Notes under the pieces: generated by a model
The model's database searches: none
Told to the model about the DNA's origin: nothing
The model's input: only the letters and a program-made list of their open reading frames with translations
DNA from: Candidatus Gastranaerophilales bacterium
GTDB taxonomy: Bacteria; Cyanobacteriota; Vampirovibrionia; Gastranaerophilales; Gastranaerophilaceae
Assembly: GCA_028693235.1 (NCBI GenBank)
Contig: JAQUVW010000001.1
Coordinates: 186,001-250,000 of the forward strand
Direction: 5' to 3'
DNA length: 64,000 nucleotides
Position numbers and translations under genes: made by a program
Part shown: one piece after another, positions 1 to 64,000 of the stretch
Layout of the letters: each line of letters starts with the position of its first letter
Numbering within the stretch: position 1 is the first letter of the stretch

Positions 1-2648
1 AATCTATGTATAAAGGTGCACCGCACTCTACTGCCATTGGCTATCGTGCGTTATATACACACGGGACTGGAGGTAGTGGAAATTCGTACAGCTATAACAC
101 TGCTATCGGTTATAATGCTCTATATAATTTTGATTGGTCTTTGGGCTACGGATATTCAGAATCAACAGGGGGGGCAGGTGGCTATTATAGTGGAAATACA
201 GCTATTGGAAGTTATGCCTTATATGCAAATAAAAATGGGTATGCTAATACTGCTATTGGTGAATATGCTTTAAGAAACACAACAGGTGTAAAAAAAGATG
301 GTTCGACTGGTATTGACGGTGGTAGTGATAATACCGCAGTGGGTGTTTGTGCCGGATTGGGAAATACAACCGGTGAAAGAAATATTGCAATTGGGGCTGG
401 TTCATTAGCTCAAAATCAACTTATTTCTGATAATATCGCTATCGGTACATATGCGTTAAGAAATTTCAAACTTGATACTATTACTACAGCTCCAGGGTAT
501 CCTTGGAATGGCTCATTTCCTCGTAATGAAGGGAATTTGGCTATAGGTACTGAAGCTCTGGCAAATAATGTTTCCGGAATAGGAAATGTTGCTATTGGTA
601 CAATGAGTTTATCTTGTAATCTTTCAAACAAGAATACTGCTATTGGCTTTACAGTAATGCCAAGGAATAAGTTGTTTAGTGAAAATACAGCAATTGGCTA
701 TAAAGCTATGTTAAATCAAGGGACTAGTTACTATACAACTGATGACAATGTCTTAACACTCGCAGTTCCATTTATTACAAGTGCTGAAATACCTATTTCT
801 AATACTGCTATAGGTACAAATTCATTATTAAACAACTATATAGGCCTTGGAAATGTTGGCGTAGGAGCTTATACTTTATACTCTAATAAATCACATGGAA
901 ACACTGGTATTGGTTTTGCTTCTTTAGGTGCTAATACAAATGGCGGTTATAATACATCTTTGGGCTACGTTGCTTTAAAATCAAACACAGTGTGTGGTGA
1001 CAATACTGCTATAGGTGCATATTCCCAATCTAATTATGCAAGAACAAGTAATTCAACTTTTGCTATTGATGATACAAATTCAATTAATGTATCCAACACA
1101 TCTTTAGGGACTTATACTTTGTATAGTAATAAAACAGGTTACGGTAATATCGCCGTTGGTGCCTATTCTTTGTATAAAAATACAAGCACTCATAATACTG
1201 CTGTCGGCTATGGAACAATGTATAACAATAACAATGGCTATCATAATACTGCCCTTGGCTATTTAGCATTGTTTACTAATACCTCTAATGATTATAATGT
1301 GGCAATCGGTGATTCTGCTGCTTATTATCAAACAGGTTTATATAACGTTGCATTGGGATATAAATCTTTATTTGGACAATGTATAGATGGCGTAAATAGC
1401 AATGGTAACGGTAACACGGCATTAGGTTATCAATCTCTGTATGGCAATACTACGGGTGGTTATAATGTTGCATCAGGTTATCAATCCTTGTATAAAAATA
1501 CTGAGGGTAAAAATAATGTTGCGTCAGGTTATCAATCTTGTTTCAATAACACAAAAGGTTCATATAATGTGGCGTTAGGTGATAAAGCATTATATTCAAA
1601 TGAAACCGGCAATTATAGTATAGCTATAGGGTATGCCTCTCAATATAATACAAAATTAATTATCGGAAATTCAAATCCAAGTGTTGCAAATATTTCTATA
1701 GGCGATTATTCTTTGTATAAAAATATATCTGGTACCGGTAATGTAGCAATAGGTCCTGGGGCTTTATATAACAATGATAATACTTCAGGTTTTAGTAATC
1801 CTGCTTGTGATAATGTTGCCGTTGGCGAAAAAGCAATGTTTGATAATACAACCGGTTACTATAATTCTGCATTTGGAACAGCTGCTTTATCAGATAATAC
1901 GACAGGTGGAGGAAATGTCGCTATTGGGCAATTGGCTTTAGGTGCAAATAAAACAGGCTCAAGAAATATTGCTATTGGTTATAACGCAGGAAATGATTCA
2001 TCTTTAGCTGATACTGATTTGAAATTATATATAGAAGCAAATTATGGTCAATATTGTGGTGCCGGATATGGCGAAAGTGATTATACGGGTAAAGGTGCCC
2101 TCATCTATGGCGATTTTGCAAAAAATAACAGAATGGTAAAAATCAATGGTACCTTATATACGCCAACAGGTGGCGTAAGTTCTTCCTCTGACAGTAGGCT
2201 CAAAGATATCAAAGGCGATAAAAAAATCGGGTTAGAACAAATATTAAAGCTAAATATCAAAGAATTTTATTTAAAAAATGAAACAGGCAAAAATCGTAGG
2301 CTTCACACAGGCGTTATCGCTCAAGAGCTTAAAAAAGTTATGCCAAATGCAGTTATAATCGGACCTGGAAATAATAAATACAAAGATTTGCTATATGTGG
2401 AATCTAATGAAATATTATTTACTCTAGTCAAAGCAGTTCAACAATTACACGTCAAAATTTGCAACGCTGCCTCTAGGATAGAGGCTCTTGAAAAAGAAAA
2501 TAAACTTTTGCTTCAAAAAAATCAAGATATGCAAAAACAAATACTTGAACTCAAAAAAGAAAATGCAATTCTTGCAAAAAATGATAAAGAATCTAAAATC
2601 CAAATGAATAATTTTAACAAGCGTCTACTCAAGCTTGAACGCAATTGA
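1..2648 (+). CDS. YadA-head-repeat surface protein with C-terminal S74 chaperone (5' partial)
   Basis: The reading frame is open from the window edge, so the true start is upstream. About 700 residues are tandem repeats of roughly 14-20 residues around N-T-A-I-G-x-x-A-L, the pattern of trimeric YadA-like adhesin heads. Near residue 728 comes S-S-D-S-R-L-K, the start of a peptidase S74 (endosialidase-type intramolecular chaperone) domain, where known members cleave themselves between Ser and Asp after trimerisation. The last 60 residues are a Lys/Glu/Leu-rich coiled coil. By analogy with 48471-49613, which has the same S74 domain and coiled coil, the missing N-terminus may be a prepilin-type anchor; this is inference. 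Likely role: a trimeric cell-surface fibre. The repeat-domain and S74 identifications are strong, the function is not known. Confidence 0.85.
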   Translation, partial: SMYKGAPHSTAIGYRALYTHGTGGSGNSYSYNTAIGYNALYNFDWSLGYGYSESTGGAGGYYSGNTAIGSYALYANKNGYANTAIGEYALRNTTGVKKDGSTGIDGGSDNTAVGVCAGLGNTTGERNIAIGAGSLAQNQLISDNIAIGTYALRNFKLDTITTAPGYPWNGSFPRNEGNLAIGTEALANNVSGIGNVAIGTMSLSCNLSNKNTAIGFTVMPRNKLFSENTAIGYKAMLNQGTSYYTTDDNVLTLAVPFITSAEIPISNTAIGTNSLLNNYIGLGNVGVGAYTLYSNKSHGNTGIGFASLGANTNGGYNTSLGYVALKSNTVCGDNTAIGAYSQSNYARTSNSTFAIDDTNSINVSNTSLGTYTLYSNKTGYGNIAVGAYSLYKNTSTHNTAVGYGTMYNNNNGYHNTALGYLALFTNTSNDYNVAIGDSAAYYQTGLYNVALGYKSLFGQCIDGVNSNGNGNTALGYQSLYGNTTGGYNVASGYQSLYKNTEGKNNVASGYQSCFNNTKGSYNVALGDKALYSNETGNYSIAIGYASQYNTKLIIGNSNPSVANISIGDYSLYKNISGTGNVAIGPGALYNNDNTSGFSNPACDNVAVGEKAMFDNTTGYYNSAFGTAALSDNTTGGGNVAIGQLALGANKTGSRNIAIGYNAGNDSSLADTDLKLYIEANYGQYCGAGYGESDYTGKGALIYGDFAKNNRMVKINGTLYTPTGGVSSSSDSRLKDIKGDKKIGLEQILKLNIKEFYLKNETGKNRRLHTGVIAQELKKVMPNAVIIGPGNNKYKDLLYVESNEILFTLVKAVQQLHVKICNAASRIEALEKENKLLLQKNQDMQKQILELKKENAILAKNDKESKIQMNNFNKRLLKLERN

Positions 2649-2741
2649 TAGACTCTGAACGAAACAGCAATCAGGTGTTTTGCTAAAGTAGTTCGTAAAA
2701 CATAGCTGAGGTGCTCTCAGCAACTTTCAAAACAACTCTTT

Positions 2742-2770
2742 GCTCCTCGATAAGCCGAGGAGCTTTTTTT
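2742..2770 (+). terminator. Rho-independent terminator after the S74 surface protein
   Basis: GCTCCTCG and CGAGGAGC pair across a short loop and are followed by seven T. It lies about 95 bases after the stop of the upstream surface protein. Confidence 0.85.
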
Positions 2771-2877
2771 ACGCAAGAAAAAACCCAAGTTTTTTGCTCG
2801 GGCACTTTAGACTAAATAGGGGGATAGTTTTGGGGAAATCTAAAATTAATACTCCTGTGACTCCGTCATCTTCCGCG

Positions 2878-3060
2878 TTATCTGCGTACGATGTTTATAA
2901 AAGCTTTATTTGTTACCGCTACAAGTTGCATTGATTTCCAAAAATCTTCCGGTGATAATGAAGATTTGGATTCACCGACATTGTCTAGGTTTACGGTGAC
3001 TTTTTCAGAGTAAAGTTCGGCAAGTTTTTTATCTAAATCGCTAACTGCTTGTGCTGCCAT
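2878..3060 (-). CDS. Small hypothetical protein, 60 residues
   Basis: Not recognised. The ATG at 3060 is preceded by AAGGA at a usual distance, so this start is preferred over a longer frame that begins at 3126 and runs through the likely promoter. The product starts MAAQAVSDLDKKLAEL, is charged and helical in character, and has no membrane segment. It is transcribed divergently from gyrA. A weaker plus-strand frame (TTG at 2830 to 2934) overlaps it and is less protein-like. Expression is not certain. Confidence 0.5.
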   Translation of the reverse strand: MAAQAVSDLDKKLAELYSEKVTVNLDNVGESKSSLSPEDFWKSMQLVAVTNKAFINIVRR

Positions 3061-3197
3061 CTGTACCGTCCTTACATTCTGCTTACATATATATAAAGTA
3101 TATACAAAGTATCTAATTTCAATCATGTCTTAATCTGTTACATTTGTTAATATTAACTTTTGTTATACCCATTTATTTAATAATAACAATACTTTAC

Positions 3198-3225
3198 TTG
3201 CCCTCACTCCTTGTTATGGTACAAT
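3198..3225 (+). promoter_or_regulatory. Candidate gyrA promoter
   Basis: TTGCCC and TACAAT are separated by 16 bases. The site lies inside the longest possible gyrA frame (from 3144) and so supports the TTG start at 3261 instead. Confidence 0.45.
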
Positions 3226-3260
3226 TATTAGTAAAGAGATTATTTAAAAGGGGTAGGATT

Positions 3261-5804
3261 TTGACTCAACAAGGTTTAGAATTCGGGGACGGTAAAATCG
3301 TTCCTATAAATATAAGAGAAGAAATGAAACGCTCTTACATCGATTATGCTATGTCTGTTATCGTTGGACGTGCTCTTCCTGATGTGAGAGATGGCTTGAA
3401 ACCTGTTCATAGAAGGATTCTTTTCGCTATGAATGAACTTGGCATGACGCCTGATAAGCCTTTCAGAAAATGTGCCAGAATCGTCGGTGAAGTTTTGGGT
3501 AAATATCATCCTCATGGTGACTCCTCTGTTTACGAAGCTTTGGTTAGATTGGCCCAAGATTTTAATACTCGATACTTAGTAGTTGACGGGCATGGTAATT
3601 TCGGGTCTGTTGATGGCGATTCAGCAGCTGCCATGAGGTACACTGAAGCCAGAATGCATAAAATTACTCAATCTATGCTTGCTGATATTGATTGCGAAAC
3701 TGTCAATTTCGGTCCTAACTTTGATGGCTCTTTGGAAGAACCACTTGTTTTGCCGGTTAGACTTCCTATGTTATTATTAAACGGAGTTTCTGGTATTGCG
3801 GTTGGTATGGCGACTAATATTCCTCCTCATAATTTATGCGAAATCGTTGACGGTACTATTGCTTTAATCGACAAACCTGATATGACGGTTGATGAAATGA
3901 TTCATTATGTCAAAGGTCCTGATTTTCCGACAGCTGCAAGTATAATTGGGCTTTCCGGAATCAGACAAGCTTATTCTACAGGTCGTGGGTCAATTAAAAT
4001 GTCTGCGGTTTCTCAATTTGAAGAAATCCCGGGAGGTAACGGTAGACAAGCAAGAACGGCTATTGTCATTACGGAAATCCCTTACCAAGTAAATAAAGCG
4101 GTCTTAATCGAGAAAGTCGCTGAATTGGTTAGAGATAAACGTATTGAGGGCATTTCTGATATTCGTGATGAATCTGACCGTGACGGTATGCGTATCGTTA
4201 TCGAATTGAAACGTGATGCAAAACCTGAAGTCGTTAAAAATAATTTGTTTAAACATACTCAGCTCGTTACAACATTTGGTGTTAATATGCTTGCTCTTGT
4301 CGGGCAACAACCTCGATTGATGAATTTGGTCGAAGTATTGAGCGAATTTGTTGAACACAGAGTTGAAATCATTACAAGAAGAACTGTTTTCTTCCTTAAA
4401 AAAGCTAAAATGCGTGCCCATATTTTGGCAGGTTTATTAATCGCTTTAGGTTCTTTAGATGAAGTTATCGATTTGATTAAAAAATCTAAGACGACTGAAA
4501 TCGCTCGTAACGGTTTGATGCAAAGATTTGGACTTGATACTGATCAAGCTAATGCAATTCTTGAAATGCAATTAAGACGGTTAACTGGTTTAGAACAAGA
4601 TAAAATCAAGGCTGAATATGATGAGTTGAAAAAGAAAATTGCTGAATATGAATCTATTTTGGCTGATAGACAAAAAGTTCTTAATATTATTAAAACTGAA
4701 TTGCTTGAAGATAAAGAAAAATACGGTGATGAAAGAAAAACTCAAATTCTTCCTGAAATGGACGAAATGACTATTGAGGATTTGACTCCAAATGTTCCGA
4801 TGGCTGTATTTATTACCAGCCAAGGTTATATTAAACGTATTGCTCTTGATACATTTGAACGTCAAAACCGTGCTACAAGAGGAAAAGGCGGAATTAAAAC
4901 AAAAGAAGACGATGATGTCGGACACTTCTTTACTGCAATGATGCATGATAAAGTTCTATTCTTCTCAAGCAAAGGTACAGTCTACAGCTTGAATGTTTAC
5001 GACTTCCCTGAAGGGTCTCGTCAGGCTAAAGGATTGCCTATTATAAATGTTTTGCCACTTGAACAAGATGAGCAAATTACGGCTGTTATTCCTGTCAATT
5101 CTGCTTCTAAAGATTCTCACTTGATTATGTTGACTAGAAAAGGCTATATAAAACGTATCGCCAGAGAAAATTTCGAAAATATAAGAAGAAACGGAATTAT
5201 TGCTATCGGATTAGAAGACGGTGACACTTTGGGTTGGGTAAAACAAGCCAGCAATGATGATGAGGTTATTATCGGTACAAGCTGCGGTATGGCTATCAGG
5301 TTCCCTGTCAATGATTTGCGACCTTTAGGACGTAGTGCAAGAGGCGTAAACTCTATGAAACTTAGAAGCGGCGATACTATAATCGGTGCTGATATTGTTC
5401 CTAAAGATTACGACGCTGACTTGCTGGTTATTACTTCTGATGGCTTCGGTAAACGTTCTAAACTTTCTGAATTTAGAGCTCAAAACAGAGGCGGTATCGG
5501 GTTAATTGCTACTAAGTTTAAAACAACGGCTTCAAGACTTGTGGCTCTTACAATCGTTGATGAAGCTCACGAAATTATGGTTGTTTCTTCAAATGGCATT
5601 GTTTCTCGTATCAAGGCTGGCGATATTTCCCTCCAAGGCAGACCTGCTACAGGCGTAAAAATTCAAAATCTAATGGATGGCGATACTGTTATGGCTGTTA
5701 ATAAAATAGTTATGCCGGAGGAAGACCCTTCTGTTGCAACTGCTGAAGAAGATGTAGTGCTTGAGGACAATTCACAACAGACAAAATTAACTGATATTGA
5801 GTAA
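3261..5804 (+). CDS. gyrA: DNA gyrase subunit A
   Basis: GyrA is the breakage-reunion subunit of the ATP-dependent type II topoisomerase that introduces negative supercoils. The TTG at 3261 follows AAAAGGGG and gives 847 residues, normal for GyrA; the upstream extension is hydrophobic and overlaps the promoter. The catalytic tyrosine is Tyr127 in AAMRYTEAR. The quinolone-resistance region reads HPHGDSSVYE, with Ser88 and Glu92 at the E. coli Ser83 and Asp87 positions, so the serine is of the susceptible type. The C-terminal beta-pinwheel begins with a GyrA-box variant, RQNRATRGKGG, the form I associate with cyanobacterial GyrA. The tail is acidic. Transcribed alone and ended by a terminator. 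Confidence 0.97.
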   Translation: MTQQGLEFGDGKIVPINIREEMKRSYIDYAMSVIVGRALPDVRDGLKPVHRRILFAMNELGMTPDKPFRKCARIVGEVLGKYHPHGDSSVYEALVRLAQDFNTRYLVVDGHGNFGSVDGDSAAAMRYTEARMHKITQSMLADIDCETVNFGPNFDGSLEEPLVLPVRLPMLLLNGVSGIAVGMATNIPPHNLCEIVDGTIALIDKPDMTVDEMIHYVKGPDFPTAASIIGLSGIRQAYSTGRGSIKMSAVSQFEEIPGGNGRQARTAIVITEIPYQVNKAVLIEKVAELVRDKRIEGISDIRDESDRDGMRIVIELKRDAKPEVVKNNLFKHTQLVTTFGVNMLALVGQQPRLMNLVEVLSEFVEHRVEIITRRTVFFLKKAKMRAHILAGLLIALGSLDEVIDLIKKSKTTEIARNGLMQRFGLDTDQANAILEMQLRRLTGLEQDKIKAEYDELKKKIAEYESILADRQKVLNIIKTELLEDKEKYGDERKTQILPEMDEMTIEDLTPNVPMAVFITSQGYIKRIALDTFERQNRATRGKGGIKTKEDDDVGHFFTAMMHDKVLFFSSKGTVYSLNVYDFPEGSRQAKGLPIINVLPLEQDEQITAVIPVNSASKDSHLIMLTRKGYIKRIARENFENIRRNGIIAIGLEDGDTLGWVKQASNDDEVIIGTSCGMAIRFPVNDLRPLGRSARGVNSMKLRSGDTIIGADIVPKDYDADLLVITSDGFGKRSKLSEFRAQNRGGIGLIATKFKTTASRLVALTIVDEAHEIMVVSSNGIVSRIKAGDISLQGRPATGVKIQNLMDGDTVMAVNKIVMPEEDPSVATAEEDVVLEDNSQQTKLTDIE

Positions 5805-5822
5805 TATAAATTTATTAACTTA

Positions 5823-5853
5823 AGGGAGATTCTATACTGAGTCTCCTTTTTTG
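5823..5853 (+). terminator. gyrA terminator
   Basis: GGAGA and TCTCC arms around a 12-base loop, followed by six T, 20 bases after the gyrA stop. Confidence 0.65.
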
Positions 5854-5886
5854 TTATAATAAAAAAAATATTGAAATGAGGTTATT

Positions 5887-6267
5887 ATGAAATTTTTACA
5901 CGCCATGATTAGAGTTAATGATATTAAAAAATCACTTGATTTTTATATGAAAGTTTTAGGATTAAAGCCTGTTAGCGAGTTGAGGCTAGATGATTGCACG
6001 TTATATTATTTGCAAAATGAAGAAGGGCAAGTTCAGTTAGAGCTTACTCATAACGATACTATTCCCGAAAAAGGATATCAAAACGGAAATGCCTTTGGAC
6101 ATTTTGCTTTTGAAACAGAGTCTATGGACGAATTTTCTAAAAGGCTTCAAAAATATGGCTTAAAATATACCTGCAAACCTTTTATGTTGGGTGTGATTAA
6201 ATCTCAAATCGCCTTTTTAAAAGATCCTGATGGCAATGAGATAGAAATTATAGAAAAAGTTAAATAA
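5887..6267 (+). CDS. gloA: Glyoxalase I (lactoylglutathione lyase) family protein
   Basis: A single vicinal-oxygen-chelate domain of 126 residues, the usual length of bacterial glyoxalase I, which converts the methylglyoxal-thiol hemithioacetal to S-lactoylglutathione in the cytosol. The four metal ligands of the E. coli enzyme are matched by His5, Glu52, His72 and Glu120. Typical family motifs are visible: RVNDIKKSLDFY near the start and KDPDGNEIEIIE at the end. GAGG precedes the ATG. Single gene, convergent with lptA. The natural thiol cofactor in this organism is unknown; other VOC-fold enzymes are possible but less likely. Confidence 0.88.
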   Translation: MKFLHAMIRVNDIKKSLDFYMKVLGLKPVSELRLDDCTLYYLQNEEGQVQLELTHNDTIPEKGYQNGNAFGHFAFETESMDEFSKRLQKYGLKYTCKPFMLGVIKSQIAFLKDPDGNEIEIIEKVK

Positions 6268-6285
6268 AAAGGTTTTATTCAGATG

Positions 6286-7239
6286 CTATTCTTCAGCACT
6301 TTGAACATTTGGAATGTAGGTTCTTACATTCCCTTCTGCTGAAAAGTTTTTAGGCTCCATAGTCAATTGAATTCTGTCTGCTTCAATTGTTCTTCCTTCT
6401 TGCTCTATTTTTGAACGTCCGACAAAGACTACTTCGTTAAGTTTATTTGTCTTTTTATCAGGGAATACAGAAGCTTTTGGGCCAGTTGCAGTGTATTCTT
6501 TATATTTTATTATTGTATGACCGCTTGCAACCATGATATTTGATTTTTTGTTATACATTTGAAAATTTGACCAAACTTTTATTTTTGACTTTTCATCGTT
6601 ATTTATGTCCGTGAATACATTACCTGTTGCGGTAGCTTCTTCTCTTACGGCATCATAGTTAATTCTATGAGCTGTAATCTTGTTATCTTTTTGTTTTACA
6701 GAAGCATTTCCTATTAATTGTATTCGTTTAATGTCGTTGTTTTTTGTAACGTCGACAATTCCTGTTTCGCCAAAAGCTTGTGTGTCTTTATAGTAAACTA
6801 TTACGCCGCCGGTTGCTTTTACAGAATTAGTTTTATCATTATATTCTTGTATATCAGCTGTAACGATAATTGTTGGCTTTTGATTTTCTGTAATAGTTGA
6901 TTGAGCGTTGCCTTTTGCTGTTATAGTTTTATTTAATAATGACATTTCAATAATTTGAGCTTTAACTTCTTGTTTCTTTTTGCCCTTTACCTGATAAGAG
7001 TAAGCGTTGTCTAAAAAGTTGACAGTTTTTGCTTTTTTGGTTTCTGAGTCAATATCAACTTCTGCTCTAGGGCTGAACAAATGAATATCGCCAAATTTTA
7101 CTTTTACGCCACCTTCTAAAAATATTTTGTGGGCTTGTTCGCTAAAGTTTTGTTTTTCAGATTCAATCGTCAAATCTGTAGCAAATGCAAATCCTATTGT
7201 TGAAAATAAAATGCATAGTAATATTATTATTTTTTTCAT
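6286..7239 (-). CDS. lptA: LptA/OstA-like periplasmic LPS transport protein
   Basis: A signal peptide (MKKIIILLCILFSTIGFAFA) is followed by about 295 residues of beta-strand-rich sequence with repeated units such as ATGNVF and TGGVIVYY, typical of the OstA/LptA jelly-roll that bridges lipopolysaccharide across the periplasm. At 317 residues it is longer than E. coli LptA (185), and seems to hold two OstA-like units, as in some cyanobacterial relatives. It overlaps lptC by 4 bases, so the two are translationally coupled. LptB, F and G are not in the window. Family assignment is firm; exact equivalence to E. coli LptA is inferred. Confidence 0.8.
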   Translation of the reverse strand: MKKIIILLCILFSTIGFAFATDLTIESEKQNFSEQAHKIFLEGGVKVKFGDIHLFSPRAEVDIDSETKKAKTVNFLDNAYSYQVKGKKKQEVKAQIIEMSLLNKTITAKGNAQSTITENQKPTIIVTADIQEYNDKTNSVKATGGVIVYYKDTQAFGETGIVDVTKNNDIKRIQLIGNASVKQKDNKITAHRINYDAVREEATATGNVFTDINNDEKSKIKVWSNFQMYNKKSNIMVASGHTIIKYKEYTATGPKASVFPDKKTNKLNEVVFVGRSKIEQEGRTIEADRIQLTMEPKNFSAEGNVRTYIPNVQSAEE

Positions 7240-7811
7240 AGTTCTAATTTTCCTTTAGAATATATTTCAGTTCTTGTTTTACCTAATATTTTAAAATTTG
7301 ATAAATCATTTGATAATACGGCTTCGTTTCCATAAAGCACAGCTTGAGAAGGCTTTTCGAGCCTGATTTTTCCGGTGGCTTTAATGTCTGAATCTTTACC
7401 TTCCCAAACAATCTGGTTCGCTTTTACATTTGAACCGTCTTTATACACAATTAATGTATCGCTATAAAGAACTATGTGTTTGTTTGTTGCGTTGTAGGTT
7501 CCTTGTGAAGACTTGAAACTTGCTACAACTTTATTCTCTTTGTAAAAATTTCCAATAATATTGTTTAGGTATGCAACATTGTTTTTATTGTCATAATGAC
7601 CTGTATCGGCATATAGTTCCCATAATTTTTGCCCGTCTTTTGTTTCAGTTACCAATAAATTATCAATATTGACTTCTTTTTGAGCAAAATCGTCTTTGAG
7701 CATTTTAGCTTTGAAATTTTTTGTGATAATTCCTGCTGAAATAAATGCCCAAAGGCACGCAATAAAAATTACCAAAAATGTTATGATGTAGCCGATATTT
7801 CTTTTTTTCAT
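7236..7811 (-). CDS. lptC: LptC-like inner-membrane LPS transport protein
   Basis: One N-terminal membrane anchor (about residues 8-27) is followed by a periplasmic domain of about 160 residues with alternating hydrophobic beta strands (for example WELYADTGHYDNKNNVAYL), the layout of LptC (191 residues in E. coli, 191 here). LptC passes lipopolysaccharide from the LptBFG extractor to LptA. It is the first gene of a two-gene minus-strand operon with lptA. The divergent GlcF-like gene begins 62 bases away. Confidence 0.82.
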   Translation of the reverse strand: MKKRNIGYIITFLVIFIACLWAFISAGIITKNFKAKMLKDDFAQKEVNIDNLLVTETKDGQKLWELYADTGHYDNKNNVAYLNNIIGNFYKENKVVASFKSSQGTYNATNKHIVLYSDTLIVYKDGSNVKANQIVWEGKDSDIKATGKIRLEKPSQAVLYGNEAVLSNDLSNFKILGKTRTEIYSKGKLEL

Positions 7812-7872
7812 AAGTTCTCACTCTTATAAGAATTTTATCATAAAATTTGCTTTTGATAAATTATTACTATTT

Positions 7873-9060
7873 TTGATGGATAATTATATTATGAAAAAAT
7901 TAATTGATTATAAAGACGACCTTATAAAATGTTCGAAATGCGGACTTTGTCAGGCTGTATGTCCTATATATCAGCAAACAAAAAAAGAAAATCTTTTGAC
8001 TCGAGGTAAGTTTACAATACTAAATGGGATTGCGGATTGTAAACTCAATTTTAATGAACAAACTGCAAAAGATTTAGATTTGTGTTTGAATTGCGATGCT
8101 TGTCAAAAATACTGCCCAAGTGATATTGATGCAAGGAAAATATTTGTTGCTGCAAAAACTGATTTCTACAAAGAAAAATTTTTAACCTCCTATTTTTATT
8201 TTAAGCTTAAAATGATGTTCTTCAGCTTTTTAGCTAATATATACAGGCTTTTGCGTTTTGATAAATTGGTTGATTTGTTATTATCAAAAAGTATTAAATT
8301 TCCTTTTAATAAATATTTTTCTATTGCAAATTGTATTTTTTCAAATAAATGTCAAAAAAACAAATCATTTCAAAGCGACTCAAAAAAAATAGCATATTTC
8401 GAGGGCTGTTTTGCAAAATATATAAATAAATCTACAGAAAATTCGACGATAAATATTTTACAAAAAGCGGGCTATGAGGTTTCGGTTATAAAATCTGAAT
8501 GTTGTTCAATTTCGCTTTTTTATGCAGGAAATTATGATGAATATAAAAAAAATGCGATTAAAATTGTTAATTCAATTCCCGAAAATATAGATTTTATTGT
8601 GAGTGATTGCGACAGTTGTATAGCGGCTCTAAAAGATTATGAAAATAATATTGACGAAATTAATGGTTTTTCAAAAAAAATTATATCTATAACAGACTTT
8701 ATCCGTATGGAAAATATTGGACAAAGTATAAACTTTTTAACTTCTGAAAAAGTTACCTATCACAAACCTTGTCACAGCTTAAGCGATACAAAAAGTTTAT
8801 TAAAACAAATACTTGGCTCAAAATTTGTCCCAATTGAAGATATGTGTTGCGGTTTTGCAGGTGATTTTGGGCTTAAACATATGTCTATATCTAGAGAAAT
8901 AGCCAAAACAAAAGCCATAGATATTGATAATTCTAATGCAGACATAGTTGTGACCTCTTGTCCGGCATGTGTTTTGGGACTATCTCAAGCAAATTTGTTT
9001 TCTGAAAAAAACTGGAAAGTAGTTACTATTAGTGAGTTTATGGATAAAAGATGCAAATAG
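7873..9060 (+). CDS. glcF: GlcF-like (Fe-S) subunit of a glycolate/lactate-type oxidase
   Basis: The N-terminus carries two ferredoxin-like 4Fe-4S motifs: Cys20, 23, 26, 30 and Cys71, 74, 77, 81. The C-terminal half has two CCG (cysteine-rich) domains, seen as SECCS, KPCHS, MCCGFAGDFG and SCPACV. This is the GlcF/LldE/heterodisulfide-reductase D layout, which takes electrons from an FAD oxidase to the quinone pool. A FAD partner of the GlcD type is encoded far away at 51649-53055; the pairing is inferred. No strong ribosome site precedes the first ATG, and a second ATG at 7891 is possible. The gene ends 62 bases before tRNA-Phe. Confidence 0.8.
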   Translation: MMDNYIMKKLIDYKDDLIKCSKCGLCQAVCPIYQQTKKENLLTRGKFTILNGIADCKLNFNEQTAKDLDLCLNCDACQKYCPSDIDARKIFVAAKTDFYKEKFLTSYFYFKLKMMFFSFLANIYRLLRFDKLVDLLLSKSIKFPFNKYFSIANCIFSNKCQKNKSFQSDSKKIAYFEGCFAKYINKSTENSTINILQKAGYEVSVIKSECCSISLFYAGNYDEYKKNAIKIVNSIPENIDFIVSDCDSCIAALKDYENNIDEINGFSKKIISITDFIRMENIGQSINFLTSEKVTYHKPCHSLSDTKSLLKQILGSKFVPIEDMCCGFAGDFGLKHMSISREIAKTKAIDIDNSNADIVVTSCPACVLGLSQANLFSEKNWKVVTISEFMDKRCK

Positions 9061-9072
9061 AATAAAAAAATA

Positions 9073-9100
9073 TTGACTAAAAGTTTTTATAAGATATGAT
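9073..9100 (+). promoter_or_regulatory. tRNA-Phe promoter
   Basis: TTGACT and TATGAT separated by 16 bases; transcription would start about 15 bases before the tRNA. Confidence 0.7.
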
Positions 9101-9122
9101 ATTTATACACTCAAATACGCAA

Positions 9123-9198
9123 GCCGCGTTAGCTCAGTTGGTAGAGCAAGGGACTGAAAATCCCTGTGTCCTTGGTTCGATTCCGAGACGCGGCACCA
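9123..9198 (+). tRNA. tRNA-Phe (GAA)
   Basis: The acceptor arms GCCGCGT and ACGCGGC pair, the D and T arms are normal, and the anticodon GAA is at 9156-9158. CCA is encoded. The last 45 bases are repeated at 19491-19535 and 28167-28211, so this gene is the integration site of two elements. The insertion restores a complete tRNA. Confidence 0.97.
9154..9198 (+). repeat. Attachment site copy 1 (attL, 3' end of tRNA-Phe)
   Basis: 45 bases from the anticodon loop to CCA, identical to 28167-28211 and 42/45 identical to 19491-19535. This is the left boundary of element 1. Confidence 0.9.
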
Positions 9199-9201
9199 TT
9201 T

Positions 9202-9229
9202 AAAAAGACTCCTTGATGGAGTCTTTTTT
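9202..9229 (+). terminator. Terminator downstream of tRNA-Phe
   Basis: AAAAAGACTCC and GGAGTCTTTTTT pair over a 5-base loop. It is the first sequence of element 1, so the element supplies a new terminator for the tRNA. Confidence 0.85.
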
Positions 9230-9340
9230 GTTGGAATTGTTGATTCTTAACGATTTACGTTTGACGTGCTAGGGGCAATTTTGTGTGCAAAGAATTTGCT
9301 TGCTTTTTAAGCGTGTGTAAATTTGGTGTAATTATGTTAA

Positions 9341-10087
9341 TTATTTTGATTTATCGTAATCGGAAACATAATTAATTATTTCTTCAAATAATTCAATATC
9401 ATTTTTACCACTAACAAGCAAACATAAATCTTGTACATCCATTAAAAAATATTGGCCTATTTTGGGATTATAATAAGCAACTTGTTTTATTGTATATTGT
9501 TTTGACTTGTAATTTAATGCACAATATATTAATAGTTGCCTTAAATCAATAGCTCTTAAATTTTTATTCGGACATTTTTGTGTTGAAGAAATTGTTGATT
9601 TAATTTCGTATAAAACATTTTTAATTAAAATATCACCATAACAATCATCCAATATACCACAACCTTTAAATTTTGGATTAAATATCTTTGTGTCGTTTCT
9701 ATGCTTTATTATTAGCATTTTTTCAATATTTTCGCTTAGTGAAAATATTTCTTCAAGTTCAATATTAGATGGAGTTTCGATACTTGTTCTATCTCTTTTA
9801 ACAAATAATTTGAGTTGATTTTGTGTTAAATCTATTGCTTTAGTGTACGTTGATATATTTTTCTTTAAATCCTTTATAGATATTTTGTTTTTTTGAGCAC
9901 ATTTTGAAATATTAAAAGCACAATGATTTATCAGTGATCTTCTTTCTGGTGCATATTCGCTGATGACAATGGGCGTAAATGTCTTGCTATAAATGCAATT
10001 TATGTTTTTAACTGCATTATTTGATAAAGGTAAAATTGCTTTCCATAAAGAAGTATGATATTTTGCAAATTGTTTTTCATTTATCAT
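9341..10087 (-). CDS. Putative PD-(D/E)XK nuclease paired with a reverse transcriptase
   Basis: A 248-residue protein from the ATG at 10087, which overlaps the reverse transcriptase stop as ATGA, so the two are translationally coupled. Residues about 143-166 read GCGILDDCYGDILIKNVLYE followed by IKST: an Asp (152) then Glu161-x-Lys163 on adjacent strands, the core of PD-(D/E)XK nucleases. The region after it (alpha-helix with Gln/Leu) fits the same fold. The N-terminal 130 residues are helical and unrecognised. Position and coupling suggest an effector of a reverse-transcriptase defence system. Nuclease activity is inferred from the motif only. Confidence 0.65.
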   Translation of the reverse strand: MINEKQFAKYHTSLWKAILPLSNNAVKNINCIYSKTFTPIVISEYAPERRSLINHCAFNISKCAQKNKISIKDLKKNISTYTKAIDLTQNQLKLFVKRDRTSIETPSNIELEEIFSLSENIEKMLIIKHRNDTKIFNPKFKGCGILDDCYGDILIKNVLYEIKSTISSTQKCPNKNLRAIDLRQLLIYCALNYKSKQYTIKQVAYYNPKIGQYFLMDVQDLCLLVSGKNDIELFEEIINYVSDYDKSK

Positions 10088-11697
10088 AAATTTATTTCCC
10101 AATTTTTGTTATCACTTTTTTTCTTAGCTCCCCATTTTTTCCACAATGTCTCTATGGAATTAAAATTATTTTTATTATGTTCTCGCCAGTGTTTTCCCTC
10201 ATCACCTATAAAAAAACTTGCAATTATAAAAGTCCTTTTTTCCCATACCGTTAAGTATGCATAGTTATTCTTTATATTAATGAGCCAATGCCGAGCTTCC
10301 CATTTAGCCATAATTAATATAATTTCTTTTTTTACAATCATTGATTCCACTTTTTTATATAACTCCGTTAGAAATTGTTGATTTGCAGAAGTTTTATTTT
10401 GAGCGATTATTTTAAGTGAAAAACACATATTTAATGGGATTTTAAATATGTAACTATGTTTTATATTATTTTTTAACGCATTAATAACTTTTTCTTTTGT
10501 ATCATCAGTTAATTCATTATATAAATCAGACATTAATATTAATACATGAGGCATTACCGGATATAAAACTTTGAAATTTATAGGATTTATTAATGTAAGA
10601 ATTGCATCATTTTTTATTGAAGGACTAAGTACTTTTATGGATCTTAATGTTTTTTTCATAAGTGCCGAATGTATGCGAGTTTTACTTAACTCATTTAACA
10701 AAATACCCATAATATCAATTTTAGATATTTCTTTTTTTAATTTTTCATAATCCTCTTCTGCCGTTTGAGAATATGGATCATATCTGAGATTTGCTGTTAA
10801 TAATACTTTTTTCTGATCTTTAATCCGTTTTGATTCTTCTTCGTCATCTGTTATATAAAAATGTTGATAAGAAGAAATAAAGTCAGCAGCAGAAATAATT
10901 TTTGTTTTTGATTTTTGCAAAGGTAACCCTTCATTTGTTATTAAACAATCTGACAACAATATTAATTTTTCATATATTTCCTCTTCAGAATTACCAAATA
11001 AATAATAATCATCTACAAAACGACAAAAATCAATGTCGTTATCATTTAAAATTTGATCTGTATTATTTAAACAAATTTCTGCAAGTATTCTTGAAGCTTG
11101 TCCACCTATTGGCAATCCGTACGATTTACTATTTGAGAACACGCTTAATAGTTTTATTATATTATTTTTTATATCCTTATGTTCTGTTGCGTAGTCTAGC
11201 GCATTTTCCAATTTGTGATGATATACTCTAGAATAAAAATCAGCAATATCTGTGCTCAAAACGAATTTATATTTTTTAGCTTTTTTAATAGCTTCTTTTA
11301 AAAATGAATTATATCCATATTTTTCATCAAAAATTTTATTAGTATTTTTATTGTATTTGATTCTATACGAAAAAACCTTATTTAATTTTTTATCTAATCT
11401 GGCTTTTTCAATATCTTTACTCAATGATAATACTAATCCCAATAAATAAGCATTCCATATTGGATCGATCTGCGTTGCAATTCTAAAACCGGTATAGCTT
11501 GATGGTGCTAATGTATTTTCGTTAATAGGTGGAATTTCAGCTAGTTTAGAATCGAAATTAGTATGTATTTCTTCCAATAATTTCAATGATTCCTCTTTTA
11601 AATCGAAAAAAATATTTTTTTCGATTGTGTATGGAAAAATGTCCGTATCTCCATATCTTGCGATATTGTCTAAAGCTTGTTTAAAATATTTTTGCAT
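10084..11697 (-). CDS. Defence-type reverse transcriptase (UG/Abi-like)
   Basis: 537 residues. Reverse-transcriptase motifs in order: motif A STDIADFY with Asp150, motif B GLPIGGQAS (194-202), motif C FVDD (227-230) and motif D-like LQKSKTK. There is no maturase, HNH or integrase domain, so it is not a group II intron enzyme. The last 270 residues are alpha-helical, as in the UG/Abi reverse transcriptases, many of which act against phage. GGAGAG precedes the ATG. It is the first gene of a two-gene operon with a PD-(D/E)XK-like nuclease, at the left edge of a mobile element. It may match a described DRT class (DRT8 is one I recall as having a nuclease partner), but I cannot confirm this. Confidence 0.82.
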   Translation of the reverse strand: MQKYFKQALDNIARYGDTDIFPYTIEKNIFFDLKEESLKLLEEIHTNFDSKLAEIPPINENTLAPSSYTGFRIATQIDPIWNAYLLGLVLSLSKDIEKARLDKKLNKVFSYRIKYNKNTNKIFDEKYGYNSFLKEAIKKAKKYKFVLSTDIADFYSRVYHHKLENALDYATEHKDIKNNIIKLLSVFSNSKSYGLPIGGQASRILAEICLNNTDQILNDNDIDFCRFVDDYYLFGNSEEEIYEKLILLSDCLITNEGLPLQKSKTKIISAADFISSYQHFYITDDEEESKRIKDQKKVLLTANLRYDPYSQTAEEDYEKLKKEISKIDIMGILLNELSKTRIHSALMKKTLRSIKVLSPSIKNDAILTLINPINFKVLYPVMPHVLILMSDLYNELTDDTKEKVINALKNNIKHSYIFKIPLNMCFSLKIIAQNKTSANQQFLTELYKKVESMIVKKEIILIMAKWEARHWLINIKNNYAYLTVWEKRTFIIASFFIGDEGKHWREHNKNNFNSIETLWKKWGAKKKSDNKNWEINL

Positions 11698-11805
11698 TTA
11701 AACTCTCCAACATAATTTAACAATTTTAATTATAATCTAAAAAAATACTTATATCCCATCCCCTTCGCTATACGATTAAATCGTTACAGTTGAAAGGGAA
11801 AAACT

Positions 11806-11895
11806 ATGAATGAATTTATTGAAGCGACTTGTGAAGATTTGAAAGATTCGATTGATGACATTTTAAAGGAATTCACAAAATTAAAGTCAAGCTGA
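11806..11895 (+). CDS. Small acidic protein, 29 residues (possibly frameshifted)
   Basis: ATG at 11806 follows AAAGGGA at a good distance. The peptide MNEFIEATCEDLKDSIDDIL and the rest is acidic and helical. After the stop, a +1 frame continues as VKLNLYTEDDIKD to 11927, which is of similar composition, so the gene may originally have been about 40 residues long. Not recognised. It is divergent from the reverse transcriptase and faces the XRE regulator, so it may belong to either module. Confidence 0.45.
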   Translation: MNEFIEATCEDLKDSIDDILKEFTKLKSS

Positions 11896-11923
11896 ATCTT
11901 TATACGGAAGATGACATCAAAGA

Positions 11924-12133
11924 TTAATTAAAAAGTTCTTTTATATCTATTTCAAGAGCTTTGGCAATATCAAACAATGTACCGGCAGGGGTGTTTACCT
12001 CTGCTCTTTCAATCATGCCAACATAATTTCTGCATTTCCCTATTTTTTCAGCAAACTTTTCTTGCGAAAGCCCTTTTGACTTTCTCAAAAATTTAATATT
12101 CAAACCTAACTTTTTTAAATCTCGTTTGCTCAT
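11924..12133 (-). CDS. XRE-family helix-turn-helix regulator
   Basis: 69 residues, essentially one lambda-repressor-like domain: LRKSKGLSQEKFAEKIG followed by a recognition helix (NYVGMIERAE) and a final helix (LFDIAKALEIDIKELF). Such single-domain proteins regulate mobile-element genes by binding operators as dimers. It is divergent from the 12236-12906 gene pair and may control it; no clear palindrome was found between them. Confidence 0.85.
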   Translation of the reverse strand: MSKRDLKKLGLNIKFLRKSKGLSQEKFAEKIGKCRNYVGMIERAEVNTPAGTLFDIAKALEIDIKELFN

Positions 12134-12235
12134 TGTACATATTTTCTTTTTTAAGTTATAATTTTTCTACCAAGTGAGATTAGTCAAAATATCTTAAAAG
12201 TATTTTTGTATCGAATTAAATAGGAGATATAAAAT

Positions 12236-12571
12236 ATGACAAGTAAGATTGTGCAAAAGTTCCTAAAATGTTTGATAGTATTACTTTTAATGCAAGGGCA
12301 AACGACCTTTGCATATAATTGCGAAACTTGTTTAGATACAGGAAGAAAGGCTGTGGCGCCATCTGTTATACTTCCAGCTCCATATTATCCTGTGCCATAT
12401 CCTCAATCTAATTACACCCCAACTGCAAATTACTCAACATATCAACCGCCAAATGCATCAAGTGCAAGCCAAATGCAACTTTATAACTTAAACAACAATT
12501 TGAACAATGTAAATCATAATTTAGAAGTCATTAAAAATATGAATATGAAGCAAAATTACAGGAGATATTAA
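12236..12571 (+). CDS. Secreted Pro/Tyr/Asn-rich small protein
   Basis: 111 residues. A hydrophobic segment at residues 10-26 looks like a signal peptide ending near TTFA. After it come Cys-Glu-Thr-Cys, then a low-complexity region rich in Pro, Tyr, Ser and Asn (YYPVPYPQSNY), then a short Asn-rich helix. AGGAGAT precedes the ATG. It is followed after 2 bases by a two-membrane-segment protein, so they form an operon. Not recognised. The two cysteines could bind a metal or form a disulfide. Cargo of element 1. Confidence 0.6.
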   Translation: MTSKIVQKFLKCLIVLLLMQGQTTFAYNCETCLDTGRKAVAPSVILPAPYYPVPYPQSNYTPTANYSTYQPPNASSASQMQLYNLNNNLNNVNHNLEVIKNMNMKQNYRRY

Positions 12572-12573
12572 GA

Positions 12574-12906
12574 ATGACAAAAGGCTTCACACCCTATTAT
12601 TTTGGAGATAAAAATCCTGACAATTTAATTTTAATACAAAAGTTGCCACAACTTTTAGAAGAACAATCACGACAAGAAAAAATTGAAAGTTTTATAACGG
12701 TAATATGCTTTATATTGTTAATCGTGCTATGTATTTTTGTTTATAATCATAGAGATAAAATACAACATTTTTTTGAAAAATTATTTTTAAAATTAAAAAT
12801 GTATTATTGTTCTTTAAGTAGGGTTGAAAAATTATTAACAGTTTTAATAGGTATGATTTTCGTTTTAATTTTGATAATTTGCGCATACTTTTTTAGAATT
12901 TATTAA
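12574..12906 (+). CDS. Small membrane protein with two predicted TM helices
   Basis: 110 residues. Hydrophobic helices at about 41-56 (FITVICFILLIVLCIFV) and 88-108 (LLTVLIGMIFVLILIICAYF) flank a basic, aromatic segment. The N-terminus is soluble. The ATG is 2 bases after the stop of the secreted protein, with AGGAGAT just upstream inside that gene. Not recognised. A two-helix membrane protein next to a secreted peptide on a mobile element could be an effector or exclusion pair; this is speculation. Confidence 0.6.
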   Translation: MTKGFTPYYFGDKNPDNLILIQKLPQLLEEQSRQEKIESFITVICFILLIVLCIFVYNHRDKIQHFFEKLFLKLKMYYCSLSRVEKLLTVLIGMIFVLILIICAYFFRIY

Positions 12907-12951
12907 ATTTACACTCTCGGATAAAATTATTTAATTTTAAAATGCAATAGT

Positions 12952-14112
12952 TTATATGGCCTTTAAATTACTCTCGCAACCTGTTTTATAAGAATTTTCA
13001 AGCACATCCATAGCTTGTTTTACATGGGCTCCGCTTTGATGAGAGTATCTTATAACCATTTGAATTGTTTTATGTCCTGAAATTCTCTGTATAGTTCTTA
13101 AATCAACTCCCGCTTCTGCAAGCCTTGTTATTGCGGTATGCCTTAAAGTATGTCTTACAACAACTTTTGAGTCAAGCCCTGCTTCTTCAACAACTGCTCT
13201 AAAGGCTTTATCAATCCATTTTAAATGCCCTGATTTTGCATTTTTTGATGGGAATAAATACGGCTGCGAACTGTCAACCATAGGAATATAATCTCTTAAA
13301 AAATTTGCAACCTCTTTTGTCATCATTTGCGTTCTTGCTCCTGCTTTTGCGTGTGGAATGTATATCACTCTTTCTGCAATATTAATGTTTTTAAGCTCGC
13401 TTGATAAAATTTCGCTTCTTCGCATTGATGTTCCAAGTGCAATTAAAATAAATGGGTAAATATATTGATTGGAATATCTGGAAGCTATATCCAAAATTCT
13501 ATTGCATTCTTCCGGCGAGAGGGCAAAATTTCTTGCGTTATCTTCTCTGAATTTTTTAATTTTACAATTTTTATGAGGAATCAAGCCCCAGTCCTCAAGC
13601 GAATTTAACATATGTGAAAGCGTTTGAATTTCTCTGTTTATTGTTGATTTTGAAATATCTGTTTTTGACCTTTCGCTTTTGTATTTTTCAATGTCAAAAG
13701 TTGAGATTTTGCTCACAATATAATTTTTGAAAAACGGCACAAGGTACATTCTTAATTGTTGTTCTTTCTTTGTAATTGATTTACCGCCTGTTTCTTTTAA
13801 GCCTTTAATGTATTTTTCGCTTGCCTCTTTAAACTTTAACGGCACTTTTCTTGCGTGCGGAAGATTTAACCTGTCGCATTTTGCATCATTTTTAAGTTGA
13901 GAAATTATTTCTTCAACCTTGCTTTTTGTTGTTCCGTCTGATTAAAAGCCCGCGACTCTGTGAATTCTTTTTCCGTTTACACAAATATTAACTGAAAATT
14001 TGCCGTCATTATTTTTTGTTTTTTCATAAACAATTCCGTTTTCAACAATCATTTTGCCGTATTCAAGTTTTGAACAATTTGCTTTTGTAAGTTTTTCATA
14101 TTTTATGCTCAT
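12952..14112 (-). pseudogene. Tyrosine integrase interrupted by a TAA at codon 57
   Basis: The full frame runs from ATG 14112 (with AGGAAGAAGG upstream) to 12952, 386 codons, with one in-frame TAA at 13944-13942. Sequence on both sides matches an integrase: an N-terminal arm-binding domain (...RIHRVAGF, stop, SDGTTKSKVEEII), a core-binding domain, and a catalytic domain with Arg in TSMRRSEIL, HTLRHTAITR, GHKTIQ and the Tyr in IRYSHQ. A GTG at 13845 could yield a 297-residue protein without the arm-binding domain. One base change (AAA to TAA) would explain the stop. The gene is next to the primase and would excise and integrate element 1 at tRNA-Phe. Confidence 0.85.
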
Positions 14113-14155
14113 TTTTGCCTTCTTCCTTTTTACCCTTAAACTCGCCTATAATAAA

Positions 14156-14175
14156 GTACAAGGGGGATTTTGTAC
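14156..14175. promoter_or_regulatory. Inverted repeat upstream of the integrase
   Basis: GTACAA and TTGTAC are separated by eight bases, 44 bases before the integrase ATG. A candidate operator; the binding protein is unknown. Confidence 0.4.
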
Positions 14176-14224
14176 ACTATTTTTTTAAAAGGGGCAGAGT
14201 AAACCACCCCATTTAATATGATTT

Positions 14225-16735
14225 TTAATAATTAGGTTCTACAATGTTTTTTATGCCGATTTTAAGCCCGATTTTTCTTTGACCGTTTTTTAGTTTTCCA
14301 TATTTTAAATTAGGGAAAAACTTTTTGAATCTTTCTGTAATTGCAGTTTTATCCGTTATCGGTTTATCGAATTTATTTTGGCTAATAACCCTTGCACAAG
14401 TGTCGTCAACACCAAGTTCCATAATGTCTTGATTTTTAGAAAAAGCACAATAATCAAGCATAAGTTCTGTTTCGGTTATACCTTCTTCAAGTTCGCATTC
14501 TTCAATTTCACTATCTTCAATATATCTTTGAATGTGCGAGCTTGCGTATTGCATAGCAGATAAACCGTCTTCAACAGGCGAATAATTAATGCCTTCTTTT
14601 AGTAAATTATTGAATTCTTTTATTAAGCGATTTAAAAATGAAGGCAAAATTTCCTTGCATATAAATTCTTCATCTTCTTTTAATCTCGGATCTGCTTTTT
14701 CTTGACCTGGTTTTGGATTTGATGAAAATATCGTTTCGAACTTAATGAGTGCAAATCTGCTTAAAACAGCTTCAATATTAGATGAGAGGTAGGGTATTGT
14801 ATTTAAGTTGAAAATGCCTATTGCCTTAGGCTTTATATAAAAAGGTTTTTGATATTTTTCTTCAACTTTCATTGAATCGCCTGTTGCAAAATTAATTAAA
14901 TTTTTACATTCATCTAATGCAATAACAGAACTTTCCGAAGCCCAATTAACTTTACTTACAGCAAGCCCAGCAAGTGTAAACTCTCTGCTTTTATCTGCAC
15001 TTTTAAATGCTTGCAAAGGGATTGATGTTATTCCGTTACCTGCATATAATTGCCTAATCCATTCATTGACGGTGTCTTTTCCGTTACTACCATCACCCAA
15101 GAGTAAAAGAATTCTTACCATCCTTGAAAATCTTTTGCGGACTTCACTTAAATCAAATGATGAAGCGAGAACCCTGAACAAAATCGCTTGTTTTTCTTTG
15201 CTCAACATTTTGTTCATAACTTCATCAAAATATTTACTTGAAACCTGCGGATTGTATTCAAAATTAGAGTAATATGTAAAATACAATTCAGGACTATGGG
15301 GCATTAATTCAAATACAGCCTCTTTATTTTCATTATAGGAAATTTTCAAATACCCGTTTTTAGTATTTATGCCAGGCGGATTTATAAGCTCTTCGCTTAT
15401 TCGAGTTTTTCTTAAAATATAGGAATGTGCTTCATTTACATAATTTGGTTTTGCAAATTTAAATTCACCCTTATTATCTTGCCATTTATCAAAAAAATGC
15501 GTTAATTGCGTTATTACATAATTTTCTTCAAGTTCTTTATAATAATTTCCATTATATTTGTACAATGTATTTCCGACCGTTATATAACCAAGACCGCTAT
15601 TTAAAAATTCTTTTAAGGCAATATGTCCTGCAATTTTTTCAGATTTTTTTATCTTGATTTTATAACCTCTTTTGCTTGCTTCCCAAAGTAAAGTTTTAAA
15701 AGTGATGAGTCGTATTGTAGAATTTTGTTTTCTTGCGTTTTTTATTAATGCCCTTAAATGTTTACCTTTATTTTTTATATCGGGCGACCATTTATCAATG
15801 ATATTGTAAACTTCTTCATCATCTTTAATTACAGAAGCAATAGCCCAAACGATATTTCGCCAATATTCATAGCCCGGGTCTTGTTCGATATAGGATAACA
15901 TTTCTTCTATTTTTTCTTTCGTATAAATGTTTTTGTCAAAATCATTTTCTTTGTCGCTATCATTTTTGCTATCTTTGTTAATATAACTTTGTCTTCCGCT
16001 TTCTATAAGTTCTGAGATAATTTCTTTAGGAATAAATTTTTCAAAAACTTCCGGGTTTGAACCCTTTGAGTCATAAAAAAGACGACTGCAATCAGAACAA
16101 GCAGAATCAGCTTGAGGAAATATTTTCAATAATCCTCTTATTGCGTTTTCGTAGGCTTCTTGATTTTTTATTGGCAGTTCAATTTCAAAAATAACTCTAA
16201 AACGGTTATTTTCTTCTGTGTGGCTGGGCGTTTTATAAATTATTGTTGCATATTTTTTAATAAAATTATTTTCGTATGCCTCTTTTAATGAATAGCCATT
16301 GTCAAAATCCAGAACGAGTACCTCAGACGAAATAAAAATTTTCTTATTTCTTGTTTTGTTTTGTTGGCATTTTGCCCAAAAAGCAAAACCTTCATTAATT
16401 GCATTTGCCAACTTTTGAGCGGTGCCATTTTGATTAACAAAACATTTGTTATTGTTTCCGGTAATGGGTGTCTTGTTAATCATTTTTTTGTTAATTGAAT
16501 ATTCAATTTTTTTCATTTTTTGTATTACATTCTGACTCGTTGAAGTCTGCTTGCCATATTCCAAGAGCCAAGAGTCTAAATCCTCCTTAAAATAGAATAT
16601 GCGCCCTCTTTTGATATAAGGCGGACCTTTTCCAAAATATCGCCATTGAGCAAGAGCTTTTTCCTTAACTCCTAAATACAATGCCGTATTTTTTACATCT
16701 AATCTGTTGTCAGGATAAATTTGTAAGTTTTGCAT
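14225..16735 (-). CDS. HTH-primase-SF3 helicase (replication protein of element 1)
   Basis: 836 residues, four parts. Residues 1-65 form an excisionase-like HTH_17 domain (LDVKNTALYLGVKEKALAQW, then PPYIKRGR). Residues about 90-240 are a primase-like segment (VLVLDFDNGYSL, NNRFRVIFEI). A PriCT-type domain is centred near residue 281 (YEYWRNIVWAIA). The C-terminal half is a D5/SF3 helicase with Walker A GDGSNGKDT near residue 548. Such proteins start and drive replication of phages, plasmids and satellites. GGAGG precedes the ATG. In element 2 the HTH is a separate gene and the helicase half is deleted. Confidence 0.88.
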   Translation of the reverse strand: MQNLQIYPDNRLDVKNTALYLGVKEKALAQWRYFGKGPPYIKRGRIFYFKEDLDSWLLEYGKQTSTSQNVIQKMKKIEYSINKKMINKTPITGNNNKCFVNQNGTAQKLANAINEGFAFWAKCQQNKTRNKKIFISSEVLVLDFDNGYSLKEAYENNFIKKYATIIYKTPSHTEENNRFRVIFEIELPIKNQEAYENAIRGLLKIFPQADSACSDCSRLFYDSKGSNPEVFEKFIPKEIISELIESGRQSYINKDSKNDSDKENDFDKNIYTKEKIEEMLSYIEQDPGYEYWRNIVWAIASVIKDDEEVYNIIDKWSPDIKNKGKHLRALIKNARKQNSTIRLITFKTLLWEASKRGYKIKIKKSEKIAGHIALKEFLNSGLGYITVGNTLYKYNGNYYKELEENYVITQLTHFFDKWQDNKGEFKFAKPNYVNEAHSYILRKTRISEELINPPGINTKNGYLKISYNENKEAVFELMPHSPELYFTYYSNFEYNPQVSSKYFDEVMNKMLSKEKQAILFRVLASSFDLSEVRKRFSRMVRILLLLGDGSNGKDTVNEWIRQLYAGNGITSIPLQAFKSADKSREFTLAGLAVSKVNWASESSVIALDECKNLINFATGDSMKVEEKYQKPFYIKPKAIGIFNLNTIPYLSSNIEAVLSRFALIKFETIFSSNPKPGQEKADPRLKEDEEFICKEILPSFLNRLIKEFNNLLKEGINYSPVEDGLSAMQYASSHIQRYIEDSEIEECELEEGITETELMLDYCAFSKNQDIMELGVDDTCARVISQNKFDKPITDKTAITERFKKFFPNLKYGKLKNGQRKIGLKIGIKNIVEPNY

Positions 16736-16812
16736 GTCTTGTTACCTCCAAATATTATTTGACAACAAAACCTAAAATCCACATACCGTAAGTTTTTCGA
16801 CATATTTTCGGC

Positions 16813-16843
16813 AAAAAAGCGACTAATTTTATTAGTCGCTTTA
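16813..16843 (-). terminator. Terminator of the element 1 regulator
   Basis: AAGCGACTAAT and TTAGTCGCTT arms with six T on the minus strand, just after the regulator gene that ends at 16868. Confidence 0.8.
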
Positions 16844-16867
16844 AATTGAATGTGAATTTTCCATATT

Positions 16868-17245
16868 TTATGAAAAAAGGCCTATATCATTATTTATCTT
16901 ATTTCCATAGCCACTTTTATTTACAATTAAATCAAAATCAGCAAATTGCCTAAACTTTTTATTTATCCGTTCTTTAATTTTATCAACACTTTTAGCGGCT
17001 ATGCCTACAACTTCTGCAATATCAGAACTTTTTGTATATTTATTTTTTTTCGAATTTTTAATAACAATTTTTAAATAATTAATTTCGTGTTTTGTAAAAT
17101 TAATTATTGTTTCTTTATATCTACAAGTTTCATTTTCTTCATTAAGATAAAAATCATAAATATCAGGTTCCCACCCCATAAACTCTTCATAATCTTGAGG
17201 GATTGTGCTTATAAAATTTATTTTATTTTTAGAATTATTTTCCAT
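16868..17245 (-). CDS. Winged-helix regulator of element 1
   Basis: 125 residues. The C-terminal 75 residues resemble an OmpR-type winged helix: YLKIVIKNSKKNKYTKSSDI, then SVDKIKERINKKF and a wing ending GYGNKI. The N-terminal part (EEFMGWEPDIYDFYL) is conserved in the element 2 paralogue at 24357-24740 but not otherwise recognised. TATAAT on the minus strand ends six bases before the ATG and there is no ribosome site, so the mRNA is probably leaderless. An inverted GGACATRCAGACA repeat sits in the promoter, which suggests autoregulation. It is probably the master regulator of the element. Confidence 0.6.
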   Translation of the reverse strand: MENNSKNKINFISTIPQDYEEFMGWEPDIYDFYLNEENETCRYKETIINFTKHEINYLKIVIKNSKKNKYTKSSDIAEVVGIAAKSVDKIKERINKKFRQFADFDLIVNKSGYGNKINNDIGLFS

Positions 17246-17552
17246 TCAAACATTATAACATGCGGACATACAGACATATATAAATAAAAAATAAATTTTA
17301 ATTTTAAAAAAAAATATATATTTTTTATTTTATTTTTAAATTTTTTAACTAATGCCTGTCTGCATGTCCATATGTCTCATAAAACTCTTATTTTTATTAA
17401 TATTTTTTGTTTCAATGATTTTAAACTTTGAAAAAATTTACAAAAAATCAAAATTACACATTGCAATTTTGAGGCTAGGGCTAGGTTCAAGACACTCGGA
17501 TTATATTTAAAATTCGATAACTTTTATGGTACAATAAGCAAGAGGTGTTCCA
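17246..17552. other. Control region between the regulator and fic
   Basis: 307 very AT-rich bases. It holds the extended -10 box TGTTATAAT of the minus-strand regulator (TATAAT at 17252-17257), two inverted copies of GGACATRCAGACA, and a possible -10 TACAAT for fic at 17530-17535. No coding sequence seen. With its paired repeats and A/T tract it could also be a replication origin for the primase-helicase. Confidence 0.5.
17264..17369. repeat. Inverted repeat pair GGACATRCAGACA (element 1)
   Basis: GGACATACAGACA at 17264-17276 and its inverted partner TGTCTGCATGTCC at 17357-17369 match 12 of 13 bases, with the R position varying. The first copy overlaps the spacer of the regulator promoter. 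Element 2 has an equivalent pair with another sequence at 24788-24911. Confidence 0.65.
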
Positions 17553-18302
17553 ATGTATCAAAACAGATTTAAAGATAATGACGAATATAAAGCAAAAATA
17601 GATAGTTTCAGACCTTTATCCGAACAAGTTTTATCGCAATTAAAGGCATACTATAAAATTGGTTTAACTTATTCTTCAAATGCCATAGAAGGCAACACTT
17701 TAACCCTTGTTGAAACAAAAATAATTATTGAAGACGGTTTAACAATAGGGGGGAAATCTGTAAAAGAACATTTAGAAGTTATCGGGCACGCTCAAGCGTA
17801 CGACCTTTTATTTAAGTTGAGTACGGAAAATATAATTACAGAAGATGACATTTTGCAATTGCACAAACTTTTTTATAAAAATATTGATGAGCAAAAAGCC
17901 GGAGTGTACAGGGATTGCAATGTAATGATTACCGGTAGCGAATTCGAGCTTCCAAAACACGACAAAGTTAAAAGCTTAATGCAAGAGTTTTGCGAAAATA
18001 TTCCTAAAGCAAAAAAGCAATATCACCCTGTTGAATTTGCAGCAAGAATTCATGAAAAATTTGTTGCAATTCATCCTTTTATGGATGGAAATGGCAGATG
18101 TGCAAGGCTTTTGATGAATTTGGCTTTGCTTCAAGCAGGGTATAATATAGTTGTTATTCCTCCGATTGTGAAAAACGACTATATTGGTAATCTCGAAGAA
18201 GCACATACAACTCAAAACGTTAAACCTTTTATAAATTTCATTTCAGAAATGGTTCTTGAATCTCAAAAAGAATATTTGAGGATTATTGAGAGGTTGAAAT
18301 AA
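17553..18302 (+). CDS. Fic-family AMP transferase, class II
   Basis: 249 residues. The Fic catalytic motif HPFMDGNGRCAR is at residues 174-185, with the base His174. The N-terminal SNAIEG (residues 42-47) is the S/T-x-x-x-E-G inhibitory helix, whose Glu46 would block ATP binding; this position defines class II enzymes. Fic enzymes transfer AMP (or other nucleotides) to Ser, Thr or Tyr of target proteins and some act as toxins. No separate antitoxin is needed in class II. AGAGGTG precedes the ATG. The membrane protein frame starts at its stop codon, so they may be co-transcribed. Cargo of element 1. Confidence 0.9.
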   Translation: MYQNRFKDNDEYKAKIDSFRPLSEQVLSQLKAYYKIGLTYSSNAIEGNTLTLVETKIIIEDGLTIGGKSVKEHLEVIGHAQAYDLLFKLSTENIITEDDILQLHKLFYKNIDEQKAGVYRDCNVMITGSEFELPKHDKVKSLMQEFCENIPKAKKQYHPVEFAARIHEKFVAIHPFMDGNGRCARLLMNLALLQAGYNIVVIPPIVKNDYIGNLEEAHTTQNVKPFINFISEMVLESQKEYLRIIERLK

Positions 18303-18450
18303 ATATATAGGCAACATAACAGAATTAACCATAAAATTATTATTTTTATTTTTTCCAGGAATTTTATATTACATTTTATTACATAAATTTACTTTTAGAC
18401 CAAAAAAGGAATTTAGTTTTTTTATTGTTTATTCCTTTATTTTTTCAATT

Positions 18451-19215
18451 ATGGTCTATTCAATATATGCGTTTCTAAAATATATGTTTACAAAATCATC
18501 AGATATATACTTTTTTAATGACTTATTTAATACCAGTAAAATATTTCACTACAAAGAAATATTTATGGTTTCGTTAGTTGCGATTATTACAGTCGTTCTA
18601 TATTCTTATTTTGTCAATCATAAAATTGCATATAATCTAAATTTAAAAATACAAAATAGCAATTTTATAGAAAAAATATTTCCAACTTTTCTAAATCTAT
18701 ATAAAAGGTTAATTATAACAAAAAAATTTAGCCGAATTGACGTATGGAATGAAATTTTTGATATGCCCGATTCTGACTATCATTGGGTTTTAATTACTGA
18801 TTTTGAAATAAAACAAAGATATGAAGGCTGGGTAAGCAAATTCTCGGATAATGTCAAAGAGAATGAATTGTTTATACTAGATGTTATTGTTTACGATTTG
18901 AATGATAAGGAACTTTATAGAACTCCGGGGCTGTACATGACGAGAAAAATAGATAATATTACAATTGAATTTTTCAAATTGACCAAAACAAAACATTATG
19001 ATAGATACAAAAATATTAAAGGAGAAAAAATGGCAAACGAAGAAAGAAACAACAGTAATCATCCACGAAATAACGATAGACAAATAGTCGAAAATGGTAA
19101 CGAGGGGCAGCGACAAACTAGAATTCATGATAGTCAGTGGATAACAGAAAGAGGTGGCTCAAATCCTGAACCCGATAACACGCCAACAGAAAGACCTCAT
19201 TCAAATGACAATTAA
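18451..19215 (+). CDS. DUF6338-like membrane protein with polar C-terminal tail
   Basis: From the first ATG the product is 254 residues, but the frame is open back to 18298 and reads ITELTIKLLFLFFPGILYYI, a membrane helix with the Pro-Gly seen in DUF6338 proteins. A codon ATA at 18307, where ATG would be expected (xGNITEL), lies a usual distance after GAGAGG, so the start codon may be mutated or non-standard. The rest has two more helices and a soluble domain (WVSKFSDNVKENELFILDVI). The last 62 residues, from ATG 19030 preceded by AAAGGAGA, are very polar and could be made as a separate small protein. Family call is tentative. Confidence 0.6.
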   Translation: MVYSIYAFLKYMFTKSSDIYFFNDLFNTSKIFHYKEIFMVSLVAIITVVLYSYFVNHKIAYNLNLKIQNSNFIEKIFPTFLNLYKRLIITKKFSRIDVWNEIFDMPDSDYHWVLITDFEIKQRYEGWVSKFSDNVKENELFILDVIVYDLNDKELYRTPGLYMTRKIDNITIEFFKLTKTKHYDRYKNIKGEKMANEERNNSNHPRNNDRQIVENGNEGQRQTRIHDSQWITERGGSNPEPDNTPTERPHSNDN

Positions 19216-19490
19216 TGTTTCAAAGCCCTAATCCCTCGTTTCTCTCTGGGGAATATGGCTTTGCACCTGTAAAAATTATCGCAAAAATTGGCCCTATGTG
19301 GTGCTTTGAAATTACACAAGTTTTTTGCTTATAAGGTGGTCGTGTGTAAAAGTTGTGAAAATTTGCAGAGAAAAGTGGCGAATTTCATAGATTTTTATAG
19401 AAAATTTAAAGTTTTAAAAAACAATCTAAATAGAACTACAGAGAACAAGATAGGCGCAAAACGTAGTGTAAGGTAAATTCATAAGGTATT

Positions 19491-19535
19491 CTGAAACCCC
19501 CTGTGTCTTTGGTTCGATTCCGAGACGCGGCACCA
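19491..19535 (+). repeat. Attachment site copy 2 (between elements)
   Basis: 42 of 45 bases match the 3' end of tRNA-Phe, with changes only at positions 7, 8 and 18. It has no 5' half of a tRNA. It is the right end of element 1 and left end of element 2. Confidence 0.88.
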
Positions 19536-19561
19536 TTCTAAAAACAGAATATAATTGAATT

Positions 19562-19588
19562 ACGGACACTTTTAAAGGTCCGTTTTTT
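19562..19588 (+). terminator. Terminator at the left end of element 2
   Basis: ACGGAC and GTCCGT arms with a 10-base loop and following T run, just inside the att site, like the terminator at the left end of element 1. Confidence 0.75.
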
Positions 19589-19720
19589 AATATAAATTTT
19601 TCAACTATGTGTCATTTGCGTGTCAGGAATAATTACGCCCTTGACAAATTTTCGTAAATATGCGAATATATGTACAGTAAAAGCCGAAATGTTTACGAAA
19701 TAAAGTGAAAGCAGGATTTA

Positions 19721-20503
19721 ATGAGTACGTCTTTAGAATTGGGGTTAGTATCAGAAAATTTAAAAAAAGAAATCGGAAAATGTATCAATGTCAAAGGTTT
19801 TATTAGAAACATAAAAGGAGAATATGATATTGAGCATTATAACAATGGTGCATCAATGTTTGAGTGGATGTTGAGATATGAAAAACTACACAAAATTAGT
19901 GATATTATTGAAAATGTTAATGCTTATAAGTTACTCAGCGGCATTTGGAATATACCTCTTTTAATTGATCATAAAAGCAATATTGCTTTTATTTTTATGA
20001 AAGAAAATAATCTAACACGTAAAAGAAAAGAAATTAATAATTCAAAAAAAATTAATGTTACCTCAGTACCAAAAGTGAGACCACCTCATTACGCCCAACG
20101 TTTATGTGATATAAACAAATGGATATCAAAACAACTATTTTTATGTTTGGGAGAAATTAGAACGCCATTTCAAGTTTTACAAGAAGTATGTCCTGGAATT
20201 CAGGAACATGAGGTACCTAAAGATTTAAGGATTGTCATTGTGACTTTTAATTCACAAGGTGATGATATATCAAAACTCTCAGCGGGATTCTATGACAATA
20301 AATTACACCAAATATATGTAGAAGATTGGAGTGAGTATATAGACACAAGTTCATTTGATCCATTAAATAATGATTCGAGCAGAGAATTAATTGATCAAAT
20401 TAATAATAAGGCAATAGAACTTGAAACTTCCAAAGATGAATTAACAGAGTTTATCGATGATAATATTAATGACGAGGAAGATGAAGAACAAAAGAGTATA
20501 TAA
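19721..20503 (+). CDS. Hypothetical partner of an XRE/ImmA protein (DUF5986-like?)
   Basis: 260 residues, soluble, no signal peptide. The middle contains RPPHYAQRLCDINKWISKQL and a beta-rich stretch (DLRIVIVTFNSQGDDISKLS, then GFYDNKLHQIYVEDW). The C-terminus is strongly acidic (DDNINDEEDEEQ). It is followed after 19 bases by the XRE/ImmA gene, an arrangement like described gene pairs in which the small protein (I recall DUF5986) sits beside an ImmA-type peptidase. I cannot confirm the family. It may be a toxin, antitoxin or peptidase substrate. Confidence 0.5.
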   Translation: MSTSLELGLVSENLKKEIGKCINVKGFIRNIKGEYDIEHYNNGASMFEWMLRYEKLHKISDIIENVNAYKLLSGIWNIPLLIDHKSNIAFIFMKENNLTRKRKEINNSKKINVTSVPKVRPPHYAQRLCDINKWISKQLFLCLGEIRTPFQVLQEVCPGIQEHEVPKDLRIVIVTFNSQGDDISKLSAGFYDNKLHQIYVEDWSEYIDTSSFDPLNNDSSRELIDQINNKAIELETSKDELTEFIDDNINDEEDEEQKSI

Positions 20504-20522
20504 GATTAAATAGGAAATAAAC

Positions 20523-21695
20523 ATGTTAAAAGAAAAATTTAACGGCAATAGACTAAAAGCCGCTAGATTATATCGTGCCATGACTCTTGATGAATTGTCT
20601 AAGCAGATTGACGTATCCAAACAAGCAATATCACAATATGAAAATTGTGAAATAATACCAGAACCTAGCAAAATTTTTAAAATAATGACTGTTTTAGGCT
20701 TCCCTAAAGATTATTTTTTACAAGAAGACAAAATGATAACAGAAACTAAAGCAACTTATTTTAGGTCATTATTAGGTACAAATAAAAAAGATCGTATAGC
20801 GCAAATTAAAAAAGGTGAATATATTGCAATCTTGTATGATTTTCTAGCAGAAAGTATCAAGTTTCCCAAATTCAATATTCCAAACTTGGAAATCAAAGAA
20901 ACCAATGAGTCAATAGATTATGATGCTTTGACACTTGAGATAAGAATGCATTGGGGGTTAAGTCAAGACCCTATACAAGATTTGGTTTATGAACTTGAAA
21001 AGTCTGGTATTATTATAACTAGTTTAACGTCAACAAGTAAAAGTATTGATGCTTATAGTCAAAAATTAAAAACAAGTACTGGAGAAAAATATTTAATTGT
21101 TCTTACAACAAATAAAGAAACAAAAGCTAGAAGACAGTTTAGTTGTGCACATGAATTGGCCCATATTATTTTACATAACTGGAATGAGGATCTGGAATCT
21201 ATGCCAAAATCCGAATTTTCAAACATCGAAAATCAAGCTAATAAATTTGCTGCGGCTTTTTTACTTCCAAAAGAGGCTTTTATTAAGGACATATCCAAAT
21301 CACCTTTATCCCTGAATACTTATATAAAACTGAAACTCAAATGGCACACATCAATAGCTGCAATGATGATGAGAGCTAAAGATTTAGAAATAATAACTCC
21401 CTCTCAATATCAAAATATGGTACGAAAATATTCTTATAGAGGATGGCGAAATGGAGAACCATATGACAATGATTTACTGCCTTCAAATCCTACCGTCCTC
21501 AAAAGTGCAACAAAAAAGATCTTAGAAGGTAAAAAATGGGATGGAGAAAGTTTTGTAAGAACTTTTTCTCAAAAATATAATGTCTGTTTGTCCAAAAATG
21601 AAATTGAAGAACTTTTAAATCTAGACCAAAATACATTAAGTACAGAATGTAATGATATTATAAATATTGAAAATAAAATTAAAAATAAATTTTAA
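20523..21695 (+). CDS. XRE regulator fused to ImmA/IrrE metallopeptidase
   Basis: 390 residues. Residues 1-65 are an XRE helix-turn-helix (AMTLDELSKQIDVSKQAISQ). Residues about 160-290 form an ImmA/IrrE peptidase domain with HELAH near residue 209 and the downstream NQANKFAAAFLLP helix that supplies the third ligand side. In phages and ICEs such proteins bind an operator and cleave a repressor, or act as antitoxin-like regulators. The C-terminal 90 residues (SYRGWRNGEPYDND) are typical of the long form. Coupled to the upstream 260-residue gene. Convergent with the truncated reverse transcriptase. Confidence 0.88.
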   Translation: MLKEKFNGNRLKAARLYRAMTLDELSKQIDVSKQAISQYENCEIIPEPSKIFKIMTVLGFPKDYFLQEDKMITETKATYFRSLLGTNKKDRIAQIKKGEYIAILYDFLAESIKFPKFNIPNLEIKETNESIDYDALTLEIRMHWGLSQDPIQDLVYELEKSGIIITSLTSTSKSIDAYSQKLKTSTGEKYLIVLTTNKETKARRQFSCAHELAHIILHNWNEDLESMPKSEFSNIENQANKFAAAFLLPKEAFIKDISKSPLSLNTYIKLKLKWHTSIAAMMMRAKDLEIITPSQYQNMVRKYSYRGWRNGEPYDNDLLPSNPTVLKSATKKILEGKKWDGESFVRTFSQKYNVCLSKNEIEELLNLDQNTLSTECNDIINIENKIKNKF

Positions 21696-21728
21696 TTTCA
21701 CTTTATAAACAGTGCATGAAAGTTAAAT

Positions 21729-22934
21729 TTAATTATTTTGAGTTTTTAAACCATTGTTAATTAAATAATTAATTGTTTGAATAGGTATAACCCCATAATT
21801 TTCTGTTTCTTTCGTGTTTTCCCAACAGTCAGCTCCTGTTACGGCAACTCCTACAACTTCATTGTTTTTATCAAGAATAGGACCACAACTATCCCCAGCA
21901 ATTATAGGAGTATCAAGCTTGCACCTTTTTACTGTAATATCTTCTAAATTATCTCCCATACAGATTGTTACTGAGGTTTCTTTATGACCACTAATTCTAG
22001 CATCGCGAATGTTAGGTGTATCATTTCCTCCATATTGAGTGAAGTCGGCTATTGTAAGTTTGGTGCCATGACTATACGACGGATTGTCTTTTTGAGTAAA
22101 TGATGGAATTTCATATATTGATTCCTCTAATAAAGTAAATATAGCAATATCAATATCTTTATTCCTTTTTAATACTTTAATTTTATGTCTTTTATTAACT
22201 TCATACCACTTGTATATTACAGTTTCGTTTTCATCTATAATGCAATGGTCACAAGTAATTAAGCCATATCCAACCAATGAAAAGGCTGTGCCTTGAATTA
22301 TTTTTGTGCCATATTCGTCTTCACTTTCTATTATCCATATTTTTTCTTGTATTTCTTCAATAGAATCAATAGGTAAAAGATTATACCTTTTTTTTGTAAT
22401 ACCATCTCTCATTATTAATGTATTGTATTTATTTAATAACTTCCGATATATTGGATCTCTATCTCCTCTTATCATTTTTATAAAATGTATTTTGCCAACA
22501 ACAACATTATTAAACATAGGCGGCTCAAAGTCAGGATTTCTCTGTTTTTTATCATACTTTAAAAAATACTCTTTTTCCGCATTTTGCAAACCATATTTTC
22601 CCCAAGCATGTAACATTGCCCTTATTTGTTTGATTAGACTCCTTTTTACATTTCTTTTTTTATTTACGATTAAACCTGTTACTTCCTGCCGTTGTTGCTT
22701 AGTTTGCAAACGAACCTTTTTTTCATTTAATTCAAATCCATTCTCTAACAAAATATTTTTTAACAAGTTGCCTATTTCTATTTTGTAATCATTAGAAAGG
22801 TGGTCAATGATAGCTAGTTCTTTTGGAAAAACATTTAATGTTGTAGAAAAAGTAATATCATCAGCGTATCCAGTATAATTACATTTATGAGTTTTTGCCA
22901 ATTTTAACAGTTCTGTATCTAATCTTCTACATAT
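21729..22934 (-). pseudogene. 5'-truncated reverse transcriptase-trypsin fusion (retron-like)
   Basis: The frame is open from 22934 to 21729 and begins inside a reverse transcriptase: ICRRLDTELLKLAK, the catalytic YADD in YTGYADDITFS, then VTGLIVNKKRNVKR and a thumb. All earlier motifs, including motif A with its catalytic Asp, are missing. The C-terminal 200 residues are a trypsin-like protease with His (ITCDHCI), Asp (DIDIAIF) and Ser (AGDSCGP). Reverse transcriptases fused to trypsin-like proteases are known among retrons. The 5' part and any retron RNA were lost in the deletion that fused it to the primase remnant. A TTG at 22901 is not a credible start. Confidence 0.8.
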
Positions 22935-23929
22935 TCATATAATTCACCCGCAATTGTAATATAACCGACACCGTCATTAAATAAATGCTTTAATACTACA
23001 TGGCCTGCATTAGTTGGGCTGAACTCATTCTTTGTCATTTTGTATCCATTCTTAGAGGCATACCATAGTAGGGTTCTAACAGTTATTCTTTTGTCATCAT
23101 TACCTGACAACCCTTTTCTAAGTAGGTCTTTTAGATGTTTTCCTTCATGCTTGAAATCAGGACTCCATTCCTCTATTCCTTCTTTAGCATCTTCGCCCAA
23201 GACCTCTTGAACCGCCCAAGATATATTACGCCATATTTGATATCCTGCTTCTTTATGGATATAGGTTAGCATTTCTCTAATATCTTCTTTTGAAAATTTA
23301 TAGTCATCATTTAAGATTGTTGCGATTGGAACTGGCTCAATATAGCTATCGATTAATTCTTTTACAACTTCTTTGCTTAAATATCCATTCAAGATTTCGG
23401 GGTTAGAATTTTTAGAACCAAAATAGAAACGAGTACCATCGCTACATGTCTGATCTGCTGCTGTAAACATATTAAGAATAATTTTTATTAGTTTTTTGTA
23501 TTCTTTTATATCTTTGATGGTTCCTTCAAGAGGCAAAATTAATCTAAATCTATCTTTACCATCTTTTTTGTGGTTTGGTGTTGTATAAATCATTCCTGCA
23601 TGTTCTTTAATGAATTCATTATTTCTTATTTCTTCAAGAGAAATTCCTCCATCAAAGTCCAATACTATAAAGTCTGCCGATTCAAAGTTCTTTTCGCATC
23701 TGCTTCCATCTTTTAATCTTGTGCAAAATGTATGGCCTTGATTAATTACATCCGCTAATTCTTTTATTGTGCCTTCAAATTTAGTAAAAGACCTGTTCTT
23801 GTGTAATGTAACTTCCTCTTTATTTACGTACTTTCTGTTGATGCTAGCCTTGATAATCCTTGTCATTTTTTGTTCTCCTTTAATTTCTTCTGACATTTCT
23901 GTACCTCTTTCTGTTTTTTCTTGTGTCAT
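22919..23929 (-). pseudogene. Primase of element 2, helicase half deleted
   Basis: 336 residues from the ATG at 23929; another ATG with AAAGGAG before it starts MTRIIKASINRKYV. It matches the middle of the element 1 primase-helicase: FIVLDFDGGISLEEI, DRFRLILPLE, and YQIWRNISWAVQEVLG of the PriCT-type domain. The match stops after VGYITIAGELYEY, and three codons later the frame ends in TAG inside reverse transcriptase sequence. The whole SF3 helicase domain is missing. The remaining primase could still be made, but is not expected to drive replication alone. Confidence 0.8.
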
Positions 23930-23930
23930 T

Positions 23931-24170
23931 TTAGATTCCCTTTCTTTTTATGTAATTTGCTTGAGATGTACTTGTGAATTTACCTTGTTCTAATAGCCAC
24001 GCATCTAAATCATCTTTGAAATAAAACACCCGACCTCTTTTGATATATGGAGGACCTTTTCCTCCATCACTGCGGTGTTGTGCTAAAGTTTTCTTTGATA
24101 ATCCTAGATACCGTGCTGCATTTTCCGTATCCATTCTTCCGTCTGGGTAAATAAATAACTCTTTGATCAT
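23931..24170 (-). CDS. HTH_17 excisionase-like DNA-binding protein
   Basis: 79 residues: MDTENAARYLGLSKKTLAQH forms the helix-turn-helix, followed by PPYIKRGRVFYFKDDLDAWL, a MerR/excisionase-like wing. It is very similar to residues 1-65 of the element 1 replication protein, but here it is a separate gene ending two bases before the primase start. AAAAGGAGAACTCAAA precedes the ATG. It may act as excisionase or direct the primase to its origin. Confidence 0.8.
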   Translation of the reverse strand: MIKELFIYPDGRMDTENAARYLGLSKKTLAQHRSDGGKGPPYIKRGRVFYFKDDLDAWLLEQGKFTSTSQANYIKRKGI

Positions 24171-24307
24171 TTTGAGTTCTCCTTTTGTTATGTAATATTA
24201 GGTGAAAATCTTTTCTCAATAATACTTATATATCACCCACTAGTATTGGTATACCGCTTGTTTTTCGACCCTAAAACGACTTGAAATCGACTTTTATTTT
24301 ACGCACA

Positions 24308-24338
24308 AAAAAGAGCCTGCAAGATAGGCTCTTTTTTT
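24308..24338 (-). terminator. Bidirectional terminator after the element 2 regulator
   Basis: AAAAAGAGCCT and AGGCTCTTTTT form an 11-base stem with T runs on both strands. Confidence 0.82.
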
Positions 24339-24356
24339 AAATTATGTGTTTAAAAA

Positions 24357-24740
24357 TTATATTGCGTATATTTGAAGTATTTCTGAATTAATTTTATTAC
24401 CATACCCTTTAAAATTAACAATGAGTTCTATGTCAAATTTTTCCTTAAAAGTTTTATTAATAAGTTCTTTCATTTTGTCTACGGATTTTGTTTCAATATT
24501 GAGTTCATCCTTGATTTTTTCTGAAAAAGTATATTTATTATTGCGACTATTTTTTATAACAAGCTTTAAATACTCCAAGTGAGATTTTCGAAGATTGATT
24601 TGTTTTTCTTTGTAGATACAAATACCTTCTTCAACATTTACGAATAAATCATAAATTGAAGGATCATACCCCATTGCTTCTTCATAAGAAGAATCTTCCC
24701 AAATATGTTCTAATGATAATTTTAAAATATCTTTATCCAT
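24357..24740 (-). CDS. Winged-helix regulator of element 2
   Basis: 127 residues, clearly a paralogue of 16868-17245: both have an MGY/W-(D/E)-P-x-IYD motif, YLKLVIKNSRNNKYT, KSVDKMKELINKTF and GYGNKIN. The C-terminal half reads as an OmpR-type winged helix. The minus-strand promoter TTGAGA-16-TATAAT ends six bases before the ATG with no ribosome site, so translation is probably leaderless as in element 1. An inverted TGACAATATGACAAATT pair lies upstream. Likely controls element 2. Confidence 0.6.
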   Translation of the reverse strand: MDKDILKLSLEHIWEDSSYEEAMGYDPSIYDLFVNVEEGICIYKEKQINLRKSHLEYLKLVIKNSRNNKYTFSEKIKDELNIETKSVDKMKELINKTFKEKFDIELIVNFKGYGNKINSEILQIYAI

Positions 24741-24746
24741 ATACTA

Positions 24747-24774
24747 ATTATAAAAACTGTAAGACTAATCTCAA
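24747..24774 (-). promoter_or_regulatory. Promoter of the element 2 regulator (leaderless)
   Basis: TTGAGA (24774-24769) and TATAAT (24752-24747) are 16 bases apart; six bases lie between TATAAT and the ATG, so the transcript should start at or next to the start codon. Confidence 0.65.
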
Positions 24775-24787
24775 CTCAATTATTATG

Positions 24788-24911
24788 AATTTGTCATATT
24801 GTCAAGACACTCTAAAACCTTTTTAATAAAGGAATATACACATATATTTATGTATTTTTTCTAGATCAAAAGTTTTCACTAACACATGACAACATGACAA
24901 TATGACAAATT
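24788..24911. repeat. Inverted repeat pair TGACAATATGACAAATT with iterons
   Basis: A perfect 17-base sequence is present inverted at 24788-24804 and direct at 24895-24911. The right copy is part of three tandem 8-base units. The layout mirrors the inverted pair in element 1. Confidence 0.75.
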
Positions 24912-25292
24912 TTTGAGGTCAAATTACTGAAAATTTTCTCATTGAGATTAGTAAGTTAATAAGAAAAAATTTTTTGAATAAAAAACTTAAATCACACATA
25001 GTAAAAAACAGGTTATTTCATTAAAAATGACATTAAAAATTAATTATTAGTCTCTTTTTTGATTCTTTTATCAAAATTAAACAATATTAATCTCGTAATA
25101 AAGAATAAAAATAAGATTGCTATGATTATATGTTTTTGACATAGCCCATACTCAAAAATTCTCTTGAAAAATTGACGACTGTTCAAGATTCAGAAATCAC
25201 ATAAACTTATTACAGAAAAAATTTTTGCCTTATTTGCATAAACGATGTAAAATTAGTATGTTTTGACTCGTTAAATTATTAGAATAGTTATT

Positions 25293-26549
25293 ATGGAAGA
25301 AATAATTGAATTAATTTCAAACAAACAAGAAACAAAAAATTGTGATTTTAAAGATAGTTTTTCATGGACTGATTTAGACAGAAACCATCAATGCGAGATA
25401 ATAAAAGATATTATTGCAATGGCTAATACTAAGGATGGTGGACAGATTGTAATAGGTATTGAGGATAGAACTTGGATTATTAAGGGGTTATCTAAAGAAC
25501 AGTTAAAATCTTATGATGTAACACAAATAAATAATTTATTACATGAGTATACTGATCCTAAACATTCTTGCACTATAAAACAAGTACAAATAGAAGATAA
25601 AGAACTAATTGTTATTGAAGTTCCCGAATTTACAGAAGATATCATTATCACAAAAAAGGATTCTTCTTGCATTCAAAGAGGTAGGATTTACATAAGAACA
25701 GATGCAGCTTCAAGTGAAATGGTTCCCTCAAATCATGAAATGAGGGAATTAATCGGCAGAGCGATTACTAAAAAAGGTGACAACCTACTATCAAGCATAC
25801 ATACGTTAATCAAAGGGAAACCTATTGATAAGGAGATAGAAAGTTATGATAAAGATAGAGAAGATGCAAATGACTATCTAAAAAATCATTACCAAGATAA
25901 ATTTGACTCCTTGGGATATTATGAGTTGATTTCATACCCGTTGGAAAATAAAAGAGAAAGATTTAAGATAAATGAATTAGAAAAAATAATTAACAATTCT
26001 CTTGTTCATCTTCGAGGTCGTACATTTCCAACATTAGCTAATTTTTACATAACAAACAATGGTGGTTGTAGTTACTTTAATTCAGATAGTTATGGTTATT
26101 ATACTAGGTATTATTTTGCTCAAAATGGATTAATGCTTTCACAAGAAGTCATTAGAACATATGAAAAAGATGAACAGGCGATGCAAGGAACTCACACTAT
26201 TGACTACATTGACGTAATATACACAATAACTGAATATATATTATTCTTAAAACGCTTATATGAAGTTATTTGTCCTAATGAAAATATATCAATTATTCTA
26301 AAATTACACAAAACGAAAGATCGATTACTAACGAGTTTTTCTCCTTACGTTCTGGTTCGTGGAGATTATATTTCAAAAATTAATGTTATTGAGATAAAAA
26401 AACAATTTAATGAGGTTGAGTTAAGGGCATCATACAAAGATATTATCGTAGAATTTTGTAGAGAATTGTTTGTTAGATTTCAAATGCATATTTTTTCAGA
26501 TAATGAAATAATACGTTGGGTTAACGAATTATTAAAAGAGAATAAGTAA
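25293..26549 (+). CDS. Schlafen-like (AlbA_2) putative NTP-binding protein
   Basis: 418 residues. The N-terminal 150 residues match the AlbA_2/Schlafen fold: ETKNCDFKDSF, IIKDIIAMANTKDGGQIVIG, then IEDKELIVIEVPE and RGRIYIRTDAASSEM. Proteins of this family bind nucleic acids, and several act in antiviral defence. Residues 150-418 are helical and unrecognised. The gene starts with ATG near a poor ribosome site and overlaps the following membrane-protein gene by 1 base. With the next genes it makes a cassette at the right end of element 2, the usual place for cargo. Confidence 0.72.
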   Translation: MEEIIELISNKQETKNCDFKDSFSWTDLDRNHQCEIIKDIIAMANTKDGGQIVIGIEDRTWIIKGLSKEQLKSYDVTQINNLLHEYTDPKHSCTIKQVQIEDKELIVIEVPEFTEDIIITKKDSSCIQRGRIYIRTDAASSEMVPSNHEMRELIGRAITKKGDNLLSSIHTLIKGKPIDKEIESYDKDREDANDYLKNHYQDKFDSLGYYELISYPLENKRERFKINELEKIINNSLVHLRGRTFPTLANFYITNNGGCSYFNSDSYGYYTRYYFAQNGLMLSQEVIRTYEKDEQAMQGTHTIDYIDVIYTITEYILFLKRLYEVICPNENISIILKLHKTKDRLLTSFSPYVLVRGDYISKINVIEIKKQFNEVELRASYKDIIVEFCRELFVRFQMHIFSDNEIIRWVNELLKENK

Positions 26550-27121
26550 TGGAAGAACAAAGTATAAGTAATAAAGATTTCTTCAAAGAAATTGATAACA
26601 TAAAAGACATTTCAATTCTACAAAACATCAAACAATTTTATGAATGTGAAAGTAGTAATTTTATTGCCGATTTTAACAATAATAATCAGAAGTTATCTAG
26701 CCTTTTTAATATGTCTGCAATTTTTCTTGGGTATTTTATAACCATTATTGTTTTTTTATCAGAACAGAAATATTTTACTAATCTATCTTATTTACAAATA
26801 TTTAGTGTTTTTACTTTGGAAGTAGGTTTAGTTTTATTATTTAGCTTTACCTGTAAAATATTTATACTGCAACGATTCAAATCAGGCTACCGTAGGATAG
26901 ATACAACATTTCCAGTATTACAGGCGTACGAAAATAAACTATTTAAAGGTAAAAGAGAAAAAGAGTTTCTTGTACAAATGGTTTATAATTATTACCTAAT
27001 TATAAAAGAAAACAATAAATTGTTAGACGAGCAATCTTCAAAGCTGTTAGGTAAACATGATAACTTTATAACATATGTTATAATTATAACAATAAGTTTA
27101 CTATTTATAATTTTGGGGTGA
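26549..27121 (+). CDS. Membrane protein with three TM helices, effector-like
   Basis: 190 residues. Helices near 53-73 (MSAIFLGYFITIIVF), 84-108 (FSVFTLEVGLVLLFSFTCKIF) and at the C-terminus (FITYVIIITISLLFIILG), with a cytosolic helix-rich middle. The layout recalls SLATT-type membrane effectors of defence systems, but I see no decisive motif. ATG overlaps the upstream stop (TAATG) and the next gene starts at its stop, so it is the middle gene of a tight cassette. Confidence 0.6.
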   Translation: MEEQSISNKDFFKEIDNIKDISILQNIKQFYECESSNFIADFNNNNQKLSSLFNMSAIFLGYFITIIVFLSEQKYFTNLSYLQIFSVFTLEVGLVLLFSFTCKIFILQRFKSGYRRIDTTFPVLQAYENKLFKGKREKEFLVQMVYNYYLIIKENNKLLDEQSSKLLGKHDNFITYVIIITISLLFIILG

Positions 27122-27129
27122 GACTTTTT

Positions 27130-27309
27130 ATGGCAAAAGACTCTGGAAAAAGATATAGAGATGCAGCCACAGGACAATATGTAACCAAGTCTTATGCTGA
27201 CAAAAATCCAAAAACAACAATTTCTGAAAGTGTATTAAAAGATAAAACGTCTAATAGTAGTGGTCCTAAAGATGGAACAAAAGGTATTGTGAGAAAAAAT
27301 AAAAAGTAA
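27130..27309 (+). CDS. Small polar protein with TGQYVTKSYADKNPKTT motif, copy A
   Basis: 59 residues from the ATG at 27130, preceded by GGGGTGAG; a GTG at 27118 would add four residues and overlap the previous gene. It reads YRDAATGQYVTKSYADKNPK followed by TTISES, then a Lys/Ser-rich tail. The same core occurs in the divergent gene at 27593-27727. Small proteins with this core (RDxxTGxFVTxxYAxxxPxTT) are widespread in bacteria, in my memory without a known function. It closes the membrane-protein cassette. Confidence 0.72.
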   Translation: MAKDSGKRYRDAATGQYVTKSYADKNPKTTISESVLKDKTSNSSGPKDGTKGIVRKNKK

Positions 27310-27327
27310 TTTTAGATAGAGGTTAAA

Positions 27328-27501
27328 GTGACAGAAGATAAGAACAAAAATCAAAAGCAATCATCATCTATTGAACAATCATCTACGATTGATTTTAGTG
27401 AATCAAGAAAACTTTTTGAAGAACGAATTAATGCAAGCGAGCCTAAAGAAGGAACTCAACCTATAATAAGAAGTAGAGATGATAATAATAATCAGAACTA
27501 G
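27328..27501 (+). CDS. Small polar protein, 57 residues
   Basis: GTG start at 27328 preceded by AGAGG. The product begins VTEDKNKNQKQSSSIEQSS and ends with Arg/Asp/Asn-rich sequence; no membrane segment and no cysteine. The middle (SESRKLFEERINASEPKEGT) is helical. It follows copy A after 18 bases and precedes a strong terminator, so it is the last gene of the cassette. Not recognised. It resembles in character the polar tail after the DUF6338-like protein of element 1. Confidence 0.6.
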   Translation: MTEDKNKNQKQSSSIEQSSTIDFSESRKLFEERINASEPKEGTQPIIRSRDDNNNQN

Positions 27502-27529
27502 TTTCAGTATTAATGCATAATTTAATACG

Positions 27530-27560
27530 ATAGGAGAGAGACAAAATCTCTCTCCTATTT
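27530..27560 (+). terminator. Terminator of the Schlafen-like cassette
   Basis: A perfect 12-base stem (ATAGGAGAGAGA / TCTCTCTCCTAT) with a 5-base loop; only a short T run follows. Confidence 0.7.
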
Positions 27561-27592
27561 CATAGCTGTTTAGAGCACTTATTGCTAATCTA

Positions 27593-27727
27593 TTAATTCT
27601 TTTTTGTGTTTGGCTTAGAATGCTTAGAGGTTTCAGAAACAGTAGTCTTTGGATTTTTGTCAGCATAAGACTTAGTTACGTATTGACCGGTGTCAGCATC
27701 TCTGTATTGTTTTGTTGTTTTACCCAT
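27593..27727 (-). CDS. Small polar protein with TGQYVTKSYADKNPKTT motif, copy B
   Basis: 44 residues: MGKTTKQYRDADTGQYVTKS, then YADKNPKTTVSETSKHSKPN and TKKN. Twenty-two consecutive residues are nearly the same as copy A (27130-27309), but the gene is on the opposite strand and is not next to a membrane-protein gene. GAAGAG lies upstream of the ATG. It shows that this small family is duplicated inside one element. Function unknown. Confidence 0.7.
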   Translation of the reverse strand: MGKTTKQYRDADTGQYVTKSYADKNPKTTVSETSKHSKPNTKKN

Positions 27728-28166
27728 TACCATACTCTTCGTTTATTAATTCCCCCTGAGCCTAGATTGACACATCGACCAATTGTCGAGGGCAATTTTA
27801 GTTACTAAATTCTAGTGCTTATTTAAATTATAATAGTAATTTTAAAAAACACCTCAAAATAAACAAAAAATTAATAATTATAACCAAAATAAGCTAATTT
27901 TGTATTTATGTTTCGGGACCCTGTGGGGTAAATGGGTTCGCTTATGTAAAATTTCCAACTCAAAAGGCCCCCCCGGGGGCGTTCTTAAAAATTATTTTAA
28001 TTACCAAATTAGGGTCATTGTGTCAATTACGTGACACTTTATCTAGAAAACAAAGTATATATTGAGAATCAAATGTACAAAGTTATAGATACTCAACATA
28101 TCAAAGAAGAACTAAGAGTAACAATCTGGAAATAATTATAAATAAAGGGATTTAACTATGGATGAG
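27728..28166. other. Right-end noncoding region of element 2
   Basis: 439 bases with no gene that I can support. It includes a GC-rich patch GCCCCCCCGGGGGC at 27967-27980 in otherwise AT-rich DNA and a palindrome GTGTCA-ATTACG-TGACAC at about 28020-28037 near the att site, which may be an integrase or excisionase site. A 20-codon frame starting MYKVIDTQ was not called. Confidence 0.4.
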
Positions 28167-28211
28167 CTGAAAATCCCTGTGTCCTTGGTTCGATTCCGAG
28201 ACGCGGCACCA
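28167..28211 (+). repeat. Attachment site copy 3 (attR)
   Basis: All 45 bases match the tRNA-Phe 3' end (9154-9198). It marks the return to the host chromosome. Confidence 0.92.
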
Positions 28212-28213
28212 CT

Positions 28214-28240
28214 TAAAAGCCCTAAATTGGGTTTTTATTT
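28214..28240 (+). terminator. Original tRNA-Phe terminator
   Basis: AAAAGCCC-TAAATT-GGGTTTTT with one unpaired G, directly after the right att copy. Before integration it would have followed tRNA-Phe. Confidence 0.65.
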
Positions 28241-28279
28241 TTGTGTGATATAATAAAAAATATATTAGGAGAGTGGTAC

Positions 28280-29608
28280 ATGCAACTAAACGACATGTTA
28301 GAAATTATTATTGTTACATATAATCGAAAAGAAAAAATATTTTCTACCTTACAACAACTTTTAGCTGAATCTTCTCCTGTAAAATCCCTTAAAATTACTG
28401 TCTTAAACAATTGTTCAACAGATGGTACTGATAAGGTAATTGATACTTTTTCTGCTAAATATAATAATATTCATCATGTAATTCAACCAAGAAATATTGG
28501 GGGGTGTGCCAATATTGCTTATGCTTATGAAATAGCAAAAATGCCTTATGTTTGGGTGATTTGTGATGATGATGATTTCAATTGGAATCATTGGGACGAA
28601 ATCGAAAATGCTATTTATGATGGGTATGATGCTGTTTTTACTCAACATAAATCAAATTTGGGTGTTCAACTTCATAATAGTCTTGCTGATGTCTTTTATG
28701 CTTCAACTTTTGTTCCCGCTTGTATATATAAAACTTCTCATTTAACTTATACCACGGTTTTTAATATGTATGAATCGTGCTCCATTCTGTTTTCTCATTC
28801 TCCTATTATTGCAAAAATAATTAATGAAGATGGCAAAATATTTCTTCCTCAAAAAGCTCAACTCGTTTCCGCAGGTAAGGATTTCACAAGTAATTATAAA
28901 AGATATTTGCGTGGGTTAGATGAAAAATATATACCTGTTGACAGGATTTATCTTTATTGGACGCCGGCTTATTTTTCAGCTATTTCTTTGATAAAAAACA
29001 GAAAAAAACAAATTGAAATTATTGATGGTTTGCGTCATGGTGCTAATAGTTTGTTCGACTTCTTTAAAGCAAAAATATATGTAAATAAAATATTTTATAA
29101 TAATTACTTTAACAATTACTATAAAATTTTCAGAATGTTGTCGTTTAAACAAAAAATAATATTTATTTATGCTTATATGGCAACCATCGGGCGTTTGTGG
29201 GGTTTGGATACTCGTTTATTAAAATTATCTGAAAAATCTAAGTGGGGTGCTTTTTTTAGGTATGTAAAGCAGCAAAAATACATTGATAAATTGGCAAAAA
29301 AATATAAAGGTAAAAAGCTTTTAATTTATGGTGCCGGACTTGTCTTTCAATGCCTTGTTGAACGTTATGATTTAAGCAATCTTGATATAGTAGCAGTTTG
29401 TGATAAAAAATTTAAAGAAGAAACTACTGTTAATAATTTGCGTGCAATTCCTGTTGAGTTATTAGAAAAAGAAAAATTTGATGTTGTTTTTATGTCATTG
29501 AAATATGCTGATGGAATAGCAAGCGATATAAAAAAAGCCGGACTTAAATTTAAATATGAAGTAATTTATAATAACAAAATATCATTTTTTCATAAATTAT
29601 CACTTTAA
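28280..29608 (+). CDS. Family 2 glycosyltransferase with C-terminal Rossmann-like domain
   Basis: 442 residues from the ATG at 28280, chosen because TTAGGAGAGTGG precedes it; the longer frame has no ribosome site. The N-terminus is a GT-A fold: LEIIIVTYNRKEKIFSTL, LNNCSTDGTDKV, RNIGG and the metal-binding VICDDDDF. The last 120 residues begin KKLLIYGAGLVF and look like a small nucleotide-binding domain, as found beside sugar-modifying enzymes. Probably adds a sugar to a surface polysaccharide; donor and acceptor unknown. First gene to the right of the elements. Confidence 0.85.
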   Translation: MQLNDMLEIIIVTYNRKEKIFSTLQQLLAESSPVKSLKITVLNNCSTDGTDKVIDTFSAKYNNIHHVIQPRNIGGCANIAYAYEIAKMPYVWVICDDDDFNWNHWDEIENAIYDGYDAVFTQHKSNLGVQLHNSLADVFYASTFVPACIYKTSHLTYTTVFNMYESCSILFSHSPIIAKIINEDGKIFLPQKAQLVSAGKDFTSNYKRYLRGLDEKYIPVDRIYLYWTPAYFSAISLIKNRKKQIEIIDGLRHGANSLFDFFKAKIYVNKIFYNNYFNNYYKIFRMLSFKQKIIFIYAYMATIGRLWGLDTRLLKLSEKSKWGAFFRYVKQQKYIDKLAKKYKGKKLLIYGAGLVFQCLVERYDLSNLDIVAVCDKKFKEETTVNNLRAIPVELLEKEKFDVVFMSLKYADGIASDIKKAGLKFKYEVIYNNKISFFHKLSL

Positions 29609-29655
29609 TATCTTTTGCTTGTTTTAAAATGTTATTTTTAGCATATGATTAGTAA

Positions 29656-30171
29656 ATGAGGTATTTTGTTAAATATTTTATTTTAATTTCCAGTTTGTTT
29701 TTTATTACAACTTTTTTTACAGGTTGTACGGACAAGGGCGTTGTGTTACTCCCCAATCCTTGGTTTGACTGTCACGAAAATCTTGCAAAAGCAGCGAAAG
29801 TTGCGGGTTTTGAATTTCCATTGAGCTTGTCTAATTATCAAGTCAAAGCAATGAAAGATATGATTGAAATCACATATCCATTAGATGCGTTTAGAAATGT
29901 AACTGTCAGAAAAAGTTCAAATGACAATGGTGGAGATATATCGGGCGATTATAATAATTATCCGATTAATAAAGAAATTTCACTAAAAAATGGCGTCCTT
30001 ATAAAAATTAGAGGCGATAAATATAAAATATATGTCATGAACATGGCTGCTTCTTCCGGGTATTATTCTGCTGTTTGTGATAAAGGTATGTCGTTAAAAG
30101 AAGTTGAGAGTATTTATGAGGTTATTGCTGAAGCTGAAGCTCCAAAAATTCCTCCTGAGGCTTTTGAATGA
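29656..30171 (+). CDS. Putative lipoprotein
   Basis: 171 residues. A signal peptide ends in the lipobox FFTGC, with Cys24 as the lipidated residue. The mature part (PNPWFDCHENLAKAAKVAGF, then RGDKYKIYVMNMAASSGYYS) is a compact domain of a kind seen in uncharacterised bacterial lipoproteins. The ribosome site is weak. No operon partner is clear. Function unknown. Confidence 0.7.
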   Translation: MRYFVKYFILISSLFFITTFFTGCTDKGVVLLPNPWFDCHENLAKAAKVAGFEFPLSLSNYQVKAMKDMIEITYPLDAFRNVTVRKSSNDNGGDISGDYNNYPINKEISLKNGVLIKIRGDKYKIYVMNMAASSGYYSAVCDKGMSLKEVESIYEVIAEAEAPKIPPEAFE

Positions 30172-30214
30172 TAATTAAACAAAAAATATTGTTATCTTTC
30201 TGCATTATGCTCTT

Positions 30215-30499
30215 TTATTTATTAAATAAAGAATTCAAACATCCAATAAATTCACTTATGCAACCTAATTTTAGAGAATAGTAAACATTTAGTCCATCTT
30301 TTCTCATTTTAATTATGCCTACGGATTTTAATTTTGCTAAACTTTTTGAAATATGTGGTTGTTCATATTTTTTTAATTTCTTGACAATTTCGCAGACGCA
30401 TTTTTCTCCGTCTAGTAACGTATCAATAATTTCTATTCGTACAGGATTTGAAAGTGCTTTAAAAATTTCTGCTTTTTTTAGATATACATTATTATCCAT
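30215..30499 (-). CDS. ArsR-family metal/metalloid-sensing repressor
   Basis: 94 residues from the ATG at 30499, preceded by AGAGGTAAG; a longer frame to 30565 has no such signal. A winged helix with FKALSNPVRIEIIDTLLDGE and the cysteine pair of EKCVCEIV, the alpha-3 metal site of ArsR, followed by QPHISKSLAKLKSVGIIKMR. It is divergent from an ACR3 remnant and a permease. An imperfect palindrome ATATG-TCGATAATGG-CATAT lies upstream and could be the operator. Likely senses arsenite or a similar thiophilic ion. Confidence 0.85.
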   Translation of the reverse strand: MDNNVYLKKAEIFKALSNPVRIEIIDTLLDGEKCVCEIVKKLKKYEQPHISKSLAKLKSVGIIKMRKDGLNVYYSLKLGCISEFIGCLNSLFNK

Positions 30500-30596
30500 C
30501 TTACCTCTTGACGATATTTCAAAAATGGAATAAACTATCAGTTGTCTATATGTCGATAATGGCATATTTGCTTATGGTTGTCAATATGGAGCATAT

Positions 30597-30692
30597 ATGA
30601 AAGAAAAATTATCACAAAAGTTGAGTTTTTTAGGTAGATATCTGACAGTTTGGATATGTTTATCTATGTTTATCGATGTCTGTGTGTGGTAG
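30597..30692 (+). pseudogene. N-terminal remnant of an ACR3-type arsenite efflux pump
   Basis: 31 codons with a good ribosome site (GGAG) then TAG. The peptide includes QKLSFLGRYLTVWICLSMF, which closely resembles the start of ACR3/ArsB transporters (LSFLDRYLTLWIFLAM). The rest of the gene, over 300 codons, is missing before the permease. Its position right after ArsR fits an ars operon whose pump was deleted. Confidence 0.6.
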
Positions 30693-30791
30693 TTATAAAT
30701 GTTTTACCGCCAAGTTTAGGACTTAAAGGTATGGTCGTGGATTTTTTAATAAAAGACTAATTTTACAAAAAACAAAAAATGGAGGTGTTTA

Positions 30792-31760
30792 ATGTTTTTA
30801 AAATTCGCTGATTGGTTTGTATATGGGGTTTGTGGTTTTAATGCCAATACAAAATTCGGTTCAGCCTTGCATTTTTTCGTTTATGATGTTTTAAAGATTT
30901 TGTTTTTATTATTTACGATAATCACGATTATAGCATTTTTGCGTGGACAAATTGATAATGTTAAATTTAGAAACTATATTGAAAAACAACCGAAATTTAT
31001 AGCACATTTTTTTGCTGCAGTATTTGGTGCAATAACTCCATTTTGCTCGTGTTCTTCAATTCCTGTTTTTATAGGTTTTATTGAAGCAGGGCTTCCTTTT
31101 GGAGTTGCAATGACTTTTTTGATAACGTCTCCTATGATTAATGAAATTGCAATTTTAGTTTTGGCAGGTATTATAGGCATTAAACTAACTGCATTATATC
31201 TTATTACCGGACTTTCTGTTGGTATTGCCGGTGGATATTTAATGGAAAAATTAGGTTTTAAAAAATATCTTCAAGATTATTTGTTTAAACTAAAACCTTG
31301 TGGGTGCACTTGTTCTGGTGAAGATACTGAAAAATTATCATTAAAAGAGAGAATTTTTGCTTCTATGACATACGCCAAAGATTTGATGTCAAAGATTTGG
31401 CTTTTTGTTTTACTTGGTGTTGGCGTAGGTGCAGGGCTTCATGGGTACGTTCCGAGCGAGTTTTTCATTAAATATTTAGGTGCAGACAATCTTTTTGCAG
31501 TTCCCATTGCTGTTTTAGCCGGAATTCCTCTTTATGCTGATGCGACAACAATTATCCCGATTGCTCAAGTCTTAATTCAAAAAGGTGCTGCAATTGGTAC
31601 TGTTCTTGTATTTATGATGGCTACAACAGGGCTTTCTTTACCCGAAATGATAATAATTTCAAGGGTTATGAAAAAAGAACTCATTATTCGATTTATCCTT
31701 TTTATGTTTATAACTTTTGTTTTCGTGGGATATTTCTACAATTTGGTTATTTATATCTAA
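30792..31760 (+). CDS. ArsP/YraQ-family (DUF318) permease
   Basis: 322 residues, about eight membrane helices in two halves. The hallmark FCSCSSIPVF (Cys-x-Cys in the first half) and the matching DATTIIPIA region in the second half identify the permease family COG0701, which includes the organoarsenical exporter ArsP. A central Cys-rich loop (CGCTCSGED) may bind a metal. GGAGGTG precedes the ATG. Divergent ArsR suggests metalloid-dependent expression. Substrate not determinable from sequence. Confidence 0.8.
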   Translation: MFLKFADWFVYGVCGFNANTKFGSALHFFVYDVLKILFLLFTIITIIAFLRGQIDNVKFRNYIEKQPKFIAHFFAAVFGAITPFCSCSSIPVFIGFIEAGLPFGVAMTFLITSPMINEIAILVLAGIIGIKLTALYLITGLSVGIAGGYLMEKLGFKKYLQDYLFKLKPCGCTCSGEDTEKLSLKERIFASMTYAKDLMSKIWLFVLLGVGVGAGLHGYVPSEFFIKYLGADNLFAVPIAVLAGIPLYADATTIIPIAQVLIQKGAAIGTVLVFMMATTGLSLPEMIIISRVMKKELIIRFILFMFITFVFVGYFYNLVIYI

Positions 31761-31785
31761 GTCGATTCTATAATTATACATAATA

Positions 31786-32042
31786 GGTTCTGCTATTCGA
31801 GAAGTAGCTCAAGTCGTTCCTGCTGTAGGGGCTATATCTCTTGAAACTGTGGATATAGATATTATTGTGAAACTTATGAGAGGAATGTTGCTTGTTCCTT
31901 ATTTGTTTATGTTGAGCTTTTACCTTGTAAAAAATCAAAATTTAAAATGAATGAAATTCAAAATCCTTGGTTTCCAATTCTTTTTGTTGTCGTTTCTGGG
32001 GTTAATTCTTTAAATCTAAGCTTATTTTCTTTTCATTATTAA
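31786..32042 (+). pseudogene. Remnant of a YeiH-family (UPF0324) membrane protein
   Basis: The reading frame GSAIREVAQVVPAVGAISLE...IIVKLMRGMLLVPYLFMLSF resembles the C-terminal half of YeiH-type putative anion exporters. It ends in TGA and continues in another frame as NPWFPILFVVVSGVNSLNL, the next conserved segment, until 32042. There is no start and at least one frameshift, so it is a decayed C-terminal fragment. Confidence 0.6.
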
Positions 32043-32110
32043 TGTTTATTTAGCTTGTTTGCATTGGAATGATTGTCAACAAATTCCTTATCATGTAAAT
32101 GATACAAAAA

Positions 32111-33187
32111 TTATTTATTATTGTTTGTTTCTTTTCCGTTTCTATAGCCGATACCTGCTCTATAACCGGAGATTGAATAAAGCATTGGGAGGGATGGCTC
32201 AATCCATTTTAAGCCTGACAAGACTGCAACTGTTGCAATGTCATCAAGGTGTAAGCCGATATCCAGTGCTTCGGGTTTCCTTTCTGCATACAAATTTTGA
32301 GCTTCTTCTTTTTCGTTAGACTTATTTTGTATGGCTATATCTATTAAGTTTGAAGTCGTTTTTTCTTTTTTATTTTTATTTAAAATAGGATTTATAAGAT
32401 TTTTGCCTATGCAATTTGCAATTGCACTTCCACCTAATACTCCGACCGTTCCGATTCCGATAATCATTCCGATGGCACGAGCTTTTTTTGATGTAATTTT
32501 TGCTTTTTCCATAATTTCCAAAGCTATTCCTGCACCAACATTGCACAAGAAAATATTTGCGAGGTATTGATATGCACCTTCTTTTATTTTGTTGGGGACT
32601 TTTTCTTTCCAGTTTTTGTCTGTTATTTTATCGCCGGCAATTCCTCCTGCGATACCTCCTATAACAGGGATTAACCCCATTAAAGAAAGCCGTTTTATTT
32701 CTTTAAAAATCTCTTTTGAGGTTACGTTTGCCGGTTCGGGAATGAGTTTTGACAACAAATCTTTGCCCTTTTTTGTCGGTTGCAATTCATTATAAATGTG
32801 ATTTATTTCTTTAAATTTAATAATTTTATTTTTTGCTTTGTTCAAAATTGCTTCTGTCGTTGGTGATGTTTTGTTCTTTTCAAGAAAATTATTTGTTAAT
32901 TTATTATTGTTTGCCTTAAGTTTTTCAAGGTCAATTTGTGCGGATAGCCCTTTTATTCCTAATTTTTTAATTCCTCTCGTTGCGAGCAGGGCTGAACCTA
33001 TGCTTCCTGTCATTACCGCTGCGGTTCTTATGAATTCGTCTTTTTTTTCTTTATCGGGAGCTTTTTTCGTATGTAAAAATGTTTCAACCACTCCTCCCCC
33101 AATCAAAATATATGGGACTTTTTTTGTAAATTGACCTACGAGTCTTGGTTGATCTAGGTATTTTCCGAGAGTTGATAGAGTGTGCAT
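32111..33187 (-). CDS. Lineage-specific membrane protein
   Basis: 358 residues. Several Gly/Ala/Ile-rich segments look membrane-spanning (LIPVIGGIAGGIAG, AIGMIIGIGTVGVLGGSAIA), separated by basic helical stretches. The C-terminus has LDDIATVAVLSGLKW. Not recognised, but in style related to the protein at 41068-42456. Directly upstream at 33216-33242 lies an operator-like sequence that is shared with the promoter of the DtxR-type regulator, so expression is probably metal-dependent. Confidence 0.65.
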   Translation of the reverse strand: MHTLSTLGKYLDQPRLVGQFTKKVPYILIGGGVVETFLHTKKAPDKEKKDEFIRTAAVMTGSIGSALLATRGIKKLGIKGLSAQIDLEKLKANNNKLTNNFLEKNKTSPTTEAILNKAKNKIIKFKEINHIYNELQPTKKGKDLLSKLIPEPANVTSKEIFKEIKRLSLMGLIPVIGGIAGGIAGDKITDKNWKEKVPNKIKEGAYQYLANIFLCNVGAGIALEIMEKAKITSKKARAIGMIIGIGTVGVLGGSAIANCIGKNLINPILNKNKKEKTTSNLIDIAIQNKSNEKEEAQNLYAERKPEALDIGLHLDDIATVAVLSGLKWIEPSLPMLYSISGYRAGIGYRNGKETNNNK

Positions 33188-33215
33188 TTTAATCCCTTTG
33201 TTTTGTATGTGCTAC

Positions 33216-33242
33216 AATGTTAAGTTAGCCTAACAGTATGGC
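33216..33242. promoter_or_regulatory. DtxR-type operator 1
   Basis: AATGTTAAGTTAGCCTAACA followed by GTATGGC. The core GTTAGCCTAAC is a near-perfect palindrome like DtxR/IdeR boxes. About 22 of 27 bases agree with 33715-33741. It lies just before the membrane-protein gene. Confidence 0.6.
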
Positions 33243-33261
33243 TAAAAATTTTTCCTTGGTC

Positions 33262-33699
33262 TTATTTGCTTTTTTTAAGAAAATCGGATAAAAAGTTTGG
33301 ATTTTGGGTTTCTTTATTCTTGCAAAATTCCATAAAGTCGATTAACCTTGATAAGGCTTTATCAGAGATTGAGTGTTCCATTTTGCAGGCATTATCTGTA
33401 GATTCTTCGGGTGACAGACCCAGCACGTGATTAAAAAAATCATAAAGTGTGTTGTGCTTTTTTATAATTCTTCGGGCTGCTTTTTTGCCTTCATCTGTTA
33501 ATGATATGACCTCATATCTTCCATAATTCACCAGTCCTTTTGAGGACAAGTTTTTGAGTGCTTCTGTTACAGAAGATCGCTTTACATTCAATCTTTTTGA
33601 TACGTCAATTGCTTTTACGCCTTGTTTTTCGAGAATTATTTGATACATAGCTTCCAAATAATCTTCAAGACTAGATGTCAATTTATATTTTTCTTGCAT
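33262..33699 (-). CDS. DtxR/MntR-family metal-dependent repressor
   Basis: 145 residues from the ATG at 33699, preceded by GAGGTAACC; the longer frame runs through the operator. N-terminal winged helix: SLEDYLEAMYQII, VKAIDVSKRLNVKRSSVTEA. The dimer and metal-binding part has the ligands expected (HNTLYDFFNHVLG, then KMEHSISDKALSRL with Glu-His). Length matches MntR-like members without an SH3 domain. It binds DNA when loaded with Mn or Fe. Two matching sites suggest it regulates itself and the next gene. Confidence 0.88.
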   Translation of the reverse strand: MQEKYKLTSSLEDYLEAMYQIILEKQGVKAIDVSKRLNVKRSSVTEALKNLSSKGLVNYGRYEVISLTDEGKKAARRIIKKHNTLYDFFNHVLGLSPEESTDNACKMEHSISDKALSRLIDFMEFCKNKETQNPNFLSDFLKKSK

Positions 33700-33714
33700 G
33701 GTTACCTCAAATTT

Positions 33715-33741
33715 ATTGTAAGGCAAGCCTAACAAAATGGC
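33715..33741. promoter_or_regulatory. DtxR-type operator 2
   Basis: ATTGTAAGGCAAGCCTAACA followed by AAATGGC, upstream of the regulator itself. It shares AGCCTAACA and ATGGC with operator 1 at the same spacing. Confidence 0.55.
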
Positions 33742-33900
33742 AAGTATGTACAGTTTTATTAAGCAAATAGAAAAATACAACAGATTTTATAATATAATAA
33801 TATTGGAAACAGAGGAAAGAAGTGCGAAAATCACTCACTGGTCCGCAGCCGTTACAGTCGGAATGCTCTTATCCATTTGCTTACGAGACTGGGAGATTTT

Positions 33901-35280
33901 ATGTCAAAGTTTAAATGTATTTTGGTTCATACGCCACAATTAGTTAAAAATATTCAAGATGGACATATCGCTTCAAATGTTAATTACTGTGCGATGGGGC
34001 TTTATTCATTAGCAAATGAACTGGAAAAAGAGGGCTTTAATGCTGAAATAATTCATCTGGGTATTGAAAAATATTTGGATAAAAAGTTTAAATTGAGCAA
34101 GTATGTGCGTGATAACGATATAAAATTCGTTGCTTTTTCTTTGCATTGGCATCCGCAATCTTTTGATGTCATTGAAAGTATTCGTATATTAAAAGAGCAA
34201 AATCCGAATGTGTTTGTTATGATTGGTGGATTTACCGCTTCTTATTTCGGGAGAGAAATTCTTGATTTGTTTCCATTTGTGGATACTGTTCTCAAAGGAG
34301 AAGGTGAAGCCCCAATTAAAATGCTGGCGAAAAAAGTTTGTTTGAAAGAGGTGGATTTTTCAGATATCCCAAATCTGTTTTGGCGTAAAAATGGTAGTGT
34401 GGTTTTGAATGATAAAAAGTTCGTTGCAAGCAATGAGGATTTGGATTCTTTTGAGTTTTTTGATATAAAAAAAATGAGAAATTATCAAAGCTATGCTAAA
34501 GTGCCCTTCTTTTTGGATTACGCCTTTGAAAATGCACTTGAACGACTTCCTATGTCAAGTCAGGGCGTTTGTATCGGCAGAGGCTGTGAGGGCAATTGTA
34601 CATGGTGTGGCGGTGGTGCTGATGCTATGAAATGCGTAACCGGTCGAGATTTCGTTTCTTATAGAAATGTAGAAAATATTTTAGACGAGATAAAAATGCT
34701 CAAAAAAGATTGTGGAATCGAGGTTTTTCGTTTTGCTTTTGACCCACAGCCTAAAAAAAGAGAATTTTTAATTAGATTGTTAAATAGAATTGCAGAGGAG
34801 TTCTCCGGTACTTTGAAAACTTCATTTACTTTAAACGGGCTTCCAGACAAGGTGTTTTTAGATGCTTATTCTAAAGCTTTTTCTCCCGATTCAATATTAG
34901 CAATCAGCCCTGAGTTTGCGAGTGAAGATTTAAGAAAATTTCACAAATCTTTCTTTTATACAAACAAGGAATTAGAAAATATTCTTGTTTATATGGAAGA
35001 ATTAAAGATAAAATCCGAGTTGTATTTTGCTATTTTACCTTGTGTTGATGAGGTTGAAAATGTAAAATCTGAAACTTATGCAAAAAAACTCAAAGAAAAA
35101 TATAAATATATTGATAAATATTATATTATCCCCATAATATATGAGCCTGCTGCACCTTGGACGATGAATCCTGAAAAATACGGGGTAGATTTCGTTCCGA
35201 AAAAGTTTATTGATTATTATAATTCTTCAAAAAATGTCGAAAATTCGTTTGAAAATATTGATGCGTTTTTATCTAATTGA
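33901..35280 (+). CDS. B12-binding-type radical SAM protein
   Basis: 459 residues from the ATG at 33901, which follows GGGAGA. The N-terminal 130 residues resemble a cobalamin-binding domain (SLHWHPQSFDVIESI, VFVMIGGFTASYF, KGEGEAPI). The radical SAM cluster motif is RGCEGNCTWCGG, a Cys-x3-Cys-x2-Cys arrangement. Such proteins methylate or rearrange small molecules, lipids or peptides. There is no obvious substrate gene nearby. Its end overlaps the broken GH8 gene on the other strand. Confidence 0.8.
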   Translation: MSKFKCILVHTPQLVKNIQDGHIASNVNYCAMGLYSLANELEKEGFNAEIIHLGIEKYLDKKFKLSKYVRDNDIKFVAFSLHWHPQSFDVIESIRILKEQNPNVFVMIGGFTASYFGREILDLFPFVDTVLKGEGEAPIKMLAKKVCLKEVDFSDIPNLFWRKNGSVVLNDKKFVASNEDLDSFEFFDIKKMRNYQSYAKVPFFLDYAFENALERLPMSSQGVCIGRGCEGNCTWCGGGADAMKCVTGRDFVSYRNVENILDEIKMLKKDCGIEVFRFAFDPQPKKREFLIRLLNRIAEEFSGTLKTSFTLNGLPDKVFLDAYSKAFSPDSILAISPEFASEDLRKFHKSFFYTNKELENILVYMEELKIKSELYFAILPCVDEVENVKSETYAKKLKEKYKYIDKYYIIPIIYEPAAPWTMNPEKYGVDFVPKKFIDYYNSSKNVENSFENIDAFLSN

Positions 35281-35554
35281 TTTTTTTTCATAGGCAAATT
35301 TAATAAATTCATCAATTTTTCCAATGGTTTCCTTGTCTTTTTTTGTTAAGTGTACAGGGCTGATAAAGTTGCCCCTCTGTTGTTGTTAAAGCTTTGATTT
35401 CACTGTCAATAATTCTGCCGTCTTTGCTCATGTAAGCAGCTTTGTATGCAATATATGCTTTTCTTGCATTAAAGTTAGGTAAGTCGTTTTGAGCCATTGC
35501 AATACCAAAAGAACAAATTGTTATTATAAATAACCAATTAATGAATTTTAACAT
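35269..35554 (-). pseudogene. Remnant of a GH8 (cellulase-like) gene
   Basis: An intact frame to 35312 gives 80 residues: a signal peptide, then AYIAYKAAYMSKDGRIIDSE and TTTEGQ, which resembles the beginning of family 8 glycoside hydrolases (dGRviD...SEGQ). After that the frame is nonsense, while the +1 frame reads RGNFISPVHLTKKDKETIGK and IDEFIKFAYEKK to 35269. I read it as the first and last parts of a GH8 gene with a large internal deletion and frameshift. It overlaps the end of the upstream BcsC-like gene, so they were an operon. Confidence 0.55.
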
Positions 35555-38117
35555 TTCTAAATCCTCTTATTATTACATTAGCAATAAATTGATTACGTTG
35601 GACGTCTGCGTAATTAAAGTATCTATATGCCACATTAACGTCAACGTGGTCGTTAATTTTGTAATTTATAAAGGCATTTGCACCCCAGATAAACAGTGAT
35701 TGTTTGGGATTTATTGCGTATTGCCAACCGACGTATCCCGCTGCTCCGTAGTTGAATTTTTTGTATTCCCCAAGGGCTGTAATGTTTACCGTGTTGGCAC
35801 TGAACCATGTGGGGCTCCAATATCCGCCATACAAATTGCCTTCATTATCAAAAATATCTAACAAGTTATATCTATAGCCTGCGTTGTAAGTGACTATATC
35901 TGTTGATATTTTTTTTATTTTTTCTTTTTTAGGCGTGTAATATAATAAATTGCCAAATCCGACCATTCCTTCCCAATAAGGATTGGTTCTTAAGTTTTGC
36001 CCATTCATAGACCCAAATCCGCCACGCCCGAAGGAGTAATATCTTTTTGGCATTTTTGCTTCGTATTCAAGGTAAACTTTGTTGTTTGCGACTTGCCCCG
36101 TGTAAATGCCGTTCAAATACATACCAACTGCGGATAGATAAGATTGTTGTACGTTATCTCTGGAAAACCCCAGTTTGAGATTGTATTTGTCGTTTGGGTA
36201 AAATTTTATCCAACTGTCTGTGTTTAACATTGCACCTGCATCTTGAAATATTTTCGCTCCGACATCTAGCTTGATTTCTTTGTTGGGGTCAATTCTTCCT
36301 TCGATACCGCCTCTGATTTCATTGGTTACATTGTTGTATTTTTCGTTTGTTGAGGGGTAAACTCCAGAACTGTAAATGATTATGTTGTAGTCGGTATAAC
36401 AGTTTAGATTGTCTATATATTTGGAGTTGCGAAATCCTATCTTGTCGTAATTTAATTTGAATTCTTCGCTTAATTTTTGTGTGAATAAGTCATAATTGGG
36501 ATTGAAAATATAAGCTTGAGCTCGCAGAACGTCGTTGTTTAGGTTGATACCTTCAGGGGTATTGATGCCTTTTATTGAATTTTTTGCATTTTCGTACATT
36601 TTCATTTCGTAGTACGTCTTTGCTTTTAAAATTTGAACTTTTTCGTTAGGTTGCATTTTATTCAATTCAGATAAAGTCTTTAAATCTTCAGTGTTAGCCA
36701 TATAACTGTCGATTATTCCAAGTCTTGCCGGTACAAATGAGGGGTTAACTTCTAACATTTTTTCAAAAAGATTTCTTGATTCGACAAATTCTTTTTTCTC
36801 CAAGGAAGCATAGGCATTTCCGAGTTGTGCGGATAAGTTGTTGGGTTCTTGATTTAAAATTTTTGAATAATATGCTTTTGCCTTTGAAAAATCATTATTT
36901 TCTCTTGCAATATTTGCAGAAGCCAAATGCCCGTCAACGCTTTCGAGTAAATCGTTATCCAGGGCTAGTTTGTAGGCTTCTTGGTGTTTTTCATTTGTAT
37001 TTAATATGTGTAAATATTTTTGAGCAATTTCTTTATTAGCTTGTTCTTTATATAGAGGAATAATAAGCAATTCCGCTTTGTCGTATTGCCCGGTTGCAAG
37101 ATATAAATCAATAAGCTTGAGTTTATATTCTTCTTTAGGACTTATCGTCGTGAGAGTTGTAAATATTATAATAGCTGGTTCATATTGCTTTTGAATAGTC
37201 AAAATATCTGCTTTTTGCAGCAGATATTTTTCATAGTTTGGCTTTTTCTCAAGTCCGATATTTAAGTATTTTAGAGCGTTTTCCCAATCCTTTTCGCCCA
37301 TTGAATATGTAATTCCTGAGTCAACAAATTCAAGATTAGTAGGGTCTTTAAAGATTAGGCTATCGATTATATTTAACGATTTTTTTAGTTGAGAATTTTT
37401 AAAATAAGAAAAAGCTAATATCTTTTGGTTTTCAATGGCTTTATCCTGCTTTTCGAGATATTTTATTGCCAGCGGATAATTTTCTTGTGCTAGTGCAACT
37501 CCAGATATTAGGTTTATGTATTTTTTGTTGGACGGTGATTTGTCTAGCAATTCAGATAAATATCTTTCAGCAAGTGGGAAATTCTTTTCCCTCAATGCTT
37601 TATACATCAAATCTTCTTTGGCTTTTAGTTTGTCTTTTTGATAATTGTTTTTCTTTCCAATTCGTTCAACAGATTTTTTTAGTTGCTTGATATTTTGTGC
37701 CTCGGAATGTTTTTGATGAGTTTCTGATGATTGCGTCGTGTGGACTATTTTGTTTTTTTCACGTTTAGCTTTATTCGCTTTCTCTGTTTCGGTCTTTGGG
37801 GCAATATCTTTGATTTTGGCTAAATATTGTTTGTTATGAGTTTTTTGGTATAAAATTGTATAAATTTCAATTGCTTTGTCGTAAAAATCGTGTCTTTCGC
37901 AAAATAGTGCATATTTAGTCAAAGCCGTTTCATCTTGAGGATAATAAAACAGAATTTTTTCATAGTTGAAAAATGCTGATTTGAAATCTTTTCTTGTTTC
38001 AGCATTTATTGCATTTTTTAAAAGGAGTGTTTTGTAATCTTTTTTATAACCAAAAGCAAAGGCAGGCGAAGTTATTGTTATAAAAAAAATTATCATACAA
38101 ATAATAAGTTTTTTCAT
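35538..38117 (-). CDS. TPR-repeat outer-membrane exporter, BcsC-like
   Basis: 859 residues. A signal peptide (MKKLIICMIIFFITITSPAF) is followed by a long series of TPR motifs from about residue 25 to 500, with a charged linker around 110-160. The C-terminal 300 residues look like a beta-barrel, with YGGYWSPTWFSANTVN resembling the GGYfSPq motif of BcsC and the last strand ending in a short aromatic/hydrophobic run. BcsC exports cellulose through the outer membrane. No BcsA synthase is in the window; the downstream GH8 gene is broken. It may serve another exopolysaccharide. Confidence 0.72.
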   Translation of the reverse strand: MKKLIICMIIFFITITSPAFAFGYKKDYKTLLLKNAINAETRKDFKSAFFNYEKILFYYPQDETALTKYALFCERHDFYDKAIEIYTILYQKTHNKQYLAKIKDIAPKTETEKANKAKREKNKIVHTTQSSETHQKHSEAQNIKQLKKSVERIGKKNNYQKDKLKAKEDLMYKALREKNFPLAERYLSELLDKSPSNKKYINLISGVALAQENYPLAIKYLEKQDKAIENQKILAFSYFKNSQLKKSLNIIDSLIFKDPTNLEFVDSGITYSMGEKDWENALKYLNIGLEKKPNYEKYLLQKADILTIQKQYEPAIIIFTTLTTISPKEEYKLKLIDLYLATGQYDKAELLIIPLYKEQANKEIAQKYLHILNTNEKHQEAYKLALDNDLLESVDGHLASANIARENNDFSKAKAYYSKILNQEPNNLSAQLGNAYASLEKKEFVESRNLFEKMLEVNPSFVPARLGIIDSYMANTEDLKTLSELNKMQPNEKVQILKAKTYYEMKMYENAKNSIKGINTPEGINLNNDVLRAQAYIFNPNYDLFTQKLSEEFKLNYDKIGFRNSKYIDNLNCYTDYNIIIYSSGVYPSTNEKYNNVTNEIRGGIEGRIDPNKEIKLDVGAKIFQDAGAMLNTDSWIKFYPNDKYNLKLGFSRDNVQQSYLSAVGMYLNGIYTGQVANNKVYLEYEAKMPKRYYSFGRGGFGSMNGQNLRTNPYWEGMVGFGNLLYYTPKKEKIKKISTDIVTYNAGYRYNLLDIFDNEGNLYGGYWSPTWFSANTVNITALGEYKKFNYGAAGYVGWQYAINPKQSLFIWGANAFINYKINDHVDVNVAYRYFNYADVQRNQFIANVIIRGFRNVKIH

Positions 38118-38207
38118 ACATCAGATTTTATACAAAAGTATAAAAATTATGCTTAGTATGATGGACTACTTATACTTGCTAATCTTTTTATATTAAAAAA
38201 ACAGATT

Positions 38208-39452
38208 TTAAAAAGTAATAATTTCTTCAAATATTTCAATTGCAAAATGGTCGGTCAAGCTGGATAAAAAATCGATAATAGCCTGTTTGTAGTCTTTTTC
38301 ATTAATTATTTGATAAATAGTTTCATTGCAACATTTGCGATATTGCTTTTTCTTTAAATCAATGTCGGAGTATTTTATTAGCCAATCTTCAAACTCTTTC
38401 ATAACGACAGGAAAATATTGATAATCCTTTTGCATCGCTTTTATGGTTTCTTCTCTTTTATAATAAGAGAGTAAAAAGTCAAAAATTGTGTTCAAAATTA
38501 ATTTTGAATATGCTTTAAATGGTTGTAAGCGTTTGTGCTCGCAAATATGGATATAGTTGAATTCTTTGATTTGATTCATCATCTCAAAGCGTTCTTTTGT
38601 GAAACTTAAGCCATCTTGAGGTGTAGAGTTCCAACATAAATCTTGAATAAATTCATACATTAAAACAGTTGTATTCACTTCTCCTAGCGGAAATTTTTTC
38701 TTTAAAAGATTTTCTGCAATTTGTTTTAGTTCTCGAGCTTGTTTTGGACCCAAAATCCCATAGGTAAAAGCATCTTCTATGTCCCTTCCCAAGTAAGCGA
38801 TTTTGTCTGATACTTTAACTACGCATCCTTCGTAAGTGAAAGGAGCATATATACCTTTTTCCATAGAGTCTAGTTGTATAACTTCACTACGAGGCTTTAG
38901 ATAGTTTTCATCAACTTCGCCGCAGTGAGAAATTATTGCATCACGAACTGCGTATGTTAAATTTAAATTATCTTGTTTTCCCATATAATTTGGTAGAGTT
39001 TCAATAAGATCAATAAATCGCAAAGAATTTTTTTCGTGCCAAAAACTTTTAGCGAGCCCATGTTTTAAAACTAATTCTTCAATTATTCTTTCACCTTGGT
39101 GCCCAAAAGGTGTATGACCTAAATCATGCCCCAATGCAGCAGCTTCAGCTAAATCGCTGTTGAGCCCCATTGTTTTGCATATTGCACGAGAAATTGACGC
39201 AACATGGTTTACATGCTCAATCCTTGTGCAAATTACGTCTTTATTCGTAGCAAAAAATACTTGAGTTTTATCTTTAAGTCTTCTATATGCAGTTGAGTGC
39301 ATTATTCTGTTGTTGTCACGTTCAAACTCAGAACGGATATCAAATTCTTTTTTTGAAAGTTTAGCAGGTCTTTTAATACAAATTTCCCATTTCGGATGAC
39401 CTTCAAAAATTGCTTCTTCTGTGAATTTTTTTAGTGCTGTCTTAAATGCCAC
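38208..39452 (-). CDS. dgt: dGTPase-like HD-domain phosphohydrolase
   Basis: 414 residues. HD-domain motifs: the first His in RIEHVNHVASISRAI, the His-Asp pair in ALGHDLGHTPFGHQGE, and the late Asp in VKVSDKIAYLGRDIED. Signature RIMHSTAYRRLKDKTQVFF is typical of deoxyguanosinetriphosphate triphosphohydrolase-like proteins, which hydrolyse dNTPs to nucleoside and triphosphate. Such enzymes influence the dNTP pool and phage resistance. No clear ribosome site directly upstream of the ATG. Stands alone. Confidence 0.88.
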   Translation of the reverse strand: MAFKTALKKFTEEAIFEGHPKWEICIKRPAKLSKKEFDIRSEFERDNNRIMHSTAYRRLKDKTQVFFATNKDVICTRIEHVNHVASISRAICKTMGLNSDLAEAAALGHDLGHTPFGHQGERIIEELVLKHGLAKSFWHEKNSLRFIDLIETLPNYMGKQDNLNLTYAVRDAIISHCGEVDENYLKPRSEVIQLDSMEKGIYAPFTYEGCVVKVSDKIAYLGRDIEDAFTYGILGPKQARELKQIAENLLKKKFPLGEVNTTVLMYEFIQDLCWNSTPQDGLSFTKERFEMMNQIKEFNYIHICEHKRLQPFKAYSKLILNTIFDFLLSYYKREETIKAMQKDYQYFPVVMKEFEDWLIKYSDIDLKKKQYRKCCNETIYQIINEKDYKQAIIDFLSSLTDHFAIEIFEEIITF

Positions 39453-39627
39453 TCTGCAAATCCTTATAAATACTTATTGTTATCTACATAATAGCATTAT
39501 TTTAAGCTTTTTTGTAGTCTTAAAAATGTTTTTGCATATTATTCACGATTGTGTTAAAAATATTGTGAAATAAATGACAGAACATAAAAAAAATGATATA
39601 ATAAGTGTTCAAATTACATTTAATTAA

Positions 39628-40995
<1,368 letters not shown>

Positions 40996-41020
40996 TTTTT
41001 TCTGATATTATTTCAAAATC

Positions 41021-41048
41021 AAAAGAGAGTCTAAAAAGACTCTCTTTT
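41021..41048. terminator. Bidirectional terminator between gdhA and the next gene
   Basis: AAAAGAGAGTCT and AGACTCTCTTTT form a 12-base stem with a 4-base loop; the T run works on both strands. Confidence 0.8.
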
Positions 41049-41067
41049 AGTGAATTAACATATTTAA

Positions 41068-42456
41068 TTATGCTTTTTTAAGTTTTTCTTCTTCAGCTTT
41101 TTTAATGTCATTAGCTACGTGGAAATCAGTGGTGCCGGTTTTATCTTTTCTGTATTTATAAACTACATTTGGTACAACATAACCGAGAACAAAACAGCAA
41201 GCAACCAGATTTGTCATAACAGAAGCTACTTTAAGTCCTTTTGTCTTTTTTAAGAATTTTTCAACTGTTTCGCCTGAATTTTTAAAGCTGTCGCCAATGT
41301 TTTTCAAATTGTCAGTTAAACCATGGATAGCGTCTTTTGAGATATATTTAGAAGTATCTACATCAAGAGTTTTTCCAACAGTAGAAACAATACCTGCTTT
41401 TTTTGCAGATTGGACAACTATATTGTCTGGGTTTTTCACAACAAAATCAAGAACATCTGTAATCTTAGATTCTTTACCGGGAACTTTGGCTAAATCTTGA
41501 GCCAATTTACCGTTAGGTAGTGAGTTTTTAAGTTCTTTAGACATTAATACTTGTATATCAAGGTCAATAGGCTTTTTCAAGAATTTTTTAGAGGCTGCAT
41601 TGATGCCTTTTTGTAGCACATTGCCCAGTCCATACATAAAGAACAAGAAAATACCTTCTTTAATAGCATGTTCAGTGAATTCGGTTTTATTTCTTGATTG
41701 AGCCAATCTTTCGGTAGTAATTCCTGCATCGATTAGTTTCATATTGTGAACAGGGTTGAACATAATTCCTTCAAGAACACTTTTGCCAAGACCTTTAAAT
41801 GCAGGATTTGTTTTTGGCTGAGCAGTTTTTTGTTGATTAGGTGAGAAATTTTCAATAGCGTTAAATGCAACGTTATTTTTGTAATGTTCATTTAAAAACT
41901 TTTGGTTTTCTTTTGAATGAGTCGCTTTTACGTTGATAGCAGGTTGTTCGGCTATAACTTCTTTTTCAACTCTATTTTTTGTTATTTTTTGTTTAGCCTT
42001 TGTCAAAGTGAAATAAGAGATTAATGTTAAAGCAGTAGCAGCAGCTACTTTTGCCATATATAATCCTTTAGTTTTTTTAACATTAACCAAAGAATCTTGC
42101 AAAGCATCTTTTACGGTTTGTTTAGCATTGGACATAAGTCCTTTTGCATTTTTTACAGCCCAAGCGGAATAATCCTTGTCTGCGATAATTCTCGGGTCGA
42201 CAGCAGGATTAAGCTTTGCAGCTTTGTAAGCGGTTTTATCAATTAATTTTTTAAAGAAAGGTATTCCACCAATCCAAATGGCTTGAGTTCCGAACTCATC
42301 AAGAGCTCTGTCTGTGCCTTCGACTTTTCCGCCTGCTTTGTATGAATAATATGTAAGACTGGCACTATCTACGCCGTCTTTTACCATTAAAGGTACTAGG
42401 GAGTTAGGGTTACCTAAAGTAGAAACTACTTTAGATGAAATTGCTGATATTGACAT
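41068..42456 (-). CDS. Lineage-specific membrane-associated protein
   Basis: 462 residues, Lys- and Ala-rich. Likely membrane segments at about 132-150 (AKVAAATALTLISYFTLTK) and near the C-terminus (VMTNLVACCFVLGYVVPNVVY), with amphipathic regions (AIKEGIFLFFMYGLGNVL). No family recognised. It has the same style as 32111-33187. GAAGGAA precedes the ATG. The 5' leader can fold into an 8-bp closing stem and a 6-bp inner stem just before the ribosome site, so translation may be regulated. Confidence 0.7.
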   Translation of the reverse strand: MSISAISSKVVSTLGNPNSLVPLMVKDGVDSASLTYYSYKAGGKVEGTDRALDEFGTQAIWIGGIPFFKKLIDKTAYKAAKLNPAVDPRIIADKDYSAWAVKNAKGLMSNAKQTVKDALQDSLVNVKKTKGLYMAKVAAATALTLISYFTLTKAKQKITKNRVEKEVIAEQPAINVKATHSKENQKFLNEHYKNNVAFNAIENFSPNQQKTAQPKTNPAFKGLGKSVLEGIMFNPVHNMKLIDAGITTERLAQSRNKTEFTEHAIKEGIFLFFMYGLGNVLQKGINAASKKFLKKPIDLDIQVLMSKELKNSLPNGKLAQDLAKVPGKESKITDVLDFVVKNPDNIVVQSAKKAGIVSTVGKTLDVDTSKYISKDAIHGLTDNLKNIGDSFKNSGETVEKFLKKTKGLKVASVMTNLVACCFVLGYVVPNVVYKYRKDKTGTTDFHVANDIKKAEEEKLKKA

Positions 42457-42470
42457 TTTTTTCCTTCTTT

Positions 42471-42544
42471 ACACAAATTGGGTATTACAAGCCCCAAACC
42501 AAGTTCATTAGTTCGACAATTGGGGTATTTGCCTTTATTTGTGT
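42471..42544 (-). promoter_or_regulatory. Foldable 5' leader of the 41068-42456 gene
   Basis: In the minus-strand RNA, ACACAAAT and ATTTGTGT (8 bp) close a region containing CCCCAA and TTGGGG (6 bp). The closing stem ends about 14 bases before the ATG, next to the ribosome site. The loop also holds two near-identical AATACCCCAATT / AATACCCAATTT segments, so alternative pairings are possible. Confidence 0.45.
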
Positions 42545-42661
42545 GTGTCGTCGGATATGATACATGTTTATTCTCCTATGTTATAGTATTTAAAACATTC
42601 GTGAACATTTTTTTTTGACAAAATTTGTTCGATTTTCTTTATATTGTAATTTTTTGAAACA

Positions 42662-42694
42662 AAAAACCTTCCAAAAAATATTTAGAAGGCTTTA
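42662..42694 (-). terminator. Weak minus-strand terminator
   Basis: CCTTC and GAAGG arms with six T on the minus strand. No minus-strand gene lies directly upstream of it, only the foldable segment at 42706-42779. Confidence 0.4.
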
Positions 42695-42705
42695 ATAAAA
42701 ATACG

Positions 42706-42779
42706 GAACACCAAAAAGTGTTTTGCAAATTTATGCAAAGCCTGTTAGTTAGTACGGAAACAGCGTTTTTGGTATGTTC
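42706..42779. other. Candidate structured RNA or hairpin element
   Basis: GAACACCAAAAA and TTTTTGGTATGTTC pair over about 12 bp and enclose two hairpins, TTTGCA/TGCAAA and CTGTT/AACAG, giving a three-way-junction layout of 74 bases. On the minus strand it is followed by a terminator, which suits a small RNA. No known RNA family recognised. Confidence 0.4.
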
Positions 42780-43063
42780 TTATTCTCATTAAAGTTTATC
42801 CTTAAATTTTTACATCTATTATTCAAACATGAATTTGAAAAAATGTCTAGATGTTAAGTGGATATATTTTTTTTTGTTAAGAATGTAGTAAGTTTAAGAT
42901 GTTTACAGGTGGCAGATTTCACGATTTGCGGTAAATTATGTGTTGAAATCACGATACAAACCTATTGATTGTGGGCATATAGAAAGTAGTTGGATTTTAT
43001 GTTTTTTGGAATAAGATTAGTTTTTTTTATCTAAGTTTAGGTTATTAATTAAGGAATATAAAA

Positions 43064-43684
43064 ATGAAAAAAGCATTTACTTTAGCGGAAGTATTGATGA
43101 CCCTTGTAGTCATAGGATTAGTCGCTGCTATGACAATTCCAACGTTGATGAATAATACAAATAATGAAGAGAACAAAGCGTCATTAAAAAAAGCATTGTC
43201 TACGTTGCAACAAGCTATAGATATGCAATATGCCCTAGATGGTGTTGATATAACTGTAAGCTCCGGTGCTAACGGTGGCGAAAATATGTACAATAATAAC
43301 AATGCTTTTAAAAAATATATGAATGTTGCGAAAACCGAGTTGTCATCTGCATCAACTTCAAATGCTTATGGTGCTGACGCTAGTGGTGGTTTGGTTATGA
43401 GAATGAATGACGGCTCAACCATAACCCTTTCTTATGGTTCAGCTTATATTGATACTAATGGTGAAAGAGGTCCAAATAAAGTAACAACTGATTATAAAAA
43501 TCCTAAAGATGGTTATTCTGTTAATTTTGGTAAAAAAACCAGCGGTAATTGGCCCAATGAAAAATATGCAGATAGACACTCTGTCATTCAATCAACTATG
43601 ACCGCAAGTGTTTTGACAGGTGCAAAAGTTACAAGTAGACCTTCTTTTGAGTCTTGTTTTGATGATTCTTCTTGGTGTCAATAA
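43064..43684 (+). CDS. Type IV prepilin-like (pseudopilin) protein
   Basis: 206 residues. The N-terminus MKKAFTLAEVLMTLVVIGLV is a class III signal: cleavage after Ala4, Phe at +1 and Glu at +5, followed by a hydrophobic helix that anchors or packs the subunit. The rest is a polar, Asn/Ser/Gly-rich globular domain with a C-terminal Cys pair (FESCFDDSSWC). Such proteins are assembled by type IV pilus or type II secretion machinery, which is not encoded in the window. AAGGA precedes the ATG; a strong terminator follows. Confidence 0.85.
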   Translation: MKKAFTLAEVLMTLVVIGLVAAMTIPTLMNNTNNEENKASLKKALSTLQQAIDMQYALDGVDITVSSGANGGENMYNNNNAFKKYMNVAKTELSSASTSNAYGADASGGLVMRMNDGSTITLSYGSAYIDTNGERGPNKVTTDYKNPKDGYSVNFGKKTSGNWPNEKYADRHSVIQSTMTASVLTGAKVTSRPSFESCFDDSSWCQ

Positions 43685-43690
43685 AAAATA

Positions 43691-43720
43691 AAAGAGAGTC
43701 TTCTTTAGACTCTCTTTTTT
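43691..43720. terminator. Terminator after the pseudopilin gene
   Basis: AAAGAGAGTCT and AGACTCTCTTT stem with T run on the plus strand and A run for the minus strand. It resembles the gdhA terminator. Confidence 0.82.
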
Positions 43721-44297
43721 AAAACCATTCTATTAACTTTTTTGATTCTCCGAAGTCGATATCTTTTGTTAATTCATTGTCCAAAAGATATTTCAAGCTG
43801 AAATTGAAAGATAACGGCTCTGTTTTTATGCCTGATTTTTTGAACATTTCTTTTGAAATGGTTTGTCTTTTAATGTCATAAACTTCGCTGTAATTTAGCC
43901 TGTCAGAAACACAACATGGTGCCGTGTATCCTCCGTTATCAGTGAAACATAAGAGCCCGTAGGTTCTGCAAATAATTCCTCGATAATTGTAAATCGCACA
44001 TTGCTTGTTAATTAAAAACGGGCAACAATAATAGCCTTTTGGGTTTTCGGTGTCAGGTCGTGCGAGTTTGTGTTTTACGTCAGATATATTTTGAATTATT
44101 ATATCCCTTTTTACTTTATCAAGTTTTGCGAGTCCTATTTTCATATAATCAAATTCAAGTTTTGACATGGGGTAATGTCCGGTCTCACAACAAATTGAAC
44201 ATCCTGCTTTACAATGAATGTATGCTTTTTGCGAGTCAAAGCTTTTTTTAATATGAGGCTCTAATTCAGCTAAGTACTTGATATATTTTTCAATCAT
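43719..44297 (-). CDS. YkgJ-family cysteine cluster protein
   Basis: 192 residues. Cysteines are arranged as CKAGCSICC in the N-terminal part and YCCPFL, CAIYNYRGIICRTYG and APCC later, the pattern of the YkgJ/FliB-like family of zinc- or iron-sulfur-binding proteins (UPF0153). Members are thought to be putative metal-cluster proteins, and some modify flagellin. No specific partner is visible. Convergent with the pseudopilin gene and divergent from the GtrA gene. Confidence 0.8.
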   Translation of the reverse strand: MIEKYIKYLAELEPHIKKSFDSQKAYIHCKAGCSICCETGHYPMSKLEFDYMKIGLAKLDKVKRDIIIQNISDVKHKLARPDTENPKGYYCCPFLINKQCAIYNYRGIICRTYGLLCFTDNGGYTAPCCVSDRLNYSEVYDIKRQTISKEMFKKSGIKTEPLSFNFSLKYLLDNELTKDIDFGESKKLIEWF

Positions 44298-44354
44298 AGA
44301 TATTATTGTACCTCTAATATTTACATTTTGCTTGGTTTTTACTATCCTTTTTGT

Positions 44355-44807
44355 ATGTTTATTTCAAAAGAATTTATAAGATATTGTTTGGTTGGCGTTG
44401 TTAATACTATTGCCGGTATAGGAAGTGCTTATTTTTGTTTAAATGTGGTAAAGACCTCCTATCTTCTTGCAACTACTGTTGCTTATATTGTGGGGATAAT
44501 GGTTTCTTTTAGTTTGAATAAAATTTTTACGTTTAAAAATAAAGATACACATTATATTGTTCAATTTTTTAAATTCGTTGCTTCAATGCTCCCCAGTTAT
44601 GTGATTTCTTATTATCTCGGGTGGTTATTGGCTAGAGAGGTATTGTCGCTTAACAATGTTATTCTTTTCGCTTCAAAATTTTCTTTGTTTTTAAATATGG
44701 ATTACCCAAAATTTATTGATAATGTTGCAGTTATTGTTTCAATGATGTTATATTTAGCTTTAGGCTTTGCAGTAAATAAATTTTTCATATTTGCCAAAAA
44801 AAAATAA
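44355..44807 (+). CDS. GtrA-family membrane protein
   Basis: About 150 residues from the ATG at 44355; a TTG at 44328 would add nine. Four membrane helices with typical signatures: FIRYCLVGVVNTIAGIGSAY, VAYIVGIMVSFSLNKIFTFK and LALGFAVNKFFIF. GtrA-like proteins are thought to flip polyprenyl-phosphate-linked sugars for cell-surface glycans. No strong ribosome site at either start. The acidic partner glycosyltransferase is not adjacent. Confidence 0.85.
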   Translation: MFISKEFIRYCLVGVVNTIAGIGSAYFCLNVVKTSYLLATTVAYIVGIMVSFSLNKIFTFKNKDTHYIVQFFKFVASMLPSYVISYYLGWLLAREVLSLNNVILFASKFSLFLNMDYPKFIDNVAVIVSMMLYLALGFAVNKFFIFAKKK

Positions 44808-44834
44808 GCCAGAACTAATTCGGACTTATTTTTT
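44803..44834 (+). terminator. Terminator after the GtrA gene
   Basis: AATAAG and CTTATT arms with an imperfect inner stem, then six T. Confidence 0.5.
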
Positions 44835-44872
44835 ATTTAATTTTTTTTTATTTAATTTTGTTTTAGAAAAAT

Positions 44873-45370
44873 TTATTCAGCAGCAACTTCTTCTGTAATT
44901 TCAATTTCTTCTTTGATTATTTCAGAAGCTGAAATATTAACGTTCAAACTAGCTTTAACTTTTGAAGTTAATTTGATAGACATAGTGTAAGAGCCGAGTT
45001 TGTTGATAGGAGCATCAAGAGAGATGTTTTTTCTGTCAACATCAACAGCCAATTTGTCTTTAATTTCTTCAGCTAGTTTTTTAGTAGTGATAGAGCCGAA
45101 TAATTTTCCGCTTTCACCAGCTTTAGCAGTTAATTCGATAGCACCGAATTCTTCGAATTTTTTAGCTAATTCCATAGCTTCAGCGTGCAATTTTTCTTGT
45201 TTAGCTTTGATTCTTGCAATATTCTTTTCTCTGTTAGCTACAGCACCTTTAGTTGCTAATTCAGCTAATTTTTGGGGGAATAAGAAGTTTCTAGCGTAAC
45301 CGTCTTTAACGTTGACGATGTCGCCTGCTTCGCCGATATTTTGAACTTCTTTTGTTAAAATAACTTCCAT
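44873..45370 (-). CDS. rplI: 50S ribosomal protein L9
   Basis: 165 residues; the N-terminal signature [20 protein letters not shown] and [16 protein letters not shown] match L9, which binds 23S rRNA. The long central helix and C-terminal domain are present, with an acidic tail ([12 protein letters not shown]) that makes it slightly longer than usual. AAGGAGAT precedes the ATG. It is transcribed alone here. Confidence 0.96.
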
Positions 45371-45447
45371 TTTTATCTCCTTGTTTAATAGATTTTAAAG
45401 TTGCATAGACATGATAATAAAAACATAATGAATTGTCATGTTAATTT

Positions 45448-46011
45448 TTATACAACTTCAGATTCCCGAGATGGTTTGTAAATTGTTTTGCCTGAATTTA
45501 CATATTCTTGGAGAACTTTTTGCCCTTCGACTTCTTCAATGCCGCCGAAAACTTGAATGCCGCGTTTTGTAAATTCTTCTTGCCAATTAGGTTTAAAACC
45601 TTCATCGAAGCCTGTTATTCTTTCAACGTCTTTTGATTTAACGCTGTAATATACTTTTTTAATACCCGACCACATAATGGCACCGACGCACATTATGCAC
45701 GGTTCTGCATTGATGAAGATGCTTAGATTATAAGGAGCAAGGTCGTATGTGTCCAAAATGCGTTGAGCTTCTCTAATTGTGTTTATCTCTGCATGTGCGG
45801 TACAGTCGTTTTGAGTAATAACGGAATTGGGTTTTTTAGCAATCAAATTGCCTCTTTCATCATAAATAGCCGCTAAAAACGGACCAAAGCCGTGTTCAAT
45901 TTGTTGGCGAGTTTCTTTGTGTAGGTTTAATATTGTTTTTCTAATTTTTGTTTCATCGTCAGATTGTCCTTTTTTTGAAAAAGGGGGAATTGTAACATAT
46001 TTATTTTCCAT
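45448..46011 (-). CDS. Nucleoside/guanine deaminase (CMP/dCMP deaminase fold)
   Basis: 187 residues. The zinc site is HAEINTIREAQ and EPCIMCVGAIMWSG, with the proton-shuttle Glu in HAE. FDEGFKPNWQEEFTKRGIQV resembles the C-terminal region of bacterial guanine deaminase. It may deaminate guanine to xanthine or a related nucleobase in the cytosol. Not TadA, because it lacks the TadA-specific tRNA-binding features I would expect. A usual ribosome site was not obvious. Confidence 0.82.
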   Translation of the reverse strand: MENKYVTIPPFSKKGQSDDETKIRKTILNLHKETRQQIEHGFGPFLAAIYDERGNLIAKKPNSVITQNDCTAHAEINTIREAQRILDTYDLAPYNLSIFINAEPCIMCVGAIMWSGIKKVYYSVKSKDVERITGFDEGFKPNWQEEFTKRGIQVFGGIEEVEGQKVLQEYVNSGKTIYKPSRESEVV

Positions 46012-46139
46012 TAAAAAGCCTCTTTAAATCTTTTTCGTCGAGCTCTACCATCTAGAGTTGAAATCACTTGTGTATAAAACACACTAAATTTTGTTTTTTG
46101 CTATTAAAAATATTTTTTGTAACATATCACTATTTTATG

Positions 46140-46349
46140 TTAAGGAACAGGGTCATATCCGCCAGGGTTGAAAGGGTGGCATCTGCTTATTCTTTTTATC
46201 CCGAGCCAAGAGCCTTTTAGTATGCCATACTTAATGATTGCTTGTTTTGTGTATTCTGAGCAAGTCGGATAGAACCTGCATACGGGGGGCTTTAGTGAGG
46301 ATAATTTTTGATAAAATTTAATTAATTGTATAAAAATATTTTTTAACAT
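46140..46349 (-). CDS. yidD: YidD membrane-protein insertion efficiency factor
   Basis: 69 residues. The YidD signature [17 protein letters not shown] and the ending [14 protein letters not shown] are complete. YidD supports YidC-dependent insertion of membrane proteins; in many genomes it lies beside rnpA and yidC, which are absent here. Confidence 0.93.
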
Positions 46350-46377
46350 TTGAGATACACTTTAATCATCAGACTGT

Positions 46378-46415
46378 AAAATTTAAGGAGCCGTTGAACA
46401 ATAACGACTCCTTAA
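46378..46415 (-). terminator. Terminator of rpsA
   Basis: AAGGAGTCGTT and AACGGCTCCTT pair on the minus strand around a 7-base loop, followed by AAATTTT, 13 bases after the rpsA stop. Confidence 0.78.
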
Positions 46416-46427
46416 AAATATTATTTA

Positions 46428-47510
46428 CTATTCAGCGTTATTTTTCAAATCTCTAACGCTAAGAGCTATTCTGTGTTCTTGAGGTGTGAATTTTTTGATT
46501 AGAACTTCAACTTCATCACCAACATTGTAGATATCGAACGGATTAGCATTAGCAGGTTCCATTTCAGAAGATGGAAGAAGTGCTTCAACGCCGGGGAATA
46601 TATTGATGAAAGCACCGAAAGAAGTTAATTTATTTACAGTACCTGAAATAATTTGACCTTCTTCAAATTTGTTTTCGATTTCTTCCCACGGATTGTCGCC
46701 CATTCTCTTCAAGCTCAAGCTGATTCTTTTCAATTCGTTATCGATTTTAAGAATTTTGACTTCTAATTCTTGACCCAATGACAAGATGTCAGATGGGTGT
46801 TTAATTCTTTGCCAAGAAATTTCAGAGATAGGAAGCAAACCGTCAACGCCGTTGATGTCGATAAATGCACCGAAGTCAGCTATTCTAACAACTTCACCTT
46901 TTACAACTGAATCAACTTCAAGATTAGAAATGATTTCGTCAACAACTTGTTCTCTTTGTTCAGCGATGGCTTGTCTTTGAGAAAGAATTAATTTGTTTCT
47001 TTTTGCATCAGCTTCAAGAATTTTCGCATCGATAGTTTGACCAACCAAACCGTCAAATGGGCTTCCTGTTCTTAATTGAGAAGCAGGGATAAATCCTCTA
47101 AGGTCCATAACTTCAACGATTACGCCGCCTCTAACCAAAGATGCAACTTTCGCTTGGACAGTTTCGTTAGCCATTTTTGCATTTTGAAGATTTTGCCATG
47201 CTTTAGCACAAGACAATTTTCTCAAAGATAATAATATTTTGCTGTCTTCGTCGTTAGTTTCTTCTCTTAAAACGTAAAATTCTTTAACTTCACCGATTTT
47301 TAAAATTTCAGAAAAGTCAGCTCCTTGTACGTTTGAGATTTCTCTGTTTGGCAAGAAAGCTTCAGTTTTAGCACCGATGTCAACCAAAAAACCTTCGTTT
47401 TCTTGTTTTACGACGATGCCTTTTACAACATCAGCCACTGAAAATTTGTAGTTATAACTTTCTTCTAAAAGTTTTACAAATTCATCTGTTTCGTTAATTG
47501 TGTTTGTCAT
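46428..47510 (-). CDS. rpsA: 30S ribosomal protein S1
   Basis: 360 residues with four S1 (OB-fold) repeats at about 25-95, 108-175, 193-262 and 278-348; the third and fourth are the clearest (VVKGEVVRIADFGAFIDING and ISGTVNKLTSFGAFINI). This is shorter than the six-repeat E. coli protein and fits cyanobacterial and Gram-positive types. S1 recruits mRNA to the 30S subunit. AAAGGAAA precedes the ATG. It follows ispH after 25 bases in one operon; an ispH-rpsA link is known in Clostridia. Confidence 0.95.
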   Translation of the reverse strand: MTNTINETDEFVKLLEESYNYKFSVADVVKGIVVKQENEGFLVDIGAKTEAFLPNREISNVQGADFSEILKIGEVKEFYVLREETNDEDSKILLSLRKLSCAKAWQNLQNAKMANETVQAKVASLVRGGVIVEVMDLRGFIPASQLRTGSPFDGLVGQTIDAKILEADAKRNKLILSQRQAIAEQREQVVDEIISNLEVDSVVKGEVVRIADFGAFIDINGVDGLLPISEISWQRIKHPSDILSLGQELEVKILKIDNELKRISLSLKRMGDNPWEEIENKFEEGQIISGTVNKLTSFGAFINIFPGVEALLPSSEMEPANANPFDIYNVGDEVEVLIKKFTPQEHRIALSVRDLKNNAE

Positions 47511-47535
47511 TTAATTAGTTTCCTTTCAATATATT

Positions 47536-48414
47536 TTAATATTTGTTAATTGTTTCAATAACATTGCGAATAATATCGTCAGGAGTGGAGGCTCCTGCAG
47601 TTATACTTATATTTTTTGCGTTTTTAATTATATATTCGTATTGTTTGAGTTCTGTATCATCTTCAATGTGTATAGTTTTAGTTATATCTGTTAAAATTTC
47701 AGCCAAGTGAGTTGTGTTTGCACTTTTTTTGCTTCCTACGACTATCATCAAATCGGATTCTTTAGCCAAATCCCTAGCTTCATTTTGTCTAAAAGTAGTT
47801 GAAGCACAAATTGTGTTGAAAATTTTCAATTCTTTAGACATTGGGGTTAAATAGTTCACAACTTCTTGCAAAAGTTGGACTCTTTGAGTTGTTTGAACAA
47901 CGACGCCGATTTTTTTATGAGCTTTAATTTTATCTTCAATAAGTTTTAAAGTCAGCAAATCCGGTACAACATAGACATTTTCGCTGTGTTTTTGGGCGTT
48001 AGCTTTAATAGCCAAAACCTCAGGATGTTCGGGTTTTCCGATTATTATCACAAGATAATCTTCTTGAGCGAGTTGAATGGCTTTTTGTTGAACTTTTTTG
48101 ACGTCAGGGCAGGTTAAATCAACAATTTCGTATCCTTTTTTTTTGGCTTCGTCAAAAACGTCAGGAGAGGCTCCGTGGCTTCTTATAACGCAAATACCGC
48201 AACCATCACAAGGTAGATTGTCGACTGTTTTTATTCCCAAAGATTCTAATTGTTTTATGACATGCGAATTGTGAATAAGTTCGCCAAGAACCCATATTTG
48301 CTTGTCAGAATTTTCGTCTTTAAGTTTTTTAGTTGTTTCTACGGCTCTTTTAACTCCGTAGCAGAAACCGGCATGTTTGGCTAATTTAATATTCTTAGTC
48401 AGTTTTAAGTACAT
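47536..48414 (-). CDS. ispH: 4-hydroxy-3-methylbut-2-enyl diphosphate reductase
   Basis: 292 residues. The three cysteines that hold the 4Fe-4S cluster are in AGFCYGVKRAV, LTCPDVKKVQ and NTICASTTFRQ. Also visible: LGELIHNSHV with the conserved His, IRSHG, and TAGASTPDDIIRNV with the Ser-Pro-Asp segment near the C-terminus. IspH makes isopentenyl and dimethylallyl diphosphate in the last step of the MEP pathway. It is upstream of rpsA in the same operon. Confidence 0.96.
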   Translation of the reverse strand: MYLKLTKNIKLAKHAGFCYGVKRAVETTKKLKDENSDKQIWVLGELIHNSHVIKQLESLGIKTVDNLPCDGCGICVIRSHGASPDVFDEAKKKGYEIVDLTCPDVKKVQQKAIQLAQEDYLVIIIGKPEHPEVLAIKANAQKHSENVYVVPDLLTLKLIEDKIKAHKKIGVVVQTTQRVQLLQEVVNYLTPMSKELKIFNTICASTTFRQNEARDLAKESDLMIVVGSKKSANTTHLAEILTDITKTIHIEDDTELKQYEYIIKNAKNISITAGASTPDDIIRNVIETINKY

Positions 48415-48470
48415 CCATTCATTGAACTAGCAAGAAATTAATAAAAATATCTCGCAGTATCTAATTTGTA

Positions 48471-49613
48471 TCATGAAGATTTTTTCTTTTCAAGCTTTTC
48501 AATTCTTTTGTTCATATCTTGTAATTGATTTTTTAATTCGAGATTTTCTTTTTTGAGCTTTTGGATTTCTGAGTAGTTTTGTTTAATGGCATTTATGGCA
48601 GTGAACAATATTTCATTGGTGTCAATGTAGAGAATATTTTTTATTTTTCCAGAATTTTCTCCCACGAAAATAGCGTTAGGCATTATTTTTTGTAAATCTT
48701 GAGCGATAACACCTTTGTGGATACGTTTTGTTTTGTCAGATTTGTAGGTGTAATTTTTCACTTGAAGTTTTGAAATTTCTTCAATACCGATATTATTGTC
48801 TTGCCCAATGTTTTTTAGTCTTTTATCCGAAGCTGTTACAGCTCCGCTTGTAGTTGTCAAGCTACCGTTAATGTGGATTACTCTGTCGTTAAAATTGCCA
48901 CCGATTAGGGGGGAATCTGTTTTTTTAATATCAATAAAGAGTTGATTGCTTGTATCTGAGTCAGGTCCTGCGTTTGGACCGATAGCAATATTGTTAGAGC
49001 CTGTAATTATACTTCTTAAAGTTTCATAACCTATAGCGACGTTATTGCTTCCGCCTTGATTTTTAATGAGTGCATCTCGCCCGAATGCAGAGTTATATGA
49101 GCCGGCACGATTTTCGTTGAGTGCAAAATATCCGACGGCAGTGTTGCTTTGTCCCAGAGTGTTAGATTGTGATGCTCCGTTTCCAAGTCCTGTATTTTTG
49201 CTACCTGTTGTTATAGATGATAAAACATCATTCCCGATTGCTGTATTTCCGCCACTTAAAGGAGTGTCAAAGTCGAATGCTATTCTGCCTATTTTACTCA
49301 TAACGCCTGCATTTTTTTGGTAAAAATCAATCATTGATGTGTTCAATGCGTCAGGTGAAAGATTTCCGTTGTTTGTGATAATAAGTCTGCAGTTTTTAGA
49401 CTCGTCAGGAACAGCGTTGGCTCCGATTAGTGCGGATTGGCTTTCTCCAAGTCCGAAATATATATCAGAGGCGTTTGAAGAATACGACCAAGGGTCTGAA
49501 GAAACCCTTTGTTTTTTTGTTACAACCGGTATTAGTGACGTTAGGATTATGCTTACAATAAGCATTGTGATTAATGCTTCAATTATTGAAAAACCATTTT
49601 GTTTTCTGTTCAT
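48471..49613 (-). CDS. Prepilin-anchored YadA-head/S74 fusion protein
   Basis: 380 residues from the ATG at 49613, chosen because AGAGGTG precedes it. The N-terminus MNRKQNGFSIIEALITMLIV is a class III prepilin signal, with cleavage after Gly7, Phe at +1 and Glu at +5. Residues 120-215 carry YadA-like repeats (GNTAIGNDVLSSITTGSKNT). From about residue 261, TASDKRLKNIG begins a peptidase S74 chaperone domain with the Ser-Asp cleavage site, followed by RIHKGVIAQDLQKIMPNAIF and a coiled coil. A prepilin anchor on such a domain is not an arrangement I know from classical families. Similar to the protein at 1-2648. Confidence 0.82.
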   Translation of the reverse strand: MNRKQNGFSIIEALITMLIVSIILTSLIPVVTKKQRVSSDPWSYSSNASDIYFGLGESQSALIGANAVPDESKNCRLIITNNGNLSPDALNTSMIDFYQKNAGVMSKIGRIAFDFDTPLSGGNTAIGNDVLSSITTGSKNTGLGNGASQSNTLGQSNTAVGYFALNENRAGSYNSAFGRDALIKNQGGSNNVAIGYETLRSIITGSNNIAIGPNAGPDSDTSNQLFIDIKKTDSPLIGGNFNDRVIHINGSLTTTSGAVTASDKRLKNIGQDNNIGIEEISKLQVKNYTYKSDKTKRIHKGVIAQDLQKIMPNAIFVGENSGKIKNILYIDTNEILFTAINAIKQNYSEIQKLKKENLELKNQLQDMNKRIEKLEKKKSS

Positions 49614-49733
49614 ATTTGACACCTCTTTTATTTGATTGTAGCATATTTATCTTAATTTATTAACGATTTTTGCGGTTTTGTTTTTTCTGCTATAATGTTT
49701 TCAAGTTAGTTAGTTAAAATATTGGAGAATGTC

Positions 49734-50576
49734 GTGGGATACGAAATCTTATCAAAAATTGAATTATGTCCGAATCAATATGAATTGCAAATCAGAGCAC
49801 CTTATATAACAAGAAATGCTCAAGCAGGACAGTTTATTATATTAAGAGTCGAAGAAAACGGAGAAAGAGTTCCTTTGACTATTGCAGATGTTGATAAGAA
49901 AAACGGAATTTTGACGATTGTATATATGGCCGTTGGTTATACTACTAAAAAACTCGCTGAACTCAATGTCGGCGACGAAATTGTTGATTTAGTAGGACCT
50001 TTAGGCAAGCCGACTCATGTCGAAAAATACGGTACGGTTGCTTGTTTGGCAGGTGGCTATGGTGCTGCACCTTGCTATTTGATTGCTAAAGCGTTGCATG
50101 ATGCTGGCAACAAAGTCTATATGATTATGGGTGCAAGAAATAAAGATTTGATATTCTGGGAAGACAAAATGCGTGAAGCTTGCACAGAATTATTTATTAC
50201 AACCGATGATGGTTCAGCTGGTACAAAAGGCTTTGTTACCGGCGTTTTGTCTGATATTATGGATAAAGAAAAAATTGACTATGCAATTGCCGTAGGTCCA
50301 ATGCCAATGATGAGAGCAGTTGCAGAATTGACCCGTGATAAAGGTATTAAAACAGAAGCAAGCATGAATCCTATTATGGTTGATGGTACAGGCATGTGTG
50401 GTGCTTGCAGAGTTACTGTTGGCGGTGAAGTCAAATTCGCTTGTGTAGATGGACCTGATTTTGACGCTCATCAAATAGATTTTGATGAAGTTATTAATCG
50501 TACCCGTATTTATAAAGACCAAGAACGCAAAAGAGATGAAAACTGTAATCTTTTAAAACAAGCAACTGAAAAATAG
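49734..50576 (+). CDS. NfnA-like FAD/NAD-binding flavoprotein with 2Fe-2S site
   Basis: About 280 residues from GTG 49734, preceded by TTGGAG; a TTG at 49722 would overlap that site. FAD-binding ferredoxin-reductase-like domain (GQFIILRVEENGERVPLTIA), NAD-binding motif CLAGGYGAAPCYLIA and a C-terminal 2Fe-2S cluster site MCGACRVTVGGEVKFACVDG with the ligands Cys-x2-Cys and a distal Cys. It resembles the small subunit of NADH-dependent ferredoxin-NADP oxidoreductase and of dihydroorotate dehydrogenase B. The large NfnB/GltA subunit is not adjacent. -10 box TATAAT at 49691. Confidence 0.85.
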   Translation: MGYEILSKIELCPNQYELQIRAPYITRNAQAGQFIILRVEENGERVPLTIADVDKKNGILTIVYMAVGYTTKKLAELNVGDEIVDLVGPLGKPTHVEKYGTVACLAGGYGAAPCYLIAKALHDAGNKVYMIMGARNKDLIFWEDKMREACTELFITTDDGSAGTKGFVTGVLSDIMDKEKIDYAIAVGPMPMMRAVAELTRDKGIKTEASMNPIMVDGTGMCGACRVTVGGEVKFACVDGPDFDAHQIDFDEVINRTRIYKDQERKRDENCNLLKQATEK

Positions 50577-50585
50577 GAGAATATT

Positions 50586-50765
50586 ATGGCAATAATTCCG
50601 ATTTGTCCTTTAATGAGTGCCGGAAATGATATTGAAATAGTCTGTGCACAAGAAAAATGTGCTTGGTATATCAAAAATTTCAAAACTTGTTCGGTCTATT
50701 TGTTAGGACATAATGCAGTTTTAGATATTAAAGAAAAACAAGCAGCATCTAAAAAGTCAAAATAG
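50586..50765 (+). CDS. Small four-cysteine protein, 59 residues
   Basis: ATG follows AGGAGA. The sequence MAIIPICPLMSAGNDIEIVC then AQEKCAWYIKNFKTC has Cys7, 20, 25 and 35, spacing that could hold a zinc or iron-sulfur cluster. Small proteins with this pattern (CPxMS...C...CAWY) occur in many anaerobes; function unknown. It is 9 bases downstream of the NfnA-like gene and could be its partner. Confidence 0.72.
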   Translation: MAIIPICPLMSAGNDIEIVCAQEKCAWYIKNFKTCSVYLLGHNAVLDIKEKQAASKKSK

Positions 50766-50767
50766 TT

Positions 50768-51478
50768 TTATTTTGTTGAAACTTTCAGACTTTTAGGGTT
50801 TTTTCTGTAGTCGGAAATGAGTTGTTTTGCGTCATTAACAGGTATTGCAAAGCCTATTCCGATATTTGATTTGTTGTTGTCGGGGTTGAAGATGGATTGA
50901 CTAATCCCAATGACTTCACCTTCTACGTTGACTAAAGGACCGCCGGAGCTACCGGGGTTTATTGCTGCATCTGTTTGAATTTTGTTTCTTTCATAATCAA
51001 TTCTGCTGATTATTCCTGTCGTAAGAGTTCCGTTGAAACCAAACGGATTACCTATTGCTAAGACTTTTTGCCCCACTTTTATTTGTGATGAATCGCCTAA
51101 CGTAATCGGTATAAGCTTTGATTTGGGTGTGATTTTCAATAATGCAAGGTCAGAATTTTGACCCAAAATAGCGTTAAGAGTTGCTTTATAGACTTCACCT
51201 TTTGTCGTTGTGATTTCAATGCTAGAGGCGTCTTCAATCACGTGCTTGCTGGTTAATATCAGTCCTTTTCCGTCGATAATACACCCGGAACCGCTTGAAA
51301 TTCCATCAGGTACAGTGGCGTCAATCGAAACTATAGATGGATTTACTCTTTCGTAAACGGTTACGTTAATCATTTCTTCTCTGTCGAAATTTATGGGGAT
51401 ATTTTTGGCACAAACTGTCATATTTGTGTTTATCACCAATGATAAAGCGATAAATATTCCGCAACAAACTTTTTTCAT
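50768..51478 (-). CDS. HtrA/S1C-family secreted serine protease
   Basis: 236 residues from ATG 51478, preceded by GAGAGGGACC; a GTG at 51490 is less likely. Signal peptide (KKVCCGIFIALSLVI), then a trypsin-like domain with the catalytic triad in LTSKHVI, NSDLALL and NPGSSGGPL. It has no PDZ domain, unlike DegP, so it resembles short HtrA-like proteases. It probably acts in the periplasm on misfolded proteins. Confidence 0.9.
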   Translation of the reverse strand: MKKVCCGIFIALSLVINTNMTVCAKNIPINFDREEMINVTVYERVNPSIVSIDATVPDGISSGSGCIIDGKGLILTSKHVIEDASSIEITTTKGEVYKATLNAILGQNSDLALLKITPKSKLIPITLGDSSQIKVGQKVLAIGNPFGFNGTLTTGIISRIDYERNKIQTDAAINPGSSGGPLVNVEGEVIGISQSIFNPDNNKSNIGIGFAIPVNDAKQLISDYRKNPKSLKVSTK

Positions 51479-51648
51479 GGTCCCTCTCACTCCTTTTGAT
51501 ATATTTTAAAGCTTGTTTTTGTTTTGGATATTCCGATAATGTTCTTAAATTGGGGGTATTAAAATTGTTAGTATAACTTCAAATTAGATAACAAAGGCTG
51601 TAAAGTTTGAAGAATTTGGCTTATAATTTTATTGAGAGGAAGGTCAAA

Positions 51649-53055
51649 TTGTCTGTTAAGGAGCTAGATAAATCAGATTTATTTAATAATTTGGCAAAAA
51701 TTGTCGGACGTGAAAATGTTGTCATTGACACAAATCATTGTTATGCCTACTCCTTTGATGCGACAAACCTTGCGGAGCATTCAAAAATAGCAGATGCTGT
51801 CGTTTTCCCTTCTTACACTTCAGATGTAAGTAAAATTTTAGCCTTTGCAAATCAATATGAAATCCCTATTGTTGCCAGATGTGCGGCCACAAACCATGTG
51901 GGAGGATGTGTTCCCAAAAAAGGCGGGATAGTTGTTGATTTTGCAAAAATGAATAAAATTATAAATATAAATCAAGAAAATTTAGAATGCACAGTTCAGC
52001 CCGGTGTGGTTGTTGGTGATTTGCAAAAAGCTGTTGAAAAAATGGGACTTTTTTATCCTCCGGACCCCTCAAATCTTAATGTATCTATGATTGGAGGCAG
52101 TGTTGCATTGTCTTCCGGCGGTCCACGCAGTTTTAAATATGGTGCGACGAAAGACTATGTTATTGATTTGGAAGTTGTTTTAGCTGATGGAACAGTGCTT
52201 CATAGTGGGGCAAATTGTGCTAAAAATGTTACAGGATATAATCTCACTCAATTATTTGTAGGCTCAGAGGGGACTTTGGGGCTTGTTACAGAGGCAAGCT
52301 TCAGGCTAATACCAAAGCCTGAATGTTCAAAGGTCTTGCTCGCTTATTTTGATAAATTAGAAGATGCACCAAAAACCGTAAATTCTATAATTGAACATTT
52401 GATTATGCCCGCTGTACTTGATTTGCTTGATAAAAATTCGCTTAAAACTATTGAAGAATATCGTCCGACAGGTTTACTTACGGACAAAGAGGTTGCTCTT
52501 TTGATTGAATTGGACGGTTCTCGAGTTGAAGTTGAAGAACAGTATAAAAAAATTATTTCACTTTGTTATGATAATGGTGCTGTGTATATAAAAACGGCTG
52601 AAACAGAAGATGATGCCGAAAATATCTGGAATGCAAGAAGGGCGTCATTCGGTGCTACTGCAAAATTAGCTCCGGTTGTTGTCTCGGAGGATATTGTTGT
52701 TCCTCGAGAAAACATTGTAAAATTGGTTGAAGGAATTCGAAATATTGTGACGGAAAAGCACCTTAAAACTTGTATTATGGGACATGTCGGCGATGGGAAT
52801 ATACACCCGAATATTGCACTTGACCCGAGAAATAAAGATGAGCTTGCTCGAACAAATCTTGCAATTGATGAAATTTTTGACTTGGCTATAGAGCTCGGCG
52901 GTACATTGACAGGTGAACATGGTATCGGCTCTGAAAAAATAAAATATATGCCAAAAGCATTGTCTAAACAGACTTTAGCTGTTATGAAAATGATAAAAAA
53001 TATGTTTGACCCAAAAGGGATTTTAAACCCCGGAAAAATATTTTATAGTAAATAA
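51649..53055 (+). CDS. glcD: GlcD-like FAD-linked oxidase
   Basis: 468 residues from TTG 51649, preceded by GAGAGGAAGG. A longer frame starts at 51607 but TATAAT at about 51621 lies inside it, so the later start is preferred. FAD-binding PCMH domain (YEIPIVARCAATNHVGGCVP, SLSSGGPRSFKYGATKDYV) and the C-terminal domain with MGHVGDGNIHPN and TGEHGIGSEK. This is the FAD subunit of glycolate or D-lactate oxidases (GlcD). Its partner GlcF-like is at 7873-9060. First of an operon with cutA and a metallopeptidase. Confidence 0.88.
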   Translation: MSVKELDKSDLFNNLAKIVGRENVVIDTNHCYAYSFDATNLAEHSKIADAVVFPSYTSDVSKILAFANQYEIPIVARCAATNHVGGCVPKKGGIVVDFAKMNKIININQENLECTVQPGVVVGDLQKAVEKMGLFYPPDPSNLNVSMIGGSVALSSGGPRSFKYGATKDYVIDLEVVLADGTVLHSGANCAKNVTGYNLTQLFVGSEGTLGLVTEASFRLIPKPECSKVLLAYFDKLEDAPKTVNSIIEHLIMPAVLDLLDKNSLKTIEEYRPTGLLTDKEVALLIELDGSRVEVEEQYKKIISLCYDNGAVYIKTAETEDDAENIWNARRASFGATAKLAPVVVSEDIVVPRENIVKLVEGIRNIVTEKHLKTCIMGHVGDGNIHPNIALDPRNKDELARTNLAIDEIFDLAIELGGTLTGEHGIGSEKIKYMPKALSKQTLAVMKMIKNMFDPKGILNPGKIFYSK

Positions 53056-53066
53056 AGGAGGCAGAA

Positions 53067-53381
53067 ATGTCATATTGTATCGTTAATACTACAACTTCAA
53101 ACAAAAAAAATGCTGTTGAGATAGCAAGACATTTGATTGAAAATAAACTTGCAGCTTGTGTAAATATTGTTCCCAATATAGTTTCCGTTTACACTTGGGA
53201 CTCTAATATTTGCGAAGGTCAAGAGTTTTTACTTGTTATTAAAACTCAAAGAAAATTGTTTAAAAAGGTCGAAAAAGCAATACTTGAAAAACACGAATAT
53301 GAATTGCCTGAAATAGTTGCGACTTGTATTGATAAGGGCAATGATAAATATTTGAAATGGATTAAATCTCAAACTGTCTAA
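53067..53381 (+). CDS. cutA: CutA divalent-cation tolerance protein
   Basis: 104 residues. CutA signatures: CIVNTTTSNKKNAVEIARHL, LAACVNIVPNIVSVYTWDS, LLVIKTQRKLFKKVEKAI and HEYELPEIVA. It forms a trimer related to PII and is linked to copper tolerance in some bacteria. AAAGGAGG precedes the ATG. Its stop overlaps the next ATG (TAATG), and GlcD ends 11 bases before. Confidence 0.95.
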   Translation: MSYCIVNTTTSNKKNAVEIARHLIENKLAACVNIVPNIVSVYTWDSNICEGQEFLLVIKTQRKLFKKVEKAILEKHEYELPEIVATCIDKGNDKYLKWIKSQTV

Positions 53382-54211
53382 TGCCTATAATTACACCTGA
53401 ATCACCGAAAAAACGTGCTGTTATAGATTTTTTGGAAGGTCTTAATCTATTGATAAAGACTGATACAAAAGCACGTGGTCATCAGGGAATTTATTTCAAA
53501 AACAGAATTGACGTTTCAAAACATCTTGATGAAGAAAAAGCGGTTCGGGTCTTAGTGCATGAATTTGCACATTTTATCCATGGAAAATTAGAAGATTCTA
53601 TTTATAGAGATGGCGGGAGTCTTAATGCTATTTTTTCAGTAGATGAGATTGATGTCTATTATCAAGAATTGCTTAAAGTAACTGATTTCATTGATAAAAA
53701 TTCAAGAATGGTTACTCTTAAAAAATTTAATAAAGAAGTTAAAGAAAGTATAAAAGAGCTTCAAACTTCAATACAGCGGTATTATCCTTCATTTTTAAGG
53801 TCAAAAAGATTTAAAGAATTCGACAAATATATAAAAAAATCTAATGCCAGATATCTGCTAAAATATGACAGAGTTACTATCGTCACGCCATTTTTAGGGC
53901 ACAAAACCGTTATTGATGTCGATTTGTTGGCGAGGGATTTTGATGATATGCCGCAAGCTTTTGCTGATTACATAAGGCTGAAATCTCGACAAAGGAAATT
54001 GGCGAGAATATCAAGAAGAATCAACAAATATAAGAAGTATTATACCAGACCGACAGAGCTTTTTGCCAGATTTGTTGAGGGAATGTTTTTTGAGCGTGAT
54101 TTTGTGGAAAAAATTGCACCTCAAGCATCGGTGCGGTTTATCTATTTGCTTAATGAAAATTATTATTTTGAGCTTAAAGATTTTTTTGAAAAATTTTCTT
54201 ACATAAATTAA
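53381..54211 (+). CDS. Zn-dependent metallopeptidase-like protein (HEXXH)
   Basis: 276 residues. The zinc site HEFAHFIHG (His-Glu-x2-His) is at residue 64, and a later Glu in TRPTELFARFVEG is placed as the third ligand, as in ImmA/IrrE-like and related peptidases. The basic segment SRRINKYKKYY precedes it. No signal peptide, so it may be cytosolic. Coupled to cutA by one-base overlap. Not matched to a named family; the catalytic assignment comes from the motif. Confidence 0.68.
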   Translation: MPIITPESPKKRAVIDFLEGLNLLIKTDTKARGHQGIYFKNRIDVSKHLDEEKAVRVLVHEFAHFIHGKLEDSIYRDGGSLNAIFSVDEIDVYYQELLKVTDFIDKNSRMVTLKKFNKEVKESIKELQTSIQRYYPSFLRSKRFKEFDKYIKKSNARYLLKYDRVTIVTPFLGHKTVIDVDLLARDFDDMPQAFADYIRLKSRQRKLARISRRINKYKKYYTRPTELFARFVEGMFFERDFVEKIAPQASVRFIYLLNENYYFELKDFFEKFSYIN

Positions 54212-56713
54212 ATGAATGATGGTTATTTTTCGGTAATAAACTATCATTATAATATGAAGAAAATAAAAAAACGAGTAATTGCATACGTCCATTCTCACTG
54301 GGACAGAGAGTGGTATAGACCTTTTGAGGAGTTTAGACTTCGATTGATTGAGGTTTTTGATTCTGTTCTTGAAGAACTTGAAAACGGCAATTTGCCTGTT
54401 TTCTATTTTGATGCCCAAACGGCGGCGTTAGAAGACTATTTGGTGATAAGACCTGAAAAAACAGAGCTTGTAAAAAAGTTAATTTCTGAAAAAAAGCTTT
54501 ATATAGGACCATTTTATTGTTCTACCGATTCCCTTTTAACTTCTTTAGAGTGTATGATTAGAAATCTATCGTTTGGTATCAAGAAGTCGGTTGAATTTGG
54601 TTGCAGTGATTTCATAGGCTATTTGGCAGACACCTTCGGGCATAGTCCTAGTATGTCTTATATCTTGGATTCTTTTAGTATCGACAAAGCTATGATGTGG
54701 CGTGGGCTTGGCGATTTGTCATCGGAACTTTTGTGGGAGAAGACCTATGTTACCAATATGGTTCAGGGGTATTTTCAAGATTATTTTAGTTCGCAAATGC
54801 CTATTGAAAAAAAAGCTTGTGCTATAAAAAACTACATTGAAAAAATTGCAAAACGCTCAAAAGACATTATCTTGCTTCCTATTGGGGCTGACCATCTTGC
54901 TGTACCTGTTGATTTATCTAATGAAATAAAAAAAATAAATTCATATTTAGATTATTATGAAATTGAATTGGGGACACCTTTTGATTATTTTGATGCTGTA
55001 AAAAAAGAGCAAAGAGAAGCAGTTTTCGGCGAATTTTTGGACAATTCTTTAACATTTATTTTGCCGGGAGTATATTCTTCAAGAATTTATTTGAAACAGC
55101 AAAATGCGAAGTTGCAGTGGGCTTTATGCCGTATATCAGAGCCATTGCAAGCGTTAGAGAACTGTTTAAAACTTCAACATGACCGACAATCACAAATTGA
55201 TTATGCTTATAAATTATTGATTAAAAATCACGCTCACGACAGTATTTATGGCTGTTCTGTAGATGATGTTCATAGAGAAAATATGACACGTTTTGAAAAT
55301 GTTTCACAGGTCGTTAGGGGCATTGAAAAAAGATGTGTTAGAGATTTTTCCGACGATAGTGATGAAATTTCATTAATAAATCTTTCCAATTACGATTATT
55401 CGGGGATTGTGAAGGTTCAAACAACAAAAAAATTGCCGAAAAAATATAACCCGACATTAGTTAAAAAAACAAAAGGCTTTAGTGATGAAAAATTGTATAA
55501 TATAACGCAAATACCTATCACTGAAGACTATGGGGATATTTTTGAATATTTAATAGATGTTAAAAATATACCATCTTTTTCTTTTAAAAAAGTTGAAGAA
55601 AGAGATATGCAAATAGAAAATTATTTGCATATTGACGAAAATTCGATTGAAAATAAATATATCAGACTTGAAGTTCAAAACAAGAAAACAGTCTTATTGA
55701 ATAAACAAACAGGTGAAAAATATGTAGATTTTATCAATATAACAGATAGAGCAGATATCGGTGACAGCTACAACTTTGGTGGACTTAAAGGAGATACAAG
55801 GCTGTATGCGGAACTCAAATCTTTTAAAACGAGTAAAATTGATGACAAAGCTTTGACCTTTGATATCGTTTTTTCTGCAAAAATCCCTGTTATTTCAACA
55901 GCTAAAGGTCGTTCAAAACAATTAAAAGCCCATGATTTCAGCCTGAAAGCAACTTTGTATAATAATTCTAAAAATCTTGAAATAAATACAAAATTTGTAA
56001 ATAAATCAAAAAATCATATTTTACAAATTGAATTTAAGTTGCAAAACCCTGTTAAAACAACTGTTTCAGAAGATATGTCGTTCTTGAATCAAAGAAATTT
56101 TAATTCTGATTTTGATATAGATAAAAAAATACCTGCGAAAAAAGGTTGCGAGATAAAGCCTAATACCGCACCTTTTCAGCGTTTCGTTTTTGCACAGGGT
56201 GTTGGTTTTATAACAAAAGGTCTGAATGAATATGAGGTTTTTAAAAATACTCTATCCATTACTTTGCTCAGAGCTACGGGTGTTATTTCAAATCCTAAAA
56301 ATCCTACGAGAGGCACTCCTGCCGGACCGCCTTTGGAATGTCCGGAGCTTCAATCATTTGGTGATAATTCTGCCGAAATTGCTATATCTTTTGTCGAAAA
56401 ACCTTTTGAACTCTATAAGCAAGCTGAAGAATTCTATGGGGCTATTGTCCCTGTATTTGCTGATTTTTCCGGACTAAAAATAATAGAAATTTCAGATGAC
56501 AATGTATTGGTTTACGCTATTAAAAATACTAAAGATAAAAATCTTGCTTTTAGGCTTGTCAATGTATCAGACAAAGAAATTAAAACCTCTATCAAAACAG
56601 ATTTAAGCTACAACTCTTTATATGCGTCCAATCCTCTTGAAGAAAATTTGAAAGAAATACCTGCTAATTTGACATTTGTTCCTCATGAGATAAAAACAAT
56701 TATCTTGGGGTAG
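54212..56713 (+). CDS. GH38 alpha-mannosidase
   Basis: 833 residues; a second ATG at 54254 is also possible and neither has a clear ribosome site. Zinc and catalytic motifs: YVHSHWDREWYRPFEEF with the metal-binding His and Asp, YLADTFGHSPSM with the nucleophile Asp, and NHAHDSIYGC with the third metal His. C-terminal beta-domains follow. GH38 enzymes remove alpha-mannose from glycans. It immediately follows the metallopeptidase gene and precedes wecB, suggesting a glycan-related operon. No signal peptide, so it acts in the cytosol. Confidence 0.92.
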   Translation: MNDGYFSVINYHYNMKKIKKRVIAYVHSHWDREWYRPFEEFRLRLIEVFDSVLEELENGNLPVFYFDAQTAALEDYLVIRPEKTELVKKLISEKKLYIGPFYCSTDSLLTSLECMIRNLSFGIKKSVEFGCSDFIGYLADTFGHSPSMSYILDSFSIDKAMMWRGLGDLSSELLWEKTYVTNMVQGYFQDYFSSQMPIEKKACAIKNYIEKIAKRSKDIILLPIGADHLAVPVDLSNEIKKINSYLDYYEIELGTPFDYFDAVKKEQREAVFGEFLDNSLTFILPGVYSSRIYLKQQNAKLQWALCRISEPLQALENCLKLQHDRQSQIDYAYKLLIKNHAHDSIYGCSVDDVHRENMTRFENVSQVVRGIEKRCVRDFSDDSDEISLINLSNYDYSGIVKVQTTKKLPKKYNPTLVKKTKGFSDEKLYNITQIPITEDYGDIFEYLIDVKNIPSFSFKKVEERDMQIENYLHIDENSIENKYIRLEVQNKKTVLLNKQTGEKYVDFINITDRADIGDSYNFGGLKGDTRLYAELKSFKTSKIDDKALTFDIVFSAKIPVISTAKGRSKQLKAHDFSLKATLYNNSKNLEINTKFVNKSKNHILQIEFKLQNPVKTTVSEDMSFLNQRNFNSDFDIDKKIPAKKGCEIKPNTAPFQRFVFAQGVGFITKGLNEYEVFKNTLSITLLRATGVISNPKNPTRGTPAGPPLECPELQSFGDNSAEIAISFVEKPFELYKQAEEFYGAIVPVFADFSGLKIIEISDDNVLVYAIKNTKDKNLAFRLVNVSDKEIKTSIKTDLSYNSLYASNPLEENLKEIPANLTFVPHEIKTIILG

Positions 56714-56769
56714 ACTTAATATATTTAAATACTAAAATAGAGTTAAGAAATCTTTAAGGTGAAATCAAA

Positions 56770-57891
56770 ATGAGCAAAATAAAAGTATTAACAGTATTTG
56801 GAACCCGCCCTGAGGCAATAAAAATGGCTCCCCTTGTCAAAGAGATTGAAAAATATCCCGATGAGCTAGAGAGTATTGTTTGTGTTACGGCACAACATCG
56901 CCAAATGTTAGACCAAGTTTTAGAGCTTTTTGAAATAACTCCTGATTTTGACCTTGATATAATGAAGGCAAATCAAGATTTGTGGACTTTGACAACTAGT
57001 GTAATCTTGAAAACAAAAGAAGTCTATGAAAAAGTTAATCCTGATATTATTTTGGTTCATGGTGATACGACAACTTCTATGGCGGCAGCTTTATCTGCTT
57101 TTTATGCCCAAATTCCCGTTGGACATGTTGAAGCAGGATTAAGAACCTTTGATAAGTATTATCCGTTTCCGGAAGAAATTAACAGAGTTTTTGCTGACGC
57201 AGTTTGTGAGTACCATTTTGCTCCTACTGAAAAATCTTGTGAAAATTTGATTAAATCAAATATCTCTGATAAACATATTTATAAAACCGGTAACACGGTT
57301 ATTGACGCACTTTTATACACAGTATCGAATAAAGATGTCGAAATTGAGGGGCTTACTCTTGATAAGAACTTGAAAACAATATTGTTGACATCTCATAGAC
57401 GTGAAAATTTTGGAGAACCTATCAAAAATATCTGCAAAGCTATTTTAGAATTGGTTGATAAAAATAAAGATATTCAGGTCGTGTATCCGGTCCACTTGAA
57501 TCCGAATGTCCAAAAGCCTGTTTATGAGTTGCTTGATGGAAAAGACAGAATCCATTTAATCAAGCCTCTTGATTATGCTCCGTTTGCGTCATTAATGAAA
57601 AAAGCACATATTATATTGACAGATTCAGGTGGAGTCCAAGAAGAAGCTCCTTCTTTAGGTAAACCTGTTTTGGTTTTGAGAGATACGACTGAACGTCCCG
57701 AGGCTATTGAATATGGCACTGTTAAACTTGTCGGAACTGACAAGGATAAAATTGTTGAGGAAACTCAAAAACTTTTATCTGATGAAGCTGAATACAAAAA
57801 AATGTCTGAAGCCATAAATCCTTATGGTGATGGAAAAGCGTGTTCAAGAATTGTTGATATTTTAAAAACGGTCAAAAAACGAAATCAATAA
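56770..57891 (+). CDS. wecB: UDP-N-acetylglucosamine 2-epimerase (non-hydrolysing)
   Basis: 373 residues, the usual length. Signatures: FGTRPEAIKMAPLVKEIE, HGDTTTSMAAALSAFYAQIP, GHVEAGLRT, FPEEINRVFAD, TSHRRENFG and TDSGGVQEEAPSLGKPVLVL. It converts UDP-GlcNAc to UDP-ManNAc for surface polysaccharide. AAGGTG precedes the ATG. Convergent with the anti-sigma gene, their ends overlap by seven bases. Confidence 0.96.
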   Translation: MSKIKVLTVFGTRPEAIKMAPLVKEIEKYPDELESIVCVTAQHRQMLDQVLELFEITPDFDLDIMKANQDLWTLTTSVILKTKEVYEKVNPDIILVHGDTTTSMAAALSAFYAQIPVGHVEAGLRTFDKYYPFPEEINRVFADAVCEYHFAPTEKSCENLIKSNISDKHIYKTGNTVIDALLYTVSNKDVEIEGLTLDKNLKTILLTSHRRENFGEPIKNICKAILELVDKNKDIQVVYPVHLNPNVQKPVYELLDGKDRIHLIKPLDYAPFASLMKKAHIILTDSGGVQEEAPSLGKPVLVLRDTTERPEAIEYGTVKLVGTDKDKIVEETQKLLSDEAEYKKMSEAINPYGDGKACSRIVDILKTVKKRNQ

Positions 57892-58538
57892 CCGTTCATT
57901 TCCGCAAAAGCTTTATCCGCCAAAGGTTCAAGTATGTGTTCAACATAGTAGAGCTTTTTATGCATTTTGAAATTTGGCAAGCCATGTTGTTTGTGTGCCG
58001 AAATCATTATGGTTGCTGTTGAAAAAAGTAGTAGACCAGCTATAATAGCAGCTTTGGTATAGGTTTTGAGCAAATATTTTTTGTCTTCTTTTTTTAATTG
58101 AGTAACAATCTTTTTTGAAAAATCAAACTGATTATCAAGATAGTTTGCCAAAATTGTGTCTTGCATTGCGTTTTTGACCTTGTAGGCTGTTGTTAAATCG
58201 TTCCTGGCACTTTTGGATTTTAAAAGATATTTTCTGAATTTAACACTTTCTTCGTAGCTTAATTCATTATCCATATAGGCTGAAAGATTGTCCGAAAACC
58301 TTTCATATTCACGAATGTTAAATAGATTTGCATTTTCCATTGCTTCAAATTCGTTGAGTAATCTTTCGTAAGATAATTTTAAATTTTCGACAACTTCTTT
58401 CATTGCTTTATATTTTTCAAAGCATTTGGGACATTCTTCAAAGTGTTTTTCAACAATTTGTTTGTGCTCGTCATTGAGCTTTCCGTCTATATAGAGTGAA
58501 ATCATAGAGTTGACTTGTTTACAGATATTGTTGTCCAC
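57885..58538 (-). CDS. Anti-sigma factor with zinc-finger domain
   Basis: 217 residues from GTG 58538, preceded by AAAGGA; a longer TTG start at 58559 would overlap the sigma gene. The N-terminus is a zf-HC2-like domain (CKQVNSMISLYIDGKLN, EKHFEECPKCFEKY). A second similar unit lacking the cysteines lies at about 75-115 (SDNLSAYMDNELSYEESV). A membrane helix (AAIIAGLLLFSTATIMI) makes it a membrane-anchored regulator that holds the upstream sigma factor. Confidence 0.85.
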   Translation of the reverse strand: MDNNICKQVNSMISLYIDGKLNDEHKQIVEKHFEECPKCFEKYKAMKEVVENLKLSYERLLNEFEAMENANLFNIREYERFSDNLSAYMDNELSYEESVKFRKYLLKSKSARNDLTTAYKVKNAMQDTILANYLDNQFDFSKKIVTQLKKEDKKYLLKTYTKAAIIAGLLLFSTATIMISAHKQHGLPNFKMHKKLYYVEHILEPLADKAFAEMNGY

Positions 58539-58551
58539 AACATTTCCTTTC

Positions 58552-59145
58552 TTAAGCAATATAGGGCTTTAAATATTCTTGCAACTTGCTTCTAGCCCTT
58601 GCTATTCTTGACTTTACCGTGCCTACACTGGTTTTTGTTATTTTTGCTATTTCGTCATAACTTAACCCTTGAATTTCTCTTAGTACGATAACAAACCTGA
58701 ATTGCTCCGGTAGTTCGTTTATTTTTTCTTTGATAATATCATTCAATTCGTGTGCCATTGAGTTTTCCGCAGGCGTAGCTTTTTTGTCTTTAATTGCATG
58801 CACGGGTGAGCTGTTTTCTTCGTTGTCCCACGTTTCATCCAGGTACAAAAGGCGTGGAGTTTTTTGCTTTTTTCTGAGTTCATCATAGAAAAGATTTGAG
58901 ATGATTTGACCTTGCCAAGATTTAAACATTTTTGGATTTTTTAAATTTTTAATATTTTTCGACATTCTTAACAATGCTTCTTGCGTTAAGTCCATGAGGT
59001 TTTCTCTGTTGGGGTCAAGATAATAAAAAGCCGCATAAATGTTCTTTTGCTCACGTCTGATAAGCTCTTCAAGAGCGATATAGTTATCTTTTTGGGCAAG
59101 GTGAACAAGTTCAGACGTGTTCATTTCTTTGTATTTTTTTCTCAT
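58552..59145 (-). CDS. ECF-type RNA polymerase sigma factor
   Basis: 197 residues. Region 2 is seen as LMDLTQEALLRMSKNIKNL and KSWQGQIISNLFYDELRKKQ; region 4 as LPEQFRFVIVLREIQGLSYD, then EIAKITKTSVGTVKSRIARA. Length and layout fit group-4 (ECF) sigma factors, which are kept inactive by a cognate anti-sigma; the next gene encodes one. GAGGGG precedes the ATG. Target promoters unknown. Confidence 0.92.
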   Translation of the reverse strand: MRKKYKEMNTSELVHLAQKDNYIALEELIRREQKNIYAAFYYLDPNRENLMDLTQEALLRMSKNIKNLKNPKMFKSWQGQIISNLFYDELRKKQKTPRLLYLDETWDNEENSSPVHAIKDKKATPAENSMAHELNDIIKEKINELPEQFRFVIVLREIQGLSYDEIAKITKTSVGTVKSRIARARSKLQEYLKPYIA

Positions 59146-59254
59146 AACCCCTCTCGAATCAATAGGTCTATATGGAAAAATTAAATCGATTTAGTGGAAA
59201 AAACAAGTACCGTTGTTATATAATCAAGTAGGCATATTTTTAGAGAAATAAAAA

Positions 59255-59806
59255 TTGGATATAAATAAAATTAAATTTAAAGATAGAAATATCTTTTTTA
59301 TAGTTTATGATTTTGATTTTTTGTCAGAAGATGAAATCCTGAATTATATCGCATTTGCTATTGAGAGTGGTGTAAATGTTGTTTCGTTTTTTCAAGCAGA
59401 ATATTCTGATTTTGCTTTTATAAATATATGTCGAAAAATTCAAAACCTATGTGCAGTTTATGATGTTTTGTTTTTGATAAACAGAAGGCTTGATATAGCT
59501 CAAATAATCGAAGTAGATGGTGTTGTTTTACAAAAAGATGATATTTCAATAAAAGAAGCTCGCCATATATTGCCACAGACCATCTCTGTCGGGTTGATGA
59601 TTGAGGAAAAATATGATGAGAAAAAATTAGTCCTTGATGATGTCGATTTTATAATTTCTCGATTTGATATTTCTATAAAACTCCCTCAAATTCCTGTTTA
59701 TATTGAAAATAAACTCGCCGGCAAGGTTGTTATATTTGCTTCAAAACACAAATCCAAAAATGAATTAAAAAAATTGTTAGAAAATTTAACACTACAAAAC
59801 AGTTGA
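59255..59806 (+). CDS. ThiE/TenI-like protein
   Basis: 183 residues from a TTG. A TIM-barrel-like sequence: IAFAIESGVNVVSFFQAEYS, INRRLDIAQIIEVDGVVLQK, DISIKEARHILPQTISVGLM, which parallels thiamine-phosphate synthase (VDGVHLGQ.D, AR.lLg, iGvS). The phosphate- and substrate-binding residues of ThiE (HlGQeD) are changed, so it may be a divergent ThiE or TenI without full activity. Weak ribosome site. Confidence 0.6.
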   Translation: MDINKIKFKDRNIFFIVYDFDFLSEDEILNYIAFAIESGVNVVSFFQAEYSDFAFINICRKIQNLCAVYDVLFLINRRLDIAQIIEVDGVVLQKDDISIKEARHILPQTISVGLMIEEKYDEKKLVLDDVDFIISRFDISIKLPQIPVYIENKLAGKVVIFASKHKSKNELKKLLENLTLQNS

Positions 59807-59831
59807 CAATAGACTTTGCTTTAGATATATT
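59803..59831 (+). promoter_or_regulatory. tRNA-Glu promoter
   Basis: TTGACA and TATATT separated by 17 bases, near-consensus, overlapping the end of the ThiE-like gene. Confidence 0.82.
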
Positions 59832-59849
59832 ATTCATACAGTCAATTGA

Positions 59850-59925
59850 GCCCCCATCGTCTAGAGGCCTAGGACAACACCCTTTCACGGTGTAGACAGC
59901 AATTCGAATTTGCTTGGGGGTACCA
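59850..59925 (+). tRNA. tRNA-Glu (UUC)
   Basis: Acceptor arm GCCCCCA/TGGGGGT with a G-U first pair, anticodon TTC at 59884-59886, T-arm loop TTCGAAT and encoded CCA. In bacteria that use the C5 pathway, glutamyl-tRNA also feeds tetrapyrrole synthesis. Confidence 0.97.
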
Positions 59926-59929
59926 TTTT

Positions 59930-59955
59930 AAAAGAGCTTTTCAAGGCTCTTTTTT
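59930..59955 (+). terminator. tRNA-Glu terminator
   Basis: AAAAGAGC and GCTCTTTT arms followed by T. Confidence 0.8.
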
Positions 59956-60060
59956 AGTTGTAAGTTTTATGTGTTTTTTATTTCTGTTAGATAACAAAAA
60001 TAGTTTACAAAATTTCCAAATTAAGGTTTACTATTATTATATCGTTAGTGGAGTTTACAC

Positions 60061-61371
60061 GTGAGAAAATTATTAGCGACAACATTATTTATTTTGCTAT
60101 TGGGGCTGCCCGCTTTTGCAATTCAAGAAACTCAAAGTCAAAAGCTGACAATTGCTCAAGCAATTGAACTTGCAGTTAATAAAAATTTGAATATTCATTC
60201 TTCAAAATTGGAGATTGATATTCAAAAAAACAACATAAAATCTGCAAATCGGCTCCAAAACCCCGCTTTTACAATGTTTTACAATTATGGTAAAGCAGGA
60301 GAAGGCAATCCCCAACAAATGGGGGCTATTCAAGGGATTGAAATCGCAAAAAGAGGTGTCAGGAAAAATTTGGAAAAATCCAGATTGGAATTGGTTAAAG
60401 AAACCTCAGATAGAGATATTTTTGATGTAAAAATGGACGTAAGACGCTCTTATATTGAATATTTAGCGGCAAAGACAAAATTTTCTGTAATCAAAGAACA
60501 AAAACAATCACTCAATGATATATTTTATATGGCTAAAAAGAGGGTTGACGTTGGATTGGCTCCTGAACTCGAATTGCTACAAGCAGAGATGATGCGGTCG
60601 AAACTTGTCACTAATTATAACGTCGCTGAAACCCAAGTTAAGGCTTCACAGGATGCATTTAATAAAGCTTTAAATATAGGCTTTTCTACAAAGTATGATA
60701 TCAATGACGAAATAATCGACTCTCATTCTGATTTCGTTGATTTGATGACTCCTGATCCTAAGAAAAAAATTGCTTCTTTTGACGAAATATGCGAAAGAGC
60801 AATGCAAAAAAGATATGATGTTAGGATTGCAAAACAGCAGATTGAGGTGGCTAAAAAAGATTTGATTGTTATCAAACATCAAAGTATTCCTGATCTTGAA
60901 TTATCCGGAGGTTACAGCTATCAGCCTGCCTCCCATACGCAAGGTGATGGATATCTTTCAGGAGCATATTTGGGTGGTGCTTTGGTTAATATACCTGTTC
61001 TCTATACGTATAGACCAGAGGTTAAAAATGCAAAAATGAAGCTTGAACAAGCGGAATTGAATTATAAAACTGTGCAAAATAATGCTAGAGCCGATTTGAA
61101 AATTGCTTACGATAAATTTGTAACCGCAAAAATAAATTTGAATTATTATGATGATAGTATGTATAACAAGTCTGTTAATTTGATGAAAAGAACAAAATCC
61201 AGCTATCAACAAGGTAAAACTACATTGACAAACGTTATAGTCATGGGGCAATCTGATATGGAAATTAAATACGAATATATAGATATTTTGGAGCAATATT
61301 ATACTTCTTGGGTTGACTTTTTAGAGCAAGTAAATGATGAAAATATAGATATATATTCAGAAAATTTATAA
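60061..61371 (+). CDS. TolC-family outer-membrane efflux protein
   Basis: 436 residues from a GTG with GTGGAG upstream. Signal peptide ends near PAFA. Two repeats of the outer-membrane efflux protein fold: LTIAQAIELAVNKNLNI to about residue 200, and FDEICERAMQKRYDVRIAKQ onward, with long coiled-coil helices. This type (CzcC/CusC-like) forms the outer duct for RND or ABC pumps. No pump genes are next to it. Confidence 0.88.
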   Translation: MRKLLATTLFILLLGLPAFAIQETQSQKLTIAQAIELAVNKNLNIHSSKLEIDIQKNNIKSANRLQNPAFTMFYNYGKAGEGNPQQMGAIQGIEIAKRGVRKNLEKSRLELVKETSDRDIFDVKMDVRRSYIEYLAAKTKFSVIKEQKQSLNDIFYMAKKRVDVGLAPELELLQAEMMRSKLVTNYNVAETQVKASQDAFNKALNIGFSTKYDINDEIIDSHSDFVDLMTPDPKKKIASFDEICERAMQKRYDVRIAKQQIEVAKKDLIVIKHQSIPDLELSGGYSYQPASHTQGDGYLSGAYLGGALVNIPVLYTYRPEVKNAKMKLEQAELNYKTVQNNARADLKIAYDKFVTAKINLNYYDDSMYNKSVNLMKRTKSSYQQGKTTLTNVIVMGQSDMEIKYEYIDILEQYYTSWVDFLEQVNDENIDIYSENL

Positions 61372-61380
61372 TATTCAAAA

Positions 61381-61407
61381 GAAGCCGCAATGAGCGGCTT
61401 CAATTTT
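61381..61407. terminator. Terminator between the TolC-like and HdeD-like genes
   Basis: GAAGCCGC and GCGGCTTC perfect 8-bp arms with a 5-base loop and a short AATTTT tail. Confidence 0.6.
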
Positions 61408-61419
61408 GAATTAAAAATA

Positions 61420-61977
61420 TTATTCCATGTTTTTTTCTATTTCTTTCGTTCCCATATATAGTGAGATTAAGGTCAAACCGCTAAATAACATATTTACACC
61501 GATAAGTATTCCTATTGTCCACAAAGCTGTATAAGGAAGCCCGAATATAATAATGAATGCAAGTACGAATTGAACTAACGCTCCAACCAGAGCCAGCCAC
61601 CAATAGTTTACGAAGTCTTTTTGGCTGATGGCGATACTTATTGAGTTTATTCCCTCAAGAATAAAATAAATGCCGATAGTCAATGTTAAAACGAATACGT
61701 TAAAAAACGGATTTACCGTCAAATAAAGACCGCCGGCTATCATTATGAGAGCTATAATCATTGAAAGCCAAGGATTTTGTATTGCATGTCGCAACATAAT
61801 AGAATTTATAAATTTATAAATCCCAATTAATATTAAACCAACACTTAGCAAAATCGCCAGTGCAAAAGTCGTTATTTGCGGAAGTATGATAATCAACATA
61901 CCCAGTATAATCAGTAGTATGCCTTCTGATAAAACAAGGTTAAAAAATTTTTTAGGTGCTGTCATTTTTTCAGTCAT
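61420..61977 (-). CDS. HdeD-family (DUF308) membrane protein
   Basis: 185 residues with six predicted membrane helices as three pairs (GILLIILGMLIIILP, LAILLSVGLILIGIYKF, SMIIALIMIAGGLYLTV, TIGIYFILEGINSI, and so on). The G-x-x-x-I-x-P helix ends and IxLGIYKFI pattern fit HdeD/DUF308, linked to acid stress in E. coli. AGAGGATAT precedes the ATG. Confidence 0.82.
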   Translation of the reverse strand: MTEKMTAPKKFFNLVLSEGILLIILGMLIIILPQITTFALAILLSVGLILIGIYKFINSIMLRHAIQNPWLSMIIALIMIAGGLYLTVNPFFNVFVLTLTIGIYFILEGINSISIAISQKDFVNYWWLALVGALVQFVLAFIIIFGLPYTALWTIGILIGVNMLFSGLTLISLYMGTKEIEKNME

Positions 61978-62138
61978 AAAAATATCCTCTTATTTAATAC
62001 TGTTTTTATTTTATGAAGAATGTTGAAAATCCCCATTGCACAAGTGGTTATAGAGGATATAAATAGTTTACTTAATCTTTTTGGTGCTGAAATATTTCGC
62101 TTAATTTTGCTAATTTATATCTATTAAGGGAGGTATAT

Positions 62139-62384
62139 ATGAAGAAAAAAGCAGAAAAAATCAAAAAGGTTATCGAAAAAAAGTGCATGAATAGAGTTAT
62201 GGTTTGTACTCCTAAGTTTTGTGCGACAGGTTGTTATGACGATGAATTTTCTGATGATTATATTGTTTCGTTAAGTGATGTAAAAATAGAATATAACGAC
62301 GGAGCAAAAGAGCAGTTACACAAAGATACAATGTGTATTTGTGATGATTATATTATAGCGTTTGAGCCGTTAAAGTCCGAGTAA
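62139..62384 (+). CDS. Small hypothetical protein, 81 residues
   Basis: GGGAGG precedes the ATG. The sequence has a lysine-rich start (MKKKAEKIKKVIEKKC) and cysteines in VCTPKFCATGCYDD and MCICDDY, five or six in all. Spacing is irregular for a classic zinc finger. It directly precedes, with no gap, the next gene. Not recognised. Confidence 0.68.
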   Translation: MKKKAEKIKKVIEKKCMNRVMVCTPKFCATGCYDDEFSDDYIVSLSDVKIEYNDGAKEQLHKDTMCICDDYIIAFEPLKSE

Positions 62385-63107
62385 ATGCATAGATATTTAA
62401 ATCTTCTTAACTATTTTGTGTTTAAAAGTAACATAGACTACAATGATGGAATGGATAAAATATTGCAGGAAAAAACAGCAATCCAACTTGATTGTATTAG
62501 AGATTTTGTGCGTCATAAGTTGAAATCAAAAGGACTTATGCACATATATAATACTTATTGGCTCGGGATGGAAGTTGCTTTAAGTGAATTGGAAGTTCCT
62601 TTTTTGATAGATTATTTGACTATTCAAAACAATGGCAAAGTATCCAAAATACATGAACTATTTGATGACTTTAAGTCTTTTTTTCTAAGTATCAGCAGAT
62701 ATAAAAATAATGAGCAGATTTTAAAGCATATTTATAGATATTCTTCCTATTATAAAAGGATAGTTGAGGCTGATGTTGAGGACTTGTTGATAAGAGAAAA
62801 AATAGAAACAATAAATTCTTATGAGGCAGTGGATACATATTCTTATCTTATGGAGGTATTTGAGGATTATGAGTTTGTTCATATAAGTAAAAAAATGTTG
62901 CTTGAAATCTTAAATACCATAATCATGTTTGTTAAAGAACGTGCTATACAAAATTTGGATTCAAAGGATATGAGTTTTGCAAATTTGAGTTCACAAATAA
63001 ACAAAATGCTTACTTTGAAAAATTTTGCACCGATGATTTCTTCAACAGAAGAGCCCACCTCCTTGAACGAGGTGCCAAAAACAATAAACGATATAATGGA
63101 AAAATAG
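62385..63107 (+). CDS. Hypothetical helical protein, 240 residues
   Basis: The ATG follows directly on the stop of the 81-residue gene (TAAATG), so translation is coupled. It is rich in Lys, Ile, Tyr and Glu, apparently all alpha-helical (YLMEVFEDYEFVHISKKMLL), without membrane segments or known motifs. It probably forms a pair with the upstream small protein. Ends in a strong terminator. Confidence 0.65.
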   Translation: MHRYLNLLNYFVFKSNIDYNDGMDKILQEKTAIQLDCIRDFVRHKLKSKGLMHIYNTYWLGMEVALSELEVPFLIDYLTIQNNGKVSKIHELFDDFKSFFLSISRYKNNEQILKHIYRYSSYYKRIVEADVEDLLIREKIETINSYEAVDTYSYLMEVFEDYEFVHISKKMLLEILNTIIMFVKERAIQNLDSKDMSFANLSSQINKMLTLKNFAPMISSTEEPTSLNEVPKTINDIMEK

Positions 63108-63145
63108 AAACAAAAAACAATACAACCGTATTGAGTAGAAAAAAC

Positions 63146-63170
63146 AAAGCACCATTTTTGATGGTGCTTT
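63146..63170. terminator. Bidirectional terminator between hypothetical gene and fabI
   Basis: AAAGCACCAT and ATGGTGCTTT form a 10-bp stem with a 5-base loop. Confidence 0.75.
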
Positions 63171-63195
63171 ATCTTCTGGATTAAAATTGATAATC

Positions 63196-63996
63196 TTATT
63201 CTCTGGTTAGAGCGTCCATTTCTTCAGCAGAAGCATATACCGCATGGCAACCGCAATCTACGTGGACGACTTCGCCCGTAACGCCTGATGAAAGGTCTGA
63301 CAATAAGTATAAGCCTGTTTTTCCGACATCATCAAGAGTAACGTTTCTTTTTAAAGGAGCTTTAAGAACTGCAGCTTTAAGCATTTTGCCGAAGCCACCG
63401 ATACCGCTCGCAGCCAAGGTTTTGACGGCACCTGCCGAAATGCAATTTACTCTAATGCCGAATTTTCCTAGGTTTTCAGCTAAATATCTTGCAGAGGATT
63501 CTAAAGCAGCTTTAGCAACTCCCATAACATTGTAGTTGGCAACAACTTTTTCTCCACCCAAATATGTCATAGCAAGCATTGAGCCGCCTTCGTTCATAAT
63601 AGGTTGTGCGTTACGAGCCAAAGTTACTAAAGAGTAAGAGCTGATTCCAAGAGCCAAGTTCCAACCATCTTTAGAAGTATTTATGAATTCACCTGTTAAG
63701 TCTTCTCTGTTAGCGAAAGCAACTGCGTGAACAACAAAGTCAATTTTTCCGTAAACTTTTTCAAGTTCGTCAAAAACAGCTTTAACTTCTTCTTCTTTTG
63801 TTACGTCACAAGGCAAAATGACTTTAGCATTCATTGATTCAGCGATTGGTCTAACCCTTTTTTCCATAGGGTCCCCAGCGTATGTAAATGCAATATCAGC
63901 ACCTGCTTCAAAAAGTTGTTTTGCAATTCCGTAAGCTATTCCGTGAGTATTAGAAACTCCGAAAATAACCCCTTTTTTACCTTCCATTAATTTCAT
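63196..63996 (-). CDS. fabI: Enoyl-ACP reductase (NADH)
   Basis: 266 residues, possibly starting at the fourth codon. Short-chain dehydrogenase fold with KKGVIFGVSNTHGIAYGIAK (the FabI form of the nucleotide site), LPCDVTKEEE, VVHAVAFANREDL, and the catalytic Tyr and Lys in YLGGEKVVANYNVMGVAKAA. FabI catalyses the last reduction step of each fatty-acid elongation cycle and is the target of triclosan-type inhibitors. The promoter is outside the window. Confidence 0.95.
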   Translation of the reverse strand: MKLMEGKKGVIFGVSNTHGIAYGIAKQLFEAGADIAFTYAGDPMEKRVRPIAESMNAKVILPCDVTKEEEVKAVFDELEKVYGKIDFVVHAVAFANREDLTGEFINTSKDGWNLALGISSYSLVTLARNAQPIMNEGGSMLAMTYLGGEKVVANYNVMGVAKAALESSARYLAENLGKFGIRVNCISAGAVKTLAASGIGGFGKMLKAAVLKAPLKRNVTLDDVGKTGLYLLSDLSSGVTGEVVHVDCGCHAVYASAEEMDALTRE

Positions 63997-64000
63997 AGTA

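Follow-up and report, generated by a model that had tools for sequence, protein, structure and literature searches.

A prepilin-anchored S74 fibre protein of Gastranaerophilales, a probable self-trimmed adhesin of the type IV filament machinery

The gene at positions 48471–49613 (minus strand) of the window, i.e. of the whole 64,000 nucleotide stretch of DNA analyzed, encodes a predicted 380 amino acid protein in a gut bacterium of the order Gastranaerophilales. A class III prepilin start, a series of 17-residue repeats, a Peptidase_S74 domain and a long C-terminal helix are present in a single chain. The protein is probably a homotrimeric adhesive fibre that is folded and self-trimmed by its S74 domain and displayed via its prepilin helix by type IV filament machinery. 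The first-pass annotation had regarded this architecture as new, however the combination of prepilin and S74 is already recorded: Raynaud et al. (2021) list it (IPR012902-IPR030392) as one of the 15 most frequent modular pilin architectures and interpret S74 as a peptidase (PMC8179133), and surface fibres that end in S74 are known from the Bdellovibrio MAT proteins (PMC10769870). No further paper that names both IPR030392 and pilins was found in the literature searched, and a literature search for pilus adhesins of Gastranaerophilales or Melainabacteria gave nothing relevant. What is new here is the near-complete fixation of the fusion in the order, the chaperone and trimer reading, the overlapping gene triplets and the evidence for a missing half of the pilin stem. 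The features of the gene are as follows.

48471–49613, minus strand: complete gene of the prepilin-anchored S74 fibre protein, 380 aa and a stop codon (open reading frame, translation, Pfam, family conserved in the order)
49635–49663, minus strand: promoter-like TTAATA-17-TACAAT with TG before the second hexamer (extended −10-like); a consensus match only, the number of such sites in the region being near chance
49621–49627, minus strand: Shine-Dalgarno-like AAGAGGT, 7 bases 5′ of the ATG (sequence)
49593–49613, minus strand: leader peptide MNRKQNG, residues 1–7, expected to be removed by prepilin peptidase (PF07963, E-value 2e-6; peptidase encoded)
49521–49592, minus strand: anchor helix, residues 8–31 (mature +1 to +24), with Phe+1, Glu+5 and Pro+22 (invariant residues; helix at 10–31 in the model)
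49248–49520, minus strand: conserved linker and beta-rich neck, residues 32–122, apparently where a pilin would have the second half of its stem and its globular head (alignments, helix propensity, low-confidence model)
48930–49247, minus strand: 17-residue N-[TSVI]-[AG]-x-G repeats, then one extra strand, residues 123–228 (period test, model, phage tail-fibre families)
48831–48929, minus strand: connector to S74, residues 229–261, with a predicted cut after Ala261 (position before SDKRLK, by analogy with Bd3182; PMC10769870)
48621–48830, minus strand: Peptidase_S74, putative intramolecular chaperone, residues 262–331, SDxxxK intact (PF13884, Foldseek)
48474–48620, minus strand: long C-terminal helix of coiled-coil character, residues 332–380, expected to be released with S74 (model helix 332–379; sequence)

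The open reading frame runs from an ATG at 49613 to a stop codon ending at 48471, exactly as first annotated. An alternative GTG start at 49622 was dropped in favor of this ATG because the GTG overlaps the ribosome-binding site. The gene stands alone among housekeeping genes; its neighbors are ispH, rpsA, a gene for a dihydroorotate dehydrogenase-type FAD/NAD-binding subunit and one for an HtrA-like protease, and pilus genes are not adjacent. A prophage origin was rejected in view of these neighbors and of the best phage matches, which stop short of the anchor.

The N-terminal sequence MNRKQNG/FSIIE displays the Gly7, Phe+1 and Glu+5 of a class III prepilin signal, as had been claimed, and in addition Pro+22. 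The Pfam N_methyl family (PF07963) matches residues 2–27 above its curated cut-off. In an alignment of 28 relatives F8 (+1), E12 (+5) and P29 (+22) are invariant, and Pro+22 is kept in 69 of 69 S74 proteins and, in the genome itself, in 14 of 14 ordinary prepilins. In both groups the cut is preceded by either Ala or Gly. The genome encodes one prepilin peptidase (A24_N and A24 domains, at G000:C5:127202), an operon of PilB/GspE, PilC/GspF and secretin, two PilT-like ATPases and about 30 prepilins within 2.1 Mb. The latter have near-identical KKAFTLAEVLITLVIIG starts, most of them with Ala and not Gly before the cut. One of them, and part of a second S74 protein, lie in the window:

43064–43684, plus strand: ordinary prepilin, one of about 30 in the genome
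1–2648, plus strand: C-terminal portion of another member, longer at 1167 aa, with the same S74 end; its upstream part is at G000:C1:185145–186000

The 1167 aa member starts at G000:C1:185145, upstream of the window, and has the same prepilin start followed by about 37 repeat units of 17 residues. A YadA_anchor domain is absent from the 380 aa protein and from the whole genome, and a YadA-type autotransporter was rejected for lack of this anchor barrel. Because the prepilin residues are invariant, the peptidase, the pilus machinery and some 30 prepilins are encoded and YadA_anchor is missing, it is unlikely, on the sequence, that the N-terminus acts as an ordinary Sec signal, a case that the first-pass annotation had itself put forward as a possible refutation.

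Nothing in Pfam matches the protein between N_methyl and Peptidase_S74. This region nevertheless has a clear period of 17 residues: self-identity at lag 17 is 0.31 versus 0.21 at the 99.9th percentile of shuffled sequences. At the DNA level a tandem repeat search shows no array in the gene. The quality of the AlphaFold2 model is moderate (mean pLDDT 67, pTM 0.44) and is poor at residues 31–120. In the repeat region, however, the pLDDT is mostly 80–90 and the strands begin at positions 124, 141, 158, 175, 192 and 209, one per 17 residues. The S74 fold comes after the repeats and is followed by a helix at 332–379, in agreement with the coiled coil proposed earlier. The S74 domain itself, also proposed from the sequence, is found by PF13884 at residues 262–314 (E-value = 1.2e-13, above the cut-off), and SDKRLK represents its intact SDxxxK motif.

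The best solved structures found by Foldseek are all trimeric S74 domains, i.e. the MyRF ICA domain (7dc3) and the endosialidase chaperones 3gud and 3gw6; a weaker match is the Fusobacterium trimeric adhesin CbpF. Among predicted viral structures about 100 residues superpose at 1.0–1.7 Å with 43–45% identity. Residues 123–378 match phage tailspikes, including SPO1 gp2.52, with 26–31% identity, and the anchor is never reached in the best matches. PHROG phage tail-fibre families likewise match the repeat and S74 part. Phage S74 tailspikes and tail fibres (SPO1 gp2.52, the endosialidase chaperone domain) thus display the same order of repeats, S74 and coiled coil, but they are attached to virions and have no prepilin start.

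The repeats had earlier been described as a YadA-like head. The 17-residue repeats are there and the fold is similar, but the Pfam YadA_head family has no match in the 380 aa protein, only 3 of 28 close relatives match it (best E-value = 4e-10), and the nearest matches are phage tail fibres, whose repeats are of the same type. For this protein “YadA head” is therefore a resemblance of fold only and not a family assignment. YadA-type adhesins also have a repetitive head with one strand per turn, a coiled coil and a trimeric state, which is presumed for the 380 aa protein. They are anchored by a C-terminal barrel, whereas the 380 aa protein is anchored at its N-terminal end and its coiled coil is expected to be shed.

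Self-cleavage was at first placed between Ser and Asp. In Bd3182, for which S74 self-cleavage and a trimeric fibre have been demonstrated, the cut site is at S782 (PMC10769870), and by analogy the cut in the 380 aa protein is predicted before the Ser, at Ala261/Ser262. The Bdellovibrio bacteriovorus MAT fibres are similar in that they are bacterial surface fibres with many paralogues and an S74 SDxxxK end, and MATs self-cleave and form a trimeric beta-fibre. They are described as having a signal peptide followed by a common domain of about 130 residues, and the paper mentions no pilin (PMC10769870); the S74-prepilin family has a prepilin start. Raynaud et al. propose a peptidase activity for the IPR012902-IPR030392 proteins (PMC8179133), and as the catalytic motif is intact, S74 could stay on the filament and act as a protease on outside targets. 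This is very unlikely, since the characterized S74 domains (endosialidase, Bd3182; PMC10769870) cut only themselves and are released intramolecular chaperones, the conserved repeats before and coiled coil after S74 make up the standard chaperone layout, and the closest solved folds are S74 chaperones.

The distribution of the fusion was analyzed by a search of 59 related genomes and the genome itself with the S74 Pfam family as the sole query, so that prepilin starts had no part in the selection. There were 71 S74 matches, and in 69 the reading frame was traced back to its start. Sixty have a prepilin start, eight are cut by contig ends (two of these retain the end of the anchor helix), two were not read, and one is complete without a prepilin start. 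The last is from another family of the order. The fusion is thus present in 60 of the 61 S74 genes with a readable N-terminus and in 27 of the 59 related genomes, and the prepilin part does not appear as a separate gene, the second refuting case named in the first-pass annotation. The SDxxxK motif is present in 68 of the 69 S74 proteins read. A fusion by chance or by misassembly was rejected on these counts; as judged from the sequences, the fusion is not a chance event. A related view is that a tailspike gene was captured by chance beside a prepilin start and has no cellular role. The repeat and S74 part clearly belongs with phage tail fibres, however the frequency of the fusion, the intact motifs, a ribosome-binding site of its own and the housekeeping surroundings all speak against a remnant of this type. 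The conservation appears to have largely refuted it, and it is scarcely tenable.

A scan of named genomes by alignment gave at least 420 relatives, whereas a single-protein query scan of contigs gave none. The best 80 of these at least 420 relatives are almost all from Gastranaerophilales. Of 86 S74 frames in the alignment scan 66 have a prepilin start, and most of the others are truncated at the end of the stretch. Bacteroidota proteins with a different kind of N-terminus (L193, L202) are among the exceptions. Within the phylum, S74 genes occur in 85 of 291 sampled genomes, mostly in Gastranaerophilaceae, with up to 11–12 copies per genome. One cyanobacterial S74 protein from elsewhere in the phylum (L242) is without a prepilin start and adjoins a phage-tail-like gene.

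Several families contain three consecutive, often overlapping S74-prepilin genes on the same strand (L044, L112, L123, L128, and likewise L103 and L119). This layout would suit the joint production of a heterotrimer or of three tips as a set.

In type IV pilins the stem helix is about 50 residues long and its second half packs on the globular head (PMC10191384). The modelled N-terminal helix of the 380 aa protein has 22 residues, and in the S74-prepilin family it ends near +24. Past it lies a conserved stretch, PW-Y...SDIYFG-G-SQ-A-IG (also written PW-Y...SDIYYG-G...IG). The protein has an extra domain C-terminal to the prepilin motif (the repeats and PF13884), but in the model a full pilin module, i.e. 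a stem of about 50 residues and a globular head, does not precede this grafted part. Helix propensity at +30 to +53 is much poorer in the S74 proteins (mean cost 0.64 versus 0.37 in 13 ordinary prepilins; Mann-Whitney p 1e-8, which overstates independence because the compared sequences are related). As a control, single-sequence prediction of the ordinary prepilin in the window gives helices at 7–30 and 35–59, with low confidence and as a hint only. The second half of the stem and the pilin head thus seem to be missing, which is a lead rather than a fact because the model has low confidence at residues 31–120. Since the helix ends near +24 and helix propensity is poor beyond it, the anchor may correspond to a pilin of which only the membrane half is left. 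The protein shares with the modular pilins of the survey a class III prepilin motif followed by S74 in one chain; it differs in the apparent absence of the full pilin module, and the survey does not discuss repeats, trimerization or Gastranaerophilales (PMC8179133).

Several relatives (L045, L046, L088, L089, L090) have 23–36 or more residues ahead of the anchor motif, and several of these display a common odd stretch, RGGGQSKPNKGLALLKNSSFSGF. The additional residues may reflect either the choice of start codon or long leaders.

With the second half of the stem and the pilin head seemingly missing, it is not certain that the protein is taken up into a filament. The prepilin helix could then serve only to anchor a trimer in the inner membrane, as a periplasmic fibre that never enters a filament. 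The modelled stem and the lack of linkage of the gene to pilus genes would agree with this. It is improbable, however, as virtually all members retain Pro+22 and Glu+5, residues characteristic of pilins that form filaments, phage-like repeats in highly variable numbers suit exposure to the outside, and a full secretin machine is encoded. The type of filament is a related question. The PilB/PilC/secretin operon also encodes a protein with weak matches to T2SSB/T2SSC, and the ordinary prepilins of the genome are pseudopilin-like, so that the protein could work with a type II secretion-like system and its trimeric fibre could surface on a short pseudopilus. This is unlikely too, as the two PilT-like retraction ATPases fit retractable pili, with the reservation that these systems are hard to separate by sequence.

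Display through a pilus-type anchor, as first suggested, thus appears to be the best reading, and the following course is proposed for it. The protein would enter the inner membrane by means of its prepilin signal and lose the leader to the prepilin peptidase, which would cut after Gly7; the signal is seen in the sequence and its processing is expected. Three chains would then join, and their 17-residue repeats would be wound into a trimeric beta-fibre by S74 and the coiled coil, which together would serve as intramolecular chaperone, as in other members of the S74 family. S74 would cut before Ser262 and leave together with the coiled coil, a step that would mark correct folding and expose the fibre end; the SDxxxK motif for this is present. 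The encoded PilB/PilC/secretin machine would take up the three short anchor helices and so display the fibre outside; the place of uptake is most likely the tip or the start of the filament. There it may bind a glycan or cell surface in the gut, and the many diverse copies per genome would form an adhesin repertoire. Both adhesion and ligand are suggested only by relatives, i.e. phage tailspikes and Bdellovibrio fibres.

The minor pilins CofB and TcpB, which are trimeric, suggest a tip position by analogy, as they sit at the tip of the pilus as a homotrimer with prepilin anchors and initiate assembly (PMC9565799, PMC8179133). CofB and TcpB differ in that they keep a pilin-like domain and have extra domains that do not self-cleave and for which no S74 fibre is described. 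A more tentative proposal, which is possible but has rather less than even chances, is that a “headless” prepilin helix with a self-assembling, self-trimming trimer of phage type represents a distinct kind of filament cap, with three helices delivered as a ready-made tip. The overlapping gene triplets would then give heterotrimers in some families, and interchangeable fibres on retractable pili would be the main adhesin repertoire of the order.

If the preferred reading of a displayed, self-trimmed trimer is correct, this gut order, which is common but poorly cultured, has a permanent adhesin system in which receptor-binding fibres of the phage type were transferred to bacterial pili, and their folding chaperone is shed afterwards. 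It would also offer a simple way for a symmetric trimer to start a type IV filament. A pair of domains that had been surveyed as a possible peptidase function would become a testable mechanism of display.

Within the genome, contig C6 ends inside a gene with a prepilin start and repeats (L039), and contig C1 begins inside a gene with repeats and S74 (L036); the two have 25-mers in common. They are probably one gene that was split by its repeats in the assembly. The contigs of many relatives likewise break inside S74-prepilin genes. The paralogues L038 and L036 are almost identical over long blocks of repeats and in their S74 ends, and their sequences suggest that recombination has taken place between them.
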